A DNA stretch of 64,000 bases, from positions 5,177,501-5,241,500 of the forward strand of contig NZ_CP051680.1 in the NCBI RefSeq assembly GCF_012849095.1, written 5' to 3'. This DNA is from Cohnella herbarum. Lineage in GTDB: Bacteria; Bacillota; Bacilli; Paenibacillales; Paenibacillaceae. Positions 1 to 64,000 of this stretch are shown in pieces (position 1 is the first letter of the stretch; each line of letters begins with the position of its first letter). The notes below the pieces were generated by a model. It was given only the letters and a program-made list of their open reading frames with translations, did not search any database and was not told the DNA's origin. A program made the position numbers and the translations under genes.

Positions 1-3000
1 AGGGCGGCGGAATCGAGTCCGTTCGGCAAAGGCAGCACAAGCCAAGAGGCTTCGGATGCCGCGCTTGCGACATTTGCCGCAACTTCGGCAGGGACGCCGA
101 CTAGCATCGCCTTTAACCCGCCCGCGCCGGCTGAACCGGCGCCGCTTAGCGTACGCTCGGAATCCTTCGGCTGACGCAGCGCCTTCAGTTCCACGACCAG
201 CTCTCCTCCGGTCGCAACCGAAATCCTGGCCGGCAATTCATAAGCGGCAACGCCGCTGTCCAGCGTCAGTCGGATATTATGCGCCGACAGCTGGGACAGC
301 GCTCGCGCCGACAGCCGGAGCTTGACTGCGTCCATCGGCGAAGCGAACTCGCCGATCGGTCCGATGCGAAGCTCGTTATCCCCGCTCTGCCGCGCGAGAG
401 CGGCGATCTCCGCGGCATCTTCCAGATTCAGCTCTTTCGTAAGCCTGCCGTCCGGGCTGCCGCTGGCGGTTTCGTTCAACTCGGCCTTCGCCTGCTTGCC
501 GTTCACCCACACGGTAAATGCGGGGGCCGGCAAATCGGAAGTTCCTCCGGTGGACGTCGAACCGGATGCGCCTCCGGTAGAAGGCGGACTTTCGCGAGTA
601 GCTTCGATAGTATAGGTTCTCTGTACGGATGGAAACTGTGCCGAAACGACAATCCGAATCGTGTTGACGCCGAAGCTCAAAGGAATCGAAACCGACTCCC
701 CGCGGACAAGCGGCTTGCCGTTTACGAGGACCGCGGCGTCCTCATCCGCTGCCAAGGCTTTCAGCGTCAGCGAACTTACTTCTTTGCCCACTTTAAGCGT
801 ATAGTTCTGCTGTTCGGGATCGAAAGCGGGAGTGAACGCCAGCTCTTCCTTTTCCTCGCCGATCATCGCGAAGAGCGAGGAAAGCGCGGCATTCGTGCGC
901 CGAATATTGTCGATCTCGATCGTCCCCAGCGCTTCATTGCCGGCGGCATCGCGGACGTAGACAGTGTACTTCCCGTTGGCAACCGCATCGAACTGCCTGG
1001 TTGCCGTAATATTCTCGCTCAGTCCTTCGCGGAAATACCCCAACGACCGTTCTCCAGCCGACCATAGGAGGTCGGCAATCGAATTCCCCGCTCCCCGGGC
1101 GGCCGCTTGAACCGATACGTTCACCTTGCCGCCCGCCGGCTCGGTCGTCTCCGGACTCAGCGACAACGCCGGCGCTTCAAGGAAAATGTTCTCCACGGTT
1201 AGCTGCCGGGTCGTTTCGTTGCCCGCCTTGTCGGTGGCGACAACCGTATACGTTCCATTCTCCTCAACGGTAAATTCGTCATCGATAACCTCGCTGGACG
1301 TCCACGGGGAATCCGGAACTGGAGAGGCTGCCGACCAGCGGACGCTTTCCATGCCGCTTCCTCCATCCGCCGCGTTCACGGCAACGGTCACGCTATCGTT
1401 CGTTGGCGCCGTCGTGCTTGGCGTTAACGTCAGCGTCGGCGCTTCACGATCGATATTGAGAATGTCGATGGATGCGATCGCCTCATTCCCGGCAGCATCC
1501 CGAGCGTACACCGAATAAAAGCCGTTCTCGTCCGCATCGAACTCCCCCGCCGCAAGCGCGTCTTGACCGCCTCCGGCAGCGAAGAAGCCGGCGTCCCGTT
1601 CGCCCTTCGTCCAGCGCAGCGCAGTCAACGGATTGCCATCGTCCTCCCCTTCGGGATGAACTTCGACGCCTACCGTTACCGGCTCGTTCGTCAGGTCTAT
1701 CGGGAATGGCGTTAGCGCGATAGACAGCGCCTGGCGGTACAGATTGGACACCGCAATCGTCGCCAGCGTTTCGTTGCCGGCCGTATCTTCAACATAGGCC
1801 GTGTACGTCCCGTTTGCCGTCGCGGTAAAACCATCCGTGAACGAAGCGCCGTTGCCGGCTTGGAAGTACGCGGCATCCCTCGTTCCTTCCGCCCAAAGAC
1901 GCTTGCCGATCGCGACATTGTCGGACGCCGAGGCCGTCACCGCGACGTCGGCATTCGTCGGCGCGGTCGTGCTCGGCGTCAGCGTCAACGTCGGCGCTTC
2001 GCGGTCGATGTTCGTCACTTCAACGGACTCTAGCGTTTCGTTCCCGGCCCGGTCTGAGGCCATCACGGTATACGTGCCGTTAGTCTCGACGGTGAATTCG
2101 TTGTCTTCGACCTCGCCGGACGGCCACGGAACGTCCGGCAATGGAGCTTGCGCTGACCAGAGAAGGCTCTCGATCCCGCTGTCGAGGTCCTGCGCCGACA
2201 CGAAAATCGTCACGCTATCGTTCGTCGGCGCCGTCGAGCTCGGCGTTAGCGTTAGCCTCGGCGCCTCCGAATCCAAGTTGGAAATCAGAATCCGCTCGAC
2301 CGCCTCGTTGCCGACCGCATCCCTCGCATAGACCGAGTAGAAGCCTTTCTCCTCCGCTTCGAACTCCCCCGCTGCAAGCGCATCTTGTCCGCCCCCGCCC
2401 GCGAAGAAGGCAACGTCATGTTCGCCCTTGGCCCAGCGGAGCTCGATCAACGAGTTGCCGGCTTCCTCTCCTGCAGGACGGGCTTCGATGACAACCGCTA
2501 CCGGCCTGTTCGTCGGAGAGCTTGGGTAAGGCGTCAACGTAATCGTCGGTGCCTGACGCAGTAGATTAGAGACGGCGATCGTCGCCAACGCCTCGTTACC
2601 GGCCGTATCTTCAACGTAGGCGGTATATGTCCCGTTCTCGGCCACAGAAAATGCATTCGCGAACGAAGTTCCGTTGCCGGCTTTGAAAAAGGCGGCATCC
2701 CTCGTACCCTCCGCCCACGCCCGCTTGCCGATCGCGACATTGTCGGCGGCCTCCGCCGTCACCACGATATCCGCGTTCGTCGGCGCGGTCGTGCTCGGCG
2801 TCAGCGTCAACGTCGGCGCTTCGCGGTCGATATTGGCGATCGTAACCGGCAGCACCGTTGTTTTACCGAGGCGATCCCTCGCGTACGCGGTGAAGGCTCC
2901 GTTCTCGTCCGCCGTGAAGCTGCCCGCGAACGTGATCCCTCCCGTCAGGAAATAGGAGGCGTCTTGCAAACCTTCCGCCATTTTGACTATCTCTATTCCG

Positions 3001-3980
3001 CTACCCGCATCGCTCGCCGTAATCTGTACGGTCACGTCCTGATTCGTCGGGCCGTCGGGCGATAACGTATAGGAAAGAGAGGGAGCATTCTTGTCGTGAA
3101 CGAAGGACGTGCCGTCCGTCGTCGCCGAAAGGATGGACCCCGGCGCTCCTTCCATGGAATAGAATTCCGCCGATACCGGAATCGGGCCTTCGTCGACGTT
3201 ATAATCGAACAGATACAGACCGCCTTGCCAATTGGTTCCGCCTCCCTCGGAGAACAGAGTGCGGCCTGCCATCCTCAGGATCGGCGCCATGATGGGGCGA
3301 TCGGTTACAAGCGTTACCGTTAGGGAATCGCCGGGTTTGACGTACTGAGGATTTCCTCCGTCCGAGCTGATCGAGAACGAAACGACGGAAGGAATCGGAC
3401 GGCTCAGGCTGTAGTTCGTATACTGCACGTTGCTAATCTCCACCCAAGCCGTTCCGAAGGAAGCGAGCGTCGCCCACTGGGCGTTCGGCGGAATATCTAT
3501 CGCGTTAGTCGCGGTCAGAATGTCGGACCCGTTCATCGAGTAGCGAAAGACGGGATTATTGACCGGTTGGCCGGGAGTATCGTCGATTTCGAAAGAGGAT
3601 ATCGTAGCCCAAGTAGCGTCGGGCGGAATACTCATTTTGTCGGACGTTTGCCGGATACGGCCGTTATGGCTGTAGGTATAGATTTCCGCGGTGCTGTTAC
3701 GTCCCCAGCCTGCCTCGTAAAAGTTGGAAGGCGTAGCCCAATCGGCCGCGGCCGGCGGCAGGTCGAAGACTTCGCGAATCGTTCCGCCCGAGCTGTATAC
3801 ATAATGCGTAGCTCGTCCGGCGTAAGCCGTATTTATTACCATTTCGAAGCTGGTCATCAATTGGCCTTGGGGAGCAGCCGCGCTAACCGTCCGGAGGGGT
3901 GCCGCTGTCGTCAAAGCTCCGAGCAGCGGCAACAGCAACGCGACGGCTGCCAGCAAGGAGGGAATGCTGCGTTTTTGCAT
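1..3980 (-). CDS. Secreted surface protein of tandem Ig-like domains, 3' end outside window
   Basis: The frame is open from the ATG at 3980 to the left edge (1326 codons seen). The ATG follows GAAAGGGATAATCCT, and the N-terminus (MQKRSIPSLLAAVALLLPLL) is a signal peptide. After a beta-rich N-terminal part of about 290 residues come eight Ig-like domains of about 91 residues, each with an APTLTLTPS-type first strand and ending in GTYTAYVEDTAGNE-type text. They lie at roughly 3090-905. Domains 2-4 and 5-7 form an A-B-C, A-B-C pattern with an 822-bp period. A cadherin-like beta-sandwich domain follows (about 905-610), then a Gly/Ser linker. Such proteins are cell-surface adhesins or matrix proteins. 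An SLH anchor beyond the edge is possible but not seen. No enzyme motif was found. Confidence 0.88.
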   Translation of the reverse strand, partial: MQKRSIPSLLAAVALLLPLLGALTTAAPLRTVSAAAPQGQLMTSFEMVINTAYAGRATHYVYSSGGTIREVFDLPPAAADWATPSNFYEAGWGRNSTAEIYTYSHNGRIRQTSDKMSIPPDATWATISSFEIDDTPGQPVNNPVFRYSMNGSDILTATNAIDIPPNAQWATLASFGTAWVEISNVQYTNYSLSRPIPSVVSFSISSDGGNPQYVKPGDSLTVTLVTDRPIMAPILRMAGRTLFSEGGGTNWQGGLYLFDYNVDEGPIPVSAEFYSMEGAPGSILSATTDGTSFVHDKNAPSLSYTLSPDGPTNQDVTVQITASDAGSGIEIVKMAEGLQDASYFLTGGITFAGSFTADENGAFTAYARDRLGKTTVLPVTIANIDREAPTLTLTPSTTAPTNADIVVTAEAADNVAIGKRAWAEGTRDAAFFKAGNGTSFANAFSVAENGTYTAYVEDTAGNEALATIAVSNLLRQAPTITLTPYPSSPTNRPVAVVIEARPAGEEAGNSLIELRWAKGEHDVAFFAGGGGQDALAAGEFEAEEKGFYSVYARDAVGNEAVERILISNLDSEAPRLTLTPSSTAPTNDSVTIFVSAQDLDSGIESLLWSAQAPLPDVPWPSGEVEDNEFTVETNGTYTVMASDRAGNETLESVEVTNIDREAPTLTLTPSTTAPTNADVAVTASASDNVAIGKRLWAEGTRDAAYFQAGNGASFTDGFTATANGTYTAYVEDTAGNETLATIAVSNLYRQALSIALTPFPIDLTNEPVTVGVEVHPEGEDDGNPLTALRWTKGERDAGFFAAGGGQDALAAGEFDADENGFYSVYARDAAGNEAIASIDILNIDREAPTLTLTPSTTAPTNDSVTVAVNAADGGSGMESVRWSAASPVPDSPWTSSEVIDDEFTVEENGTYTVVATDKAGNETTRQLTVENIFLEAPALSLSPETTEPAGGKVNVSVQAAARGAGNSIADLLWSAGERSLGYFREGLSENITATRQFDAVANGKYTVYVRDAAGNEALGTIEIDNIRRTNAALSSLFAMIGEEKEELAFTPAFDPEQQNYTLKVGKEVSSLTLKALAADEDAAVLVNGKPLVRGESVSIPLSFGVNTIRIVVSAQFPSVQRTYTIEATRESPPSTGGASGSTSTGGTSDLPAPAFTVWVNGKQAKAELNETASGSPDGRLTKELNLEDAAEIAALARQSGDNELRIGPIGEFASPMDAVKLRLSARALSQLSAHNIRLTLDSGVAAYELPARISVATGGELVVELKALRQPKDSERTLSGAGSAGAGGLKAMLVGVPAEVAANVASAASEASWLVLPLPNGLDSAA

Positions 3981-4233
3981 AGGATTATCCCTTTCGTTCG
4001 TAAAATCGTCTAATGCGATTGGTATCGGGTACCCGAGAGGAGAAAAAGCGATCATCGGTTAACCGTTCATCTTCATCCCGGTTGCATTCAACGCTGTTAG
4101 GTTAATGCGCGCGCGACCAAAAGACCATACTCATTTCGAGGTATTTTGACGCGTTTAGCCTCGCAACCGAGCCGAAATCTACTCCGAAATAGGTAGAGCG
4201 CGAGGGTGGCGACCCTCATCCCCGAATCGCAAC
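3981..4233. other. Upstream region of the Ig-like surface gene
   Basis: This stretch has no credible gene. It contains the leader and presumably the promoter of the minus-strand surface gene. A short perfect hairpin (GAGGGT, GGCG loop, ACCCTC) lies at 4202-4217. I saw no recognisable riboswitch core. Confidence 0.4.
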
Positions 4234-4288
4234 AAAAATAAGCCGCAGCTCGACTCCATGTGAACGCACAGAGAGTAGACTGCAGCTT
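4234..4288 (-). terminator. Intrinsic terminator of the PNPOx-family gene
   Basis: On the minus strand an imperfect stem (AAGCTGCAGTCTACTC pairing with GAGTCGAGCTGCGGCTT, one bulge and one wobble) is followed by ATTTTTG. It lies 50 nt past the stop of the upstream minus-strand gene. Confidence 0.7.
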
Positions 4289-4339
4289 ACTCGAGAAATT
4301 CTATCCATGTATGGCGCGGGTCGCAAAGATATCTTGTCG

Positions 4340-4888
4340 TTAAATTATTCGTCCGGCATTCATGCCCGTTCTATACATTTTTTCTGCTTCAACAGGACTT
4401 TCTTTTGCCGTCATATGGCGAGGAATTACCCGACAAACTTGAACCGGTCCGCCGAATACAGCCGACCTATACCTTTCCACATGTTGCTTGGGCAAGGCGC
4501 GGTCATAGTAACCGGGGACATACTTATTGATCATTTCCTGAAGTACATAAGTCGCTTCATCCAAATCCGCGATCGGTTCCGCTTGTCCGAATATCATTAC
4601 GCTCATATAAGCCGTATCCGTTTTGGCAGGTACCGGATCCGTAATGGTTCCGTATTCCTCGCATACCGTAAAACATACCTCCGGATTATCGCTCATGACT
4701 TGATTACGTCTTCCATCTCCGGCTCCGTGAAAATAAAGTTTCCCCTCGGTCCATACATAATTAAGCGGTACAACATAGGGCAGCTTTCCGTCGACCAACC
4801 CAAGATACCCGATTCTCGCTCGGTGAAGAAAACTCTCGATCTTCTCTTGATCCTGGCACTCTCTGATCTTGTAGCGAACCGAATCCAT
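4340..4888 (-). CDS. Pyridoxamine 5'-phosphate oxidase-family (split-barrel flavin-binding) protein
   Basis: The protein has 182 residues, the usual size for the NimA/PNPOx-like split-barrel family, which binds FMN or F420 and reduces small substrates. The N-terminal helix and first strands (FLHRARIGYLGLVDGKLPYV) and the barrel segment ending FHGAGDGRR match the family layout. The start has an upstream GAAGGGAGAG. It is divergent from a MocR regulator across about 200 bp, the usual arrangement when a MocR protein controls a PNPOx-like gene. Whether it oxidises pyridoxamine phosphate, reduces a xenobiotic, or only binds flavin cannot be read from the sequence. No other vitamin B6 gene is nearby. 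Confidence 0.8.
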   Translation of the reverse strand: MDSVRYKIRECQDQEKIESFLHRARIGYLGLVDGKLPYVVPLNYVWTEGKLYFHGAGDGRRNQVMSDNPEVCFTVCEEYGTITDPVPAKTDTAYMSVMIFGQAEPIADLDEATYVLQEMINKYVPGYYDRALPKQHVERYRSAVFGGPVQVCRVIPRHMTAKESPVEAEKMYRTGMNAGRII

Positions 4889-5010
4889 TTCGAAATCTCT
4901 CCCTTCACTCCTATCGTTTTCATCCCTAGCTCCGATAATCTTCTAGAGCGCGGCAACGGCCAGATTGCGAATACCAGCGTTATTCGGTAGTATATCAATG
5001 AATGGAGTGT

Positions 5011-5060
5011 GCTAAAAGATCCAAAAAATACGTTTAAAAGCAATCCATAATAAACATATT
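5011..5060. promoter_or_regulatory. Possible MocR operator/promoter region
   Basis: The divergent intergenic region between 4888 and 5093 is AT-rich. It holds two ATCCA-containing direct repeats starting at 5019 and 5043, 24 bp apart (ATCCAAAAAATA and ATCCATAATAAA). MocR proteins often bind direct repeats on one face of the helix, so this is a candidate site. It has no support beyond position and similarity. Confidence 0.3.
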
Positions 5061-5092
5061 AGGGTTGGAGCTTTTATTTTGAGGTGTATACG

Positions 5093-6523
5093 ATGATGAA
5101 AGTAATTCGTAATGATAAGAGGCCGATCTGGCAGCAACTGCTTGATCAAGCGATTCATAATATAACTAACGGAATCTGGGCCCCTGGAGAATTGCTGATT
5201 CCTTCTCGCGAGCTTGCTCACATGGTAGGGGTCTCCCGCTCGACGATACAGATCGTCTACGAGGAATTGCTAAGTCGAGGCTACACGGTTACCTCTCGCC
5301 GGGGAGGAACGCGAGTAAGTCATTGGAAGCACGTCGCTAAGCCAACGAATGAAAACATGACAAATGGTCCCACTCCCCCCTCGCTTCCCTTGTTGGATTC
5401 GGCTGTAGATCTGTTGCATGACTGGTTCAGAGGCAAGGAACAGCGAAAAGCGGATATTGATTTTAGCCCCCATGAACCCTACTTGGATGGACAATTTCAA
5501 AAGAACTGGCGACAATCGCTTCTCCAAGCATCCGCCGATATGGATCTATCAAGCTGGGCTTACGGTAATCCCTATGGTTTTACGCCGTTACGCGAGGAAA
5601 TTCAGCGTTATTTATCGCTTGAACGAGGCATCCATATCCAAACAAACCAGATTCTATTAACCTCGGGAGCTCAACATAGCATTGACTTAATCGCACAATC
5701 GCTTTTAGCTGACGGCGACACCGTTTCCGTAGAAGATCCCGGTTTTCCGGCGGCCTGGATGGCGATGAAATATCGACGTATGAATGTGGTACCCGTTCCC
5801 GTTGATGAATACGGTCTAGTGGTTGAGCGTATTCACCCGCAATCCAAACTGATCTTTGCGACCCCCTCGCACCAGTGCGCGACCGGAGTCGTTATGTCGG
5901 AACCGCGCAGGCAACAATTGCTGCATAAGGCCGTTCAAGAACGACTTTGGATCATTGAGGACGATTATGATAGTGAATTTCGATATCGCGGGGAGCCGCT
6001 TCCAACTCTAATGAGCCAAGAACCGAATAATACCTTGTACCTAATGAGTTTCTCCAAAATGATCGCTCCAGGCATTCGTATTTCGTCAATCGTCGGCTCT
6101 AGCGAGGCAATCGCTCAACTAGCCAGGGTACAAGAGCTGACTTACCGTCACCTCCCGATTATGGACCAATTAACGCTAACCCACTTTATCAAGAACGGGC
6201 ATTTTATGCGCCATATGAGAAGAGTCAAAAATGTGTACCGACGAAGGCACGAAGCCATGACAAAGGCTGTTATGACTAGCGGTTTAGGGGAGCGTTTTAC
6301 GCTAAGCGGCGTAGAAACGGGATTGCATATGTTGCTTGAAGCCGAAGAGTCGTACGACGAAGAAGCCGTGACAATGTTAGCCCTTCGGGAAGGAATACGC
6401 GTGTACCCTCTTGGACCGTATTGTTTGGAAAGCAAAAGAAAAGGATGGGTGCTGGGGTTTGCGAAAGTAGATGAAGCATCGATCGACCAGGGGATTCATC
6501 GTCTCGCGAAGCTGATCTTGTAG
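5093..6523 (+). CDS. MocR/PdxR-type transcriptional regulator (GntR HTH plus aminotransferase fold)
   Basis: An N-terminal GntR winged helix (about residues 10-75: IWQQLLDQAIHN, SRELAHMVGVSRSTIQIVYE) is followed by a long fold-type I aminotransferase domain. The PLP-site markers are present: EDPGFPAAW, IEDDYDSEFRYRG and the Schiff-base lysine in MSFSKMIAPGIR. The length (about 476 residues) is typical of MocR proteins, which sense PLP or PLP adducts and no longer act as transaminases. GAGGTG at 5081-5086 sits correctly for the ATG at 5093, so I prefer it to the GTG at 5084. It is divergent from the PNPOx-like gene, its likely target. The PLP link is from family knowledge; the ligand is inferred. 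Confidence 0.87.
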   Translation: MMKVIRNDKRPIWQQLLDQAIHNITNGIWAPGELLIPSRELAHMVGVSRSTIQIVYEELLSRGYTVTSRRGGTRVSHWKHVAKPTNENMTNGPTPPSLPLLDSAVDLLHDWFRGKEQRKADIDFSPHEPYLDGQFQKNWRQSLLQASADMDLSSWAYGNPYGFTPLREEIQRYLSLERGIHIQTNQILLTSGAQHSIDLIAQSLLADGDTVSVEDPGFPAAWMAMKYRRMNVVPVPVDEYGLVVERIHPQSKLIFATPSHQCATGVVMSEPRRQQLLHKAVQERLWIIEDDYDSEFRYRGEPLPTLMSQEPNNTLYLMSFSKMIAPGIRISSIVGSSEAIAQLARVQELTYRHLPIMDQLTLTHFIKNGHFMRHMRRVKNVYRRRHEAMTKAVMTSGLGERFTLSGVETGLHMLLEAEESYDEEAVTMLALREGIRVYPLGPYCLESKRKGWVLGFAKVDEASIDQGIHRLAKLIL

Positions 6524-6627
6524 GGTTATCTTCGCAATCGCTTCATTCGAAGCAATCGAGACAAGTGACTTTCGGTCTAGAGAGCCTTTTACATCGAGAA
6601 TCAAATGTCGAAAAAAAAAATTTCCCA

Positions 6628-6655
6628 TTGCTATATTCAGAGTTTGTGATATTAT
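6628..6655 (+). promoter_or_regulatory. Candidate sigma-A promoter of the polyamine operon leader
   Basis: TTGCTA (6628-6633) and TATTAT (6650-6655) are separated by 16 bp. Transcription would begin near 6662, giving a leader of about 450 nt before the ATG at 7113. The call rests on consensus similarity alone. Confidence 0.4.
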
Positions 6656-6661
6656 GAGATT

Positions 6662-7063
6662 GCGTTATTGGAAAGCAGTTATTCAAAATATACGGAGCCT
6701 TTCCAAGCAGATAATTTTTGACCACTTCCGATAAGGAAGTTAAGGCCATACGGACAGCCGGGTCAAATGCCGACTGGCAACGTTAAGTTGCCTTATTGAT
6801 TGAGTTAAAAGCTCAAATTTTATGAGTTGGTTACTTTACAACCAGTGCATTCGCACACAACTTGTGAAACGGTCAATAAGAGTGGCATAGTGATTATTTG
6901 CTATTTAGACTCTGATTCGTTACTGATATATTTTGAATATTATTTAGCTTCCTTACAAAAGCTATGTCCCATTTGCGGGGACGTTTAATATTCGTATGTA
7001 TATCTAAACAAGTGTGATACGCGATGATGCGTTTTTACGACTTGTTTTTTTGTGCGTAAAAAC
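6662..7063 (+). ncRNA. Structured leader RNA upstream of the polyamine genes, candidate cis-regulator
   Basis: This 589-bp gap between genes has no coding potential but an unusual density of perfect complementary helices. They are: 6668-6675/6699-6706 (TTGGAAAG/CTTTCCAA); 6724-6729/6735-6740 (GATAA loop); 6775-6780-type GGCAAC/GTTGCC with a GTTAA loop; an 8-bp closing helix 6792-6799/6873-6880 (CTTATTGA/TCAATAAG). The last encloses helices 6800-6804/6812-6816, 6825-6829/6858-6862 and 6845-6848/6853-6856. Further helices are 6879-6883/6909-6913 and 6966-6970/6978-6982. An intrinsic terminator closes the region at 7006-7051. The layout resembles a riboswitch or other leader regulator. It matches no riboswitch core I know. 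An independent small RNA or a transposon-derived RNA remains possible. Confidence 0.5.
7006..7051 (+). terminator. Leader terminator before carboxynorspermidine synthase
   Basis: The stem AAACAAGT (7006-7013)/ACTTGTTT (7040-7047) runs into four more T residues. It lies 480 nt past the preceding gene but only about 60 nt before the next start codon, which fits transcription attenuation. The loop segment GTTTTTACG (7031-7039) is perfectly complementary to CGTAAAAAC (7055-7063), a competing helix once polymerase has passed. Confidence 0.65.
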
Positions 7064-7112
7064 TCATTCATCTGGACCCTCAAACAAATCTGAAAGCAAG
7101 GGAGATCGAGAA

Positions 7113-8351
7113 ATGGGAAAAGCGTTAGTCATCGGTTGCGGAGGAGTGGCATCGGTAGCCATCCATAAATGCGTTCAAAACAGCCAGGTTTTTGAAGAAA
7201 TCTGCATCGCGAGCCGGACCAAATCGAAATGCGATGCGTTAAAAGCACAGCTGGATGGCGGAAAAACGAAAATTACGACAGCCCAAGTGGATGCCAATAA
7301 TGTGGACGAGCTGATCGCTTTAATTAACGAGGTAAAACCGGATATCGTCATGAACTTGGCGTTGCCGTACCAGGATTTGACCATCATGGATGCCTGTCTG
7401 GCAACGAAAACCCACTATATGGACACGGCTAACTACGAGCCGGAAGATACCGCGAAGTTTGAATACAAATGGCAGTGGGATTACCGCGAACGCTTCGAGA
7501 AAGCCGGGATTACCGCTCTTCTAGGCAGCGGATTCGATCCGGGCGTCACGGGCGTATTCTCGGCTTACGCGCTCAAGCATTACTTCGACGAGATTGAGTA
7601 CATCGACATTCTGGACTGCAACGGCGGCGATCACGGCTATCCGTTCGCGACGAATTTCAATCCGGAGATCAATATCCGCGAAGTATCCGCCAACGGCAGA
7701 TATTGGGAGAACGGAGAATGGATCGAAACCAAGCCGATGGAAATCAAGCGCGAATATAACTTCGCCGAAGTTGGCCAGAAGGATATGTATTTGCTTTACC
7801 ATGAAGAGCTGGAATCCCTTGCGGTTAACATGCCGGGACTTAAGCGTATCCGCTTCTTCATGACATTCGGTCAAAGCTATCTGACTCACCTTAGAGCATT
7901 GGAGAACGTCGGAATGACTTCGATCGAGCCGATCGAGTTCGAAGGCAAGCAGATCATTCCTCTCCAGTTCTTAAAAGCCGTGTTGCCGGATCCCGCATCG
8001 CTGGGGCCGCGTACCGTCGGCAAAACGAATATCGGCTGCATTTTCCAAGGGAAAAAAGACGGCAAAGACAAAACATACTACGTGTACAATGTTTGCGACC
8101 ACCAAGCGTGCTACAGGGAAGTGGGCTCGCAAGCGATCTCTTATACGACCGGCGTTCCAGCCATGATCGGCGCGGCTATGGTCCTTACCGGCAAATGGAA
8201 CAAACCCGGCGTATACAACGTCGAAGAGTTCGATCCGGATCCGTTCATGGAAGAGTTGAACAAATGGGGACTTCCGTGGGTAGAAGACTTTAATCCTGTT
8301 CTGGTTGACGATGGTCAAGAGGCTCGTAAGCAACCGGCATTGGTTCGATAA
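7113..8351 (+). CDS. Carboxynorspermidine/carboxyspermidine synthase (saccharopine dehydrogenase family)
   Basis: This is a 412-residue protein of the saccharopine-dehydrogenase fold. The N-terminal Rossmann motif is ALVIGCGGVASVAIHKC, followed by CIASRTKSKCDALK. The family strings MNLALPYQDLTIMDACL and GFDPGVTGVFSAYALKHYF are present. The length and these blocks match carboxynorspermidine synthases, which reductively condense aspartate semialdehyde with a diamine to form carboxy-(nor)spermidine. The start at 7113 has GGGAG about 8 nt upstream; the upstream in-frame TTG/ATG region is not family-like. The next gene, one nucleotide away, is the matching decarboxylase, which supports the assignment over lysine-pathway saccharopine dehydrogenase. 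Diamine preference (putrescine or diaminopropane) cannot be read. Confidence 0.9.
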   Translation: MGKALVIGCGGVASVAIHKCVQNSQVFEEICIASRTKSKCDALKAQLDGGKTKITTAQVDANNVDELIALINEVKPDIVMNLALPYQDLTIMDACLATKTHYMDTANYEPEDTAKFEYKWQWDYRERFEKAGITALLGSGFDPGVTGVFSAYALKHYFDEIEYIDILDCNGGDHGYPFATNFNPEINIREVSANGRYWENGEWIETKPMEIKREYNFAEVGQKDMYLLYHEELESLAVNMPGLKRIRFFMTFGQSYLTHLRALENVGMTSIEPIEFEGKQIIPLQFLKAVLPDPASLGPRTVGKTNIGCIFQGKKDGKDKTYYVYNVCDHQACYREVGSQAISYTTGVPAMIGAAMVLTGKWNKPGVYNVEEFDPDPFMEELNKWGLPWVEDFNPVLVDDGQEARKQPALVR

Positions 8352-8352
8352 G

Positions 8353-9480
8353 ATGCGGTTTGACGAACTGCCAACGCCTTGTTTCGTCGTCGATGAAGCT
8401 CTCATCGAGAAAAATCTTAAAATCCTGAGCGGCGTGATGCAGCGAACGGGAGCAAAGATTATTTTGGCCCAAAAAGCATTCTCTATGACAACCTTTTACC
8501 CCCTCATCGGCGAATACTTGAACGGCACGACAGCTAGCGGCTTATTCGAAGCCCGATTAGGCCACGAGGAGATGGGCAAAGAAAACCACGTCTTTGCCCC
8601 CGCCTATCGGGAAGACGAGATCGATGAAATCATCTCCATCTGCGACCATATCATTTTTAATTCCTTCTCGCAGTTAGAGAAGTTTAAAGACAAGGCTCTT
8701 CAAGCCGGCCGGAAGATCGGCGTGCGCATCAACCCGGAATGCTCGACCCAGGTCGGCCACGAGATCTACGATCCGTGTTCGCCCGGCTCCCGGTTCGGGG
8801 TCAAACGGGAGGATTTCCGCCCGGACTTGCTGGACGGCGTATCAGGACTGCACTTCCACACCCTCTGCCAGCAGAATTCCGACGACTTGGAAACGACGCT
8901 GCGCGCGGTCGAAGAGAGGTTCGGAGAGTGGCTGCCGCAGATGGAATGGATCAACTTTGGCGGCGGCCACCATATCACGAGAGACGATTATGATCTCTCC
9001 ACCCTCGAAGCTTGTATTAAGCGGATGCAAGAAAAATATGGTCTAGAGGTTTATGTGGAACCAGGGGAAGCCGTAGCGCTCAACGCGGGTTACCTCATCA
9101 CCTCCGTGCTGGATCTTCATAAGAACGGAATCGATATCGCAATTCTCGATACCTCCGCGACTTGTCATATGCCGGACGTATTGGAAATGCCGTATCGTCC
9201 CCCCGTTCTGGAGTCGGGAGATCCCGGAGAGAAGCCGTTTACTTATCGACTGACAGGCCAAACCTGCCTCACGGGAGATGTAATCGGGGACTATTCGTTC
9301 GATCAACCGTTAAAGTGCGGCGATCGTATCGTGTTCGGAGATATGGCGATCTATTCCATGGTGAAGACCAACACATTTAACGGTATGGCGCTGCCGGCCA
9401 TTGCCGTTCAAAGCAAAGACGGCGATTGCAACGTGGTCCGCCAATTCGGCTATCAGGATTTTAAGACGCGACTAGCTTAG
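8353..9480 (+). CDS. nspC: Carboxynorspermidine/carboxyspermidine decarboxylase
   Basis: A 375-residue PLP-dependent decarboxylase of the alanine-racemase-like fold (group IV). The N-terminus TPCFVVDEALIEKNL and the PLP-lysine region KIILAQKAFS are characteristic. HFHTLCQQN, WINFGGGHHIT, YVEPGEAVALNAGY and the late DTSATCHMPDVLE block match NspC proteins. It removes the carboxyl group from carboxy-(nor)spermidine to give (nor)spermidine. The ATG at 8353 lies one base after the synthase stop, so translational coupling is likely; no strong Shine-Dalgarno site is visible. An earlier in-frame start (8305 or 8311) is possible but would lie inside the upstream gene. The pair makes this an S-adenosylmethionine-independent polyamine route. 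Confidence 0.92.
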   Translation: MRFDELPTPCFVVDEALIEKNLKILSGVMQRTGAKIILAQKAFSMTTFYPLIGEYLNGTTASGLFEARLGHEEMGKENHVFAPAYREDEIDEIISICDHIIFNSFSQLEKFKDKALQAGRKIGVRINPECSTQVGHEIYDPCSPGSRFGVKREDFRPDLLDGVSGLHFHTLCQQNSDDLETTLRAVEERFGEWLPQMEWINFGGGHHITRDDYDLSTLEACIKRMQEKYGLEVYVEPGEAVALNAGYLITSVLDLHKNGIDIAILDTSATCHMPDVLEMPYRPPVLESGDPGEKPFTYRLTGQTCLTGDVIGDYSFDQPLKCGDRIVFGDMAIYSMVKTNTFNGMALPAIAVQSKDGDCNVVRQFGYQDFKTRLA

Positions 9481-9509
9481 AATAATAGAGGTTTCATCCC
9501 TCACCCTTC

Positions 9510-9560
9510 ATGACGCCTATGCTGGCACCGGTACTCAACCGGTATCCGCATAGGCGTCAT
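9510..9560 (+). terminator. Terminator-like hairpin after nspC
   Basis: A perfect 13-bp stem (9510-9522/9548-9560, ATGACGCCTATGC) carries an inner ACCGGT/ACCGGT helix (9527-9532/9538-9543). Only a weak T-run follows, so it may act as a terminator or an RNA-stability element. Confidence 0.65.
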
Positions 9561-9594
9561 TTGTAATTCGTTTCTGCGGCATCATAATAACGGT

Positions 9595-9626
9595 GATGAT
9601 GAGCCTGTAATGCTCCGTTCATCATC
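9595..9626. promoter_or_regulatory. Inverted repeat upstream of the FtsX-type exporter
   Basis: GATGATGA (9595-9602) and TCATCATC (9619-9626) are perfect 8-bp arms with a 16-nt spacer, about 55 bp before the permease start. It is a possible operator, and no adjacent regulator explains it. Confidence 0.35.
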
Positions 9627-9680
9627 CGTTCATATTGCGACTGCATACTCAAAGTGCAACAGAGAAAGGGAGGTGCAGTC

Positions 9681-10715
9681 ATGAATATGGCATGGAAAGA
9701 AATCAAGAAAAGCAAAGCGAAGTTTGTTATTTTAGGCTCCATCATTTTTTTAGTTAGTTTTTTGACCTTTATCATATCGGGACTCGCCAATGGTTTATCG
9801 CAAGATAACGCGGCTTTAATCAAGAATCTACCCTCCGGTCATTTCTATATGAATGAAAAAGCGGATGAAACCTATACTCTTTCCAAAATAGATCCAAGCG
9901 TACAAGAACGCGTGTTACAGGAACATAAGGATGCAGCGGCACTTTCCATTCAGATGGGATTCGTGAACGATGCGGAGGACAAACAGCATGGAGTTGCCTT
10001 CGTGACTTCAACCGAATCTAAATTGTTCGAGAACGTGAAGCCAGGAGAAATCGTCTTAGATCGTTCCTTAGAGAAAGATGGCATTCAAGTCGGAGACGTA
10101 TTAACGAACAATCAGTTCAGCGGTGAACTTAAAGTCATCGGATTTGCGGACCAGAAGAAATACAGCCACGCGCCCGTTGCTTTTATCCACATGGATAACT
10201 ATAAAGAAATGTACCGCGTGAATACGATGCAATTGCTTTTCATCCCAACGCAGGATCAACCTCAGTCTATTGACGGATTACAATCTTTTTCAAAAAATCA
10301 GCTACTGAACACGATTGCGAGCTATAGTGCCGAACAAATGTCCCTTAACATGATTATTTGGTTCTTAGTCGCCATTAGCGGCATGTTGTTTGCGATTTTC
10401 TTCTATATGATGAATGTCCAGAAGATCGGACTGTACGGGATCTTGAAAGCAATCGGCGTAAAAACAAGTACTTTATTCCGTATGATGTGGACTCAAATGT
10501 TCTTCATCACCGCGATCGCGCTTGTATTATCCATTGCGCTCAGTCAGGGCTTTAATTCGATCGCACCGGAAGGCATGCCTTTTAGTCTCACGATGGGGAC
10601 TACCATTCAATTGTCGATCCTATTCATAATCATTGGATTTATCGGCGCATCGCTTTCCGGTCTGCAAATTCGCAAAGTCGAGCCGCTACAAGCCATACAG
10701 CAAGGAGATGTCTAA
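9681..10715 (+). CDS. FtsX/HrtB-like ABC transporter permease
   Basis: A 344-residue membrane protein with the MacB/FtsX layout: one N-terminal membrane helix (about residues 15-40), a large extracytoplasmic domain, then three helices in the last third (near 230-255, 275-300 and 310-335). The N-terminal segment FIISGLANGLSQDNAALIKN resembles HrtB/DevC-type permeases, some of which export haem or other toxic hydrophobic compounds. GGGAGGTG at 9668-9675 selects the ATG at 9681. It overlaps no gene and is followed at once by its ATPase. The substrate is unknown; the HrtB link is similarity only, and no HrtRS-like sensor is adjacent. Confidence 0.82.
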   Translation: MNMAWKEIKKSKAKFVILGSIIFLVSFLTFIISGLANGLSQDNAALIKNLPSGHFYMNEKADETYTLSKIDPSVQERVLQEHKDAAALSIQMGFVNDAEDKQHGVAFVTSTESKLFENVKPGEIVLDRSLEKDGIQVGDVLTNNQFSGELKVIGFADQKKYSHAPVAFIHMDNYKEMYRVNTMQLLFIPTQDQPQSIDGLQSFSKNQLLNTIASYSAEQMSLNMIIWFLVAISGMLFAIFFYMMNVQKIGLYGILKAIGVKTSTLFRMMWTQMFFITAIALVLSIALSQGFNSIAPEGMPFSLTMGTTIQLSILFIIIGFIGASLSGLQIRKVEPLQAIQQGDV

Positions 10716-10716
10716 T

Positions 10717-11394
10717 ATGACTACCTTCACGATACAAGACGTCCGAAAAACGTTTACGAACGGCGAAGTCGACGAACAAGTCTTAAACGGGGTCAATCTT
10801 TCCCAACAACAAGGGGAAATAACGGCTCTCGTAGGTGCTTCGGGATCTGGTAAAAGCACGCTTCTAACGATCGCGGCTGGCCTTCAGCGCGCATCCGGCG
10901 GACAGGTTATTTTCGAGGGAAAGAACATGATCGACATGACGCAAGAAGAGATTCGTAAAATACGCGCCAGTCAGTTCGGATTTATTTTTCAATCCTCTCA
11001 TCTCGTGCCCTTCCTTACCGTAGAAGATCAGCTTATGCTGATGTTGAATGTGTCGGAGACCAAGATGAGTAAACGCGAGCAAAAAGAAGAAGTCATGAAG
11101 ATCCTCAAAGCAATCGGCATGGAGCATCGCAAAAACGCCTATCCATCCTCATTGTCCGGTGGGGAGAAACAGCGGGTCGCGATTGGTCGTGCCATCATCC
11201 ACAAGCCAAAAATGCTATTTGCCGATGAGCCTACTGCAAGTCTAGACTCCACCAGATCCAAGGATGTCATGACGCTCATCCGTAAATTGACGAAAGAATT
11301 AAACATTACAACCTTACTCGTGACGCATGATGAAGAAATGCTCTCATATGCTGACCACGTCATCACGATGAAGGATGGATTAATTATTAATTAA
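10717..11394 (+). CDS. ABC transporter ATP-binding protein (LolD/MacB/HrtA type)
   Basis: A 225-residue ATPase with Walker A GASGSGKST, Q-loop in FIFQSSHLVPFLTVEDQ, signature LSGGEKQRVAIGRA, Walker B MLFADEPTASLD and the switch histidine in LLVTHD. This is the compact form that pairs with FtsX-like permeases. AAGGAG at 10702-10707 lies inside the end of the permease gene and places the start at 10717, one base past the permease stop. It energises the neighbouring permease, probably for export. A strong terminator directly follows. Confidence 0.92.
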   Translation: MTTFTIQDVRKTFTNGEVDEQVLNGVNLSQQQGEITALVGASGSGKSTLLTIAAGLQRASGGQVIFEGKNMIDMTQEEIRKIRASQFGFIFQSSHLVPFLTVEDQLMLMLNVSETKMSKREQKEEVMKILKAIGMEHRKNAYPSSLSGGEKQRVAIGRAIIHKPKMLFADEPTASLDSTRSKDVMTLIRKLTKELNITTLLVTHDEEMLSYADHVITMKDGLIIN

Positions 11395-11396
11395 CC

Positions 11397-11431
11397 AAAA
11401 GAAGCACCTTCATTCTGAAGGTGCTTCTTTT
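11397..11431 (+). terminator. Intrinsic terminator after the exporter genes
   Basis: A 16-bp perfect stem, AAAAGAAGCACCTTCA with TTC loop, ending in CTTCTTTT. The symmetric A/T ends allow termination in both directions, so it may also serve the convergent GbsR-like gene. Confidence 0.9.
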
Positions 11432-11487
11432 GGCGTGAAGGGCAAGGCGCGCTTATGCAAGCTAAAGTGTTATCACTTGCCGCAGTT

Positions 11488-12033
11488 TTACCGATCCAGA
11501 AACTCTCCGTCCCGCAGCCGGTTCACGAACTGCGTAAGCCATGTGTAATAATTGACGCCGTGGCGCAACTTATGAAGATCCCGCAGACATTCCTGCCTCT
11601 CGGCATCGCTCGTTTCCTCCGCAAGCGCGATTTCGGAAAGCTCGGGAATCACCTGATTAATCGCCTCGAGCATGACATCGATTTCCCTCTGGAGTTTCAT
11701 GGTAAAGAAAACATGGAACGTCTGGAAAAAGTCGGTCTCCGCCACGTACTGATCCTTCCGATCCTTCTTTTCCTCCAACTTCGTAACCATTCTGGAGTCC
11801 AGCAACGACCGAATGGCATAGCTCATGTTGCTCTTGCTCATGTGCATATGGTCCTTCATATCCTCCAGAGTCATCGGTCTATCCTCGAAAAACATAATGC
11901 CGTACAGCTTGCCAAAAGAATAATTGGCGCCGTAAAGATCCATCGTTCTCGCGATAGCGTCGATGACCTGGTCGCGCAATTCGATGATGCGCCGCGGGGA
12001 TTCTTCTTGAGCTTGAGTAGCCATCTGCCTCAT
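11488..12033 (-). CDS. GbsR/MarR-family transcriptional regulator
   Basis: A 181-residue winged-helix protein of the GbsR/OpcR/CudR group. The N-terminal helix ELRDQVIDAIARTMDLYG, the block FGKLYGIMFF, the HTH (MTLEDMKDHMHMSKSNMSYAIRSL) and the wing with KKDRKDQY fit the family. Known members repress glycine-betaine/choline genes and sense choline. AAAGGACG lies 7 nt before the ATG at 12033, so I prefer this to the longer frame starting at 12099. It is divergent from the nine-gene operon that starts at 12227, and two overlapping palindromes lie between them. Control of that operon is inferred. If the family ligand holds, the imported compound may carry a quaternary ammonium group. Confidence 0.8.
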   Translation of the reverse strand: MRQMATQAQEESPRRIIELRDQVIDAIARTMDLYGANYSFGKLYGIMFFEDRPMTLEDMKDHMHMSKSNMSYAIRSLLDSRMVTKLEEKKDRKDQYVAETDFFQTFHVFFTMKLQREIDVMLEAINQVIPELSEIALAEETSDAERQECLRDLHKLRHGVNYYTWLTQFVNRLRDGEFLDR

Positions 12034-12114
12034 TCGGACACGTCCTTTTTCAATTGTATGATCAGATTTACAAATACGGCATTTTAGGTTAACACCCAAT
12101 TAACACATATGATT

Positions 12115-12142
12115 TACATTGAATGTACAAGTTTTTTTGTAC
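12115..12142. promoter_or_regulatory. Overlapping palindromes, candidate GbsR-like operator
   Basis: TACATTGAATGTA (12115-12127) is a perfect palindrome around a central G. GTACAA (12125-12130) and TTGTAC (12137-12142) form a second perfect inverted repeat that overlaps the first. Both lie in the 193-bp gap between the divergent regulator and the ABC ATPase gene. Binding by the adjacent regulator is inferred. Confidence 0.5.
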
Positions 12143-12226
12143 GTAATGCAGTTATCGCGAATTTATACGACGATCATACCAAATATTCAAAAGAAATTGA
12201 ATATTAAAAAATGAGGGATGTTTATT

Positions 12227-13315
12227 ATGTCGAGTATCACTTTGAAATCATTGTCCAAAAAATATACGAACGATAAACACACTTTGGATCAAATCAATCT
12301 TGACATTAAAGATAAAGAATTTCTGGTTCTGCTGGGCCCCTCCGGATGCGGAAAATCCACTTTGCTGAGAATGATAGCCGGCATCGAAGACATTACGCAA
12401 GGTCAAGTCTATGTCGGGGACGTTTGCATCAACGATATGGAGCCTAAGGATCGGGGGGTGGCGATGGTTTTCCAAAACTATGCTTTGTATCCGCATATGA
12501 CGGTATTCGAGAATATGGCTTACGGTTTGAAAATAAAAAAGGTGAAGAAAAACGAAAGAGAACAACGGATCAAGACGGCGGCCGATATTCTGCAAATCAC
12601 TCCCTTGTTGAAACGATTCCCCAGCGAATTATCCGGCGGTCAAAAACAGCGGGTTGCGATCGGCAGAGCCATCGTTAAAGAGCCGAAAGTCTTCTTGATG
12701 GACGAGCCCTTATCCAATCTGGATGCGAAATTAAGAAACGAAATGAGAATCGAAATTAAAAAGCTTCACGAACGTTTGAATTCTACGTTTATCTATGTCA
12801 CTCACGACCAGGTGGAGGCCGTCACGCTTGGGGATCGAATCGCCATTATGGCCGAGGGAGCGTTCAGGCAAATCGGAACCCCGATGGATATCCTCGAGTG
12901 CCCCGTGGATATGTTCGTCGCCAATTTTATCAGTTCGCCTCCCATCAATTACTTGGATGCTCGTCTGATTGAGCGAAATGGACAGACCTACTTGGATATA
13001 GAGGGAGTATTGCTAGAAACGAACTTGCCGATTCAGGTCATGCAGGATCACCCCGAAATTGTAGCCGGAATCAGACCCGAACATTGTTTCCTTGCAGACG
13101 ACAATTCGAATGCATTAGAAATGGAAATTTTGTTCACTGAAATTATAGGTACGGATGTATTACTGCACTTGAAGTACAAGACGCGCGACTTTTTAGTGAA
13201 AAAAAGCTTTACGGAAACTTACGCGAAGGGACAGAAGCTTAACGTCGGGATGAAGCCAAACCATGTCATCGTATTCGACAAAACGACTCAGAAAAACGTA
13301 AGGAGGCTTCCATGA
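12227..13315 (+). CDS. Sugar/organophosphate ABC importer ATP-binding protein (MalK/UgpC type)
   Basis: A 362-residue CUT1-type ATPase with Walker A GPSGCGKST, signature LSGGQKQRVAIGRA, Walker B VFLMDEPLSNLD and switch HDQVEA. A C-terminal TOBE/regulatory region follows (about residues 230-362, including IAGIRPEHCF). GAGG at 12213-12216 favours the ATG at 12227 over the one at 12218. It is the first gene of the operon and overlaps the next by 4 nt (ATGA). Many Bacillota CUT1 operons use a shared MsmX ATPase. A dedicated ATPase here suggests an Ugp-like, non-standard substrate (inference). Confidence 0.9.
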   Translation: MSSITLKSLSKKYTNDKHTLDQINLDIKDKEFLVLLGPSGCGKSTLLRMIAGIEDITQGQVYVGDVCINDMEPKDRGVAMVFQNYALYPHMTVFENMAYGLKIKKVKKNEREQRIKTAADILQITPLLKRFPSELSGGQKQRVAIGRAIVKEPKVFLMDEPLSNLDAKLRNEMRIEIKKLHERLNSTFIYVTHDQVEAVTLGDRIAIMAEGAFRQIGTPMDILECPVDMFVANFISSPPINYLDARLIERNGQTYLDIEGVLLETNLPIQVMQDHPEIVAGIRPEHCFLADDNSNALEMEILFTEIIGTDVLLHLKYKTRDFLVKKSFTETYAKGQKLNVGMKPNHVIVFDKTTQKNVRRLP

Positions 13316-14466
13316 ACGTTCTGATCTCGCTGGACGGTTTGAGCTATACCCTCTTTGAACGCTATTCCAAGGCATTTATAGAGAATAACTTTTCAATTTG
13401 CCACAAACTGGTCACCACGTTTCCGTCGGTTACATTCAACGCTCATGCTACGGCAATAACCGGAAGCAACCATGATAAACATTTCGTAATCGATAATATG
13501 TTGTCCCATTTCCGAACGATAGAAAGAATATCGCTGTACGGCGATCACGAGCTCATTTGCAATGAGGAGCTGCACAAGAAAACCTTATTTCGTTCGCTGG
13601 CCGCGCATGGATTAACGAGTTGCTGTATCCACTGGCCACTAACTTCCGGCAATCCTTATATTCATCATTTGGTTACGGAATCCAGCAGCAAAAAACAGCT
13701 TCTAAACGCCGAGGCGATAGACCAAATCGATGACTTGGCTTTGCATAAAACGATCAAGGCAATCGAATCCGGCGCCTATGATTTTATTGCTTCAAGATTT
13801 GTCGGTTACGATGCGCTGTCTCATAAACATGGGAAAGACTCTTTAGAGGCAACCCTTTACGTTGAGAGACTGTTGGAATATATCGGTCGAATAGATGCCT
13901 TGTTAAAGAAAAATCAGCGATCCTACAACTTGTTTATCTTTTCCGACCATGGCCAAAGCGATGTTGAAACGTTCTTCTATCCCAATGAGATTTTGGAGCA
14001 AAGTCGCTGGCGGGAAAACTTATTAAACGATCAAATTCGATTTGTCGGGGACGGAAGCGGATCGTTGCTGTTTTACAGCACGTTAGACAATCGTCAAAAC
14101 AGAGAAATCATGGATTATTTCGGCCAATTTCCTGAAGTGAATCATTTCTATGAGCTGGAAGGAGCATCTAGTTCGGAATATCAGCCGATCGGAATCCTGG
14201 ATTTGAACGCTACGGTATGCGGTGAAGATATCGTTCCCCCGGAGCAGCCCAAATATCGGACTATGAAGAGCTTACACGGGTATCACCCTTCTAACGTGGA
14301 TGAAATGAACGGATTCATGGTATGCACAGGTTACCAGATCAATCGAAGCACAACCATTGAAGAAGCGCGTTTAGAGAACATTGCTCCTACATTAGCTAAG
14401 CTTTTTCAGATTTCGCACCCCTGCGACGGCGGAATCATCCACGACATGATTAGGGAGTATGACTAG
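13312..14466 (+). CDS. Alkaline-phosphatase-superfamily phosphodiesterase/phosphohydrolase (NPP-like)
   Basis: A 384-residue cytoplasmic enzyme (no signal peptide) of the nucleotide pyrophosphatase/phosphodiesterase branch. The two-metal site is complete: Asp8 in SLDG, nucleophile Thr41 with Asn43 and His45 in FPSVTFNAHATAITG, Asp and His in GYDALSHKHG, the DH pair in FIFSDHGQSD, and a late His in SLHGYHP. Such enzymes cleave phosphodiesters, phosphomonoesters or phosphonates (phosphonoacetate hydrolase is one relative). AGGAGG lies upstream and the start overlaps the ATPase stop. Its place between importer genes implies that it acts on the imported compound. The exact substrate is not readable. 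Confidence 0.85.
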   Translation: MNVLISLDGLSYTLFERYSKAFIENNFSICHKLVTTFPSVTFNAHATAITGSNHDKHFVIDNMLSHFRTIERISLYGDHELICNEELHKKTLFRSLAAHGLTSCCIHWPLTSGNPYIHHLVTESSSKKQLLNAEAIDQIDDLALHKTIKAIESGAYDFIASRFVGYDALSHKHGKDSLEATLYVERLLEYIGRIDALLKKNQRSYNLFIFSDHGQSDVETFFYPNEILEQSRWRENLLNDQIRFVGDGSGSLLFYSTLDNRQNREIMDYFGQFPEVNHFYELEGASSSEYQPIGILDLNATVCGEDIVPPEQPKYRTMKSLHGYHPSNVDEMNGFMVCTGYQINRSTTIEEARLENIAPTLAKLFQISHPCDGGIIHDMIREYD

Positions 14467-15354
14467 ATGGCCTGGCTAAAAAGCAAAAACGTAAAAGATA
14501 ACCTGTGGGCATTTGCGCTGCTGTTGCCGACACTCGTTCCGTTGGTTGTTTTTTGGATCTATCCATTGACGAAATCGCTCCAGATTAGTTTTACCGATTG
14601 GAACTATATTTCGCCCACATATAACTATGTGATGATGGAGAACTACACAAATTTATTCAGCGATGCCTTTTTCGCCAAAGTATTGATGAATACGATCGTA
14701 TTTACTTTTTTCACGGTAGTTCCTCCGATCCTAATCGGATTGTACGTCGCTACCAAGCTAAGCAAAATAAAAACGCTGCGTAATTTCTTTCTCGCATCTA
14801 CGTTCTCGTCATGGATGGCGCCGACCGTTGTCGTTTCTATGGTTTGGGTCGGCATCTTCGATCGCGATTCGGGGATCGTTAATACCCTCTTGAAAGGGAT
14901 TGGCCTAGAGCCTATTGAGTGGCTAGGCGGACGAACTACGGCGATGATTGTCGTTATTGTCGTCACCATCTGGCAGTATGTTGGACTAGCTATCTTGTTG
15001 CTTACGTCGTCATTGGCCAAATTAGATCCCGAAGTAGAGAAAGCGAATGCTTTGGACGGGGGCAAGGGGTTACGCAAATTGTTAAAGATCACCCTGCCCG
15101 CGATCTCGCCCATCCTTGTATTCTTGTTTATCTTTTTTACTCTCAATTCCCTGAAAGCCTATGATCAGATTTACATTATCACGCAAGGCGGACCTTCAGG
15201 CGCGACTTCGACCATTCTTTATTACTTCTACGTGTTGGCTTTCGAATGGTTCGAGACCGGACCCGCTTCGGCTTTGGCGATAATCTTCCTTGTCCTTTGT
15301 CTGCTGATCAGCGCATTAAATTATATCCTATCGAAATTTCTGTTTAGAAGGTGA
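14467..15354 (+). CDS. CUT1-family ABC importer permease (first subunit)
   Basis: A 295-residue protein with about six membrane helices and the EAA loop in EKANALDGGKGLRKLLKITLPAI. The N-terminal helix LLLPTLVPLVVFWIYPL is typical of UgpA/MalF-like subunits. The ATG follows the hydrolase stop directly (TAG then ATG), so translation is coupled. It forms a heterodimer with the next permease and uses the operon's own ATPase. Confidence 0.9.
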   Translation: MAWLKSKNVKDNLWAFALLLPTLVPLVVFWIYPLTKSLQISFTDWNYISPTYNYVMMENYTNLFSDAFFAKVLMNTIVFTFFTVVPPILIGLYVATKLSKIKTLRNFFLASTFSSWMAPTVVVSMVWVGIFDRDSGIVNTLLKGIGLEPIEWLGGRTTAMIVVIVVTIWQYVGLAILLLTSSLAKLDPEVEKANALDGGKGLRKLLKITLPAISPILVFLFIFFTLNSLKAYDQIYIITQGGPSGATSTILYYFYVLAFEWFETGPASALAIIFLVLCLLISALNYILSKFLFRR

Positions 15355-15363
15355 GGCGGGGAC

Positions 15364-16191
15364 TTGCACTTACCCAAATACAAAACGTGGATCAATTACG
15401 TAACGTTAATCGGCTTAAGCATACTGATGGTGTTTCCGTTTATCTGGATGCTCTTTACTTCCATAAAACCGAAAAACGAGATTTATAGCGGTACGATTTG
15501 GCCATCTTCGTTTCATTTTGAGAATTACATCAGAGTATTTACGGAAACCAAGATGCTCGTTTATTTGTGGAACAGTATTTATGTCAGCCTCATCGTCATT
15601 GCTTTTCAAATCGTAACGGCTATTTTGGCGGCATACGTATTCGCGGCGATTCGGAAAAAATGGGTTCAAGTCTGTTTCGTGCTCATATTGGCGACGTACA
15701 TGCTGCCATCGGCCGTAACCTACATCCCTTCCTTCGTCCTGCTTTCGAAAGTGAATTTGCTGGATACGCATATGGGCTATATTTTCAGCGAGTTTATAAG
15801 CATTTTTGCAATCTTCTTCTTGCGGCAGTCTTTCAGCCAGGTGCCGAGCGAGGTAATTCATGCAGCAAAGTTGGATGGCGCCGGGCATTTGAAGCTCATC
15901 TTCACGGTGTATATTCCTTATTGCAAAAACGCTATTGCCTCCTTGGTATTGATCACGTTTATTTACAGCTACAACAACTATATGTGGCCTTCATTGCTGC
16001 TCAAATCTGAGGAAAACATGTTCGTCACCATCGGTTTGCGAAGGTTGTTTATGACTCAAGCGGGATATGGAATGGACTTCCCTCTAGCTATGGCCGCCTG
16101 CGCGGTGTCGCTTGCGCCGATGTTTATCCTGCTCGCCGTTTCAAGCAAAAGAATTATTCAATCGATGGCTAGTCTCTATGTGAATAAATAA
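15364..16191 (+). CDS. CUT1-family ABC importer permease (second subunit)
   Basis: A 275-residue UgpE/MalG-like subunit with about six membrane helices, starting with LSILMVFPFIWMLFTSIKP. The EAA loop is VIHAAKLDGAGHLKLIFTVYIPY. The start is a TTG preceded by GAGGCGGGG; the gap to the first permease is 9 nt. It pairs with the upstream permease in the inner membrane. Confidence 0.9.
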   Translation: MHLPKYKTWINYVTLIGLSILMVFPFIWMLFTSIKPKNEIYSGTIWPSSFHFENYIRVFTETKMLVYLWNSIYVSLIVIAFQIVTAILAAYVFAAIRKKWVQVCFVLILATYMLPSAVTYIPSFVLLSKVNLLDTHMGYIFSEFISIFAIFFLRQSFSQVPSEVIHAAKLDGAGHLKLIFTVYIPYCKNAIASLVLITFIYSYNNYMWPSLLLKSEENMFVTIGLRRLFMTQAGYGMDFPLAMAACAVSLAPMFILLAVSSKRIIQSMASLYVNK

Positions 16192-16286
16192 GGCGGTGAT
16201 GCGATTTCATCTGTATTCAACGGACTGATCATTATGGATATGGCTATACGAGACGCAAATAGAAATTTACCGGGAGGAATTTAACT

Positions 16287-17633
16287 GTGAACAAACCGAA
16301 AAGGAACTTGAAAAAAGCAATCCTATCCAGCTTATGTTTTACGCTTATTCTGACGGGGATCATCGGCTGCTCAAGCAACAATACCTCATCCCCGAAGAAT
16401 GCAAACGAACCAAGCGAAACGAATGCAACGTCCGCACCCAAAGAGAAGGTCAAGCTGGAGTTCTATTATGGTCTTGGCGGCAAACTCGGGGAGACGATGG
16501 ATAAAATCATTAAAGATTTTAACAGCGGCAATGAGCGGTATGAAGTCGTGCCGATCGTTCAAGGGGACTACGGCGAAACCTTGCAAGCCCTGCAAGCATC
16601 GCTCGCCGCCAATAAGCCGCCGGCACTGGCTATCAACGGTTACCCGGAATTCATGAAGCTGGCTAACAGCGAGGTACTGCTCCCTCTAGAAGAGTATATC
16701 GATCAACCGGAGTATAACAAAGACGATGTTCTTCTTCTGGAGCAAGGCAAATACAAGGATGCAACCTTGGGCGTTCCGGCATACGTCTCTACGCAAATGA
16801 TGTACTACAGAAAAGATATTTTCGAGAAATACAATATCGATTACGATTCTCTGGAAAGCTTCGAACAATTAGCCGAAGCGGCGAAACTCATTAAAGAAAA
16901 AGAAGGAATCAGCGGTTGGTCCATCATGTGGTACGGAGAACATATGATCGATTACGCTCGTTCGACCGGCGGGGATATCGTCAGCGAAGACGGCAAAACC
17001 GTAACGATCGATTCGGATGAGTGGATTTATGCTTGGGACAATATCAGAAAATGGATTCATGAGGACAAAATCATGGATACGGTGTACGGAGGCAATGGCT
17101 GGGAGTGGTGGTATAAGACCATCGACAATGTAATGAACGGCAAATCGGCCGGATATACGGGCTCGTCCGGCGACGGCGGAGACTTGGATTTCTCCAAGAT
17201 GGCAACGGGAATGCAAAAAGGATTCAATGGCAGCAAACCAAGACCCGTAGCCGTATCCGTTATGTTCAACCTGTTCAAATCTTCTCCTAAAGAGCAGCAG
17301 CAAGGCGCTTGGGAATTCGTGAAATTCTTCTCGGAAGCGAATCAGACGGCTTCATGGAGCGTGGAAACGGGATATATTCCGATTCGGAACAGCGCCGTGG
17401 AGACCGAAATCTATAAGAACAAATTAAAAGAAAATCCTTACTTCTCGATTCCATTGGAACAAGCCAAGACGAACGGGATTCCTCCCTTCGTAGATCCGAC
17501 GGGCGGTAAAATTTATGCCGAAATCGATTTGGCGAAGGACAAAGTACTCATCGAGAACGTTCCCGCGGCGGAAGCGCTGAAGGAAGCGAAGAAGAAGGCA
17601 CAGGCAGAGCTTGATAAAGTTCTGAAGAAGTAA
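16287..17633 (+). CDS. ABC importer substrate-binding lipoprotein (UgpB-like)
   Basis: A 448-residue family-1 extracellular solute-binding protein. The N-terminus is a lipoprotein signal with the lipobox LTGIIGCSS, followed by an Asn/Ser/Thr-rich linker. The mature part has typical elements: VKLEFYYGLGGKLGETMDKI, a GVPAYVSTQMMYYRKDIFEKY hinge strand and a C-terminal Lys-rich helix. The start is GTG with GGGAGGAA upstream. It delivers the ligand to the two permeases. A 9-bp stem-loop follows the gene. Its ligand is inferred from the operon enzymes to be a phosphorus compound rather than a plain sugar. Confidence 0.88.
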   Translation: MNKPKRNLKKAILSSLCFTLILTGIIGCSSNNTSSPKNANEPSETNATSAPKEKVKLEFYYGLGGKLGETMDKIIKDFNSGNERYEVVPIVQGDYGETLQALQASLAANKPPALAINGYPEFMKLANSEVLLPLEEYIDQPEYNKDDVLLLEQGKYKDATLGVPAYVSTQMMYYRKDIFEKYNIDYDSLESFEQLAEAAKLIKEKEGISGWSIMWYGEHMIDYARSTGGDIVSEDGKTVTIDSDEWIYAWDNIRKWIHEDKIMDTVYGGNGWEWWYKTIDNVMNGKSAGYTGSSGDGGDLDFSKMATGMQKGFNGSKPRPVAVSVMFNLFKSSPKEQQQGAWEFVKFFSEANQTASWSVETGYIPIRNSAVETEIYKNKLKENPYFSIPLEQAKTNGIPPFVDPTGGKIYAEIDLAKDKVLIENVPAAEALKEAKKKAQAELDKVLKK

Positions 17634-17651
17634 TGTAAGCAAGCCGGGAAA

Positions 17652-17676
17652 CCCGCTGCTATCTCGGAGCAGCGGG
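17652..17676 (+). terminator. Stem-loop between binding-protein and downstream genes
   Basis: CCCGCTGCT/AGCAGCGGG is a perfect 9-bp stem with a 7-nt loop and no T-run. Such stem-loops after binding-protein genes usually stabilise the upstream mRNA or terminate it partly. Confidence 0.55.
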
Positions 17677-17719
17677 GATCTTCCTCCCACAAAAATCATA
17701 ACTATTGGAGAGATAAACA

Positions 17720-18454
17720 ATGAATCATAACATTGCATTAGCTGTATTCGATCTGGCGGGAACCCTTGTCGAGGATCAAAACGCGGTCAGGGATTGTCTT
17801 CATCAAGCGGCCGTGGAATACGGATTAAACGTAACGAAAGATGAAATCAGCACCCACATGGGAACGAACAAGATTCATTTGTATCAGTTTTTGATCGCAA
17901 GAACGAACGGGAAAATGATCGACTTCAAAAATTTCGAAATCGATATCGACGGTTCCACCCACGATGAAGCCGTTAAACTTTACGAGCGTTATACGGAACA
18001 TATGATTGCTTATTATCAACAAAATTGCCGAGAAATCGAAGGCGCAACGGAAACCCTGAAATGGTGCAAAAACAACGGAATTCTGGTCGCGACGGGAACA
18101 GGATTTCATAAGGAGATTAACCGCGTCATTATGGAGTCGCTCGGTTGGGTGAAGAATGGCTTGATCGATTACGCGGTAGACTTGGACATGGTTCCTGAAG
18201 GCAAGGGACGCCCTGCTCCCTTTATGCTTTTCAAAGCGATGGAGTATTTAAATGTTCAGAACGTAAGACAGGTAATCAAAATCGGCGACACTCCCGCCGA
18301 CATGCTTGAAGGTTATAATGCGGGCTGCAAAGCGGTCATCGGAGTCATGCAAGGATCTACTCCGATCGAAGTATGGGGCAAGTACTATCATACGCATGTT
18401 ATCGACACCGTGAAAGAACTGCCGGAGCTCATTACGTCCGGTAAAATCGTATAA
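17720..18454 (+). CDS. Phosphonatase-like HAD hydrolase
   Basis: A 244-residue HAD protein with motif I FDLAGTLV. The DxAGT form is typical of the phosphonoacetaldehyde hydrolase (PhnX) branch, while ordinary HAD phosphatases have DxDGT. Motif II is the Thr in ATGTGFH, and the late motif IKIGDTPADMLEGYNAG closely resembles PhnX. Lys51 in HMGTNKIH lines up with the PhnX Schiff-base lysine (MGxxKI). By family knowledge it could cleave a C-P bond in a phosphono-aldehyde or dephosphorylate a related compound. GGAGAG precedes the ATG. Its stop overlaps the next start (TAATG). Function is inferred; a plain phosphatase remains possible. Confidence 0.8.
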   Translation: MNHNIALAVFDLAGTLVEDQNAVRDCLHQAAVEYGLNVTKDEISTHMGTNKIHLYQFLIARTNGKMIDFKNFEIDIDGSTHDEAVKLYERYTEHMIAYYQQNCREIEGATETLKWCKNNGILVATGTGFHKEINRVIMESLGWVKNGLIDYAVDLDMVPEGKGRPAPFMLFKAMEYLNVQNVRQVIKIGDTPADMLEGYNAGCKAVIGVMQGSTPIEVWGKYYHTHVIDTVKELPELITSGKIV

Positions 18455-19383
18455 TGGATCAACTTGAAAACACAGCAAGCATAGGCATCGTGCTGCCTAA
18501 GTTGTTTCCCTTTAACCAAACGAATCCTGAACAGATGATCTCTAATCTGTTGACCATACTGGAAGACCCCTTCTTCACGGCGGTAGAAGTCTCTTATATC
18601 GCGGATAAGAAAACCCGAGAACTTGCGGCGAAGTATATGCAGTACAGTTGCGTAGAAATCATTTTCAACGGCGGAGATGCCTTCAGACAATTAAACATCG
18701 ATTTAAGTTCCTTGGATTCGGCTGTTAGAAACCGCTCCGTCGAGCAGTGTAAAACCTTGATCGATCACTGTTACGAAATGAATGCCCGAATCATGCACAT
18801 CGTGACAGGGAAGTTCGAAGGAGAAGACAGCAAACAGCACAACATCAACGCGTTCATTGCTTCTACCATGGAGCTATGCAAGTATGCCAAACAAAAAGCG
18901 GAAACGTACGAGCTCTGTATTTCGCTCGAGATCGGGGATCGGCATGTTGACCGCAACTATTTGCTCGGTCCCACTCACGAAGCGGTTCATGCTGCAAGAA
19001 CGATCCGTAACGAATATGATAATTTCGGTCTTCTGCTGGATCAAAGCCACCTTCCGCTTATGGGAGAAGATCCGCATAAGTCGCTATGGCTTGCCAAAGA
19101 TTATTTAACCCACATTCATCTCGGGAATTGTTATTTGAAAGACAGACAAGCCCCTTATTTCGGAGATAAGCATATTCCTTTTGGCGTTAAAGATTCGGAA
19201 GTCGGCGTTGCGGAGCTTACGAAGTTCATCGCGACTTTGCATACGATTGATTTTTTTAGAAGCCCGAAACCAACAAGAAAGCCCGTGATGACCTTTGAGG
19301 TAGGTTGTCTGGAGAATGAGTCTCCCCGGCTGGTTATCGCAAATCTAAAGCGTAATTTCCGGGAAGCTTGGGCGAACGCATAA
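18454..19383 (+). CDS. TIM-barrel sugar-phosphate isomerase/epimerase-like protein
   Basis: A 309-residue xylose-isomerase-like TIM barrel. Metal-site residues are seen in order: Glu in SLEIGDRHVDRNY, Asp and His in LLLDQSHLPL, His in THIHLGNC and Glu in MTFEVGCLENE. Family members isomerise or epimerise keto-sugars and related acids. The start codon overlaps the stop of the HAD gene, so the two are translationally coupled and likely act in sequence. The substrate is unknown. Confidence 0.8.
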   Translation: MDQLENTASIGIVLPKLFPFNQTNPEQMISNLLTILEDPFFTAVEVSYIADKKTRELAAKYMQYSCVEIIFNGGDAFRQLNIDLSSLDSAVRNRSVEQCKTLIDHCYEMNARIMHIVTGKFEGEDSKQHNINAFIASTMELCKYAKQKAETYELCISLEIGDRHVDRNYLLGPTHEAVHAARTIRNEYDNFGLLLDQSHLPLMGEDPHKSLWLAKDYLTHIHLGNCYLKDRQAPYFGDKHIPFGVKDSEVGVAELTKFIATLHTIDFFRSPKPTRKPVMTFEVGCLENESPRLVIANLKRNFREAWANA

Positions 19384-19408
19384 TCTGAGTACAGGAGTTG
19401 TAGCGCTA

Positions 19409-20350
19409 GTGAACGTATTAATTACTGGATTTTTTAACGAATCTTCCAAACAAAGAGTCACTCGATCGTTCCCGGAGGGATGGAATATTCAAATCGTCGA
19501 ACCTCAGAGATGCGAGGAATTCATCGGCGAAGCGGATGTGTTAATTCCGGAACATATCGAAGTAAACGAAGCCTTATTGAGTAAAGCCCGAAACTTAAAA
19601 TTCGTTCAAACCGGTGCCGGTTATGACAATGTTGATATTGAAGCCTGCACGAATAGAAACATCTGGGTAAGCAACGCCGCCGGAGTAAACGCGAATGCCG
19701 TAGCGGAACATATCTTCGCTCTTGTTCTCGGATATTACAAGAACATCTCTTTTCTCGATCAAGCGATGAAGAATCGGGAGGATGAAACGAAGCTGGATTA
19801 TGTGGGCGGCGAGTTGCTCGGCAAAACAATCGGCACCATAGGCTTTGGAGCGATCGGATCCCGGGTAGCCGAGCTGGCAAAAGCTTTCAAGATGAACGTT
19901 CTGGCATATGACGCTTATAAAAGCATCGAAAATCACGACGTTGAACAGGTTGATTTAGATACCCTAATCGCGAATTCAGACGTGATTACCGTTAATATTT
20001 TTCTGAACCCGTCTACAAGGAACCTAGTCGATAAAACATTCTTGAATAAAATGAAAAGCAACGCGTTACTTGTAAACACGGCAAGAGGACCTCTTGTATG
20101 CGAAGAGGATCTGATAAATGCCCTAAAGAACAATGTGATTGGCGGCGCTTGCTTGGACGTATTCCAAGTAGAGCCGTTAAGCGTGAACAGCGAATTGAGA
20201 ACTTTGAAGAACGTTATCTTAACCCCTCATACGGCAGGGATGCCGGATGGAACGAAGTTTCACGAAACACGGTATCGTTTCTTCGTTCAAAATATACAAA
20301 GAATACGGAATAATGAACCGCCTCAAAACAACTTAAATCAAATCAGCTAA
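19409..20350 (+). CDS. D-isomer-specific 2-hydroxyacid dehydrogenase
   Basis: A 313-residue NAD-dependent dehydrogenase of the phosphoglycerate-dehydrogenase family. The nucleotide-binding motif is GTIGFGAIGSRVAELAKAF. The catalytic Arg lies in VNTARGPLV, the Glu in FQVEPL and the His in LTPHTAGMP. The start is a GTG about 12 nt after AGGAG. It would oxidise a 2-hydroxy acid or reduce a 2-keto acid made by the preceding enzymes. The length lacks the C-terminal ACT domain of serine-pathway enzymes, so a catabolic role fits better. Confidence 0.87.
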   Translation: MNVLITGFFNESSKQRVTRSFPEGWNIQIVEPQRCEEFIGEADVLIPEHIEVNEALLSKARNLKFVQTGAGYDNVDIEACTNRNIWVSNAAGVNANAVAEHIFALVLGYYKNISFLDQAMKNREDETKLDYVGGELLGKTIGTIGFGAIGSRVAELAKAFKMNVLAYDAYKSIENHDVEQVDLDTLIANSDVITVNIFLNPSTRNLVDKTFLNKMKSNALLVNTARGPLVCEEDLINALKNNVIGGACLDVFQVEPLSVNSELRTLKNVILTPHTAGMPDGTKFHETRYRFFVQNIQRIRNNEPPQNNLNQIS

Positions 20351-20385
20351 AGTTAAGCATACGGTAGCAGGGATGTGATCCAAAT

Positions 20386-20736
20386 ATGGCATGGGTTTAT
20401 TTGCTCTTCGCCATTTTACTTGAAATCGCCGGAACAGTATCCTTAAAGCTATCGCAGGGATTTACGAAGATGATTCCGTCCGTTCTGATGGTCGCGTTTT
20501 ATTTACTGGCCTTCTTCAACTTAAGCCTGTCGCTCAAGCAAGTCCCGATCAGCGTCGCTTATGCGATCTGGTCCGGTCTCGGCACGGCTGCCGTCGCGAT
20601 CATCGGTTATATGTACTTTCAGGAAACGATGACTCCGTTCAAAGTAGTCTCCATCTGTTTGATCGTTCTCGGGGTCATCGGGCTCAATTTCGGAGGCGGG
20701 ACACACGGTCCGGATCAACCCGGAATTTCAAATTAG
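20386..20736 (+). CDS. Small multidrug resistance (SMR) family transporter
   Basis: A 116-residue four-helix membrane protein with the conserved proton-coupling Glu13 in LLFAILLEIAGTVSLKLSQG and the GLG segment in IWSGLGTAAVAIIGYMYFQE. SMR proteins exchange protons for quaternary ammonium or other small cations. It lies 35 nt after the dehydrogenase, probably as the last gene of the operon before a strong terminator. Together with the GbsR-like regulator it hints at a quaternary-ammonium moiety in the substrate (inference). Confidence 0.88.
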   Translation: MAWVYLLFAILLEIAGTVSLKLSQGFTKMIPSVLMVAFYLLAFFNLSLSLKQVPISVAYAIWSGLGTAAVAIIGYMYFQETMTPFKVVSICLIVLGVIGLNFGGGTHGPDQPGISN

Positions 20737-20739
20737 AAC

Positions 20740-20762
20740 GGCGCCCATTTGGGCGCCTTTTT
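20740..20762 (+). terminator. Intrinsic terminator of the GbsR-linked operon
   Basis: GGCGCCCA, TT loop, TGGGCGCC, then TTTTT: a strong 8-bp GC-rich stem directly after the SMR gene. Confidence 0.92.
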
Positions 20763-20789
20763 GAATTGAACACGATCTACGAAAGGCTG

Positions 20790-21155
20790 TTAATAAATCT
20801 TTTTCAGCAGCCCAATCACTTCGTCTAGGGTGAGGCCAAAGGACTTGTAGTAAGATGTATCGCTTTCCATTTGCTTCAGGATCATTTCGTTACGTAATCG
20901 TAGCGTCTCATCCGACGAGAATTCGGCTACGAAACACCCTTTACCCGTTACCGTATTAATCAAGCCGCTTCGTTCGAGTTCTTCCCAAGCTTTCTTTACG
21001 GTGATGACGCTAACGCGAAGCTCCAAGGCCGCTTGACGAATGGGCGGCAAACAATAGCCGCTTTCTAGCTCGCCTTTCAGAATTTGGGCGCTGATTTGTT
21101 CGAAAAGCTGCTGATAAATCGGTTTTTCGGAAGTGCTCGAGATGGATACGTTCAT
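20790..21155 (-). CDS. GntR-family regulator, YtrA type
   Basis: A 121-residue GntR winged helix (KPIYQQLFEQISAQILKGEL, PPIRQAALELRVSVITVKKAWEEL) with a short C-terminal helix, the size of the YtrA subgroup. These dimers repress ABC-transporter operons. It is the last gene of the minus-strand operon and overlaps the membrane-protein gene by 4 nt. In the known ytr layout the regulator is usually first. The likely operator is the TTGTGTATG repeat cluster at 22675-22697. Confidence 0.88.
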   Translation of the reverse strand: MNVSISSTSEKPIYQQLFEQISAQILKGELESGYCLPPIRQAALELRVSVITVKKAWEELERSGLINTVTGKGCFVAEFSSDETLRLRNEMILKQMESDTSYYKSFGLTLDEVIGLLKKIY

Positions 21156-21808
21156 AATATTTCTACTTTTAGGAATCGTTTAACCGCAATCCGATATGCA
21201 ATCATGGTACATGCAACGAATATCACGATTCCTGCGATTAAAATGGAGATTTGAAGCGCCGTATTGTCCACCCCGGTACCGTTAAAAGTATCATAGACAA
21301 AAGAATTCTGGATTCCGATCCACTGTGCAACTCCGGCAAAAAGCATAGCGCCCGTAATGGATGCGGTCATCGCCCCTCCATATTTATACGCCGTCTTGTA
21401 GTACATGGGTATAAATATCACGTTGAAGATCGCAAGCATGACAAAACAGAGACCCCAAAAACCCATGTGCGGCGCGAAGAAATAGTAGGTTAGATGCGGG
21501 TATAAGCGAATCGTGAACAAGCCATAGATCATGGCAATGACAACATGCAATAATTCCAGGATGACTATAACGGTTATCCTTGCTTTCACGATGTCTCTTT
21601 TGGTTACGGGCATCAACGAGGTAAACATCAAATCGTTCTGAGTTCTAAATCCGGCGAACGTGTTCGGTATCGTTATCCAACAAAAATACAGGGGGACGAG
21701 AAAATAGAGCCAAGCGGGAACAAGCATTAAGGCGCCCATTAAAAAAGGAAATGCGAAAAACGCAGGATTTACTCCTAATTTCAAATCCTTCATCACCAAG
21801 TTATACAT
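21152..21808 (-). CDS. ABC-2-type transporter membrane protein
   Basis: A 218-residue protein with about five to six hydrophobic helices (e.g. FFAFPFLMGALMLVPAWLYF, VIVILELLHVVIAMIYGLF). The RTQNDLMFTSLMPVTKRDIVKARI segment is typical of BcrB/YtrC-like ABC-2 permeases. It overlaps both the upstream ATPase gene (8 nt) and the downstream GntR gene, so it belongs to the same operon. The transported substrate is unknown; related systems respond to cell-wall antibiotics. Confidence 0.82.
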   Translation of the reverse strand: MYNLVMKDLKLGVNPAFFAFPFLMGALMLVPAWLYFLVPLYFCWITIPNTFAGFRTQNDLMFTSLMPVTKRDIVKARITVIVILELLHVVIAMIYGLFTIRLYPHLTYYFFAPHMGFWGLCFVMLAIFNVIFIPMYYKTAYKYGGAMTASITGAMLFAGVAQWIGIQNSFVYDTFNGTGVDNTALQISILIAGIVIFVACTMIAYRIAVKRFLKVEIL

Positions 21809-22655
21809 GCATATCCTCCTTTTTCGCGAAATAAATCATGATTTCCTCGAGATTCGGCGTAGTCGCTTTAATATCGGAAGAGGAGTCGAAGTCTCTGGAA
21901 TGGATCAATCCCGTAAAGCCGAATGAATTGATTTTGTAGGAAATCAACCGCTCTTTCACCCGGTTCAGTTGGCTTTCGTTACCGCTCAGCAAGCGGTAGG
22001 ACTCCATAAATTCGTTTTTCTCGGAACTCGCGATGATTTGCCCGTTTACGATAAAGGTAATAAAATCGGCGCATTTCTCCAAGTCGGACGTAATGTGAGT
22101 GGAGAATAGAATGCTGATTTCTCCATCCAATACGAGCTCTTGAAAAATATCCAACAGATCGTCTCTCGCGGCCGGATCGAGTCCGCTTGTCGGTTCATCG
22201 AGGACGAGAAGCTTCGCGCCATGGGACAGGGCAATGGCCAAATTGTACTTCACTTTCATACCCGCCGACAATTCGGCGATTTTTTTGTTTTCATCCAATT
22301 TGAATCTTCTCAAATAGTTGTAATAAGTTTCATCATCCCAGTTCTTGTAGAACTTCTTGATGACATGGGTCAAAGTTTTCATTTTGCTTCGAGTATAAAA
22401 GTCTACGCCGCCGAATGCGCATCCGATTTCTTGTTTCAATTCGATCTCGTGTTCGACGATATTCTTGCCCAAGATATGGACTTCGCCGCTATCCATACGG
22501 ACCATATTCAAGATCGATTTTATCGTGGTTGTTTTTCCCGCGCCGTTGGCGCCGATAAACCCCATAATATAGCCCTTTTCCAGTTGAAACGAGACGTCTT
22601 TTAACTGGAAATGGGGGTACTTCTTATTTAAATTTCGAATATCCAATGCGAGCAT
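21801..22655 (-). CDS. ABC transporter ATP-binding protein (BcrA/YtrB type)
   Basis: A 284-residue ATPase with Walker A GANGAGKTTT, signature LSAGMKVKYNLAIA and Walker B LLVLDEPTSGLD. It has the long C-terminal extension of export-type ABC-2 ATPases. GAGGAGG lies 6 nt before the ATG at 22655, which rules out the longer frame from 22697. It is the first gene of a three-gene operon (ATPase, permease, GntR). Confidence 0.9.
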   Translation of the reverse strand: MLALDIRNLNKKYPHFQLKDVSFQLEKGYIMGFIGANGAGKTTTIKSILNMVRMDSGEVHILGKNIVEHEIELKQEIGCAFGGVDFYTRSKMKTLTHVIKKFYKNWDDETYYNYLRRFKLDENKKIAELSAGMKVKYNLAIALSHGAKLLVLDEPTSGLDPAARDDLLDIFQELVLDGEISILFSTHITSDLEKCADFITFIVNGQIIASSEKNEFMESYRLLSGNESQLNRVKERLISYKINSFGFTGLIHSRDFDSSSDIKATTPNLEEIMIYFAKKEDMHV

Positions 22656-22674
22656 ATCGTGCCTCCTCATTAAA

Positions 22675-22697
22675 TTGTGTATGTTGTGTATGCACAA
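22675..22697. promoter_or_regulatory. Candidate GntR operator upstream of the ABC-2 operon
   Basis: Two tandem TTGTGTATG copies (22675-22683 and 22684-22692) are followed by CACAA, so that TTGTG-TATG-CACAA (22684-22697) is an inverted repeat. The site lies 20-40 bp before the first gene, where a repressor would block the promoter. Assignment to the operon's GntR protein is inferred. Confidence 0.5.
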
Positions 22698-22743
22698 TAT
22701 ATCATGAAGGGGTTTTTTAAGTCAATTGCCCTGCAACCTAATA

Positions 22744-23040
22744 TTGGATAATTTTAAAGCTAACGATTTCTGCGTTGTCGAAGAAAATGATAGGCTTGTG
22801 TTTAAAAAATGTTACTTCGATGAATCTTGGTATTCGGTTTCTCTTGACGACAGTGCGCTAAAATTATCGGATCGTAAACTATCCACCTAGGTGAACGCGT
22901 TGGCCAAAGCGGGATTTGTCATTTAGCAAATGATTGAGCAATCCGACGAAGAAGTTATGAATAACAGCGATTTTACAAAAAAAGCAAAAATGCTTCCTGT
23001 AACTCCTGTAACTCTTGTAATCAAGGCAAGAAAACTATAG
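22744..23040 (+). pseudogene. C-terminal remnant of a class I SAM-dependent methyltransferase
   Basis: The frame starting at 22744 reads 99 codons and ends at TAG 23038-23040. The text, for example NDFCVVEENDRLVFKKCYF and VNALAKAGFVI, matches the C-terminus of UbiE-like methyltransferases. It is interrupted by stops inside KLST*VNAL and GFVI*QMIE and carries a small in-frame duplication near the end (PVTPVT). The N-terminal SAM-binding half is absent, and upstream DNA belongs to the ABC promoter region. Clearly non-functional. Confidence 0.75.
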
Positions 23041-23064
23041 TATCCGACAGCTTAAGCGGTTAAG

Positions 23065-23088
23065 AAAAAGGCACCCTAGTAGGGTACC
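23065..23088 (-). terminator. Terminator of the minus-strand YCII/sigma remnant
   Basis: The stem GGTACCCT/AGGGTGCC with loop ACT is followed on the minus strand by TTTTTC. Confidence 0.65.
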
Positions 23089-23116
23089 CTCGGAGATATT
23101 TCTACAATTGCCGCAT

Positions 23117-23951
23117 TTAGATCTCGGAAGCTTGGCGGTTCAGAAATCGTCGAACCGAAACATCGGTGCTTAGTCCAATAGCGCGGCTATAAGCGGAACG
23201 GGCATCCTCTTCTCGATGCATCCGCTTGTACAAATGACCGGCAAGCGCCCAATAGGGCTGATAGTTCACTACTTCAGCAGATGGAATAGCTTCCAGCAAG
23301 GTAATGCCGCTTGCCGATCCATAAGCCTCCGCGACCGCGGCGGCTCGTCCGACTAATGCGCCCAGTGTCGGGTGCGTACGAATGAGACCCTCGTATAACT
23401 GAGCAATGGCCTCCCACTCGATACGCCCGGTCCGTAAACGCTGAGCATGTACCGATTGAATCGCGGCCATGAGCTGAAAGCGACCGATTCCACCGGCTTG
23501 CGAAGCGGTATGCAAATAACGCTCCGCTTCCATGATCAAGCGTTGATCCCATCGCGTGCAGTCTTGCTCGGAGAGGGGGATATAGTTCCCTCTGCAACAT
23601 AAGCGGCGTACGCATCACGGGATCAATTGCCGGATGCGTACAAAGAAACATCATTCTCAGCCGCTCGTCCGGAAAAGCATCGGTAGAAAGAAGCCCGACG
23701 TTGAGTATCTTCGGACATGCTTCTTTCGTCTCGGCAAACGGTCCGTCCTGAACCACCGTCTCGCCGCCATGCCGCTTTATCGTCGCAGCTGTCTCCGGGG
23801 CATAGAGACCCGAACCGTATACCACGATTCCCGCCTCCTGCAAAGCGCGCACATAGTGCGTCCAGCTTGCCAAGTATTCTTGTTGCCGTGCAGGATCCGT
23901 TCTAGCCGCAAAATCCTCCTGACCCTCATACAACATCAAAGTATACCTCAT
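23117..23951 (-). pseudogene. Chimera of a YCII-domain gene and an ECF sigma factor, internally deleted
   Basis: The start at 23951 encodes a YCII-related domain (MRYTLMLYEGQEDFAARTD to DGPFAETKEACPKI). At about 23705 the reading switches, without losing frame, to the middle of an ECF sigma factor of the DUF6596 type (DAFPDERLRMMFLCTHPAIDP). About 30 residues later the homology moves to another frame (IPLSEQDCTRWDQRLIMEAE, from about 23605), which continues as the sigma C-terminal domain to 23117. The sigma-2 and sigma-4 domains are missing. YCII and such sigma genes are normally neighbours, so two deletions have fused them. No functional sigma factor can result; the YCII part might still be translated. 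Confidence 0.75.
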
Positions 23952-24082
23952 ACAAAACTCCTCTCTATAAGTCCTATTGGAATTTGGTTTCGCTATAATG
24001 ACGTATCAGCTATTCCGATTTCTACATTTCGGGAAAAATTATTTAAAACCTTGCCGTTACTTGTCTTACGGCTCAGTTTTGG

Positions 24083-24847
24083 TCATATCGTGATATTCTT
24101 TAAACCGAACTCTTCTTCCGTATTACAAAAAGTAAGCTTGCCATATTCACGACGATTATCGATATACTGGGGGATACCGGACTTTCTTAACGTATCGCTA
24201 AATATTACATATTCATATCTGCCGCTGCCATCATCGTATTTGACAACATCCAAAACTTCATTCCGAACCAAGTAAGTGCAATGAATGACCCCGACCTCGA
24301 TCAATCCCTTGATTGACTTCCATAAAACATCAAAGTATAAGCTTGAATATTTGTAGTAACCATTTTCATCGGTATCATAGTGATAGTTGGAATAATTACT
24401 CAATGGATCATCGCCGTTTCGCAGCAATGGTCCAACCACCGGCAAACGGGTATGAAGAAGCATTTCAAGCGTTTCGGGTACGATAAAGTTATCGCAATCA
24501 ATGACAAAGTAATGAGTCCCTCTTGCTTTTGCCCATTCTATAGATTCTTGACGTAAACGTCCTAATACTTTGAACCTCAAATAATTCCATTCATGCGGAC
24601 CAAATTCTTGTACGGGTTCCTCAACATCGCTTGAATCGAAATGAATTTCCGAATACTTGTCTTTTACTTTTTCAATCCACTGCTCAAGCACGCTTGCCGT
24701 ATGATCTCGATTGTTATTCGTACGTATATAAAGCTTGATTTGCGAAGCCGGATAGGTCTGATTCTCGATTAGGTTAAGGTACATAGGCAATACATGGGCT
24801 TTATCCTTAGCAAGAATGGCAATGGTTACAAGAGAGGTCGGTTGCAT
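24083..24847 (-). CDS. Family 2-like glycosyltransferase
   Basis: A protein of about 254 residues with the GT-A pattern: N-terminal strand SLVTIAILAKDKAHVLPMYL, a TNNNRDHTASVLEQW segment and the metal-binding DCDNF near the middle (YFVIDCDNFIVPE). The C-terminal half has an acceptor-type region (YSDGRYEYVIFSDTLR-like text). AAGGAG lies about 12 nt before the ATG at 24847; the in-frame ATG at 24871 has no ribosome-binding site. It probably transfers a sugar to a protein or glycan. No other glycan gene is adjacent and the acceptor is unknown. Confidence 0.72.
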   Translation of the reverse strand: MQPTSLVTIAILAKDKAHVLPMYLNLIENQTYPASQIKLYIRTNNNRDHTASVLEQWIEKVKDKYSEIHFDSSDVEEPVQEFGPHEWNYLRFKVLGRLRQESIEWAKARGTHYFVIDCDNFIVPETLEMLLHTRLPVVGPLLRNGDDPLSNYSNYHYDTDENGYYKYSSLYFDVLWKSIKGLIEVGVIHCTYLVRNEVLDVVKYDDGSGRYEYVIFSDTLRKSGIPQYIDNRREYGKLTFCNTEEEFGLKNITI

Positions 24848-24936
24848 TTTAAGAATTATCTCCTTTTTCATATAGGGTATGAGTCGGAGATGTTTTATGT
24901 TATATACTACGGTGTTGCCGAACTGACTGTAACATT

Positions 24937-25617
24937 CTACTTCTCCTGCTCCTTTATTATCTGCTCGATGCCCAGCAGAATCAGCTTCAAGCCGAACTCG
25001 AACGCCCGGTCGGTTCCCATCAGCTCGAACAACCCGTTCGTGAACATCCTCCGGAACAATCCCGCTTCCGACTCGCCCATGGAGTCCAGAAGGCGAATCA
25101 TCTCATCACCCGGAAGCTCTTCCTGATCCTTAAGGATAGCGGAGACATTGCGCTCGTGTTGATAATCGTCCAGAACGAAATAGAACACATAATTCACAAG
25201 CGTAGTCACCACTTGCATTTTCTGCTCTTGCTCAAGCGGCGTCGATTCCACGCATAGCAGCATACGGTTAGTGAACCGAATGATGTCCGGTTCGTGGGGC
25301 AGCGTCATCATCATGAGCTGCGTGGAGCAGGGATACCGGCTGAGCACACTCCGTACCGTTACCGCAAGCCCCGTCATCTGCTCCTTCCAGTCCCCTTCGG
25401 AGTGGAACTCCTCCAGAATCATTTTTGACACCTGGTTGGCCAGACGCTGATAGAGATTCTGCTTGCTCTTGAAGTACCAGTACAGGGAGGGAGCCTGAAT
25501 TCCCAGCCGTTCGGCCAATCGTCTCAAGCTGAATTTCTCGATGCCCTCCTCCCCCAGAAGCTCCCACGAGGTTTCCAAAATCTTATCCTCCGAAATCTGA
25601 GGCTGCTGCTTTTTCAT
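24937..25617 (-). CDS. TetR-family regulator of the divergent MATE pump
   Basis: A 226-residue protein with an N-terminal HTH (DKILETSWELLGEEGIEKFS, RRLAERLGIQAPSLYWYFKSKQNL) of the TetR class that starts with the LYWY motif, and an all-helical ligand domain. AAGGGTGG precedes the ATG. It is divergent from a MATE exporter with three operator-like repeats between them, so it is very probably the local repressor. The ligand is unknown. Confidence 0.88.
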   Translation of the reverse strand: MKKQQPQISEDKILETSWELLGEEGIEKFSLRRLAERLGIQAPSLYWYFKSKQNLYQRLANQVSKMILEEFHSEGDWKEQMTGLAVTVRSVLSRYPCSTQLMMMTLPHEPDIIRFTNRMLLCVESTPLEQEQKMQVVTTLVNYVFYFVLDDYQHERNVSAILKDQEELPGDEMIRLLDSMGESEAGLFRRMFTNGLFELMGTDRAFEFGLKLILLGIEQIIKEQEK

Positions 25618-25633
25618 CGGTATCCACCCTTTT

Positions 25634-25718
25634 ATCTAACAGTGTAAGTTTGTTCTTTACAGGTTAATAAGTTCATGATATCATCTAACACTGTAAGGTT
25701 CAATCTAACACCGTTAGA
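25634..25718. promoter_or_regulatory. Three operator-like repeats between TetR and MATE genes
   Basis: ATCTAACAGTGTAAG (25634-25648), ATCTAACACTGTAAG (25683-25697) and ATCTAACACCGTTAGAT (25703-25719) share the ATCTAACA half. The third is a perfect TCTAAC/GTTAGA inverted repeat with a 3-bp spacer. They occupy the divergent promoter region, as expected for TetR binding sites. Confidence 0.7.
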
Positions 25719-25732
25719 TAAGTTCAAAATAA

Positions 25733-27106
25733 ATGAAGAAAGCAGTGATCAGCATGGATGCAGAAAACCTTCATTACTTTGAAAAAGCACCGATCGCTAA
25801 AGCCGTAGCTCACTTCGCCGTACCGATGATGCTAGGCATGTCAATGAGTGTCATCTATTCCATCTTGAATGCCTATTTCCTTGGTACGCTCCACAATACG
25901 GCCATGTTAACCGCACTCGCACTAACCTTGCCGTTATTCGCGATCATTATGGCGCTGGGCAATTTGATTGGCATGGGTAGCGGAACATTTATCTCCCGTT
26001 TACTAGGCGAGAAAAAATACGATGATGTAAAACATGTGTCTTCATTCGCCTTTTACAGCAGTATAGTTCTCGGTCTTATCGTGATGGCCGTCGGCCTCCC
26101 TTTGATCGATCAGATCGTTCATGGGCTGGGGGCAACGCCCGACTCCTTCGGATTCACGAAGGATTATGTCACGATCATGCTTATCGGTTCACCATTCGTC
26201 GTATTATTCTTCACGCTGGAGAATATCGTGCGCTCGGAGGGTTCGGCAATCACGTCAATGGTCGGTATGATTCTCAGCGTTGTCGTCAATATTATTCTCG
26301 ATGCGCTCGTCATCTTCGTGTTCCATTGGGACGTGATCGGCGTTGCGTCCGCTACGGTCGTCTCTAACTTGGTTGCGAGTGCATTCTACGCCTTCCATTT
26401 GGGGTACAAAAGCCAATTCTTATCCGTCTCCGTAAAATGGTTCAAAGCTACGAAGGACATTCTGAGCAATGTATTGAAAATCGGAGTTCCCGTCTTTGTT
26501 ATGAGTATCTTCTTGGGCACAATGTCACTCGTCTTAAACCACTTTCTTGTCGAATATGGGGATCAGGCCGTAGCGGGGTTCGGAATTTCATCTCGGTTAC
26601 TGCAATTTCCCGAGTTTATTCTGATGGGCTTATGCGAGGGAGTCGTGCCGTTGATTGCCTTCTCTTTTACAGCGAATAAATTACGCATGAAGCATACCAT
26701 CGGATTCACGATCAAAACGATTGTGGCGTTAGCGGTCGCGTTCGGCGTCATCGTCTATCTGACTTCCGACCATTTAATCGGTTTATTTACGAATGACCCG
26801 CAACTCATTGAAATGGGCAGTTACATTCTTCATGTGACGTTCTTGTCCCTATTCATTTCAGGAACGACGGCGTTGTTTACGGGGATCTTTCAAGCAACGG
26901 CGCAAGGAACCGCCGCGTTTATTATGTCCGTTATTCAAGGAATTACTTTGATTCCCGTGTTGTATATCGCCAATCGAATGAACGGCTTCCATGGGGTCGT
27001 CTGGTCGCTCGTCATTGCGGATGCCGTTGCGTTCCTTGTCGGTGGCATCATGCTGTATGTTCTGCGGACCAAATTGCAGCCGGATTTAGATCATTTAGCA
27101 AACTAA
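25733..27106 (+). CDS. MATE-family multidrug efflux transporter
   Basis: A 457-residue protein with about 12 membrane helices and the repeated MATE halves (IAKAVAHFAVPMMLGMSMSV at the N-terminus; ILSNVLKIGVPVFVMSIFLG at the start of the second half). These pumps export cationic drugs in exchange for protons or sodium. Two starts are possible, 25733 or 25754. The later one gives the usual short N-terminus before YFEKAPIAKA; neither has a strong Shine-Dalgarno site. It is controlled by the divergent TetR repressor (inference). Confidence 0.9.
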   Translation: MKKAVISMDAENLHYFEKAPIAKAVAHFAVPMMLGMSMSVIYSILNAYFLGTLHNTAMLTALALTLPLFAIIMALGNLIGMGSGTFISRLLGEKKYDDVKHVSSFAFYSSIVLGLIVMAVGLPLIDQIVHGLGATPDSFGFTKDYVTIMLIGSPFVVLFFTLENIVRSEGSAITSMVGMILSVVVNIILDALVIFVFHWDVIGVASATVVSNLVASAFYAFHLGYKSQFLSVSVKWFKATKDILSNVLKIGVPVFVMSIFLGTMSLVLNHFLVEYGDQAVAGFGISSRLLQFPEFILMGLCEGVVPLIAFSFTANKLRMKHTIGFTIKTIVALAVAFGVIVYLTSDHLIGLFTNDPQLIEMGSYILHVTFLSLFISGTTALFTGIFQATAQGTAAFIMSVIQGITLIPVLYIANRMNGFHGVVWSLVIADAVAFLVGGIMLYVLRTKLQPDLDHLAN

Positions 27107-27116
27107 AAGCCACGCT

Positions 27117-27156
27117 AGAAGGCAGGATCAGGGTACTTCCCGTTCCTGCCTTCTTT
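27117..27156 (+). terminator. Terminator after the MATE gene
   Basis: AGAAGGCAGGA (27117-27127) pairs with TCCTGCCTTCT (27144-27154), followed by TT. It lies at the junction with the convergent WYL regulator gene and may serve both. Confidence 0.8.
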
Positions 27157-28156
27157 ACGGCAAATGGCTGTTTCCTTTTTTAATATCTCCAACAGATGGG
27201 CAGAATGAGAATAACCTTTCATGCAGAACTTTTAAGACTTCTGGCGGAACTTCCCTGATCTTGATATCCCCACCGAGAAAAAGCAGCCAATTTGTTATTT
27301 CGTTCAATTCCTCAGCATTGTGAACATGGATAAAAGTCTTTAGAATGGCCGTGGTTTGGTAAGGATTCGTGTAGGAAATCGTAAATTTTAATGGATGGTA
27401 TTTTCTGAACTGCGCAATTGCTTTGGGACCAAGTTCAAGAACCAGGTTGATTGCTTCATCCTGCATGCTCAGCGTCTCTTCGATTTTTTTCTTGCTTAAT
27501 CTTTTTTTCGTCGAGTAGGGTTGGATATCGGTAAGATTGTCGACAGGGAAAATCTTCTTCTTTTCTTCCTTTAAATCAAAGCCCTCGATCAGCCAGAGAC
27601 TTTTTTCCCGATAAAGGTGCAAGAGATATATGGGATAAGACGTATTAGCCTTCTCTTCTTTCATGGTAATTAATAAATAGCTGTCCAGAAGAAGGATTTG
27701 GATCAGTTTTTCTAACAAGGGATGAGGGAGGTCCGACAGATCAAGCAGGTCTGGATTATTGGGATTGGTCCCTTCGAAAAGCAAAATTTGATTTAAAAGA
27801 ACAAGGTCGTCCTGCTGGTTTTCCGAGATGAGGCCAAGTAATTTTTCCGTTAAAGAATGACGGCTCTTCAGATAGGGGAGTTGTTGATTTCTTGTGGCCA
27901 TAAAGGCAATAAACAGAGCTTTGATCTCATTATCGGTAAAACGAACCGTGGGCAGGACCGAGTTGTTCATGACAGAGTAACCCCCATCCCTACCGACTTC
28001 GGCGACAAGAGGCATTCCCATGGCTTCAATTTCTCTGATATCTCTAATGGCCGTTGAACGGGAGATATTGAATTCTTGCATGATTTCGGAAATTGTAAAG
28101 TGGGCTCGGTTGTTGATATATCGCATGATGATATTAATCCGTTCAACCTTTTTCAT
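27155..28156 (-). CDS. HTH-WYL (YafY-type) transcriptional regulator
   Basis: A 333-residue protein with an N-terminal HTH_11/DeoR-like helix-turn-helix (FTISEIMQEFNISRSTAIRDIREIEAMG, GGYSV wing). A WYL-type ligand domain in the middle (YPIYLLHLYREKSLWLIEGFD) and a C-terminal WCX-like extension follow. AGGAGG precedes the ATG. It is divergent from a GyrI-like gene and an unidentified small gene, its likely targets. Confidence 0.85.
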   Translation of the reverse strand: MKKVERINIIMRYINNRAHFTISEIMQEFNISRSTAIRDIREIEAMGMPLVAEVGRDGGYSVMNNSVLPTVRFTDNEIKALFIAFMATRNQQLPYLKSRHSLTEKLLGLISENQQDDLVLLNQILLFEGTNPNNPDLLDLSDLPHPLLEKLIQILLLDSYLLITMKEEKANTSYPIYLLHLYREKSLWLIEGFDLKEEKKKIFPVDNLTDIQPYSTKKRLSKKKIEETLSMQDEAINLVLELGPKAIAQFRKYHPLKFTISYTNPYQTTAILKTFIHVHNAEELNEITNWLLFLGGDIKIREVPPEVLKVLHERLFSFCPSVGDIKKGNSHLP

Positions 28157-28264
28157 TGGGCCTCCTAAACAGTATCATTTTTTGACATGATTCAATGTTA
28201 TTGTAAACCTATCAAGTGAAAAGACAAATCATTTGATTAAAATAAAAAAAGGAAGGTTTTGATT

Positions 28265-28744
28265 ATGGCGAATTATACCCTTGAAGAAAAAGACATCTTT
28301 ACCGTCTTAGGTTTTGGAACCGAGCTTAAGAGCGATTACACGGACTATGCCGGCATCAACAAGGAAAAGTCGGATTTTTGGAAGGCCGTCGAACAAGATG
28401 GAAGGCTTGATACATTAAAATCCATCGCCACGAATGATTACATTTTTGCCGTGAATGAAGCGGTGAATAACAAGATGATGCACTATGCCGGCGTCATGAC
28501 AGAGGAATCCGTACCTGATGCAACCAGAGTCATCCAATTCCCTAAAGGCGAATACCTCGTTGTTAAAGGGGAAGCGAAGACGGCTGATGAGCTGAGTAAT
28601 CAACTGGCCGGCATTGCCTTTGGCCAAGTCTTGCCGGAAGCTAAAAATTTCGCCTATGTCGGCGGACCGAATGCAACGGTTGAGATGGGTCAGCACAACG
28701 GCTTCGTATTCGGTGAAATGTGGATTCCCGTTGTTAGGAAGTAA
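28265..28744 (+). CDS. GyrI-like/effector-binding-domain protein
   Basis: A 159-residue stand-alone effector-binding (SOUL/GyrI-like) domain: strand IFTVLGFGTEL, then DFWKAVEQDGRL, YAGVMTEESV and the final FGEMWIPV. Such single-domain proteins bind small hydrophobic molecules or inhibit gyrase, and often sit beside YafY-type WYL regulators. GGAAGG at 28251-28256 selects the ATG at 28265, not the TTG at 28259. It is first in a two-gene operon. Confidence 0.78.
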   Translation: MANYTLEEKDIFTVLGFGTELKSDYTDYAGINKEKSDFWKAVEQDGRLDTLKSIATNDYIFAVNEAVNNKMMHYAGVMTEESVPDATRVIQFPKGEYLVVKGEAKTADELSNQLAGIAFGQVLPEAKNFAYVGGPNATVEMGQHNGFVFGEMWIPVVRK

Positions 28745-28765
28745 AGAGAGGAGGAGGAAACGGTA

Positions 28766-29233
28766 ATGTCCTATAACGTTGACTTTAAGAATGTGTCTAC
28801 GGTAGGTTTAGAGTCTTCGCCTGTAGCAGAAGCTCTTGCCGGTTTACGCGCGAATGAAGCCCGCTACTTCATGAACAAATACAAGCATGAGTACACGGTC
28901 GTACCCGCCAGCGAAAGCCAGGATACCCTGGATTACGTGAACCGAATTTTGAAAGAAGAACGCGGTATCGAGTTTGCAGCCAAGCCACTGGAAACGTCGT
29001 TTTTTCAAGTGGAAAATATCCGATGGGCCTTCGTCTTTTATGAGGACGGTCTAGGGGTCAACGTCTTGTATACGGTTGACGACCCTAAGAAGCGGGCCGT
29101 TGGCTTCAAGCTTTCCGAAGGGATGGAAGTACCCAAGGAGCTGGAAGAGAAGAAGTTTAAGTTCGCCAGACAGAAGTCCAAGCTGGCCGGAACCATTCGG
29201 GGTACGTTTTTTGTAATTAAAGGTGAATATTAA
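28766..29233 (+). CDS. Small conserved hypothetical protein
   Basis: 155 residues, not recognised. It is soluble with no signal peptide or membrane helix, mixed alpha/beta, with a central FFQVENIRWAFVFYEDGLGV block and a basic C-terminus (KKFKFARQKSKLAG). AGAGGAGGAGG lies just before the ATG and the gap to the upstream gene is 21 nt, so it is co-transcribed with the GyrI-like gene under the divergent WYL regulator. Function unknown. Confidence 0.75.
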   Translation: MSYNVDFKNVSTVGLESSPVAEALAGLRANEARYFMNKYKHEYTVVPASESQDTLDYVNRILKEERGIEFAAKPLETSFFQVENIRWAFVFYEDGLGVNVLYTVDDPKKRAVGFKLSEGMEVPKELEEKKFKFARQKSKLAGTIRGTFFVIKGEY

Positions 29234-29273
29234 AATAAAGACTCCCACTCTTCTCTAACAGCGAAAAATAGAT

Positions 29274-29302
29274 AGGGCGCCCAATGGACGCCCTTGTTTT
29301 TT
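29274..29302 (+). terminator. Terminator of the GyrI-like operon
   Basis: AGGGCG (29274-29279) pairs with CGCCCT (29289-29294), followed by TGTTTTTT. Confidence 0.8.
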
Positions 29303-29379
29303 GCTATCCTTGCCCTATTGTTGACGAGAAGGCATAGTGAGCATTTGATTGATTTGGTCGTCCGATAGTCCTAAGTCAT

Positions 29380-30165
29380 TTATCCGGCCAGCTTTTTCCT
29401 GATTTTATTCCAGAAGCCCGTGTTCTTCCGATTCAAATGTTTCTCGTTGTAAATCAGCAGATCATAGGAGGACCACATTGTAGATGCTCGAATGATTGCA
29501 TATGCGCCCATGGCGATCAAAACGACGCAAACCGGATAATATGGGACCAATGCGCCTTCGGAAATCCCCTTTTTCTCCAACAAAAAAGCCATTCCGCCTA
29601 TCGCAACCATGCCAGCTCCGGGGATGATCACGGCTGAATACCTCCTCTTCAATCGATTAAAACGTTCCGTTAATTGCTTTACGTAACCCTGATCCAGCAT
29701 CAGGGCATCTTTCTCCAACACATGGTAGCGCTCCTCGTCCTTCAGTATGGCGGACAAGAGGACAACGGCACCCGACGCCCCCAACAAAATGATAAGGAAG
29801 GAATAAACAACCGGTTCTTCGCGAAACATCAAATACGGCAAGCAGGCCAGAATGAGCAGGCACAAGCCCGTCGCAATGCGGTTGGACGACTTCTGCTGAT
29901 GGCTCAAATACCCTTCCGCCATCTCTTGGCTGACATAATACCCACGCTCTTCCCCGCTGTCCTTCTCCTCGGTCTCCTTCAGCAAGTAGTCAATGGACAC
30001 CTCGAACAGATTGCCGAGCATAAGCAGCTTTTCAGTTTCGGGAAACCCTTGTCCGTTTTCCCACTTACTGATTGCCTGTCTAGTTGTGCACAGCTTTTCG
30101 GCTAGCGCTTCCTGGGAGTATCCCTTTTCTTTTCTTAGTCGCAATAGTTTTTCGCTAAATGACAT
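29380..30165 (-). CDS. Membrane-anchored XRE-family regulator
   Basis: 261 residues. The N-terminal 65 are an XRE helix-turn-helix (FSEKLLRLRKEKGYSQEALA, TTRQAISKWENGQ). They are followed by four hydrophobic segments (about 97-115, 120-142, 190-208 and 215-235) and a basic tail. This architecture occurs in many Bacillota regulators of unknown signal. GGAGAG precedes the start. No clear target neighbour; the gene stands alone. Confidence 0.85.
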   Translation of the reverse strand: MSFSEKLLRLRKEKGYSQEALAEKLCTTRQAISKWENGQGFPETEKLLMLGNLFEVSIDYLLKETEEKDSGEERGYYVSQEMAEGYLSHQQKSSNRIATGLCLLILACLPYLMFREEPVVYSFLIILLGASGAVVLLSAILKDEERYHVLEKDALMLDQGYVKQLTERFNRLKRRYSAVIIPGAGMVAIGGMAFLLEKKGISEGALVPYYPVCVVLIAMGAYAIIRASTMWSSYDLLIYNEKHLNRKNTGFWNKIRKKLAG

Positions 30166-30275
30166 CGGCTTGCTCTCCTTTGCTGTTTATACCTGAATTA
30201 TAGAAAAACAACGGACTCGAGGCTATATGCTTGAGGTTGCGTTTGCGCCACTTACGGTTGCAAATGCGTATAGAG

Positions 30276-30310
30276 AAAGCACCAGCCCCTAATATTGGGT
30301 CTGGTGCTTT
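30276..30310. terminator. Bidirectional-type terminator
   Basis: AAAGCACCAG (30276-30285) pairs with CTGGTGCTTT (30301-30310), with an inner CCC/GGG helix. It lies past the stop of the InlB-repeat fragment. Confidence 0.75.
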
Positions 30311-30339
30311 ATGCTTGTTATCGTAAACCGTGTAAGAAA

Positions 30340-30849
30340 CTATAGTCCGATTCCTCCGTCCGGAAATCCAAACCTTGCGTTATAGCTAGCGTCATGTGCC
30401 GGCATGTTTGCGCCACCTGGCAACTCTAACGATGGAGTATCGCCTTCCACCGGATCCCAAGTAATAAGTACGAAGCCCGGAGGGTAAAAATTCGAAGGCG
30501 TTGCATCTGCAGGCGGTACAATCGGCGCCCCATACTTAACCTGCATCGTCGAATAGTTAATGCTTTGCATTGAATCAACGAAGGATAAAGTGTAGCTGTT
30601 ACGCGTGTAATATAGCTTAAGCGTGAGCGTTCCATCCGCTGTAACGGCCTCCGCTTGCGTGAAGCCGTCATCGTTCAAATTCTGCTGATAATACAGCACC
30701 TGATAAGAAGTAGCCTGCCACACGGCCTGGAACGTCTGATCTTGACCCGGCATTGTACTTGGAACCGGCTGAGACCAGCCTGCGAATGTATAGCCAGGTC
30801 TTGTCACTGTAGGCGCCGTTATGGGCGCGCCATACGCAAGCTGCGAGAC
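30340..30849 (-). pseudogene. 3' fragment of an InlB B-repeat surface protein
   Basis: The frame encodes two to three InlB B-type repeats (VTRPGYTFAGWSQPVPS, YYQQNLNDDGFTQAEAV), ending in FGFPDGGIGL. It is about 170 residues with no signal peptide or anchor. Homology starts abruptly at the coordinate where an unrelated 28-bp sequence begins (30850), so the 5' part of the gene has been lost. The repeats resemble those of the 2376-residue protein next door, which suggests a second, broken copy of a related gene. Confidence 0.7.
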
Positions 30850-30877
30850 GGGCATTGACCCGTCGCCTTAAATGATT
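30850..30877 (+). repeat. 28-bp exact copy of the end of the MFS gene at 46391-46418
   Basis: All 28 bases are identical to the last 26 bases of the MFS transporter gene (including its TGA) plus two more. Flanks are unrelated on both sides. It marks the junction where the InlB fragment ends. Confidence 0.85.
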
Positions 30878-31064
30878 AAATTCGGGCGATTGCCCTGTTC
30901 GCTGTTGGTGCGCACATTGAGATGAAGTTATCGCCATTCTACCAACAACGTATTGAAAGAGAAGCACCCCAGAAATAGGCCTCTTTACTCAGTTAGGATT
31001 TTTACCTAACCATTGATAGTTCCAGGTTTTAATCGGGACTGGGTGCCGAACTCTTGAAAACTCA
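30878..31064. other. Short relic region between surface-protein genes
   Basis: A 33-codon plus-strand frame at 30880-30978 (IRAIALFAVGAHIEMKLSPF, ending at TAG) looks protein-like and may be the C-terminal scrap of an unidentified gene. The rest shows no gene. Support is weak. Confidence 0.25.
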
Positions 31065-31101
31065 AAGAACTGAGTTCTCTAAGTTGCAGAACTCAGTTCT
31101 T
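31065..31101 (-). terminator. Terminator of the large SLH surface-protein gene
   Basis: A perfect 14-bp stem, AAGAACTGAGTTCT (31065-31078)/AGAACTCAGTTCTT (31088-31101), 20 nt past the stop. On the minus strand it is followed by TTTGAG. Confidence 0.7.
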
Positions 31102-31121
31102 GTTGCTACCTAATACGCTGC

Positions 31122-34100
31122 TCAGACACCTGTAATCGTACCATTAACTGTACCGTTGTTGATAAATGTGCCGCCAGTCGAATCAAATGTACCGTTATTC
31201 GTGATTATGCCGTGATTGGTAACTGTACCGTTATTGATCACTGCTCCGTTCGCATTGACCGTAAACGACATGCCTGTATATACGTCAAGCGTAGCGCCAG
31301 TTGCAACAACATACTGCTCGTTTGCATTTACTTTGAATTGCGGCGTCCTTACCGTCCCCATACCATTCAACGTATACACCACCGCGCCATTGCTGTACGT
31401 CACTGTCACGCTTGAGCCATTGGTTAATGAGATACTCCCCGTAGTACCGAACAATTCTAGCAGGTTTTTATTAAACACAGCAGCAGAAGATACTATAATA
31501 CTGCCCGTAATACTTACAGTAGCATTATCGGTCTCGAATCTTCCAGAAACATTCGTGATGCCTGATCCTGACAGTGTCGAAAACAACTCAGCTTTAAATA
31601 CGCCGCCTTGCGGTACGTTAACCGTGCCATTGTTGGTCCATGTGCCCTTACTGCTCACTTGACCATTAATGGCAACCGTCCCGCTGCTACCGATCGCAAC
31701 GGTACCGTTGTTCGTAAAAGCTGTGCTAGAAGCTTTCAGTGTGCCGTCAACGGTAAGCGTTTTGCCGGCATTCACCGTAAATGTACCATTAACGGTAAGC
31801 GTTACTCCTGCCGGGATTGTCAGATTGCCCGTCAACGTAGCTGCGCTTGATAGGGTTACTTCTGTGTCAGATACTTTTACGACATTCGCTATTCCTGCTG
31901 CCGTAGCATCGGCGATAAATGAAATGGCTGGAGAAGTTAGCACGGCATTCGTTGCTGTACTTGTTAGCGTGCCAACCGCCGGGCTTACGCCTGTAACAAC
32001 AACACGCAGTTTCTTACCTGCATCTGCTGACGGAATTGTGTAAGCTGCGGTTGTGTTGCCAGCACCCGTTGCATTCTGATACGTTTCGCTTTCCGCTTCC
32101 ACTTGCCACTGATACGCAACGCGACTGCCTGCCGGGTTACCATCATTCAACGTTACATTCGCATTAATGGTAGTACCCACGCTAGGATCTGGATTGTCTA
32201 TAGTAACCGAAGTAATGCTTACGGTTCCTGCACCCGTTGATGCGCTTTGCGTTCCCGTCACCGGACTTACGCCCGTAACCACAACTTGCAGCTTCTTACC
32301 CGCGTCTACTGCTGCAACCGTGTAACTGGCTGTTGTGCTGCCAGTACCTGTGGCATTCTGATACGTTCCGCTTCCTGCTGCTGTTTCTACCTGCCATTGG
32401 TAGGTCACTCGGCTACCTGCTGCGCCGCTATCGCTCATGACCGCATTGGCAGTAAGGGTATCACCAACTGAAGGTGTAACGTTATCGATGCTTACACTAG
32501 ATACCTTAACGACTACTGCGCTTGTTGTTGCTGTTTGCGTGCCAATAACCGGGCTTACGCCCGCAACCACAACTTGCAGTTTCTTGCCTACATCTGCTGC
32601 TGCAACCGTGTAGCTGGCTGTTGTGTTTCCAGTACCTGTTGCACTTAGATACGATCCGCTTCCTACTGCCGTTTCTACTTTCCATTGATACGTAACGCGG
32701 CTGCCTGCCGGATTACCATCGCCCATGGCTACGCTAGCAACCAGGATATCGCCAATGGTCGGATTTACATTGTCTACGGTTACGCCCGTAACAGGAACGG
32801 GCACTGCACTTGTTGCTGCGCTTGTTGCCGTTCCTGATACTTCACCTACACCCGTAACAACAACTCGCAGCTTCTTACCCGCGTCGACTGCCGCAACCGT
32901 GTAGCTGGCTGTTGTGTTGCCAGTACCTGTGGCATTCTGATACGTTCCGCTTCCTGCTGCTGTTTCTACCTGCCATTGGTAGGTCACTCGGCTGCCTGCC
33001 GAGCCGCTATCGCTCATGACCACATTCGCGGTAAGAGTATTGCCAACCTCAGGCTCAGAACTGTTGATGCTTACACTAGAGACCGTCGAGCCAAGCTCCC
33101 ACTGAGCCGTATAGGTGACATCATGAGCTGGCATTGTACTTGCCTTAGACGGTGTCCAACCCTTGAATATATAGCCAGCCTTTGTTACTTGCGGCTCGGT
33201 TGCGGAGGACAGGGATGCACCGTACGAAACCAATACAACACCATCTGTCGTCGTACCGAATTCGCCGCCATTCGCATCATATATTTCCTTGAACTTAGCC
33301 CGTTTGTAGTACAGCTTCAGTTGAGGCGGGCTATCATTCGGCCCCTTAATGATTCCTGTTGCAACTGTACCCAGCACGCTGCTGTCAAACGTAAAGCCTG
33401 CGTAACTCTTTGGCGTTGCTGTGACTTCATTGTTGGTTGGACCCTCTAACGTCTCAGATTCGGTTATCGTATATCCACCAGTTAGATCTTGTCTTATATG
33501 GGTCACCACATAAGTACCCGTTTCCCATTCAGCTTTGAAATTTAGAGCGTGCGCCGGCATGGTCATTGTTGCCGGCTTAGATGGTGTCCATCCGCCGAAT
33601 GTAGCAGTTCCATTCGTCACATAGGGCTGCATGACTCTTCCGCCATATGGAATGGTGTATACTACAGGTCCAGAGTCGTCTAAGACTTTCCCTCCGTTTA
33701 AATCATAGGTCACTGGATACGAGTTACGTTTGTAGTACAGTCTTAGAACAGTCGTTCCATCACCTGCTATCGTACTCGATAGAAGTGTGCCGGGAGCGTT
33801 GCTGTCGTAGGTAAACCCTTCGTAACTCTTCTCGGTAGATGCCGTGATCGTCGCGGCATCCGTAGTACCCTTTTTATTTTCCTCATAGACGACAGTATAA
33901 GAGTTTGCTAAGGTCGAAGGTCCGATGGCACCCGTCGAAATATCCTGTAGCAAATGTACGATTTTGTAAGGCGTATCGCTCTTGGCCGTCCACGTCGCCG
34001 TATACGTTGTGTCTTGATTCGGCACTGTGCTCGGAACGGATGGCGACCATCCGGTGAACGTATACCCTGGTCTTGTCACTACAGGCGTCCATGTCATGTT

Positions 34101-37100
34101 TTTCCCGATTGGCAAAGTTAGCGAGCGTACAACAGATTGATCCCCGTAACCCGACTTGAAAGTAATCGTTCTAGTTGCACGCTGGTAATAAAGCTTAACG
34201 ACTGTCAAGCCGCTCCCGTTAATGTACACTCCTCTTGGTGCCGTTTGCGGTAAATAACCTTGGTTCACGTATTTGTTGGAAGTGTGTATAATCTCAGTTC
34301 CGGTTATACCCGTCAACTTCTCTGTATCCGCAAGGGTAGCAGAATAATCGTTCGAATCTATCAAATAATGCTCGATTTTATACGGCGTATCCGTGTTCGG
34401 CGTCCAGCGGGCATGGAGGGTCTTGAAAACCGCCGGCATACGGTCAGGAATCGTATATATCGAGCCGCCCTGAGGATCGTCATACCAACCTGCAAACTTA
34501 TACCCAGTGCGTACGGGATCGGCAGGAACCGTAATTTTGGCGTTATATTGCGCGACGATCGATAAAGGCATGTCACCGTTGTTAAAATACAGTTGTAATC
34601 CCCAATCAAATGTAGCTGCTGAGAAAGACAATGGAATCGTGCGCTTAATTTGAGCAGAAGTAAATGCTAAAGGCGCACTCTTCCATGTAATTGTCAGATT
34701 ACTGGTGGTTCCCAACGTGTTCGAGTTTTTAAGCTTCAATTTCTTGGTGCTAGGATCGTACACGAAGTCAGGGCTATCCACCTCGACTGTGAATTTCGAT
34801 TGATCAAACAGCTTTTCACTCGTCTCTCCTGTCTTCATATCCATCACATTCATCGTGAAAAACTTGTCCGGCAATTGGACGGATGTTACCTTGCCTAGTA
34901 GATTCACTCCAAGCTTATCATCCTGCGGGTATACAAAGTCGTAGACATTATCCTGTGCCCCAACGCTATAAAGCGGCCATTCATTTTCATAGATCGGGAC
35001 TTCGGCCGAGAGCCAACCATCCCCCACCTGTGCGACGAACGCGGATTCCAAATAAATACCCATCTCCATAAACAAGGCTCCGAGAGACTTGGATTTCTTG
35101 CCGGCGGACGAATTCGTCAGCTCGTAGTAGAAATATCCCCATAATTTCAAATAAGGACCCGCTTCTACCTCGAACCCGATACTGTTCAGATCCACGCTTA
35201 GAATACCTGCTTTAAGCTCCACCTGAATACCTGCTCGCAACCCTAAAGTGCCAAGGACATAAAACTTAAACTGATACTCGCCATCTCCTGATAAACTTAC
35301 GGTGTCGCTGCTGCCTGATCCGCTTAGAACCCGTACAGTCACCGAATAACGCTTAGCACTCTTATAATTGAAATCAATACCTACAGTAAGATTCGGATTC
35401 ATGCTTATGACTAAGTTGACTGTAAATTCGATCTCAATGATCCCGATGCAAACTCTGGCGCTTTTTTTAACCAGTTCTTTGCTTAATAGCGGAACCCATT
35501 CCGTCTCGTTCTCAAGTATTTCTTGATACTTGCTCCTCAATGTATCCGCGGTTATTGCACCTGAATCGCCCACGCCATCCAGAAGCGCTTGGATTTGCGT
35601 AGCGATGTTTTCTACGTCCTCCGCATCGGCCCAGTCGACCAACGAATCCTTCAGCTTTTCCTTTGCCATGGTGCCGATCTCGGCAGTTACCGTGATCCCC
35701 GTATACGTGTAGGCATCCAAATTAGCTGTAATGATATAGTCCTTAATAATAGGGATAAACCAATACCACTGGATTTGGGTGTCCCCATTGATTCCAAGTT
35801 CAAACCGCAATTCTTCGACGAATGTACTCGTCAAATGGATTACGATGGCATCATCATTTCCATCGTCTGTATCAATGACAATATCGGCCTTTACTTGGAG
35901 TGTAACACTTGCGCCCGTATATCCAGGGAAATGCTTCAGCTTATCGCTTATGGAAGGTACGACGGTCAAATTTTCCACGCTAACCTTAACTGCCGGAGCC
36001 CCTAGCGCATGCACTTCGTAACGTTGCTTGAACGCATCGGTTTGCAGCGCCACCGCCGACAGATAATCGGCAGCTTCTTGCACAAACCCGCTTTCTACCG
36101 CTTGCTGCTTGATTTGTCCTTCTAAGCTAGCAACATCGGCTTCCGACAATAATTGATCTCCATCGATCTGTTGTTTTTGATAGAAATCAAGGGCTCCCGT
36201 TATTTGCTCCTGCGTTGCAACCGAATACTCGATGACATCCATTCCGTCTTCTGAGGTAATGGACGTAATCAGTCCGTATCCCTTGAAAGTGGATTCGCTG
36301 CCGAATTCGCCATCGTAGAAAGCGATAAAGTCGCCCACGTTGACAACCGTAAGCTCATTAAGCCCTAACGGCGCATACTTGCTGTCCTGGAAGTTCATCG
36401 CTATATGGTTTACAGTGATCGTCGTCGCATTCCCATCGGTATCCGCGTGAATACTAACCGGCAGAACGTCAGGTTTCACCAACACGTTCTTCGCATCCGC
36501 ATTGGTATAGGTGTACGTGTCTCCGTCTATCGCCGTGATCTGTACATAGGCTACATCGCCGTTATTGGCATCGCTTGTATCGGCAGTCCGCTCATCAGGC
36601 CGAGTTCCCTCATACAAAGCGACGGTATCGCCAACTTGAATGCTTGGGCTGCCAGTGCTCGGGCTGGCAGTATATGTGAAAGTACCGTTTGTCACATTAG
36701 CGGATCCTAGATCGGTTCCATTATTACCAACGCTCGCAGCGATTACCGAAATCGAAGTAGATGCAACAAGCGAACCATCGCGAGTCATGTTCGATATGCT
36801 CGAAAACGGTATATAGATCATGCCTGCATTAAGCGGGAGCTGAACGACCTCTTGTTTCGCAATACTGAAAACATAGATCGTGGTCGTTTGGTCTTGTCCT
36901 TCAAAAAAAAGCTTGGTGTCCGTTAAAGTTAGTCGGTAGGTGTTGCCTTCTTCAAACGCGCCGCCTTTAGCAGCTACAGTAAATTGACCATTGGAGCCTG
37001 TGACTTCAATACCGGCAAATTGCGGGTTAGCCGGAGATTCGAACTTTATTCCCGCTTTCACTTGCTCTGCCGTCAAGCTGCCTGTAGTATCGGTCACCTT

Positions 37101-38252
37101 AATCTTGAAGCTAGGCGCTTGATCCAGCACCGTTATGCTCGGAATACTTTGCACAGCCTCTTCGACGCTATCAATATATTTGGCATACAGCGTCATATTG
37201 CCGCTAACGACATCATCATTGAGCAATACTTGGGTAAGGCCGCTATCTTTATACCAGCCTTGGAAAATAGCCCCTACCTTTAATGGCACCGGAAGATTAT
37301 TCAGCCGTTTGCCTTGTTGTAGCGAAAGGCTAGGAATCGTCGATCCGCCATTCGTCTCGAACGTAATGGTATAAGTGTTAAGAGAGTTTCCAGGGTTAGG
37401 AGAACTAGGGGGATTGGTGCTCGAGCTGCCGCCTCCAGTCGTTGGTTTCGACGGTTCGGTAGTTGGATTCGTTGGATTGGGGTTCGCCCCCGCCTTCACA
37501 ACCTGATTGCTTCGCATGCTGAACATAGCTGCCTCAGCTCGAGTTGCTTGGGAGCGCGGATTGAAATTACCTTTGGCATCGCCGGTAAGCAAACCTGCCT
37601 GCCACAGCTTGACGATCGCATCGACCGCCCATGGAGAAATATCGGATAAGTCTTTTGGTTTAGAGGTTAGGCTGACGTTCGTCTGGTATGGGATTTTATA
37701 ACTTTCAAAAAAGCCCAAAGTCAGCGTTGCCATTTGTTCTCTTGTTATAGCGGCGTCTGGTGAAAATTTATGATTGCCCTTACCCTTTGTAATGCCTTTT
37801 TCAACTGCCCATTGCACATAAGGCGCGTAATAAGCGTCTGACTGCACATCAGCAAATGCGGAAGTTGTATATTTGCTTACATCGACTCCCGCCATACGCC
37901 CCAGTACAGTTACGTACATCGCGCGAGTCATTGTACCGCCGGGCGAGAAGCTATCGTTATCCGTACCGCTGAATATTCCATTTTGTTGGACATAGGCGAC
38001 GGCATCGTAGAACCAGTCTGTTGTTTTAATATCTTTAAAAGATCGTTGAGGTTTCTGTTGTTCATCAGGGTTGTTCATAGCGACTACCGATCCTTCTTGC
38101 GACAGGTCATGCCAATTGATTGTCGAAGAAGAAAGATTCGGAGACGCTTGCTGGGATACTGCTCCGGGTGCGTTAGCAGCCAGGATTTGAGATGGTACTA
38201 AGGATACAAGTATACATATTGTTAGCCATACACTTAGTATTCGTTTATACAA
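31122..38252 (-). CDS. Giant SLH-anchored surface protein with InlB and Ig-like repeats
   Basis: 2376 residues. A signal peptide (cleavage near SQILA-AN) is followed by three SLH domains (about residues 68-250; SFKDIKTTDWFYDAVAYVQQ, FADVQSDAYYAPYVQWAVEK, DISPWAVDAIVKLWQAG) that bind pyruvylated wall polymer. A Pro/Thr/Gly linker, one InlB-type repeat and a long unrecognised extracellular region of about 900 residues come next. Then come about six InlB B-repeats (RPGYTFTGWSPSVPSTVPNQ), four Ig-like repeats of about 96 residues, and a C-terminal Asn/Gly/Thr-rich repeat region (NGTVTNHGIITNNGT). The start is a TTG 8 nt after GGGAGGG. Probably an adhesin or matrix protein on the S-layer. It follows the MalT-like regulator gene on the same strand. 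Confidence 0.92.
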   Translation of the reverse strand: MYKRILSVWLTICILVSLVPSQILAANAPGAVSQQASPNLSSSTINWHDLSQEGSVVAMNNPDEQQKPQRSFKDIKTTDWFYDAVAYVQQNGIFSGTDNDSFSPGGTMTRAMYVTVLGRMAGVDVSKYTTSAFADVQSDAYYAPYVQWAVEKGITKGKGNHKFSPDAAITREQMATLTLGFFESYKIPYQTNVSLTSKPKDLSDISPWAVDAIVKLWQAGLLTGDAKGNFNPRSQATRAEAAMFSMRSNQVVKAGANPNPTNPTTEPSKPTTGGGSSSTNPPSSPNPGNSLNTYTITFETNGGSTIPSLSLQQGKRLNNLPVPLKVGAIFQGWYKDSGLTQVLLNDDVVSGNMTLYAKYIDSVEEAVQSIPSITVLDQAPSFKIKVTDTTGSLTAEQVKAGIKFESPANPQFAGIEVTGSNGQFTVAAKGGAFEEGNTYRLTLTDTKLFFEGQDQTTTIYVFSIAKQEVVQLPLNAGMIYIPFSSISNMTRDGSLVASTSISVIAASVGNNGTDLGSANVTNGTFTYTASPSTGSPSIQVGDTVALYEGTRPDERTADTSDANNGDVAYVQITAIDGDTYTYTNADAKNVLVKPDVLPVSIHADTDGNATTITVNHIAMNFQDSKYAPLGLNELTVVNVGDFIAFYDGEFGSESTFKGYGLITSITSEDGMDVIEYSVATQEQITGALDFYQKQQIDGDQLLSEADVASLEGQIKQQAVESGFVQEAADYLSAVALQTDAFKQRYEVHALGAPAVKVSVENLTVVPSISDKLKHFPGYTGASVTLQVKADIVIDTDDGNDDAIVIHLTSTFVEELRFELGINGDTQIQWYWFIPIIKDYIITANLDAYTYTGITVTAEIGTMAKEKLKDSLVDWADAEDVENIATQIQALLDGVGDSGAITADTLRSKYQEILENETEWVPLLSKELVKKSARVCIGIIEIEFTVNLVISMNPNLTVGIDFNYKSAKRYSVTVRVLSGSGSSDTVSLSGDGEYQFKFYVLGTLGLRAGIQVELKAGILSVDLNSIGFEVEAGPYLKLWGYFYYELTNSSAGKKSKSLGALFMEMGIYLESAFVAQVGDGWLSAEVPIYENEWPLYSVGAQDNVYDFVYPQDDKLGVNLLGKVTSVQLPDKFFTMNVMDMKTGETSEKLFDQSKFTVEVDSPDFVYDPSTKKLKLKNSNTLGTTSNLTITWKSAPLAFTSAQIKRTIPLSFSAATFDWGLQLYFNNGDMPLSIVAQYNAKITVPADPVRTGYKFAGWYDDPQGGSIYTIPDRMPAVFKTLHARWTPNTDTPYKIEHYLIDSNDYSATLADTEKLTGITGTEIIHTSNKYVNQGYLPQTAPRGVYINGSGLTVVKLYYQRATRTITFKSGYGDQSVVRSLTLPIGKNMTWTPVVTRPGYTFTGWSPSVPSTVPNQDTTYTATWTAKSDTPYKIVHLLQDISTGAIGPSTLANSYTVVYEENKKGTTDAATITASTEKSYEGFTYDSNAPGTLLSSTIAGDGTTVLRLYYKRNSYPVTYDLNGGKVLDDSGPVVYTIPYGGRVMQPYVTNGTATFGGWTPSKPATMTMPAHALNFKAEWETGTYVVTHIRQDLTGGYTITESETLEGPTNNEVTATPKSYAGFTFDSSVLGTVATGIIKGPNDSPPQLKLYYKRAKFKEIYDANGGEFGTTTDGVVLVSYGASLSSATEPQVTKAGYIFKGWTPSKASTMPAHDVTYTAQWELGSTVSSVSINSSEPEVGNTLTANVVMSDSGSAGSRVTYQWQVETAAGSGTYQNATGTGNTTASYTVAAVDAGKKLRVVVTGVGEVSGTATSAATSAVPVPVTGVTVDNVNPTIGDILVASVAMGDGNPAGSRVTYQWKVETAVGSGSYLSATGTGNTTASYTVAAADVGKKLQVVVAGVSPVIGTQTATTSAVVVKVSSVSIDNVTPSVGDTLTANAVMSDSGAAGSRVTYQWQVETAAGSGTYQNATGTGSTTASYTVAAVDAGKKLQVVVTGVSPVTGTQSASTGAGTVSITSVTIDNPDPSVGTTINANVTLNDGNPAGSRVAYQWQVEAESETYQNATGAGNTTAAYTIPSADAGKKLRVVVTGVSPAVGTLTSTATNAVLTSPAISFIADATAAGIANVVKVSDTEVTLSSAATLTGNLTIPAGVTLTVNGTFTVNAGKTLTVDGTLKASSTAFTNNGTVAIGSSGTVAINGQVSSKGTWTNNGTVNVPQGGVFKAELFSTLSGSGITNVSGRFETDNATVSITGSIIVSSAAVFNKNLLELFGTTGSISLTNGSSVTVTYSNGAVVYTLNGMGTVRTPQFKVNANEQYVVATGATLDVYTGMSFTVNANGAVINNGTVTNHGIITNNGTFDSTGGTFINNGTVNGTITGV
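31950..33090 (-). repeat. Four tandem Ig-like repeats within the SLH protein gene
   Basis: Units of about 290 bp each encode TLTANVVMSDSG-type, RVTYQWQVETAAGSGTYQNA-type and TASYTVAAVDAGKKL-type segments. A stretch of about 100 bp in units 1 and 3 (near 32900 and 32322, 579 bp apart) is almost identical, closer than to the unit between them. These are protein-coding repeats, not a CRISPR array. Confidence 0.8.
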
Positions 38253-38349
38253 GATACGTTCCCTCCCGCAATTTTCTACACTTTTCTACAAGTTATCACA
38301 AGCAGGCTAAACAAAGTCTAAACAATTCGATCATCGACCGTGTAAATGC

Positions 38350-38402
38350 AAAAAAAGAGGTATCCCTTCGTCAACTTTATTGACGTTGAGATACACTCTT
38401 CT
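38350..38402 (-). terminator. Terminator after the MalT/SARP-like regulator
   Basis: On the minus strand AAGAG-T-GTATC pairs with GATAC-C-TCTT around an inner GTCAA/TTGAC helix, followed by seven T residues (A-run 38350-38356 on the plus strand). Confidence 0.75.
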
Positions 38403-38439
38403 TACTAAGAAATCTAGCACTCCATGATGCTTATAACCG

Positions 38440-41400
38440 TCATTTCATATCCAACAATCTCCTGACCGCTTCCTTCGGCACCATCCCGAACTCGGACAAC
38501 AACATCATCCTCAACGCCTCATATTGCTTGATCGCCGAAATACGGTCATCCGCCAAAACCAGCACGCGAATGAGCCGTTCATGAATGGACTCGTTTAGCG
38601 GATCATGTACAAGCGCCTTCCGTAGCAGTCCCGCAGCGGCATCATATTGCCCCTTCTTCTCCTGACGTTCATGAAGGCGAACTAACATCGCGACATACTC
38701 GCCCTCCAGGCGAATTCGCGTCGGCTCTGCCCATTCATATGAAGCGCCTGCCAGATAACCCTCTCCATATAATTGAATTAGCTCATCGGCGTAGTCACGC
38801 AACTTGATGTCATCGATCCGCTCTTGCTCGGACAGCAATCGATTCCACTCATCGAGATCACAGTTCAATTGGCTTATATCGATTCGGTAACCGCCTTCCG
38901 CATGTTGAACGATACCGTTAAGTCCGATCTGGCTTAAAACCTTTCGCAAATAATAAGTCGTTGTATTCAGCTGAGCGCCTGCCTGGCTTACATTTACCTC
39001 TCCCCACAAAGCGTCGAGAATCCGGTCCCTGCTCACCGCCTCGCCGCGATGGTGAATGAGAAAGGCCATCAACTCTTCGGTTTTGGATGTCCGCCACTTG
39101 ATTCCGGCGCCATTCTCCGTCTCTATGCGCAACCGCCCAAAACATCGGATCTTAATTCGCGGATGTAAAGGATAAACTTGGAACGCTTGCAGCACGAGAT
39201 GCGCATAACTTGATACATCCGTCCATCCCGCACCATAGTCTTCATACGTTTGAACATACGTAGACAACAGCTCTGCCATCGCCAAGCCTTCGTCCGCGAA
39301 ACTGCGAATAAACCCCTGAGGTTCGGCAAGACGCAATGCCGTGTCCAGCTTCGCAAGCGCCGGCTCGATTCGCCCGCTACGATACAAAGTCATGCTTTGC
39401 AGAATCAAAATGCGTATGCGATCCCGCAGACGGTCTTCCTTCGTCAACAGATGATACAATCGCTCTGCGAGAGAGAGCGCCGATTCGAATTGCCCGCATG
39501 CGGACAGCACGCGAACGAACGCCAATTGTTCGGAAACTCGGTCCAGCGTTACTTCGTCCAAATGCGACTGTCCGCACCGCGACAACCACCGACGAGCCGA
39601 CTCCATGTCGCCTTGAAGCACCGCCAAGCTCGCTTGTTCCGCTTCTATTCTACGTATGAAGATTTCATAGTCGGGCGAATCGATCTTCAGTTTAATTTGT
39701 TCTAGCAGCGCCATGGCCTCTCGAGAATTCCCCTTGGCTTGCTGAATTCTCGAAGCAGCCACAAAGAGCTGATACCGATTGCGAGGAACCGGCTCGAAGC
39801 CGTCAGCGCGCAAAATCCGATTTAGCCATTCCTCCGCTTCCTCCAGCCGATTCCACTCATACAATACTTTTGCATAGGAAGCATACATCGGCGTCGCATA
39901 CGGATGGTTCACGCGATCCTGCCAATACGCTAACATCTTGACAAAAAATAGTGCCGCATCATGATAATCGTTAATAAAGCATAGATGATCGTCAAACTCA
40001 TCGATCGCATTATGCTTATTGTTGCCGCCTTGAATAAAAAAGCTTTGCTCGGGTGCAAACCTATCTCCAAGGATAAAATAGTCAGCCGTGCCTGAGAGGT
40101 CTCTTCTAACAAAGGCAGCAACACCGCAGAAATAATAGATATCTCCCATTATCGCGCGCCATACATCGGCTTCCATGTGATCCTTCATCGCCTCGAAACG
40201 GATCCGAAGCCGTTCCGTTCGATCCGGGATGCGATGAAACTGCCGTACGCCGACCATCACGAACAAACAAAAAAGCTCGACAAGCGGTCGGCTTGCTACA
40301 TATTGCTCGGGCACTTGCATCACCCAACGCGCAACGACGGTGTTCTTGCCACCAAGAAGTTCGTGCAGATGCGCTTCAATCAGGCGAACGACATCTTCAT
40401 ACTGCCGGCCCGCCTGATAATGCTCTACCGCTTCTACGATGAACCCGTTATCCTCGAGCCATTGCGCGGCGCGCACATTCGCCCGTACCCACAACTGAGG
40501 CGCCGTTCGAGCGAGCATGGACTGGAGGAAATCGGACAGCAGATGGTGATAGCGATACCAATTACGTTGATCGTCCAGCGGAATAATGAATAGCTGAAGC
40601 TGTTCCAGTTGTTCCAACTGTTGCTGACCTCTCGCTTGACCGGTCACCGCCTCGCACAATGCATAATTCATCTGGCTTAACACGGAGGTTTGCAACAAAA
40701 AATCATACATCGCCTCCGGCAGATCGCGGATGACTTCCTCCAACAAGTAATCGGAAATGTGCTGCTGATGGCCGCTGAATTGACGGATCGATTCCGCCAC
40801 ATTGCGGCTTTGTTTCAGCGAGAGGGCCGCAAGCCGCAAGCCGCTAATCCAACCTTCGGTTTGGTTGTATAGAATATTGAACTGCTCCACCGACAGACTC
40901 AAATCGGTTGTCTCTCGGAAGAAATCGTAGACTTCCTCTGGCTGGAACCGTAAATGCTCAATCGTAATCCGCCGCATCTGGCCTTTTGCGAACAATCTTG
41001 CTATCGGGAAGGGAAGGTCGTTACGGCTTGCGATATAGAAGTGAATCTGATCCGGAAGGTATTCGAGCAAGTAGCTCATCGACTTCTGGATTGTCGGCAT
41101 TGTCACCAGGTGATAATCGTCCAACATGATGACCAGCTCGCCCGGCAGACGATTTAGCTCGTTCAACAGCGCAGTCATTGCCGGCTCCATGGATTCAAAG
41201 GATGCGGAGGGCCCCTCCGCCAGCAGCGGCCAAACGGTCAAGCCAAAGCCGTCGACGCGATTCTGTATCGAAGCAAGGATGATGCTCCAGTAGGTAATCC
41301 AATCGTCGTCCTGCTTGCTGAGCGATACCCAAGCAACAAGCTTGCCGCTTTGTTTGGCCCATTCGCTTAACGCCGTCGTTTTCCCATAGCCGGATGGAGC

Positions 41401-41514
41401 GAATAAGTGCGTCAGCTTCGCGTCCATGCCCTCATCAAGCAGACGAAGCAGATTCGAGCGGGCAACCAAGGCATGACGTACATAAGGGATGTGCATCTTT
41501 GTTGCGGCAATCAT
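38440..41514 (-). CDS. MalT-like STAND ATPase regulator with C-terminal SARP/BTAD domain
   Basis: 1024 residues. The N-terminal STAND NTPase has Walker A FAPSGYGKTTAL and Walker B ELVIMLDDYHLV; an ARM/TPR-rich central region follows (about 350-770). The C-terminus does not carry the LuxR-type HTH of classical MalT. It has an OmpR-like winged helix (about 785-870; IKIRCFGRLRIETENG, TSKTEELMAFLIHHRGEAVS) plus a BTAD domain (to the end). GGAGGG selects the ATG at 41514. It lies 54 nt after a TetR gene and upstream of the giant SLH gene, both on the same strand. The inducer is unknown; control of the SLH gene is plausible from position only. Confidence 0.88.
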   Translation of the reverse strand: MIAATKMHIPYVRHALVARSNLLRLLDEGMDAKLTHLFAPSGYGKTTALSEWAKQSGKLVAWVSLSKQDDDWITYWSIILASIQNRVDGFGLTVWPLLAEGPSASFESMEPAMTALLNELNRLPGELVIMLDDYHLVTMPTIQKSMSYLLEYLPDQIHFYIASRNDLPFPIARLFAKGQMRRITIEHLRFQPEEVYDFFRETTDLSLSVEQFNILYNQTEGWISGLRLAALSLKQSRNVAESIRQFSGHQQHISDYLLEEVIRDLPEAMYDFLLQTSVLSQMNYALCEAVTGQARGQQQLEQLEQLQLFIIPLDDQRNWYRYHHLLSDFLQSMLARTAPQLWVRANVRAAQWLEDNGFIVEAVEHYQAGRQYEDVVRLIEAHLHELLGGKNTVVARWVMQVPEQYVASRPLVELFCLFVMVGVRQFHRIPDRTERLRIRFEAMKDHMEADVWRAIMGDIYYFCGVAAFVRRDLSGTADYFILGDRFAPEQSFFIQGGNNKHNAIDEFDDHLCFINDYHDAALFFVKMLAYWQDRVNHPYATPMYASYAKVLYEWNRLEEAEEWLNRILRADGFEPVPRNRYQLFVAASRIQQAKGNSREAMALLEQIKLKIDSPDYEIFIRRIEAEQASLAVLQGDMESARRWLSRCGQSHLDEVTLDRVSEQLAFVRVLSACGQFESALSLAERLYHLLTKEDRLRDRIRILILQSMTLYRSGRIEPALAKLDTALRLAEPQGFIRSFADEGLAMAELLSTYVQTYEDYGAGWTDVSSYAHLVLQAFQVYPLHPRIKIRCFGRLRIETENGAGIKWRTSKTEELMAFLIHHRGEAVSRDRILDALWGEVNVSQAGAQLNTTTYYLRKVLSQIGLNGIVQHAEGGYRIDISQLNCDLDEWNRLLSEQERIDDIKLRDYADELIQLYGEGYLAGASYEWAEPTRIRLEGEYVAMLVRLHERQEKKGQYDAAAGLLRKALVHDPLNESIHERLIRVLVLADDRISAIKQYEALRMMLLSEFGMVPKEAVRRLLDMK

Positions 41515-41568
41515 CGCTAGCCCTCCATAATTCAGACAGAAAATGAGCAATTAGGAGTAATTTCGACG

Positions 41569-42198
41569 CTAAATCGTAAATTCCTGTGCTAGGTTGGAAA
41601 CATCAGTCTCCGTAGCGGCTACGTTATCATTTCGCCCTACAACGCGTTCAATCCCGGACATCAGAAAAGGAATGGCCGACTTGATAAATTGTTCCGGCGA
41701 TAATTCCTTACGATTTCTCCTCCACTCCACGGAAGCACCATAAACTCCCCAACTTAAAATGACAGCTGTAATTTTTAGAGATCCATCCACTTCCGTTGTA
41801 TGTTGTTTTCGCAACATTCCATAGAAAATGATTTCAAGTTGTTCCCTAATAATACGGGCTATGGTCTCATCGTATCCTCTATGGCACCGACTGGATAACT
41901 CTCCTTGAAAGTCCGTTATGGCCACGAAGATATCCATAATCGATGCTTCGTTTAGCTCGCTTTTCTCGAAGTCTATGGTATTCAAATTAATCAATAAAAC
42001 TTCCGATAATGATTTGTCCAACAAGTCGTATATATCTTCAAAGTGATAATAGAAAGTTGCACGATTAATATTAGCCTCCGTTGTAATATCTTTAACGGTA
42101 ATATCCTTGAATTCTTTTTTACCGGAGAGTTCAATAAAAGAGTCCATGATTGACTTACGAGTTCGTATAATTCGGGGATCCGTCTTTGATTGAGTCAT
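41569..42198 (-). CDS. TetR-family regulator
   Basis: 209 residues with an N-terminal HTH (RKSIMDSFIELSGKKEFKDI, ITTEANINRATFYYHFEDIY) of the DhaS/YvdT-like group and a TetR_C-type helical domain. GGGAGGGA before ATG 42198 decides the start over the in-frame codon at 42234. It is divergent from the SpxH-like gene at 42333 and about 54 nt upstream of the MalT-like gene, so it may autoregulate and control either. Confidence 0.88.
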   Translation of the reverse strand: MTQSKTDPRIIRTRKSIMDSFIELSGKKEFKDITVKDITTEANINRATFYYHFEDIYDLLDKSLSEVLLINLNTIDFEKSELNEASIMDIFVAITDFQGELSSRCHRGYDETIARIIREQLEIIFYGMLRKQHTTEVDGSLKITAVILSWGVYGASVEWRRNRKELSPEQFIKSAIPFLMSGIERVVGRNDNVAATETDVSNLAQEFTI

Positions 42199-42226
42199 AT
42201 CATGTCCCTCCCACTTTTTAAACAAT

Positions 42227-42247
42227 TGTATCAATGCGTTGCATACA
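42227..42247. promoter_or_regulatory. Candidate TetR operator
   Basis: TGTAT (42227-42231) and ATACA (42243-42247) form an inverted repeat with inner CAA/TTG complementarity, in the divergent region between the TetR gene and the SpxH-like gene. Confidence 0.45.
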
Positions 42248-42332
42248 CGACAAATGAAATGATCTGTTGGTGTTCCGATAGATTTTATATCCCTAGAATA
42301 GGATTATAAAACAAAGCGATGGGGAGATACGA

Positions 42333-43283
42333 ATGGCGAACGATAATCATATGGTTTGTGATTTAGAGACAGGCGTATGCGGAGTAGCTGGGGAAGAAGA
42401 AATAGAGATGATCGATTTTAATCAACCCCGAAAATCCATTGAAGTTTATTATGTAACGGATCCGATTTGCTCTCATTGCTGGGCGCTTGATCCTGTTCTT
42501 AGGCGATTTAAGGAGCAGTATGGACATTATTTTAACTTCCATACGGTAATGGGCGGACTGCTGGAAAAATGGGGCGACGAGCCTGTCGACCCACGTAACG
42601 GAATATCGGGACCTGCTGACGTCTTCGGCCACTGGAGAGAGGTTGGAGAATATTCGCGTATGCCCATTGACGGTTCACTGATGCTCAACGATCCCGTTCA
42701 ATCCTCTTACCCGCCTTCTCGTGTATTTAAAGTGATTCAACAACGCTGCAACGATGCATTAGCCTATGATTACTTAAGACGATCACGAGAAGCTCTGTTC
42801 GCGTTTAATCGAAATATCGCCGATGAATCGATCATGATAGACATCGTAAATCAGCTTGGACTTGATGGAGAAGCTATTGTAAAAGATGCCGAACAACAAA
42901 CCGGTCAACAATTATTGAATGAAGACTTTACTCTCGCTAGAAGCCTTGGCGTTAGAGGTTTCCCGACGATCATTATGATCAACGAGGAAAACAAAGGCTT
43001 GAAAATCGTAGGCAGTCGTCCATTCGAGTCCTATGTCGAGGGCCTACAGCAAATTCTAAATACGGATGAAATACGCCCAAAACAACAACCCTCCCTTTCT
43101 AACTTGCTTGAAAAAGAAAAGCTGTTGTTTTCTAAAGAAATTGAAGTTATGTATGATATTGAAAAACCGGAAATCAACGCTTTTGTTGAAAAAGAACTTT
43201 CGCCAAACAGTTATCAAGCGAAGGAACTTCTAGGGGAATCCTATTTTACGACCACGTCTACAAATTGCCGCCCCACGGAGTAA
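42333..43283 (+). CDS. DsbA-family thioredoxin-fold protein, SpxH/YjbH-like
   Basis: 316 residues with a cytoplasmic thioredoxin-fold domain beginning near residue 35 (IEVYYVTDPICSHCWALDPV, a CxxC motif of the form CSHC) and the cis-Pro region GVRGFPTIIMI. SpxH/YjbH proteins are adaptors that hand Spx to the ClpXP protease; FrnE-type oxidoreductases are the alternative. The N-terminus carries an extra Cys pair (VCDLETGVCGV), a possible metal site. It is divergent from a TetR regulator, which implies inducible expression. Its last 43 bp overlap the end of the convergent esterase gene. Confidence 0.82.
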   Translation: MANDNHMVCDLETGVCGVAGEEEIEMIDFNQPRKSIEVYYVTDPICSHCWALDPVLRRFKEQYGHYFNFHTVMGGLLEKWGDEPVDPRNGISGPADVFGHWREVGEYSRMPIDGSLMLNDPVQSSYPPSRVFKVIQQRCNDALAYDYLRRSREALFAFNRNIADESIMIDIVNQLGLDGEAIVKDAEQQTGQQLLNEDFTLARSLGVRGFPTIIMINEENKGLKIVGSRPFESYVEGLQQILNTDEIRPKQQPSLSNLLEKEKLLFSKEIEVMYDIEKPEINAFVEKELSPNSYQAKELLGESYFTTTSTNCRPTE

Positions 43284-44446
43284 TACTCATCCTTATTCAC
43301 GGCATCGTCCAGCCACTTCATCAGCTTCACCCCGTCCTGTTCGGCTTTGTAGAAATGATTTGATGGGGAGAGCGTATGCGGCGTTCTGCCCGTCTTCCCG
43401 TTAAGACCGTAATCCGTGATGTAATAATAGTAGCCTGGCAAATCTTCGCTTAGCTCTCCGGTAGATTGCAGCATGCGGGCCGACCAGCGATGCACATATT
43501 CTTCATCGTCCGAACCGTCGCCATTCAGATCCTTTTCGAAGTCGAACAGCAGCTCGTCATAAAGCGTATTGGACTGCAAAAGTATCGCGTTGCCCGGGAG
43601 CAGCTTGCGGTTCGCAGCGAATACGGACGAAATCAAATCGCCGTGGACTTCATAACCGAAGGTTGCCGCAAAGTCGGCCTTCCATTCGTTGTCGATAATA
43701 TCCGGCCAGCGGTCGGCATTTAAGTAGGAGCCGTCCGAATATTGATAAATGCGGGCATCCGGGTAGCGTTTCGCAATCTCGGGCGCCCAGAAAGCAGCTC
43801 CGAATCCTCCGGCGCTTTCTCCGGCAACGAGGATCTTTTCCGGCGCGGCGAAATGGTTTGCAATCCATTCCAATGCTGCGCGCGTATTGGCTTGACCGTT
43901 GTAACGCATTGTAAACGGCTTGCCTTTGGCGTCCGTATATTCCTTGGATGCATTCCCGATATGCAGATCACCAGTAGAATATGGGATATATACAATATTC
44001 CAATCCTTGAACGGATTGTCGGGGTTATTATTTTTCAACAGGCCGCCAAGCGTACTGACTTTAAAGAACGGAATGTTCGGAAAATAATATTTGATCTCGC
44101 CGTTCTTCATTACATTGCTCAGACTGATCGGCTGCGCGGCAGTCGCCGCATCCCAGGCCACGCCGCCCCCGGAAAAATAAATGATCAATTTATCTTCGGC
44201 AGCCGCTCCCTTATTGGCAAGTAAATAGTAATCCGAACCATCGGCAGAAATAACTTGCGCATCCGGGTCAAACTTGATTTTATTCCAGACATAGCGCTCC
44301 GCAGCAGCCCATTTATCCGGTTCGGCGGGTTTTTCAAGCATGAAGAAGTAAACATAACCCGCCAAAACACCTAAAATAAGCACAACTCCGCCTATAGCAG
44401 TCAGAAGAATCTTATTGATTCTTTTCGCTGTTTTCTTTTTTGCCAC
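43241..44446 (-). CDS. Membrane-anchored pectinacetylesterase/NOTUM-like serine hydrolase
   Basis: 401 residues. An N-terminal membrane anchor (LLTAIGGVVLILGVLAGYVYFF) is followed by an alpha/beta-hydrolase of the pectin acetylesterase (NOTUM) family. The oxyanion region is IIYFSGGGVAW, the nucleophile lies in VAGESAGGFGAAFWA, and the acid and histidine are expected in YQYSDGSY and HTLSPSNHF. A DLNGDGSDDEE stretch looks like a calcium loop. The start is GTG with AGGAAGG upstream. It faces outward and would remove acyl groups from a glycan or protein. Substrate unknown. Confidence 0.8.
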   Translation of the reverse strand: MAKKKTAKRINKILLTAIGGVVLILGVLAGYVYFFMLEKPAEPDKWAAAERYVWNKIKFDPDAQVISADGSDYYLLANKGAAAEDKLIIYFSGGGVAWDAATAAQPISLSNVMKNGEIKYYFPNIPFFKVSTLGGLLKNNNPDNPFKDWNIVYIPYSTGDLHIGNASKEYTDAKGKPFTMRYNGQANTRAALEWIANHFAAPEKILVAGESAGGFGAAFWAPEIAKRYPDARIYQYSDGSYLNADRWPDIIDNEWKADFAATFGYEVHGDLISSVFAANRKLLPGNAILLQSNTLYDELLFDFEKDLNGDGSDDEEYVHRWSARMLQSTGELSEDLPGYYYYITDYGLNGKTGRTPHTLSPSNHFYKAEQDGVKLMKWLDDAVNKDEYYSVGRQFVDVVVK

Positions 44447-44483
44447 GCAAAGACCTTCCTTCCAACCCTAAAATAGCCCCAAA

Positions 44484-45065
44484 CTACTTAAGCAATGTAA
44501 GAATTTCTTTTACGAAATTATCAACAAATGATCGTTCAGGACGAGATTTCAAGATCACGGTAAGTCCTATTAACGATATGACAAGCGTCTGTGCTAAACC
44601 CTTCGCGTTAATACCCGTATCCAGCTCGCCTGAGCGCAAACCTCGTTCGATCGTTTCTTGGAATATTACGGAGAGATACATCTGATGTTCTCTTGTTAGG
44701 ATTTCGAATTTCTCGTCATGAGGAGCAAGTTCCACCATCGAATTGATGCAAAAACATCCCCAGTTCGGACTTTTTCCATATTCTTTCGCCACCATATTTT
44801 CAAAAAAGGCACGGAATGCCTCTTTAACGGAAGAATTGTTTTGAAGATTGGCGCGAATATAGGCGGCATGAGAACTCGTGTATTTTCGCAACGCAGCTTC
44901 GAATAATCCCTTTTTGTCTCCAAAGGCGGAGTATATGCTTGGACGCTGAATGCCCATTCTTGATGTCAAGTCGCTTAATGAGGTAGCTTCGAACCCTTTT
45001 TCCCAAAATAGTTGCATAGCTGCATCCAATGCCTTTTCCTCATCAAATTCGCGCGGTCGAGCCAT
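44484..45065 (-). CDS. TetR-family regulator of the MFS gene
   Basis: 193 residues of the AcrR/YezE-like group that starts MARPREFDEEKALDAAMQLF, with HTH SDLTSRMGIQRPSIYSAFGD. AGAGGGGG lies before the ATG at 45065, which excludes the longer frame from 45131. It is divergent from an MFS transporter, and each promoter carries an ATAYC-N4-GGTAT site, as expected for a local repressor. Confidence 0.9.
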   Translation of the reverse strand: MARPREFDEEKALDAAMQLFWEKGFEATSLSDLTSRMGIQRPSIYSAFGDKKGLFEAALRKYTSSHAAYIRANLQNNSSVKEAFRAFFENMVAKEYGKSPNWGCFCINSMVELAPHDEKFEILTREHQMYLSVIFQETIERGLRSGELDTGINAKGLAQTLVISLIGLTVILKSRPERSFVDNFVKEILTLLK

Positions 45066-45083
45066 TGTGACCCCCTCTTTCCA

Positions 45084-45097
45084 TATCGAACGGTATA
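45084..45097. promoter_or_regulatory. Operator-like site at the TetR promoter
   Basis: ATATCGAACGGTAT has the ATAYC-N4-GGTAT pattern also found at 45226-45239. It lies 19 bp before the TetR start codon. Confidence 0.5.
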
Positions 45098-45225
45098 TTA
45101 TAATTGTATGTTGTGAAGATTGCCCTGTCAATTAGATTGAGCTTATCTGCTCTATTCGTCTACCCTTTACAGTTGTTTCTTGACAGTTATCTTTTTCTGG
45201 AGTTATATTTATCAGGCAATATTTC

Positions 45226-45239
45226 ATACCAATCGGTAT
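45226..45239. promoter_or_regulatory. Operator-like palindrome at the MFS promoter
   Basis: ATACCAATCGGTAT is an inverted repeat (ATACC/GGTAT) typical of TetR-regulated oxidoreductase and pump genes, 22 bp before the MFS start. Confidence 0.6.
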
Positions 45240-45261
45240 TTAATTTAAGGAGGCTTTATTA

Positions 45262-46416
45262 ATGACTCGCAATGTGGCACTCCTATTTGCTATCGCCTGC
45301 GGACTGGCGGTCGCCAACATCTATTACGCGCAACCCTTGCTGGACGCTATTTCGAACGAGTTCGGTATTACTCATTCATCCGTCGGCATCGTCATTACGA
45401 TCACTCAAGTTTGTTACGCACTGGGACTGCTATTGCTTGTGCCCCTTGGCGACTTATTAAATCGACGTTGGCTGATCGCTGGACAGATGCTAGTATCCGT
45501 CTTGGCTCTGATTGCGGTTGGTTCCGCTCCCACCAGCATGGTGTTATTCATGGGCATAGCCTCGGTTGGATTGCTTGCCGTAGTGACGCAGACGCTCGTT
45601 GCGTTCGCGGCAACTTTGGCTGCCCCAGCCGAACGCGGGCGTACCGTGGGTGTTGTGACAAGCGGAATCGTAATGGGTATTCTACTGGCGCGAACTTTTG
45701 CCGGCATATTAATGGATTTAGCCGGTTGGCGTTCTGTCTACCTTGTCTCTGCGGTATTAACGCTAATCGTGGCATGTGTATTGTTTAGGGTACTGCCGCA
45801 TTCCGAGCACAAGAGAGAATCATTATCCTACCTTCAGCTTCTTCGTTCTCTGTTCACGTTGTACGCGCAAGAACGAATCCTGCGAATCCGAGCTGTACTA
45901 TGTCTGATGATTTTTACCGCCTTCAGTATATTATGGACTCCTCTAGTGCTGCCTCTCAGCGCTCCGCCGCTTTCTCTTTCACATACTGCGATTGGAGCGT
46001 TTGGTCTCGCCGGAGTTGCCGGTGCGTTAGCCGCGGCGCGTGCAGGTCGTCTTGCCGATCGAGGTTTAGGGCAAAGAACCACGGGCGTGGCATTGATTCT
46101 GTTGCTTATATCATGGGTGCCAATAAGTTATACTCAGCATTCGCTTCTCGCATTAATCGTCGGTATTGTCCTTCTTGACCTGGCAGTACAAGCCGTACAT
46201 GTCACCAATATGAGCATGATCCTTACTTTGCGCCCTGAGGCACGCAGTAGGCTTACTGCCGGTTACATGATTTTCTATTCCATTGGCAGCGCCACCGGGT
46301 CAATCGCATCTACCCATATTTATGCTTACTCAGGCTGGAACGGAGTGTGCTTGTTAGGTGCAATTGTCAGCGCTTCGGCTCTTCTATTCTGGGCATTGAC
46401 CCGTCGCCTTAAATGA
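45262..46416 (+). CDS. MFS transporter (YnfM/arabinose-efflux-like)
   Basis: 384 residues, 12 membrane helices. The start (LLFAIACGLAVANIYYAQPL), LGDLLNRRWLIAGQMLVS with the motif A position, and LARTFAGILMDLAGWRSVYL match proton-driven drug/sugar efflux MFS proteins. AAGGAGG lies 7 nt before the ATG. It is divergent from and probably repressed by the TetR protein. Its last 26 bp recur exactly at 30850. Confidence 0.92.
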   Translation: MTRNVALLFAIACGLAVANIYYAQPLLDAISNEFGITHSSVGIVITITQVCYALGLLLLVPLGDLLNRRWLIAGQMLVSVLALIAVGSAPTSMVLFMGIASVGLLAVVTQTLVAFAATLAAPAERGRTVGVVTSGIVMGILLARTFAGILMDLAGWRSVYLVSAVLTLIVACVLFRVLPHSEHKRESLSYLQLLRSLFTLYAQERILRIRAVLCLMIFTAFSILWTPLVLPLSAPPLSLSHTAIGAFGLAGVAGALAAARAGRLADRGLGQRTTGVALILLLISWVPISYTQHSLLALIVGIVLLDLAVQAVHVTNMSMILTLRPEARSRLTAGYMIFYSIGSATGSIASTHIYAYSGWNGVCLLGAIVSASALLFWALTRRLK

Positions 46417-46418
46417 TT
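46391..46418 (+). repeat. Second copy of the 28-bp exact repeat
   Basis: It is identical to 30850-30877 and covers the final codons and stop of the MFS gene. This copy is in its natural coding context and is presumably the ancestral one. Confidence 0.85.
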
Positions 46419-46420
46419 TA

Positions 46421-46441
46421 GCCGCCGAAGTAATCGGCGGC
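46421..46441 (+). terminator. Terminator after the MFS gene
   Basis: GCCGCCGA (46421-46428) and TCGGCGGC (46434-46441) form an 8-bp GC-rich stem, followed by TTGGTTG. Confidence 0.7.
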
Positions 46442-46502
46442 TTGGTTGTATGTCATTCAATCGCTTCTCCATGCTGTAAACAATATTTACACTGTTATTT
46501 AC

Positions 46503-47579
46503 TCACTTCGTTTTATCAATGAGTTCAATATATTGTAAATCTCCATATCCTACTGTTGGGAAAATCTCGAATAACCGCTTAAGCAATTCGGATGTAGGTA
46601 GATGTTTATTTTTGGAAATGTATTTGATAACGGCATTATTTTCTGTCTGCATTTCTAAAAATAACTCTATTGCCTGGTACATCATTGGAAGTAGTTCTTT
46701 TGTTGGCTTCATATGATTGACTAATACTTCTTCATAGACGGAATAATAGCTACCTAAACTAAGCTCAGTTTGGCTTACTTTAAATTCATCCTCTCTAAAG
46801 CTATTAACAAACACTTTACCTTTATACTGAGACTGTTCAAGATAGGCAAGGATAGTCAGAAGATTCATCTGACAAAACATGTCTTCCCCAAACCATAAAA
46901 CAATATAGTTATAGTTTTTCTTAAACAAACTATCTAAGGGCTTTATTACCATATTGCTGTAATTTTCTACAGACTCATTATGTTCTGATGCTCTCTTTTG
47001 AATAAACGCATAATCAAAAATAGGTACCGTAGTCGCTTTTGCACACATTGCTTCATTGAACGGTACATAATCAGAATCTCCCATAAGCTTTTTATTCTTA
47101 AATTCCTCATACATGATTTGACCATTTAATATGTTCAGTACATCTTGGTCAAACAATTCTCGATTCCTATTTTTTAATTGTTCAACCTCGGTTTCTCTAG
47201 ATATATTCATTCTGCAACCATCCTCTCTCTGATTAAGAGTGAGCTTAGCAAATGACTGAACAGGCATTTTTTTGAGTTGAAATTCTCTTGGACTAACGCC
47301 AAAAACTGTTTTAAAAGCCCTGCTATAGGCTTCTTGCGATGAATACCTATAATCAAAGGCAATATCGATTATCTTCCGATTATTTGCTAAATCACCCGTA
47401 GATAAATACAACCTTCTAAGAAGAATGTAGCGTCTAATGCTTATACCCGTTGCCTGATGAAATTTAAAAGAACAATAATAAGGGGAATATCCCATATAGC
47501 TAGCTAAGCCCTCTAGCGAAAATTCATTTTTTAAATTTTCTTCTATCCAATCAATTATCTGCTGTATATATTCATTCAT
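46503..47579 (-). CDS. AraC-family regulator with DUF1835-like C-terminal domain
   Basis: 358 residues. Two AraC helix-turn-helices lie at the N-terminus (residues 1-105; FSLEGLASYMGYSPYYCSFK, IIDIAFDYRYSSQEAYSRAF). A linker of about 70 residues and a C-terminal domain with NYIVLWFGEDMFCQMNLLTI, resembling DUF1835-type proteins, follow. Having the DNA-binding part first is unlike most AraC activators and resembles Rob/SoxS plus an effector domain. GGAG lies 8 nt before the ATG at 47579. It is more AT-rich than its surroundings and stands alone, which suggests recent acquisition. Target unknown. Confidence 0.85.
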   Translation of the reverse strand: MNEYIQQIIDWIEENLKNEFSLEGLASYMGYSPYYCSFKFHQATGISIRRYILLRRLYLSTGDLANNRKIIDIAFDYRYSSQEAYSRAFKTVFGVSPREFQLKKMPVQSFAKLTLNQREDGCRMNISRETEVEQLKNRNRELFDQDVLNILNGQIMYEEFKNKKLMGDSDYVPFNEAMCAKATTVPIFDYAFIQKRASEHNESVENYSNMVIKPLDSLFKKNYNYIVLWFGEDMFCQMNLLTILAYLEQSQYKGKVFVNSFREDEFKVSQTELSLGSYYSVYEEVLVNHMKPTKELLPMMYQAIELFLEMQTENNAVIKYISKNKHLPTSELLKRLFEIFPTVGYGDLQYIELIDKTK

Positions 47580-47676
47580 TTGCACCGCTCCTGAATAAAA
47601 ATATAGATTACATCGATTTTATTTTTTTGATAGTTGTTGTGCTATATATATCCACTTAAGCATACACAAGTCGATC

Positions 47677-48180
47677 TTATAAAGATAAGCCTATTTGCTG
47701 CCAGATAGGATACTGCTCCACATTCTTGCGATAGTCGTAGCCAAGAGCAACTTGTATTTCCCGATTGCCGGGGCGATTCAGAAACATTTGATCCATGTAG
47801 GGTCCATCGGGACTAACCCTTTCGGGATAGCATGCTCCGGTAAAGTACTGCTTCTTGGTGAAGTCGAAAGAGGTTACGGTGGCTGCGAATTCCTGCTGCG
47901 TTCGGGCATCCGGGTGCTCCCAGAGCGCTTTGAATACATCAAATGGCGTTCCCAATCCCTCGAAGTTCACAACGGAATTTTGAATGATAAAGCTTCGGAC
48001 GCGAAGAGGGTGCCTGACGGCCAACCGAAATCCGACGGGACCGCCATAATCGTGACAGTACAAAATAAACTGTGGAATAGACAGCTGATCCAATAATTGC
48101 TCAATAATGAGCGAGAATTGTTCGAATGTATAAGAGAAATCGGTGCATGTTTGTAACGAACCCATTCCGACATCCGACAT
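47677..48180 (-). pseudogene. Alpha/beta-hydrolase (haloalkane dehalogenase-like), truncated at both ends
   Basis: The 167-codon frame covers the middle of the fold, with the nucleophile elbow CHDYGGPVGFRLA (Asp in the nucleophile position, as in haloalkane dehalogenases) and the cap region FDVFKALWEHPDART. The first strands with the HGFP oxyanion motif are missing; traces may persist in other frames upstream to about 48240. The frame stops just after QYPIWQQ, before the acid and catalytic His. It cannot be an active hydrolase, although AAGGAG precedes ATG 48180. Confidence 0.65.
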
Positions 48181-48291
48181 GCACTCCTTCCCAACCGTCT
48201 TATAATAGGTATGAAGCTAGTAGGGATATAGACGATTGGATACGGAAGAATTCATGCGGATGGTTGCCTATGTTTGATTTCTTACAAAGTC

Positions 48292-49161
48292 TTACTTTTC
48301 TATGGGTTCTGTTAATTCTCTTCTAAGTAAAGCAATTTCATGTTTATACGGAGGGTTTTTGTATTTAATAGGTCCAATAGATGGGGTTTCAAGCAGTTTG
48401 GGGAGATTAGAAAGTTGAGGATGGTGAACAATATAGTCCAAGGCATGCAGACCTATAAATCCATGTCCGATATTCTCGTGTCGATCTTTACGGGAGCCGC
48501 GTTCGTTCTTGGAATCATTAATGTGAAGCACCTTTAACCGATTAAGCCCAATGATGCGATCGAACTGATCAAGCACGCCGTCAAAGTCATGGACAATATC
48601 GTATCCAGCATCATGAACGTGGCAAGTGTCCAGGCAGATCGAAAGACTCTCATTGTACGTTACTCCATCTATAATGCGAGCCAGTTCCTCAAAGCGAACG
48701 CCACATTCCGTCCCTTTACCTGCCATCGTCTCTAACGAGATTTGAACCTTTTCATTCCGGGTAAGAACTTCATTAAGCCCCTTGATGATCATGTTAAGTC
48801 CCTTGCCTACTCCTTCTCCAACGTGCGATCCGGGATGCATAACAATCTGTTCCGAACCCAATGCTTCCGTCCGTTCCATTTCATCGCGCATAAAGGCAAT
48901 GCTATGACTGAATACTTGATTGTTCATGGAATTTGCAAGATTGATTAGGAAAGGAGCGTGAACAACAATATTGCTGATTCCCTGCTCTTTCATATGCGCA
49001 TGCCCCTCTGAAATCTTGTAATCAGAGATCGGTTTTCTTTTCGTATTTTGTGGAGCACCGGTGTATATCAAGAATGTATTCGCTCCATAAGAAGCAGCCT
49101 CTTTGCTGGCTTTGAGCAACATCTCCTTGCCTCCCATGGATACGTGACTTCCGATTAGCAT
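48292..49161 (-). CDS. nfo: Endonuclease IV (AP endonuclease)
   Basis: 289 residues, the full length of the family. It cleaves DNA 5' to abasic sites in base-excision repair. Metal-binding residues of the TIM barrel are seen: [82 protein letters not shown] precedes ATG 49161. The start overlaps the end of the upstream AraC gene by 7 nt, an unusual partner for nfo. Confidence 0.95.
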
Positions 49162-50216
49162 GTATCTCCCCCCGAATTCTGCATATGGTACGGTTCACCG
49201 CGCTGTCTGTAACGGCAAGTTTCCCTATACTCTCCCGGCGGCATTCCGGTCCATTTCTTAAAAGCGCTCTGGAAAGCACTCGGCTCCGAAAATTGAAGCA
49301 AATAGGCGATTTCGCCAATTGCGAGCTGCGTTCTCTTCAGGTAGTAAACGGCAAATTCCTTGCGCGCCTTGTTGAACAAGCTGTTGTACGTCGTTTCCTC
49401 TTGCTTCAATTTGACTTGCAACATTCGAACGCTGACATTGAAGTTTTGCGCGGCTTCTGTCACATCCGGGAACCTGGAGGGCATGCATCCCGCAATCCAT
49501 TTGTACACCTGATCCGCAAAGGAACGGCCATACAACAACTGCTTTCTCGCTTCTACCGCATATGCCTCAAACGTACTTAGCAACTCCTGATTCGAAAAGA
49601 GGATGGGGTACTGCATAACCTCGCTTTCCAGACTCAGGAGATTACTTTCGCCGCCAAATTCCGGATGTATACCGAAGATGTTCTGGTATGCGTTACGCTC
49701 TTCTTCCGAGGCTTCATGCGCCAGTTGCAGCTTGCCAAGAGTAATGTTGCGACAGCTCAATTTAAGAAGAATGGTATATAAGGAGCTAATCATACCTTCA
49801 AGCGCTTGTCTGGATGCTTGCCTGGCAGAGTCGCAAACTTTAAATGCGATGACCGTCTCTCTATGATTCGTCTCCGGCTCCATGTCGATACCGCTGCACA
49901 GAATAATATTATAGGTTCGATAAGCAGCCAGCGCTTCCCCAATCGTGTTGCAATTCAGGAGTACATAACCAAGAATGCCGAGATTGGACAACTCGATGGA
50001 TTGTCCTAAATGCAGACCAAAGCAACTATCGTTTGTAAAAGCCGCAGCAGCAACCAGCAGTCGGTCGAATTCCTCTTCCGGGATTCGAGCCTCCGCTTCT
50101 TGAAGGATTCTCGTATCGAACGAAGCGAATCGGCAGAACGATTCCGAATCATAGCCTCGCCTTACCAAGAAACTCAGAATTGGGGGAATCATCCCGACAG
50201 ATAAGCCATGGCCCAT
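49155..50216 (-). CDS. AraC-family regulator (arabinose-binding-domain/OruR type)
   Basis: 353 residues. The N-terminal 200 residues form the PF12625-like ligand domain of the OruR/ArgR-type AraC proteins ([20 protein letters not shown]). A C-terminal AraC HTH pair follows ([40 protein letters not shown]). AAGGAG precedes ATG 50216. It overlaps nfo downstream and is divergent from a DUF4386 membrane protein, a frequent partner of such regulators. Confidence 0.88.
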
Positions 50217-50331
50217 ATCTACACTCCTTCTCTTCGCCGCAGAATAACTTTATTGCGTTATGCATCATAGGATTCAGATGCTTTCATGCCTATGATGATT
50301 ATATCAAAGTAAATATTGCAAGGAGTGCAAA

Positions 50332-51063
50332 ATGATGAGCCGTTACGAAATGCGAATGATGGGGATACTGCTTTTGCTCATGCCGCTGCTTATTGTCATC
50401 TCATGGTCGGGACTTATTAGCCGTTTCGATTACCCCGACATTTTGAGGGAGCCCACCTCCGTCATCCTGCAACAATATGACGAAGGCGGAATCACATTAA
50501 AGCTTTATTGGGCAGGAATGGTCTTATCGAGCCTGCTTATCATTCCGGTTGCCCTCTCGCTATACCGCCTTACAAACCATGCCAATCGAAGCTTGAGCCT
50601 AACTGCGGCCGGTATTGGCATTACCAGCGCTGTCTTTCATGTTCTTGGTTTCTCGAGGTGGTTGTTCGCCGTTGATTATTTGGCTGCCCAATATGTCGGA
50701 ACGGATCGTCTGTCAGCGGATCAACAATGGGCGATTGAGACTAGCTTTAATATGCTTCATATGTATCTGGGCGTAACAATCGGAGAAACGCTTGGCTTCC
50801 TAACCATGGGAATATGGGCGATCCTGACAGCCGTTGCTTTATACCGTTCCCGCTATATCCATGCGGCGTTAGCCGTTCTTTCCATAGGTTGCGGAATTGG
50901 CATTCTGGCAGGTATTTTGGAATGGGCTGGATGGTCCTATGCCGTAGAGATCAACGCGATTGCTTACCAATTATGGATTCTGATCATTGCCTATTTGGGG
51001 ATTACTTTCATTGTGAGAAAAGGTTGGAAGCTGCCCGTCGCGGGTCAAGAACCGCTTCGGTAG
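50332..51063 (+). CDS. DUF4386-like integral membrane protein
   Basis: 243 residues with about seven membrane helices (first: MGILLLLMPLLIVISWSGLI) and the DUF4386-type organisation of a long first loop and the RLSADQQWAIE segment. AAGGAG precedes the ATG. It is divergent from an AraC regulator that may control it. Function unknown. Confidence 0.75.
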   Translation: MMSRYEMRMMGILLLLMPLLIVISWSGLISRFDYPDILREPTSVILQQYDEGGITLKLYWAGMVLSSLLIIPVALSLYRLTNHANRSLSLTAAGIGITSAVFHVLGFSRWLFAVDYLAAQYVGTDRLSADQQWAIETSFNMLHMYLGVTIGETLGFLTMGIWAILTAVALYRSRYIHAALAVLSIGCGIGILAGILEWAGWSYAVEINAIAYQLWILIIAYLGITFIVRKGWKLPVAGQEPLR

Positions 51064-51310
51064 ATTGTGGGAATTTCGTATCAAGGCACACTGCAAGTTC
51101 ATTAAGAACATGACGAGAAACTTGCCATCACTTAGGGTACGGTCTACGTATCGTTTGAGACGGTCACTTCACTGCTCTATCAAGATTTCCGCCTGCATGT
51201 CCAGCCATATTCTTATCCCCCTCATTTTATCGAGATTGATCCGTTGGGGCCACCATCTATTAATTTCAACCTTGGCTCAGTGGTTTCCGTTCCGAAAAAT
51301 CCTTGCTTAA
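51064..51310 (+). pseudogene. Possible decayed coding fragment
   Basis: The frame directly after the DUF4386 stop reads protein-like text (VYVSFETVTSLLYQDFRLHV, then QPYSYPPHFIEIDPLGPPSI) with two in-frame stops near its start. I cannot name a family. The rest of the gap up to 51363 holds nothing else I can support. Confidence 0.3.
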
Positions 51311-51363
51311 GGTTACAAACTTCTTCCCCCGTTAACCCTCAGCCCCTCATCACCCAAGAAAAA

Positions 51364-51392
51364 CGCACTTTTTACAACGGTTGTGCTAATGA
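51364..51392 (+). promoter_or_regulatory. Copy 1 of a 29-bp shared element, candidate response-regulator box
   Basis: CGCACTTTTTACAA, one base, GG, then TG..AATGA, with identical spacing to 57071-57099. It lies 136 bp before the start of the DUF4091 gene. A -10-like TGATAGA follows at about 51410. Confidence 0.65.
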
Positions 51393-51499
51393 CAACAGAA
51401 GCGTGCATTTGATAGAGTTACCTTGCGCGGCCAAATGTAAACCCTTTCAATTTTCTTTAGGTCATATTCGCCGGCATTAGAAAACGAGGAGGACTCAGC

Positions 51500-54307
51500 T
51501 TGAGAAAATGGTCACAACGAATTATGAAGAAGTTATTGATCGTATCGTTGGTATGCTTAAGCATTCAATATCCGTCCCCAGCATATGCTTCAAATGCATT
51601 GACGGTATGGGTAGAGAATTCCGCAACCAAGGTCTATTCCTCATCGCCGGTTCCGGCTAACCCCCGAACCTCGATAGAGCTCTTTTCCGCCAAAAACGAG
51701 AATGAAGCCGCGCAAATCGGGATTCGCTCAACTCACACTCTGGACAATGTCAGTGTCACGGTTCACTCGCTGACGGGACCCGACGGGGCGACGATTCCCA
51801 CCGGCAACATCAGCGTGAGAAGAGTCAAAAATGTGTATACGCTGCACAACTCCGGCGGCGAGATCGAAATGCCGCCTGCTCCGAACGCGAACGAATACCC
51901 CGACATTCTGGTAGACAACGCGCCTTTCAATGTGGAAGCGAATGTTACCCTCGCCTACTGGTACAGCGTATACGTCGATTCCGGTCAGGCCCCCGGCACC
52001 TATACCGGAACGGTTGTCGTCAATACGGATTCGGGGAACGTCCCGATCGACGTCAGTCTGGTCGTCTACGATGTGGAGCTGCCCCAGACGGCCTCGGCGG
52101 ATTATCTGGTCAATAACTGGCTGACTTCGGTCGGCTGGGATTTCACCGGGACGCAAATATCGGTTCCCTATCAATTCGGCGTGGAAATCTTCGACGAAGA
52201 TTGGTGGACCATTTACGAAAACATAGCAAAGAACTTCAAAAAACATCGGAATAACGTCCTGTACGTTGATGTTCTGGGCTTTCTGATGCTCGGGGGCTTA
52301 GACATCGATGCGCTAGGCCATCATACGTTCGATTGGACGAATTTCGATCGTTTCATCGAACTGTTCATCGACGAAGGCACCGTGAAATATATATGGAACG
52401 CGCACATGTTGGATAGAAAGGATGGCTGGGAAGGGCCAAGCTACATCAAAACCATTACCCGGGCCAACGGAGTACCGACCTTGAGCGAGGTTCCAGCCGG
52501 CTCCGCCGAAGCCAATCAGTGGCTGGAAGTGCTGTTACCGGCTCTTAAGAGCCATTTGGACCAAAAAGGATGGACCGAGATGTATTACCTTGTCGGACAT
52601 GACGAGCCGGCAACGGTTCAGCATATCGCCGCGGACAACTGGTTTTACGATAAGGTCGATCAATACGTTCCCGGAGCAAGAAAGGGAGAACCCTTCTACG
52701 AATTCAAGGCCGGATTGGAAAACCGCCTAACGACCTTCGTTCCGCAGTTGGACGTACTGGATCAGAATATGGCATACTATACGGCCAGACGCGCCGAGGG
52801 CAAGGAAATCTGGACATACACTTGCGTGGGACCGCAAGGACAATATCCGAATCGTTTCTTGGATTACGCCCTGCTCAAAACGCGATTGATCCATTGGTTC
52901 AATTGGAAAGCGGGGGCGACGGGATTCCTGCATTACGGCTGGAACTACTGGAATACCAAGCCGAACGTTCTGGATAATTGGCAAAACGCCGACGGCTCAT
53001 GGGACTGGGCTCCGGGAGACACCCATATCGTGTATCCGGATGTCGCCAACCTGAGCGTATACGACAGCATCCGCCATGAGGCGCAGCTCGACGGCATAGA
53101 AGATTACGAGCTGCTAAAGATTCTCAGCGCGTCCAAGCCCCAACTCGCCAAAAAAATCGTCGATAGCCTCATGACGAACGGAACCGACTACACCCATGAC
53201 GGCTCGGATATCGTCCATGCGCATAAAATGATTCTCGACGACATCGTTTCCGCGGATTCAGATCTGACCATGACGACTTTCGAGGATGACTTTTCCCGAG
53301 GCAACGACAACGGTTGGCACCATGCTGTCGGCACGTGGAGCGTGAACGGCGAACAGTATGTTCAAAGCGACATGACGACTTACAACGCCGTCTCGAGCCT
53401 GAAGGGCAACGCCTACAGAGATTTCGAATTTAGTGCTGACGTCCAAATTCCGGATGCCAACGGTGATGCCTCCAACTGGGCCGGTTTCCAGATTAGAAGC
53501 CATAACCCTGGAGACTCAGCGACCGGATATCTGATCGGAATACGACATAACGGGCAATTGTTTATTCACCGGGCAGGATCGGATCTGGCCACGGTCTCGC
53601 TTCCCGTATGGATGGCCGAATATAATCATCTTAAAGTCGCGGCAAGCGGATCGACGATCCGAGTCTATGTCAATCATGGCCTTACCCCCGCACTGGAGGT
53701 CACCGACGATCTGTTTACCACTGGTTATCTTGGTCTTCGATCGGGCGGCGTACTTGCGCATTTCGACAATGTCAAGATTTCGGTGCCGGGAGTCGACTTT
53801 TTCGACAATTTCGAAACGGGCTACGATACAATGTGGACGCAAAGCTACTCCCCGTGGAGCATCGTTTCTGGCGTTTACTCTGAAAATACGGGAAACGGAA
53901 TGTCGACCCTTACCGGAAAAACGTATTCGAACGGAGAGCTTGAGGCAACCCTGCGAATCGTTAACGAGAACGGAAACGCAACGAATTGGGTGGGGTTAAT
54001 CGTACGAAAGACGAACGCCGCCGATAATTATTTGGATTCCGGTTATTTGGTTTACATGAGGAAAAACGGACAGTTGGCCGTCTACAAGGCGGGAGCGGGA
54101 GATTTGCAGACGTACGATACGGGCCTCGATCCTTCCCATCCGTTCCGGCTTGAAGTCGTTCTGCGGGACGACAATCTGAAAGTGTACGTCAATCACAGCG
54201 AGACTGCCGCTCTCGATATTACGGACTCCGCTTACGTGTCGGGGTATATCAGTCTGATAACGGGAGGCGCGAGCAGTCAATTCGACGACGTTCAATTCAC
54301 GCGGTAG
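51500..54307 (+). CDS. Secreted DUF4091 glycoside-hydrolase-like protein with two C-terminal jelly-roll modules
   Basis: 935 residues. A signal peptide (MKKLLIVSLVCLSIQYPSPAYA) is followed by an N-terminal beta domain (about 30-190; PRTSIELFSAKNENEAAQIGI). A TIM-barrel-like DUF4091 region follows (about 195-590; LVGHDEPATVQHIAADNWFY, WFNWKAGATGFLHYGWNYWN), as in GH123-related proteins. Two laminin-G/DUF1080-like modules follow (about 595-770 and 775-935), both with the FxDDFxxGxD...W opening. The TTG at 51500 is 7 nt after GAGGAGGA and is the likely start. It probably degrades an extracellular glycan whose products feed the importer at 57187. The catalytic pair is not assignable by eye. Confidence 0.85.
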   Translation: MRKWSQRIMKKLLIVSLVCLSIQYPSPAYASNALTVWVENSATKVYSSSPVPANPRTSIELFSAKNENEAAQIGIRSTHTLDNVSVTVHSLTGPDGATIPTGNISVRRVKNVYTLHNSGGEIEMPPAPNANEYPDILVDNAPFNVEANVTLAYWYSVYVDSGQAPGTYTGTVVVNTDSGNVPIDVSLVVYDVELPQTASADYLVNNWLTSVGWDFTGTQISVPYQFGVEIFDEDWWTIYENIAKNFKKHRNNVLYVDVLGFLMLGGLDIDALGHHTFDWTNFDRFIELFIDEGTVKYIWNAHMLDRKDGWEGPSYIKTITRANGVPTLSEVPAGSAEANQWLEVLLPALKSHLDQKGWTEMYYLVGHDEPATVQHIAADNWFYDKVDQYVPGARKGEPFYEFKAGLENRLTTFVPQLDVLDQNMAYYTARRAEGKEIWTYTCVGPQGQYPNRFLDYALLKTRLIHWFNWKAGATGFLHYGWNYWNTKPNVLDNWQNADGSWDWAPGDTHIVYPDVANLSVYDSIRHEAQLDGIEDYELLKILSASKPQLAKKIVDSLMTNGTDYTHDGSDIVHAHKMILDDIVSADSDLTMTTFEDDFSRGNDNGWHHAVGTWSVNGEQYVQSDMTTYNAVSSLKGNAYRDFEFSADVQIPDANGDASNWAGFQIRSHNPGDSATGYLIGIRHNGQLFIHRAGSDLATVSLPVWMAEYNHLKVAASGSTIRVYVNHGLTPALEVTDDLFTTGYLGLRSGGVLAHFDNVKISVPGVDFFDNFETGYDTMWTQSYSPWSIVSGVYSENTGNGMSTLTGKTYSNGELEATLRIVNENGNATNWVGLIVRKTNAADNYLDSGYLVYMRKNGQLAVYKAGAGDLQTYDTGLDPSHPFRLEVVLRDDNLKVYVNHSETAALDITDSAYVSGYISLITGGASSQFDDVQFTR

Positions 54308-54326
54308 ACAAAGAAAGCTATAATCA

Positions 54327-54367
54327 AGAAAAAAGGTTGGTTCGATTCCGCAGCTAACCTTTTTTCT
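54327..54367 (+). terminator. Terminator after the DUF4091 gene
   Basis: AGAAAAAAGGTT (54327-54338) pairs with AACCTTTTTTCT (54356-54367). The T-rich 3' arm acts as the T-run. Confidence 0.85.
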
Positions 54368-54409
54368 GTAGCCGGAATATCTACTCTCCTCATAGACAGG
54401 GGCCAAGCG

Positions 54410-56233
54410 ATGAGACCTCAACGACAGACAAGCCCGTTATTTTTCTATAAACTGAAGAGGCAGTTATCCCGACTAAGCATCAAAAGGAAAATCATAATCA
54501 CCTACATCCTGCTTATCCTTCTGCCTTGTGCAGGAATCGGATCGTTTTTTTACGGCAGCTATATTCGAATTATTGAAGAAAAATCCGTGAAGGACACGAT
54601 GCAATTAAACACTCAGCTGAATAAAACGATCGATCAATATATGATGGATGCCGATGGCATTACTAAACTGTTTATGAACAACGATCAGATTACCGAAGTG
54701 CTTCTCAAGTTCCCGCGAGACAGCGATAACGCTCCGGATCTGTTCGAACGGCGCAAGATCGACGCGTTTATCACGGAGGCTTTCAGGACCAAGCCGAATA
54801 TTCAAGGCGTTTTTGTCGTTACCCCTAATAACATCATGTTTAATCAACAAAAGTACGGGGCGCTCAAAGAAAACTATGTCGAGTATGTCCAGGACTGGCG
54901 CGAGACGCTGGATAAAAGCGGCCAGGATTTCATTCTACTGCCCTCTCACCAGCCGGACATTCTGACGTATAGACACGACTTGCCCCACGTCGTATCTTTC
55001 ATCCGCAATCTGAAGGATTATAACGGGATATCGCTTGGCCTGATCTGCATCAACCTGGAAACGAAGCTGCTCCAGGATACGCTGCAAGACGTGAAGTATA
55101 CCCTCCGCAGCGAGATGATTATTGGCGATAGCCAAGGCAACCTTGTATACCCTTCCCAGGACCTTCTGACGGAAAGAGAGACTTTTTTTTATGGCGGAAT
55201 TATGGAGAAGACAGGCGATGCCGAAAACGGATATCTAAACGTATTGGTGGATAAAACGGACTATTTCGTCAGTTACAGCCATTCGTCATTCACGAATTGG
55301 CGCCTCATTCATATCATTCCTTACCACGAGCTCCTAGCGGAATCGGAAAAAGTGAAAAACAAAGCCATTCTCCTGTTCGGCTTATTTTTCCTGCTGTTTT
55401 TGCTCGGCGTGATTTTCTTCTCCAGATATCTGACGAAGCCCCTTGTCGTCTTAAGTCGGTCCATGAGACAGGCCGACGCAGGAAATTTGAAGGTTCAGGT
55501 GAAGGTGCATACGGAGGACGAGGTTGGCGCTCTAGGCGAAAGCTTCAACGCCATGATCCGGAACCTCGATCGAACGATCAGAGAAAATTACGAGCTCCGG
55601 ATTTTGAAGATGGAGGCGGAGCTTTCCGCTTTGCAGGATCAGCTCAATCCCCATTTTTTATATAACACATTGGACATGATCGGTATGACCGCCGTGATGA
55701 ACGGAGACTATCAGGCCAGCGAGATGATGAGCATGCTGGGAGAAATGCTCAGATACACGGTTCATAACGATCAATGGATCGTTCCTGCTAAGGCTGAAAT
55801 CGATTATATCCGCAACTACGTCAAGCTGCAGAGCCATCGGCTGAACGATGTCGAATTTGTATTCGAGCTTGCGGAAGCAACGCTCGCGCATAAGATCTTA
55901 AAGCTGTCTATTCAGCCGCTGATCGAAAACTGCATCGTGCACGGCTTTCGCGGAGGAAGAAAAGGTGTCGTGAGCATCCATTCCATCTTGCATAAAGATC
56001 GGATTTCGTTCGTCATCGAGGATAACGGGATCGGAATGAACACCCAAGAGCTGGAGACCGTTCGGAAAAGACTCCATGAAAGTCGGTCCGAAGATCGCAG
56101 CTCCGGCATCGGGTTGTACAAAACCAACAAAAGAATCAAAATGGCTTTCGGCGAGCCTTACGGCATCCAAATTCGCAGCACGCAAGGCAAAGGCACGACC
56201 GTAGAGGTGACCTTTCCTTTGAACGGGAGCTAG
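54410..56233 (+). CDS. YesM-type sensor histidine kinase
   Basis: 607 residues with membrane helices near 30-52 and 318-340 flanking an extracytoplasmic sensor domain, then HAMP (about 340-395; YLTKPLVVLSRSMRQADAGN). The His_kinase domain carries the phosphorylated His at about 413 in QLNPHFLYNTLDM; the HATPase N box is IENCIVHGF (about 504) and the G box EDNGIGM. This is the family that senses extracellular oligosaccharides or the loaded binding protein. AGGGG precedes the ATG at 54410. Its partner gene is convergent and overlaps the last 4 bp. Confidence 0.92.
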   Translation: MRPQRQTSPLFFYKLKRQLSRLSIKRKIIITYILLILLPCAGIGSFFYGSYIRIIEEKSVKDTMQLNTQLNKTIDQYMMDADGITKLFMNNDQITEVLLKFPRDSDNAPDLFERRKIDAFITEAFRTKPNIQGVFVVTPNNIMFNQQKYGALKENYVEYVQDWRETLDKSGQDFILLPSHQPDILTYRHDLPHVVSFIRNLKDYNGISLGLICINLETKLLQDTLQDVKYTLRSEMIIGDSQGNLVYPSQDLLTERETFFYGGIMEKTGDAENGYLNVLVDKTDYFVSYSHSSFTNWRLIHIIPYHELLAESEKVKNKAILLFGLFFLLFLLGVIFFSRYLTKPLVVLSRSMRQADAGNLKVQVKVHTEDEVGALGESFNAMIRNLDRTIRENYELRILKMEAELSALQDQLNPHFLYNTLDMIGMTAVMNGDYQASEMMSMLGEMLRYTVHNDQWIVPAKAEIDYIRNYVKLQSHRLNDVEFVFELAEATLAHKILKLSIQPLIENCIVHGFRGGRKGVVSIHSILHKDRISFVIEDNGIGMNTQELETVRKRLHESRSEDRSSGIGLYKTNKRIKMAFGEPYGIQIRSTQGKGTTVEVTFPLNGS

Positions 56234-56982
56234 GCGTTGCGGAATTTATTCGGCGAGCAGCCTACCCTTTTCTTGAAAATATTAATAAAGTGCTTTTCGC
56301 TTTTGTAGCCAACCATCTGAGCGATGGAATATACATACAGCTCCGTTTCCTTCAGCAGCCGCTGGGATTGTTTAATGCGAACCTCGATCAAGTAATCCGA
56401 AAAGCCTTGCCCCGTGGCGCTCTTGAAGATTGTGCTCAAATAACTGGAGTTCAGGTACAAACGCTCCGCGACGATCTGCAAGTTAATGTCTTGGCCGTAA
56501 TTGTCGTGAATCATTCGCTTGGCCTTCTCGATCGCATTTCCTTCCTTATTCTCGTCGGATATCGAAACACCGATAGAATCGGGGAAAACTCGAGAGGCTT
56601 CCGCGTCGCTTAGTTCCGCTTGGATGTTGCGAATCACCTCCACGAGGCTCTTCCAGCTGATCGGTTTCAGCAAATAATCGTGGACCCGTTTATACTTGAG
56701 AGCGGTCTGGGCGTAATGAAACTCGCTGTAGCAGCTGACGATGATAAAATGGGAGGACGGCAGGCTCCGATGCAAAAATCGGATCATCTCGATACCGTTC
56801 ATCTCGGGCATTTTAATGTCGGTAATAATGATGTCCGGCTTACTTGCAAGCGCTTTCTCAATGCCTTCGGCTCCATTTACGGCGCTTAAAATCTGATGCT
56901 TCTCAAGCGGCAACTTTACCTCCAGAATATTTTGTATTCCCTCACGCGTGAGCTTTTCGTCCTCTACGATCAAGATTTGCAA
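56230..56982 (-). CDS. YesN-type response regulator with AraC output domain
   Basis: 250 residues. The receiver domain has the acidic pocket ED at 7-8, the phosphoacceptor Asp55 in IIITDIKMPEMNG and the Lys in YLLKPIS. The AraC HTH pair occupies the C-terminal 100 residues (DINLQIVAERLYLNSSYLST, VYSIAQMVGYKSEKHFINIF). It is shorter than usual YesN proteins (often over 500 residues) because the central linker is missing. It is convergent with the kinase (4-bp overlap) and divergent from the importer operon. Its candidate site is the repeated element at 51364 and 57071. Confidence 0.93.
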   Translation of the reverse strand: MQILIVEDEKLTREGIQNILEVKLPLEKHQILSAVNGAEGIEKALASKPDIIITDIKMPEMNGIEMIRFLHRSLPSSHFIIVSCYSEFHYAQTALKYKRVHDYLLKPISWKSLVEVIRNIQAELSDAEASRVFPDSIGVSISDENKEGNAIEKAKRMIHDNYGQDINLQIVAERLYLNSSYLSTIFKSATGQGFSDYLIEVRIKQSQRLLKETELYVYSIAQMVGYKSEKHFINIFKKRVGCSPNKFRNA

Positions 56983-57070
56983 GCGGATTCACCAGCCCCG
57001 AATTAATATGATAGAGTTATTATTTACCCGGGAAGGCCGGCTGTCAAGTCGCCCCAACATCTAACCAAAC

Positions 57071-57099
57071 CGCACTTTTTACAAAGGCATTGCCAATGA
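57071..57099 (+). promoter_or_regulatory. Copy 2 of the 29-bp shared element
   Basis: CGCACTTTTTACAA (57071-57084), GG (57086-57087) and AATGA (57095-57099) match the copy at 51364-51392 with the same internal spacing. It lies 116 bp before the importer start; TATGAT (57119-57124) is a possible -10 without a good -35, as at activated promoters. Confidence 0.65.
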
Positions 57100-57140
57100 T
57101 TTCAACGCCTTGAGCGCGTATGATTAAGACTAGAATACAT

Positions 57141-57154
57141 AAGCGTGCACGCTT
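57141..57154. promoter_or_regulatory. 14-bp perfect palindrome before the importer operon
   Basis: AAGCGTGCACGCTT is fully self-complementary and is extended imperfectly by flanking ATACA/TGTAT. It lies between the possible -10 and the start codon, a typical repressor position. The half AAGCGTGCA also occurs at 51399-51407. Confidence 0.5.
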
Positions 57155-57186
57155 TGTATGGACAAATTTAGGGGGAAGTTACAGCG

Positions 57187-58494
57187 ATGAAAAAGCGATG
57201 GGCGTTTATCCTTTCATGTATTGTGGCATTTACGCTAATGGTGGGTTGCGCTGGAAAGAGCGAAAGCCCGGGAGCGTCTTCGGACGACGGCAAGCAAACA
57301 ACGCCGGATCCGGAACAAAATTACAACCTGACTCTGATGACTTGGCAAGGCTCGGGGGCTCCACAGAAGGTATGGGACGATTTGAATGCTAAGTTTAACG
57401 AAGCTCACCCCAATATTACGGTAGTCAACGAGCCGATGGACTCCAAGCAGTACAGTCAAGTGTATAAGGCCCGGGTGGTATCGGGAGAAGGGCCCGACAT
57501 CATGTCGGTTTATCCGGCTGATCTGGAATCCTTCGTTCAGGCCGGATATATCGCCCCTTTGGACGATCTGGCTGCCTTGAAAAAGCTCGAACGTCTGAAT
57601 CTCGACCAATACAAGGTCGACGGTAAGCTCTACGCGATCCCACTGGCAATAGGAGGAACGGGGATTCTCTTCAATAAGGAAATTTTTTCCCGACTGAATT
57701 TGGATGTACCCCGTACCTGGTCTGAGCTGATCGAGGTTAGCGAGAAAATCAAGGAAAACGGGATCGTGCCTTTCGGGATGACCGTGAAAGACTCCTGGTT
57801 CACCCAGTTTTTCATTTATCCGCTGACCAAAGCCCCGGTACAGGCCAAGGATCCGGACATCTATTACAAAATCGCCAAAGGAGAAATGAAATTCGGAGAT
57901 ACGGCGATCTCGGAAGCCTTCGAGAAATTTCTTCTGTTCCGAGACAAGGGCTTCTTCAGCAAAGATGCGCTGGGTATTAATTTCGATCAAGCCAAAGCGG
58001 AGTTTGCCCAGGGCAAAAGCGCGATGTTCGTAGGGACGGACTGGCTGCTCTCCGACATTCGCGCGATCAATCCCGAATTCGAACTGGGCTTCATGGACTT
58101 TCCTGCCTCGGACGATGCAGCGGAAAACGAGAAAGTCGGCTGGGGCGGCTATTCGATGTCGCTCTCCGTCAAAAGCGGAAAAACCAAAGAAGCGGCCAAG
58201 CAATATCTAGACTGGCTGTTCACGCAGGAGAACTATCAAAGCTTTGTAAACGGTATCAAGTGGTTCCCCGTGCTGGAGGGCATCGACGTCTCCTCCATCG
58301 ACCCGCTTGCGAACGCAATGAGCGATAGCTTTGTCGGAATGACGATGTATCCCTCGGATAACGATGTATGGCTCTCCGGGGTGGCGGATACGATGCTGAA
58401 ATCGATTCAGGAAGCTTATTTGAATCAAAAAACGGCAACCGACATCGTCAAGGACATGGACGAAAGCAACGAGAGGGCTTTACAAGCCAAATAA
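57187..58494 (+). CDS. Sugar ABC importer substrate-binding lipoprotein
   Basis: 435 residues, family-1 solute-binding protein. Lipoprotein signal with lipobox TLMVGCAG, then a Ser/Asp-rich linker. Domain text includes LTLMTWQGSGAPQKVWDDLN and YAIPLAIGGTGILFNKEIFS. GGGGGAAG lies before the ATG. It starts a four-gene operon (binding protein, two permeases, intracellular hydrolase) and is likely activated by the YesMN-type pair. No ATPase gene is present, so it presumably shares MsmX-like ATPase. Ligand unknown, probably an oligosaccharide. Confidence 0.92.
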   Translation: MKKRWAFILSCIVAFTLMVGCAGKSESPGASSDDGKQTTPDPEQNYNLTLMTWQGSGAPQKVWDDLNAKFNEAHPNITVVNEPMDSKQYSQVYKARVVSGEGPDIMSVYPADLESFVQAGYIAPLDDLAALKKLERLNLDQYKVDGKLYAIPLAIGGTGILFNKEIFSRLNLDVPRTWSELIEVSEKIKENGIVPFGMTVKDSWFTQFFIYPLTKAPVQAKDPDIYYKIAKGEMKFGDTAISEAFEKFLLFRDKGFFSKDALGINFDQAKAEFAQGKSAMFVGTDWLLSDIRAINPEFELGFMDFPASDDAAENEKVGWGGYSMSLSVKSGKTKEAAKQYLDWLFTQENYQSFVNGIKWFPVLEGIDVSSIDPLANAMSDSFVGMTMYPSDNDVWLSGVADTMLKSIQEAYLNQKTATDIVKDMDESNERALQAK

Positions 58495-58571
58495 ACACGT
58501 CAGAAGCGCATGGGCGAAGGAGATCGTGGCCTTCGTCCATGCTGCCGTTATCGACCGTTGGAGGAATACAT

Positions 58572-59453
58572 GTGGCTTCGAAAAAAGGCAGTGCCTACTG
58601 GTTTATCCTGCCCGCGCTAATCGTTTATGTCATCCTGACATTATTGCCCTCCTTCTATACGTTCGTTTACAGCTTGACGAACTACGACGGAATCCTGAAG
58701 CTGTCGCAACTGCGATTCGTAGGGTTGGACAATTATATATACTTGTTGACTCGGGACAAGCAAATGGGTCAAGCCATCCTCAACACGTTGGTCTGGCTCG
58801 TGTTCCAACTCTTACTCGGCAACGGACTGGCCTTCCTGTTCGCCCTGCTGCTGAATCAAAAAATCCGGGGAACGAATCTATTCCGAGCCATCATCTTCCT
58901 GCCCGTGGTGATCAGTTCTGTAGCGGTCAGCTTCGTTTGGGGGTATATTTTGGATCCGCAGGTCGGGGACTTGAACAAATTCCTTCAGGCCGCGGGATTG
59001 GGCGAGTGGACTCGTAATTGGCTTGGAGACTCCTCCACGGCCTTGATCTCCATCATTCTCGTGGACATCTGGAAAAGCGTCGGATTTAACATGGTCATTC
59101 TGTTGGCAGGATTGCAGACGATCCCCTCGGACGTTTACGAAGCGGGAAAAATCGACGGCGCGGGACCGTGGAGAGCGTTTACTCGAATTACGTTTCCATT
59201 GATGATTCCCGTACTGGGCATGGTCACCATTCTCACGGTCAACGGAACACTAAGAACCTTTGATATGGTATACATCCTGACCGGCGGGGGACCAGGTTAC
59301 GAGACGGAAGTGCTGATGACGAGAATCTTCAGCGAAGCTTTTACGGCCAACCGGATGGGGTACGCCTCCAGCCTGGCGGTGCTGCTGTTCGTCGTGCTGT
59401 TCTTTTTGGCCTACGCCCAGTTAAAAATGACCGAACAAAAGGATACGAATTAA
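58572..59453 (+). CDS. CUT1-family sugar permease (first subunit)
   Basis: 293 residues, six membrane helices, starting WFILPALIVYVILTLLPSFY, with the EAA loop VYEAGKIDGAGPWRAFTRITFP. The start is GTG 58572, 8 nt after GGAGG at 58559-58564. The longer upstream frame overlaps the binding-protein gene and is not family-like. Confidence 0.92.
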   Translation: MASKKGSAYWFILPALIVYVILTLLPSFYTFVYSLTNYDGILKLSQLRFVGLDNYIYLLTRDKQMGQAILNTLVWLVFQLLLGNGLAFLFALLLNQKIRGTNLFRAIIFLPVVISSVAVSFVWGYILDPQVGDLNKFLQAAGLGEWTRNWLGDSSTALISIILVDIWKSVGFNMVILLAGLQTIPSDVYEAGKIDGAGPWRAFTRITFPLMIPVLGMVTILTVNGTLRTFDMVYILTGGGPGYETEVLMTRIFSEAFTANRMGYASSLAVLLFVVLFFLAYAQLKMTEQKDTN

Positions 59454-59469
59454 GGTTGGTGGGACTTAG

Positions 59470-60300
59470 ATGCTGGCAGAGAAGACGCTTTATAAGAATT
59501 TGATTTTTTGGCTAATGCTTGGCGTCAGCGCGTTCGTCGCTTATCCGCTGCTGCTGATGATCGGCACATCGCTGAAATCGGAAAACGAGCTATACATGGA
59601 CTCCGTCGGCCTTTTCAACTCCTTTCATTTCGAAAATTACGTTCGGGTATGGGAGGAAGCCAGGCTTGCCCGAATGTTCTCGAACAGTATAATCGTGACG
59701 GTGGCAAGCCTGGCGGGAATCGTCCTGCTTGTGACAAGCGCCTCCTTTGCAATTGCAAGGCTGCGCTTCAGAGGAAGCCGGCTGACGTACTTATTGTTTT
59801 TTTCCGGCATCTTTATCCCATTTCAATTAAGCATGGTCCCTTTAATGATTGTGATTCGGGCATTGGGCTTGTACAACAATCTGTTTGGACTCATTTTGGT
59901 CTACGTCAACCTAGCGATCCCTTTCGGAATCTTTCTTGTTGCAGGCTATATGAAAACCGTGCCCATGGAGCTGGACGAGTCGGCCAGGATGGACGGTTGC
60001 TCCGACTGGACCTTGTACCGAAAGATCATCGTTCCGCTAATCAAACCCGTGACCGTGACTTTGATCATTTTGCAATGCATTCAAATCTGGAACGACTTTT
60101 TCCTGCCCAATCTGCTAATCAGCACGACCGCGAACAAAACGGTTACGGTCGGCATCATGAGCTTTCGCGGAACCTTTAGCACGACTTGGAATTTATTGAT
60201 GGCGGGAGTAACGATCACACTGCTTCCGGTCATGGGGTTCTATCTCTTTACGCAAAAATACATCATCGGCGGAATGACGGCCGGAGCCGTGAAAGGTTAG
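59470..60300 (+). CDS. CUT1-family sugar permease (second subunit)
   Basis: 276 residues with six membrane helices (FWLMLGVSAFVAYPLLLMIG first) and the EAA loop MELDESARMDGCSDWTLYRK. The gap to the first permease is 16 nt. It completes the importer with the upstream subunit. Confidence 0.92.
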   Translation: MLAEKTLYKNLIFWLMLGVSAFVAYPLLLMIGTSLKSENELYMDSVGLFNSFHFENYVRVWEEARLARMFSNSIIVTVASLAGIVLLVTSASFAIARLRFRGSRLTYLLFFSGIFIPFQLSMVPLMIVIRALGLYNNLFGLILVYVNLAIPFGIFLVAGYMKTVPMELDESARMDGCSDWTLYRKIIVPLIKPVTVTLIILQCIQIWNDFFLPNLLISTTANKTVTVGIMSFRGTFSTTWNLLMAGVTITLLPVMGFYLFTQKYIIGGMTAGAVKG

Positions 60301-60324
60301 CCGCTTCGACAAGGGGGCAATCGT

Positions 60325-62454
60325 ATGGAAGAAAAACGCAAACGGATCGGCATTATCGCTACGCGGAACGATCCGGTATTGCTTTACGCGGTGCGAGAAT
60401 TAAAGCGATATTTGAACGCTTCGGCTTCCCTAGAGGCAGAGGAACGAGAGGAACCGACCGAGGAACGATATGACGGTTATATCGAGCTTGTCATTGGGCA
60501 TTCTCTTCCGAATTTTTCCTTCGGGATAGAACCCGGGTTCGACTCCGGCACAGGAAAGCCCGTTCTCAGACTGACGGGGCGAGATGCGACGGGCGTCCTG
60601 CACGCCGTCTATACCTTTCTGGAGGAAATGGGGATCGTCTTCGATATTTCAGGCCCTGTTGTGACAAAGAGCTTCGAATATGACAAAATATGGGACTTAA
60701 AAGAATTCGTAGTACCCGCTGTAAAATGGCGAGGCATCCGGCAGCATATCAACTTCCCAATGGATATTTCCTCCTACTCGCTTCCGGATGCCCGAGAGTA
60801 TATTTGCAATCTTGCCCGGCTCCGAATGAATTGCATCACGTTTCATAGCTATCCCGGTCAGTGGTACGACCTTCCCTCTGGGGAGCTGGCTGGGAATTTC
60901 TTCTACGGGCAGCGATATCCGATTCCTCGGCAGCTCTCCCCTTATATCGCGAATGAAAACTTATTTTGCATTCCGGAGATTGAAAGGCATGACGAAGACG
61001 CCCCCTCCAAAAGCCAAGCGGCGATTCAATGGCTAGGCGCGGTGATGCAGGAAGCCAAAGCTGTCGGATTGAAGGTTCGGTTTTCCGTTGAATTGCGCGA
61101 CCATCTGGATCGGGCAGGATTGGAAATCTGCGATCGGATTCTGGCGCTTTACCCATTGATCGACGAACTGGAGTTGATCACCCAAGAATGCGGAACCTGG
61201 GCCTATCCGGTTTTGCCCGCCCGAGAGCTTGAGGGGTTGATTGCGGAATTGTTCGGCCCGGAAGTGCTCGAAGACGGCGCGATTCGCCGAATTCTAGCCG
61301 AAGCCTGCCGGGAGACGGACGAAGATACGAAAGCATTTATCAACGCAGGTATCTGGCAGCTTCCGGGTACCTTGAAGGAGCTTTCCAATCATATTCGTCT
61401 CGCGAACGAACTGCTGGCATCCAGAGAAGAACGGACGGTGCCGGAGCTTGCGTTGGGCCTCTACGCCACCGACCATTCCACGTTGAAGATCATCCGACGA
61501 ATACTGGAGACGCACATGCCCGCCGACGTCCGCTGTTCGCTGCTCCCTGCACACGGGGCCAGAGCCGTGGAGAATTCCTTGAAAGCCATGGAAGTGGATC
61601 GCGAGCTTATGCGTAACTGTATGATTTACAGTTGGGTAGAGTTTGACGGCAATATGTATTTGCAGCAGAACGCTGTCGAAGGCATTGGGCAGCTTCTTAA
61701 GTTCCTGACGACAAGCCAGGATAACAAGCAGATTTACGGCATCAACCTCAACCATTGGAGAACGGCCGAAAACAAAACGGCGGCTAAGTATGGTTCGTTG
61801 ACGATGATTCGCGGTTATATCGAGCCGGAGGAATTTTACGAAAGCTACGCCCAGAGTCTGGGCATTGCCGACACGCCGCGCTACGCTTCGGCCATGGCAT
61901 TGTTGGACGAGACGGACGACCAGGTCCGGAACCGGCTAAGCAATATCGGATTCTGCTTTGCGGATTGTTGGTGGAACGGGCGCTTGGGCTATTTCGGTGC
62001 CTATGAGCCCCAGCGGATCACGACGATCAGGGAAGAATACAAGAGGGTATTGGAGCTCTTTCAGACGTGTAGGATCGATACGGCAACCGCGAATGGCTCG
62101 AACGATCTTGAGCTGATCGCGAATCGAATCGAGTGCACGCTGATTCATCTGAACATGGTCGAAGTAATGACGCAGCTTCAAGCCGTGTGTGGCTCCCTCC
62201 CGCCCGGAACGCTTAGCGAAGCGCAGAAACACGACGTCATTAGCGTCTGCACACGAGCGCTTGGCTATTGCGACGAATATATGGAGCACTATTGCCGCAT
62301 CCTTCCGGATCGGGGCAGCGAGGGAACGGTCATTAGCTACTATCACACGCTCCCTTCAGTCATTCATAAAATTATGGAACTGTACGTAACCGGCTCTATC
62401 GAAGAATCCAAGCCAGATTCTCACGCGGATGCCCCCCCCTCACCGGCCATATAA
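60325..62454 (+). CDS. Intracellular glycoside-hydrolase-like protein (GH20/GH67-type N-terminal domain)
   Basis: 709 residues with no signal peptide. The first 120 residues form the alpha/beta domain that precedes the catalytic barrel in GH20, GH67 and GH84 enzymes (LLYAVRELKRYLNASASLEA, RLTGRDATGVLHAVYTFLEE). A barrel-like middle follows (WRGIRQHINFPMDISSYSLP, ELRDHLDRAGLEICDRILAL, ITQECGTWAYPV) and a helical C-terminus. I cannot assign it to a named GH family by eye, and the catalytic acids are not certain. AAGGGGG precedes the ATG. As the last operon gene it probably cleaves the imported oligosaccharide; uronic-acid or amino-sugar glycans are candidates by fold analogy. Confidence 0.72.
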   Translation: MEEKRKRIGIIATRNDPVLLYAVRELKRYLNASASLEAEEREEPTEERYDGYIELVIGHSLPNFSFGIEPGFDSGTGKPVLRLTGRDATGVLHAVYTFLEEMGIVFDISGPVVTKSFEYDKIWDLKEFVVPAVKWRGIRQHINFPMDISSYSLPDAREYICNLARLRMNCITFHSYPGQWYDLPSGELAGNFFYGQRYPIPRQLSPYIANENLFCIPEIERHDEDAPSKSQAAIQWLGAVMQEAKAVGLKVRFSVELRDHLDRAGLEICDRILALYPLIDELELITQECGTWAYPVLPARELEGLIAELFGPEVLEDGAIRRILAEACRETDEDTKAFINAGIWQLPGTLKELSNHIRLANELLASREERTVPELALGLYATDHSTLKIIRRILETHMPADVRCSLLPAHGARAVENSLKAMEVDRELMRNCMIYSWVEFDGNMYLQQNAVEGIGQLLKFLTTSQDNKQIYGINLNHWRTAENKTAAKYGSLTMIRGYIEPEEFYESYAQSLGIADTPRYASAMALLDETDDQVRNRLSNIGFCFADCWWNGRLGYFGAYEPQRITTIREEYKRVLELFQTCRIDTATANGSNDLELIANRIECTLIHLNMVEVMTQLQAVCGSLPPGTLSEAQKHDVISVCTRALGYCDEYMEHYCRILPDRGSEGTVISYYHTLPSVIHKIMELYVTGSIEESKPDSHADAPPSPAI

Positions 62455-62458
62455 TGGA

Positions 62459-62501
62459 AGAGACCTCCGTTCCCATGACGCACAAGGGAACGGAGGTCTC
62501 T
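62459..62501 (+). terminator. Terminator-like hairpin after the importer operon
   Basis: A perfect 16-bp stem (62459-62474/62486-62501, AGAGACCTCCGTTCCC) with an 11-nt loop. No T-run follows. Confidence 0.75.
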
Positions 62502-62610
62502 ATGATACGAGCTCAGGCTTTTGAGCCATTCCGTATGTATTATCACTGAAGGGTATTACCACCAAAAAACCTTTTTCTGATTATTTATCTTATGACGTGC
62601 AGGGGTTCAT

Positions 62611-62800
62611 GTGAACACCGTTTTTGCCATTCGAAAAGCCTATACCGAACAAGGCGAAGCGGCCGTCGGACGTAAGAAACGCCTCACCCCGCCTGTTCTC
62701 CGTGCTGGATGTGTACCAGCAGCCCTACGATAAAGATTGTCCCGTCATTTGCATGGATGAGAAGCCGTACCAACTTTGGGATGAAGCGCGGCAGCCGCAG
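62611..62800 (+). mobile_element. IS630-family transposase relic
   Basis: Two frames carry pieces of an IS630-type DDE transposase. One is VNTVFAIRKAYTEQGEAAVG followed by RKKRLTPP (62611 to about 62694). The other is VLDVYQQPYDKDCPVICMDE followed by KPYQLWDEAR (62702-62800), with the second catalytic Asp in CMDEKP. The 80 or so residues normally between them are missing, the frame shifts at the junction, and the C-terminus is gone. No terminal inverted repeats were found. Inactive. Confidence 0.7.
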
Positions 62801-62852
62801 TCCGGGTTATCCCTCTCGGCAGCGGGGAATCCGGGTTATCGGTTCTACAAAA
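62801..62852. other. Spacer past the transposase relic
   Basis: It contains a short direct repeat of CCGGGTTATC (about 62803 and 62831). Nothing else was recognised. Confidence 0.35.
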
Positions 62853-62890
62853 CAAAGGCTGCTTTGAATTTGACTTCAAAGCAGCCTTTG
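62853..62890 (-). terminator. Terminator of the SLH-domain protein gene
   Basis: A perfect 16-bp stem (62853-62868/62875-62890, CAAAGGCTGCTTTGAA), followed on the minus strand by TTTTGTAG, just past the stop codon at 62901. Confidence 0.9.
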
Positions 62891-62900
62891 TCTAGATTCT

Positions 62901-64000
62901 TTACTTGCTTTTTTGTTCCAGCATTTTTAAGAGCACCGTTACCGCCTCTGCTCTTGTCGTTTTATCTCCAGGAGCGAATTGGTTCGCGCCTTTGCCTTCG
63001 ATAATGCCCAGCTTTCTCATGGTCGCCGCTGCGCCTTTCGCCCAGCTCGGAATGGCTTTATCGTCTGCAAAGCCAGCTGCCGTAGCCGTTTCGCTAGTCT
63101 GACCCAATGCCTTTGCGATCATCGCAGCCATTTCCGCACGAGTGATTTCGGCATTCGGGCGGAAGGAGCCGTCCTCATAACCACTAATAATACCCGCGTA
63201 CACTGCCTGTGCGATAGATTTCTGCGCCCAGGAGCCGATCATCGCCTTGTCGGTGAATGTCAGGGCGGCTCCATCTCCTTGCGGTTTGAGCGCATTCATC
63301 AGCATAACCGCGAATTCCGCGCGCGTCACGGTACGACCTGGCTTAAACGTGCCATCCGGATAGCCGCTAACGATGCCGACGCTTACCGCTTGCTTGATAC
63401 TGGCTTCCGCCCAGTGTGCGGCGATATCGCTGAAGCTCCCTTTCGTTGTTGCGGATCCATCCGTTGCCGGCAGGGTAGCATCGGCTACTGCGAATACAGC
63501 GTATTTGGTGAAGTGATTAACCTCTACGGTAATGTTGTTGCCGCTCACTGTACCGCCGACCTTCACCCATTCCTTCTTCGCTTCGTCATAGTAGAAGACG
63601 ACCGGCTTTTCATTGCTCTTCAAGCGAGCTGGGTCAAACTTGAAAGAGAGCGTGACAGGCTTGTCGAAGTTCTCCGCGAAGTTTTTCAGAACTTCGAATA
63701 CCGAGCTGAGAAGAACGTCCTTATTGGTAATCAGCGTCTGTATGTCCGTGAATTTGTCGATCGTTAATTTCAACTCTTTGCCGGTAGCCATTGCAGGAAT
63801 GATAATCTTTATCCCATCGCCTAAGCTAACCTCACCTGACTTGCCTACAAGAAGCGTCAGTTTACCGTCCGACGAGGTGACTTTATCGCTTGGAGGCATT
63901 GCCGGTGCACCAACTCCACCGCCACCGCCGTTCGTTGCGACCGTCACGTTTTCACTGGCATTCGAAATATTACCCAGCCTATCGACAGCCTTAGCGGCAT
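62901..64000 (-). CDS. SLH-domain surface protein, C-terminal part, 5' end outside window
   Basis: The frame is open from the right edge (first whole codon at 63998) to 62901, about 366 residues. It begins at the end of an Ig-like domain (DRLGNISNASENVTVATN) and a Gly linker. A beta-sandwich segment follows (LTLLVGKSGEVSLGDGIKII, VNHFTKYAVFAV), then three C-terminal SLH domains (FSDIAAHWAEASIKQAVSVG, MIGSWAQKSIAQAVYAGIIS, IPSWAKGAAATMRKLGIIEG). The SLH repeats bind the secondary wall polymer, so the protein sits on the cell surface. The GTG at 63947 is internal, not the start. Confidence 0.92.
   Translation of the reverse strand, partial: AAKAVDRLGNISNASENVTVATNGGGGGVGAPAMPPSDKVTSSDGKLTLLVGKSGEVSLGDGIKIIIPAMATGKELKLTIDKFTDIQTLITNKDVLLSSVFEVLKNFAENFDKPVTLSFKFDPARLKSNEKPVVFYYDEAKKEWVKVGGTVSGNNITVEVNHFTKYAVFAVADATLPATDGSATTKGSFSDIAAHWAEASIKQAVSVGIVSGYPDGTFKPGRTVTRAEFAVMLMNALKPQGDGAALTFTDKAMIGSWAQKSIAQAVYAGIISGYEDGSFRPNAEITRAEMAAMIAKALGQTSETATAAGFADDKAIPSWAKGAAATMRKLGIIEGKGANQFAPGDKTTRAEAVTVLLKMLEQKSK

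Follow-up and report, generated by a model that had tools for sequence, protein, structure and literature searches.

The window analysed here is a 64,000-nucleotide stretch of the Cohnella herbarum genome (contig NZ_CP051680.1, positions 5,177,501–5,241,500, forward strand), and coordinates below count from its first base. The gap between the end of a MocR/GntR-type gene (6523) and the start of a carboxy(nor)spermidine synthase/dehydrogenase (CASDH) gene (7113) consists of a strongly folded leader and a terminator; the structured part spans 6668–7051 and ends in the intrinsic terminator (Table 1). The CASDH product matches NF043000 with an E-value of 1.8e-124, at a score under the curated cut-off (416 of 800 bits), and is followed by a carboxy(nor)spermidine decarboxylase (NspC) gene. 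The product of the upstream gene (5084–6523) is MocR-like, combining a GntR-type regulator with an aminotransferase domain; among the clustered loci, only the window's own has such a neighbour. A spermidine synthase gene (SpeE) is present elsewhere in the Cohnella genome (G000:C1:5961856–5962653), and a search with the covariance model R1 (described below) finds a single copy of the leader RNA in this genome. Because SpeE lies elsewhere and the RNA occurs only at the window locus, two spermidine routes may coexist in this organism. The candidate promoter in front of the leader comes from a weak consensus scan (3 found vs 1.6 expected); a position test across homologues was uninformative, −10-like hexamers not being enriched (72 of 101 vs 62 in shuffled sequences).

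Table 1. Coordinates of the leader RNA, its predicted parts and the adjacent genes within the window.
Feature	Position	Strand	Basis and remarks
Candidate sigma-70-type promoter	6628..6655	+	TTGCTA, 16 nt, TATTAT, TG before −10; consensus scan 9/12
P0 5' hairpin	6668-6675 UUGGAAAG / 6699-6706 CUUUCCAA	+	loop with CGGAG; own-versus-swapped arm test
P1a 5' strand, CGGAG in P0 loop	6693..6697	+	would pair with CUCUG 6910-6914; read from sequence
Conserved RNA body, model R1 (219 positions, 51 bp)	6696..6913	+	224.8 bits, E 1.1e-56; window is one of the R1 seeds
P1b	6707-6715 / 6893-6901	+	two-sided changes in 9/9 pairs
P2	6718-6723 / 6761-6766	+	encloses P3 and core AAGGCCAUACGGACAGCC; two-sided changes 4/6
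Match to Rfam RF02440, SpF59_sRNA (ldcC RNA)	6719..6773	+	75.4 bits, gathering 37.2, E 8.6e-12, model 1-54
P3	6724-6729 / 6735-6740	+	two-sided changes 6/6
P4 hairpin	6776..6792	+	two-sided changes 6/6
P5 closing helix	6794-6799 / 6873-6878	+	two-sided changes 3/6; 99.2% of cells paired (99 sequences)
P6 hairpin	6801-6804 / 6812-6815	+	two-sided changes 4/4
P7	6822-6827 / 6860-6865	+	two-sided changes 4/6
P8	6829-6832 / 6840-6843	+	two-sided changes 3/4
P9	6845-6848 / 6853-6856	+	two-sided changes 4/4; only 69.6% of cells paired
Switching strand P9'/P7' (CACACAACUUGU), predicted antiterminator	6854..6865	+	complementary to terminator 5' arm
Linker with long hairpin, aptamer to terminator	6914..7005	+	part of 6914-7060, scored as a whole (z −3.93)
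Intrinsic terminator	7006..7051	+	stem AACAAGU 7007-7013 / ACUUGUU 7040-7046, U-run 7045-7051; folding
First downstream gene, CASDH	7113..8351	+	NF043000, Pfam Sacchrp_dh domains
Second downstream gene, NspC	8353..9480	+	TIGR01047 496 bits, cut-off 409

The region 6694–6913 has a predicted folding energy of −67.7 kcal/mol compared with −48.1±4.2 for shuffled sequences (z = −4.64; 0/200), and the 3' part (6914–7060) is likewise more stable than expected. The conserved model R1 has nine helices; the conserved RNA begins slightly 5' of P1 with the P0 hairpin. Helix P1b closes a junction from which P2 (carrying P3 and the core), P4 and P5 emerge; P6 and P7 lie inside P5, and P8 and P9 inside P7. 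The preliminary description had drawn an 8 bp closing helix (6792–6799/6873–6880; CUUAUUGA/UCAAUAAG) around the multibranched core. This helix is present and its inner 6 bp are the conserved P5, but it is better taken as 6–7 bp since hairpin P4 ends on base 6792. The two arms of P0 fit each other better than when swapped between homologues (−7.4 vs −5.6 kcal/mol, z = −9.5, 0/5000; 94 distinct loci, with kinship ignored). Pairing of the P1a strand in the P0 loop with its 3' partner would form a pseudoknot with P0; many homologues have GAGUC-like and GACUC strings as the P1a partners, and a crude pattern finds a GAG-like string in the P0 loop of 63 of the 94 loci. Within the linker, a hairpin GUCCC...GGGAC at 6964–6984 is stable and lies inside a longer stem.

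The core is almost identical across the 24 rows of alignment A1, a constancy that arises partly from selection because 16 nt of the core served to choose most of the set; hits from the sampled genomes were not picked in this way. Other contacts of the core are invariant in the set, so that covariation is uninformative there, and a CGG/CCG hairpin in the minimum free energy prediction of the core was rejected as unsupported, its last base being variable. Two positions ahead of the GCCG motif, base 6767 and its equivalents are A in 36 of 37 CASDH-linked and 13 of 13 PotA-linked leaders but C in 27 of 31 leaders of Orn/Lys/Arg decarboxylase genes; SpeD-linked leaders are mixed (12 A, 16 C). The split could mark subclasses of ligand or affinity, or phylogeny only. 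Six PotA-linked leaders (L027, L045, L060, L111, L119 and L129) have an extra hairpin directly 3' of the UGCCG segment.

Covariation was examined in the window together with 99 of 209 collected loci searched with R1. Close duplicates among the Bacilli, chance hits and some of the cut-off loci are not in this set, in which every sequence but L141 matched (99 of 100). Two-sided changes occur in 43 of the 51 pairs compared with 21.6 in shuffled alignments, and 92.6% of cells are paired compared with 81.5% when shuffled and 36–42% for slid structures, in an alignment of 99 sequences that is itself fitted to R1. In the unfitted MAFFT alignment A1 (24 seeds) the values are 90.5% paired and 20 of 51 two-sided (11.8 shuffled). 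P5 is near-invariant in A1, and as P5 and P7 hardly vary there, their support comes mainly from diverged members. The fold covaries in both alignments, and the 5' leader contains a conserved, covarying, aptamer-like RNA of the kind expected of a riboswitch. Conservation tracks base pairs, and this bears on a model in which translation of a SpeFL- or OrnL-like leader peptide governs attenuation, which we consider very unlikely: leader peptides do control polyamine and ornithine genes in some bacteria, but no ORF of 5–60 codons with a Shine-Dalgarno-like motif was found in window positions 6656–7112, and the AUG in the core is kept as AUG in only 49 of the 116 homologues read.

An Rfam search, as had been suggested, gives RF02440 as the only match in 6500–7200 at E-values up to 1. 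The window matches the whole 54-nt model well over the gathering score, although the model spans no more than the core of a conserved RNA that is ~220–250 nt long; P2, P3 and the core are included, and P0, P1, P4–P9, the terminator and the antiterminator are not. The preliminary description recognised no riboswitch core, but a known model does fit 6719–6773. Several established classes were considered and rejected: there is no covariance-model match to a T-box in the leader, no SAM-clan match (as for a SAM-I variant) in 6500–7200 at E-values up to 1, and no match to raiA/ModT at E-values up to 1 in the window leader or at gathering score in 18 related loci.

Of 299 genomes sampled from the class, 24 contain RF02440, including the window's own; R1 hits are found in 25 of the 398 phylum genomes and in 58 of the 197 from the family. 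Each listed positive genome has one match, both in the class search with RF02440 and in the phylum and family searches with R1. A scan of GTDB contigs with the exact 16-nt core string yielded at least 118 stretches; of the 118 listed, 95 show nhmmer homology to the leader, in many cases along almost all of it, one more from Facklamia (L142) is matched by R1, and the other 22 are taken as chance matches. The setting of L141 looks similar to that of the other loci, without an R1 match. A scan of viral sequences gave 12 loci, none of which has the RNA by nhmmer. Relatives are found in Bacilli, Clostridia and Negativicutes (Paenibacillus, Bacillus, Neobacillus, Kurthia, Lachnospiraceae, Oscillospiraceae, Faecalibacterium, Acidaminococcus and Phascolarctobacterium). 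The Facklamia copy is diverged, as are those in two metagenome-assembled genomes assigned to Synergistaceae (L122) and Spirochaetes (L086) that may be mis-binned. One plasmid record contains the RNA, and it is a 2.7-Mb Paenibacillus replicon.

The gene context of the RNA is strongly constrained. A polyamine gene lies directly downstream on the same strand in all 114 testable loci (119 nhmmer hits less five that are cut too short downstream), with CASDH in 37, an Orn/Lys/Arg decarboxylase in 32, SpeD in 31 and PotA in 14. The gene starts no more than 455 nt from the end of the match (median 83 nt), and in none of the 114 loci does an ORF of at least 80 aa lie wholly between the two. The same genes occur within 700 nt upstream in one locus. 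A polyamine gene also follows in 55 of 55 loci found with R1, namely 25 from the phylum search (E = 8e-5 at worst) and the 30 top-ranked of 58 from the family search, a set that overlaps the first in Paenibacillaceae genomes. Genes further downstream include NspC, SpeE, agmatinase and PotB/C-like permeases, with gene cluster names resting on ten representatives, and no upstream gene family is shared among the 120 loci beyond eight close relatives. Such a consistent link to the genes of one metabolite is characteristic of riboswitches.

Two further explanations are bounded by this context. The preliminary description had offered a stand-alone non-coding RNA or an IS605-type relic as alternatives, and a transposon-derived or stand-alone RNA (an IS605-type guide RNA relic, or one resembling raiA or OLE) would suit the large size and high conservation; however, the RNA has a single copy in this genome, one match in each listed positive genome and a fixed polyamine gene context, RF02440 is the sole Rfam family recovered at E-values up to 1 and raiA (RF03072) is unmatched, so that neither alternative is supported and an origin of this kind is extremely unlikely. 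It is also quite improbable that the RNA is a trans-acting sRNA, for which the terminated leader would be the functional product and the downstream genes incidental. Rfam does file RF02440 as an sRNA gene (class Gene; sRNA) and not as a cis-regulator, the pneumococcal papers, in the portions available, file the RNA likewise, and a discrete transcript is reported from pneumococcus; but the same-strand position ahead of polyamine genes holds in 114/114 and 55/55 loci, and the terminator arm covaries with the aptamer (see below), both features of a cis-acting switch. An additional trans role beside a cis switch may exist.

The converse association is incomplete. Among the 197 family genomes, all 58 that contain the RNA have NspC over the cut-off, 1449–1533 nt downstream and on the same strand, whereas NspC is present in 90 and the RNA is missing from 32 of these; the operon can therefore do without the leader RNA. 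Seven such loci (L210–L216) have a CASDH-kind ORF together with NspC; Rfam finds no match in them, and their R1 hits are no better than E = 0.03. Since the operon is present there without the leader RNA or any Rfam match, another control likely acts on it. These seven loci, all from genomes of the family Paenibacillaceae, have mostly higher-scoring NspC.

The terminator (7006–7047 without the rest of its U-run) lies 61 nt upstream of the CASDH start codon (ATG at 7113) and some 483 nt past the upstream ORF end at 6523, in agreement with the distances of ~60 and ~480 nt given earlier. A consensus terminator scan does not list 7006–7047, probably on account of its long loop, although folding predicts the terminator clearly. 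Terminators are present in the 3' flank of 101 of 106 homologues (103 of 108 by a looser criterion), where shuffled sequences predict 5.0; in the 5' region, 15 of 102 loci have one. Five of the 106 loci have none detected in the 3' flank. The 5' arm of the terminator often has CAAGU, CAAGC or CAGGU, after which comes a sequence partly complementary to the P9 3' arm of the same leader. The duplex of P9'/P7' with the terminator arm has energies of −13.9 kcal/mol for own pairs, −11.7 for swapped and −6.4 for shuffled pairs, with z = −9.3 (0/5000) for own versus swapped in 94 distinct pairs, relatedness being only partly corrected. Of 15 offsets along the RNA, the two centred on P9'/P7' have z of about −9, an overlapping neighbour −3.9, and the other twelve −2.1 to +1.6; within two groups defined by core sequence, which together comprise 67 of the 94, the z values are −3.5 for one (23 loci) and −2.5 for the other (44 loci). 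For the window itself, 6860–6865 pairs with 7008–7013, and a bulged extension lengthens this duplex on its upstream side. Some members have only a weak antiterminator, such as L122 (−2.3 kcal/mol).

In a pseudoknot-free model of the window leader, the best fold before synthesis of the terminator 3' arm is −101.7 kcal/mol and the antiterminator fold −97.4, a difference of 4.3; with the 3' arm included these become −115.0 and −102.2, a difference of 12.8. With its conserved terminator and antiterminator, the leader has an expression platform that is mutually exclusive with the aptamer, another hallmark of riboswitches, and the modelled terminator/antiterminator logic is that of an OFF switch. 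Similar anatomy would be seen in protein-dependent attenuation, in which an RNA-binding regulator, with PyrR- or LicT-like logic, senses polyamine or nitrogen state and selects between terminator and antiterminator. Direct binding of a ligand by the RNA is something we infer; we regard the protein-dependent reading as unlikely: known antiterminator-protein sites need far less RNA than ~220 nt, the complex multi-junction fold far exceeds such needs, and no upstream gene family is common to the loci beyond the eight close relatives.

Comparison of the homologues shows a conserved body (P1b–P9) with a 5' hairpin, an exclusive link to genes of polyamine synthesis and uptake in the tested loci, a conserved terminator, and a conserved and mutually exclusive pairing between the P9'/P7' strand and the 5' arm of the terminator. 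The reading favoured in the preliminary description, a ligand-sensing and possibly polyamine-responsive leader, gains support from the covariation, the gene context and the conserved terminator with its covarying antiterminator. On these comparative grounds we consider it quite probable that the leader acts in cis to attenuate transcription in response to polyamine, most likely as a riboswitch to which spermidine binds directly and which switches the operon off. At low polyamine levels, the P9'/P7' strand would pair with the nascent 5' arm of the terminator and transcription would proceed. When polyamine is plentiful, the ligand would bind and stabilise the aptamer, P7 and P9 would retain the switching strand, and the terminator would form and stop transcription before the gene. 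The ligand is probably spermidine, which is favoured as the common product of the CASDH/NspC and SpeD/SpeE routes and a cargo of Pot uptake; SAM, dcSAM, MTA and agmatine are each confined to a subset of these routes.

A probable counterpart has been described in pneumococcus. The transcript SN20/srn235 (869478–869791/804), with a terminator marked, lies just before SP0916 (PMC2887815, PMC12323649); SN20 extends over 869478–869791 and M7, srn235 and F59 reach 869804, between SP0915 and SP0916. This is the locus of F59 (PMC3395615), and the tie to F59 rests on the Rfam name and the published position. SN20 was guessed to be a possible FMN switch from a shared motif (PMC2887815). SP0916 encodes arginine decarboxylase (PMC7990898). 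According to the available portions of the published reports, deletion of potABCD raises SP_0916 16.9-fold and SP_0918 14.4-fold by qRT-PCR, although the same genes are not differentially expressed in RNA-seq (PMC8540371). The transport inhibitor AMXT 1501 raises five polyamine genes 1.4–1.9-fold, an effect that is not specific since 544 genes change overall (PMC10887117), and a speE deletion has higher arginine decarboxylase protein (reviewed in PMC7990898). Expression falls in other circumstances: two polyamine genes are down 1.5-fold with DFMO, polyamine-synthesis proteins are lowered by SP_0916 deletion (PMC10887117), and loss of putrescine synthesis lowers expression of transport and spermidine synthesis (reviewed in PMC7990898). 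Simple feedback predicts none of these three falls, and the pneumococcal expression data fit feedback repression only in part.

Polyamines are among the most abundant RNA-bound metabolites, and the one validated bacterial class in the literature found is a rare SAM-I variant, whose authors expect more (PMC10853860). The leader described here is a candidate for a widespread class of polyamine riboswitch, judged from comparative evidence, with its core already in Rfam under an sRNA label. It is a strong candidate, ready to test in cultured soil bacteria such as Paenibacillus, with sequence, fold, switching strand and terminator defined. If this is correct, polyamine homeostasis in streptococci and in many Clostridia of the gut would gain a mechanism of feedback, and the pneumococcal "sRNA" would be reassigned as a cis-regulator. 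An identification of this leader RNA as a polyamine riboswitch was not found in the open-licence PMC literature, and in the accessible sections of the RNA-discovery surveys examined for polyamine terms only PMC8632094 has them, for other motifs.

Several known systems share some of these properties. The raiA motif/ModT RNA (RF03072; PMC11706538) is similar in its length of ~210 nt, very high primary sequence conservation and pseudoknots (PMC11751092, PMC11706538), but is described in the portions available without a downstream expression platform (PMC11751092), whereas the leader RNA has a terminator switch and fixed target genes. The potE and odc1 motifs are likewise candidate elements before polyamine genes (PMC8632094) but are set apart by their descriptions: potE is without an obvious platform or good covariation, and odc1, from alpha-proteobacteria, combines a hairpin with a pseudoknot and is classed as a uORF element, as given in the accessible text. 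The spermidine riboswitch of Salvail et al. (2023; PMC10853860) also precedes polyamine genes (ldcC, speE, speB) and is also a terminator-based OFF switch, but it has a SAM-I aptamer and is described as rare, with 13 representatives aligned, and the leader reported here is a different RNA. There is a good chance that this leader represents a second, unrelated and far more widespread class of polyamine riboswitch, of ~250 nt and with its own architecture, that would sense spermidine in Bacilli, Clostridia, Negativicutes and scattered phyla, would gate polyamine synthesis and uptake through the P9'/P7' antiterminator, and would correspond to the misfiled pneumococcal 'sRNA' F59/SN20/srn235.
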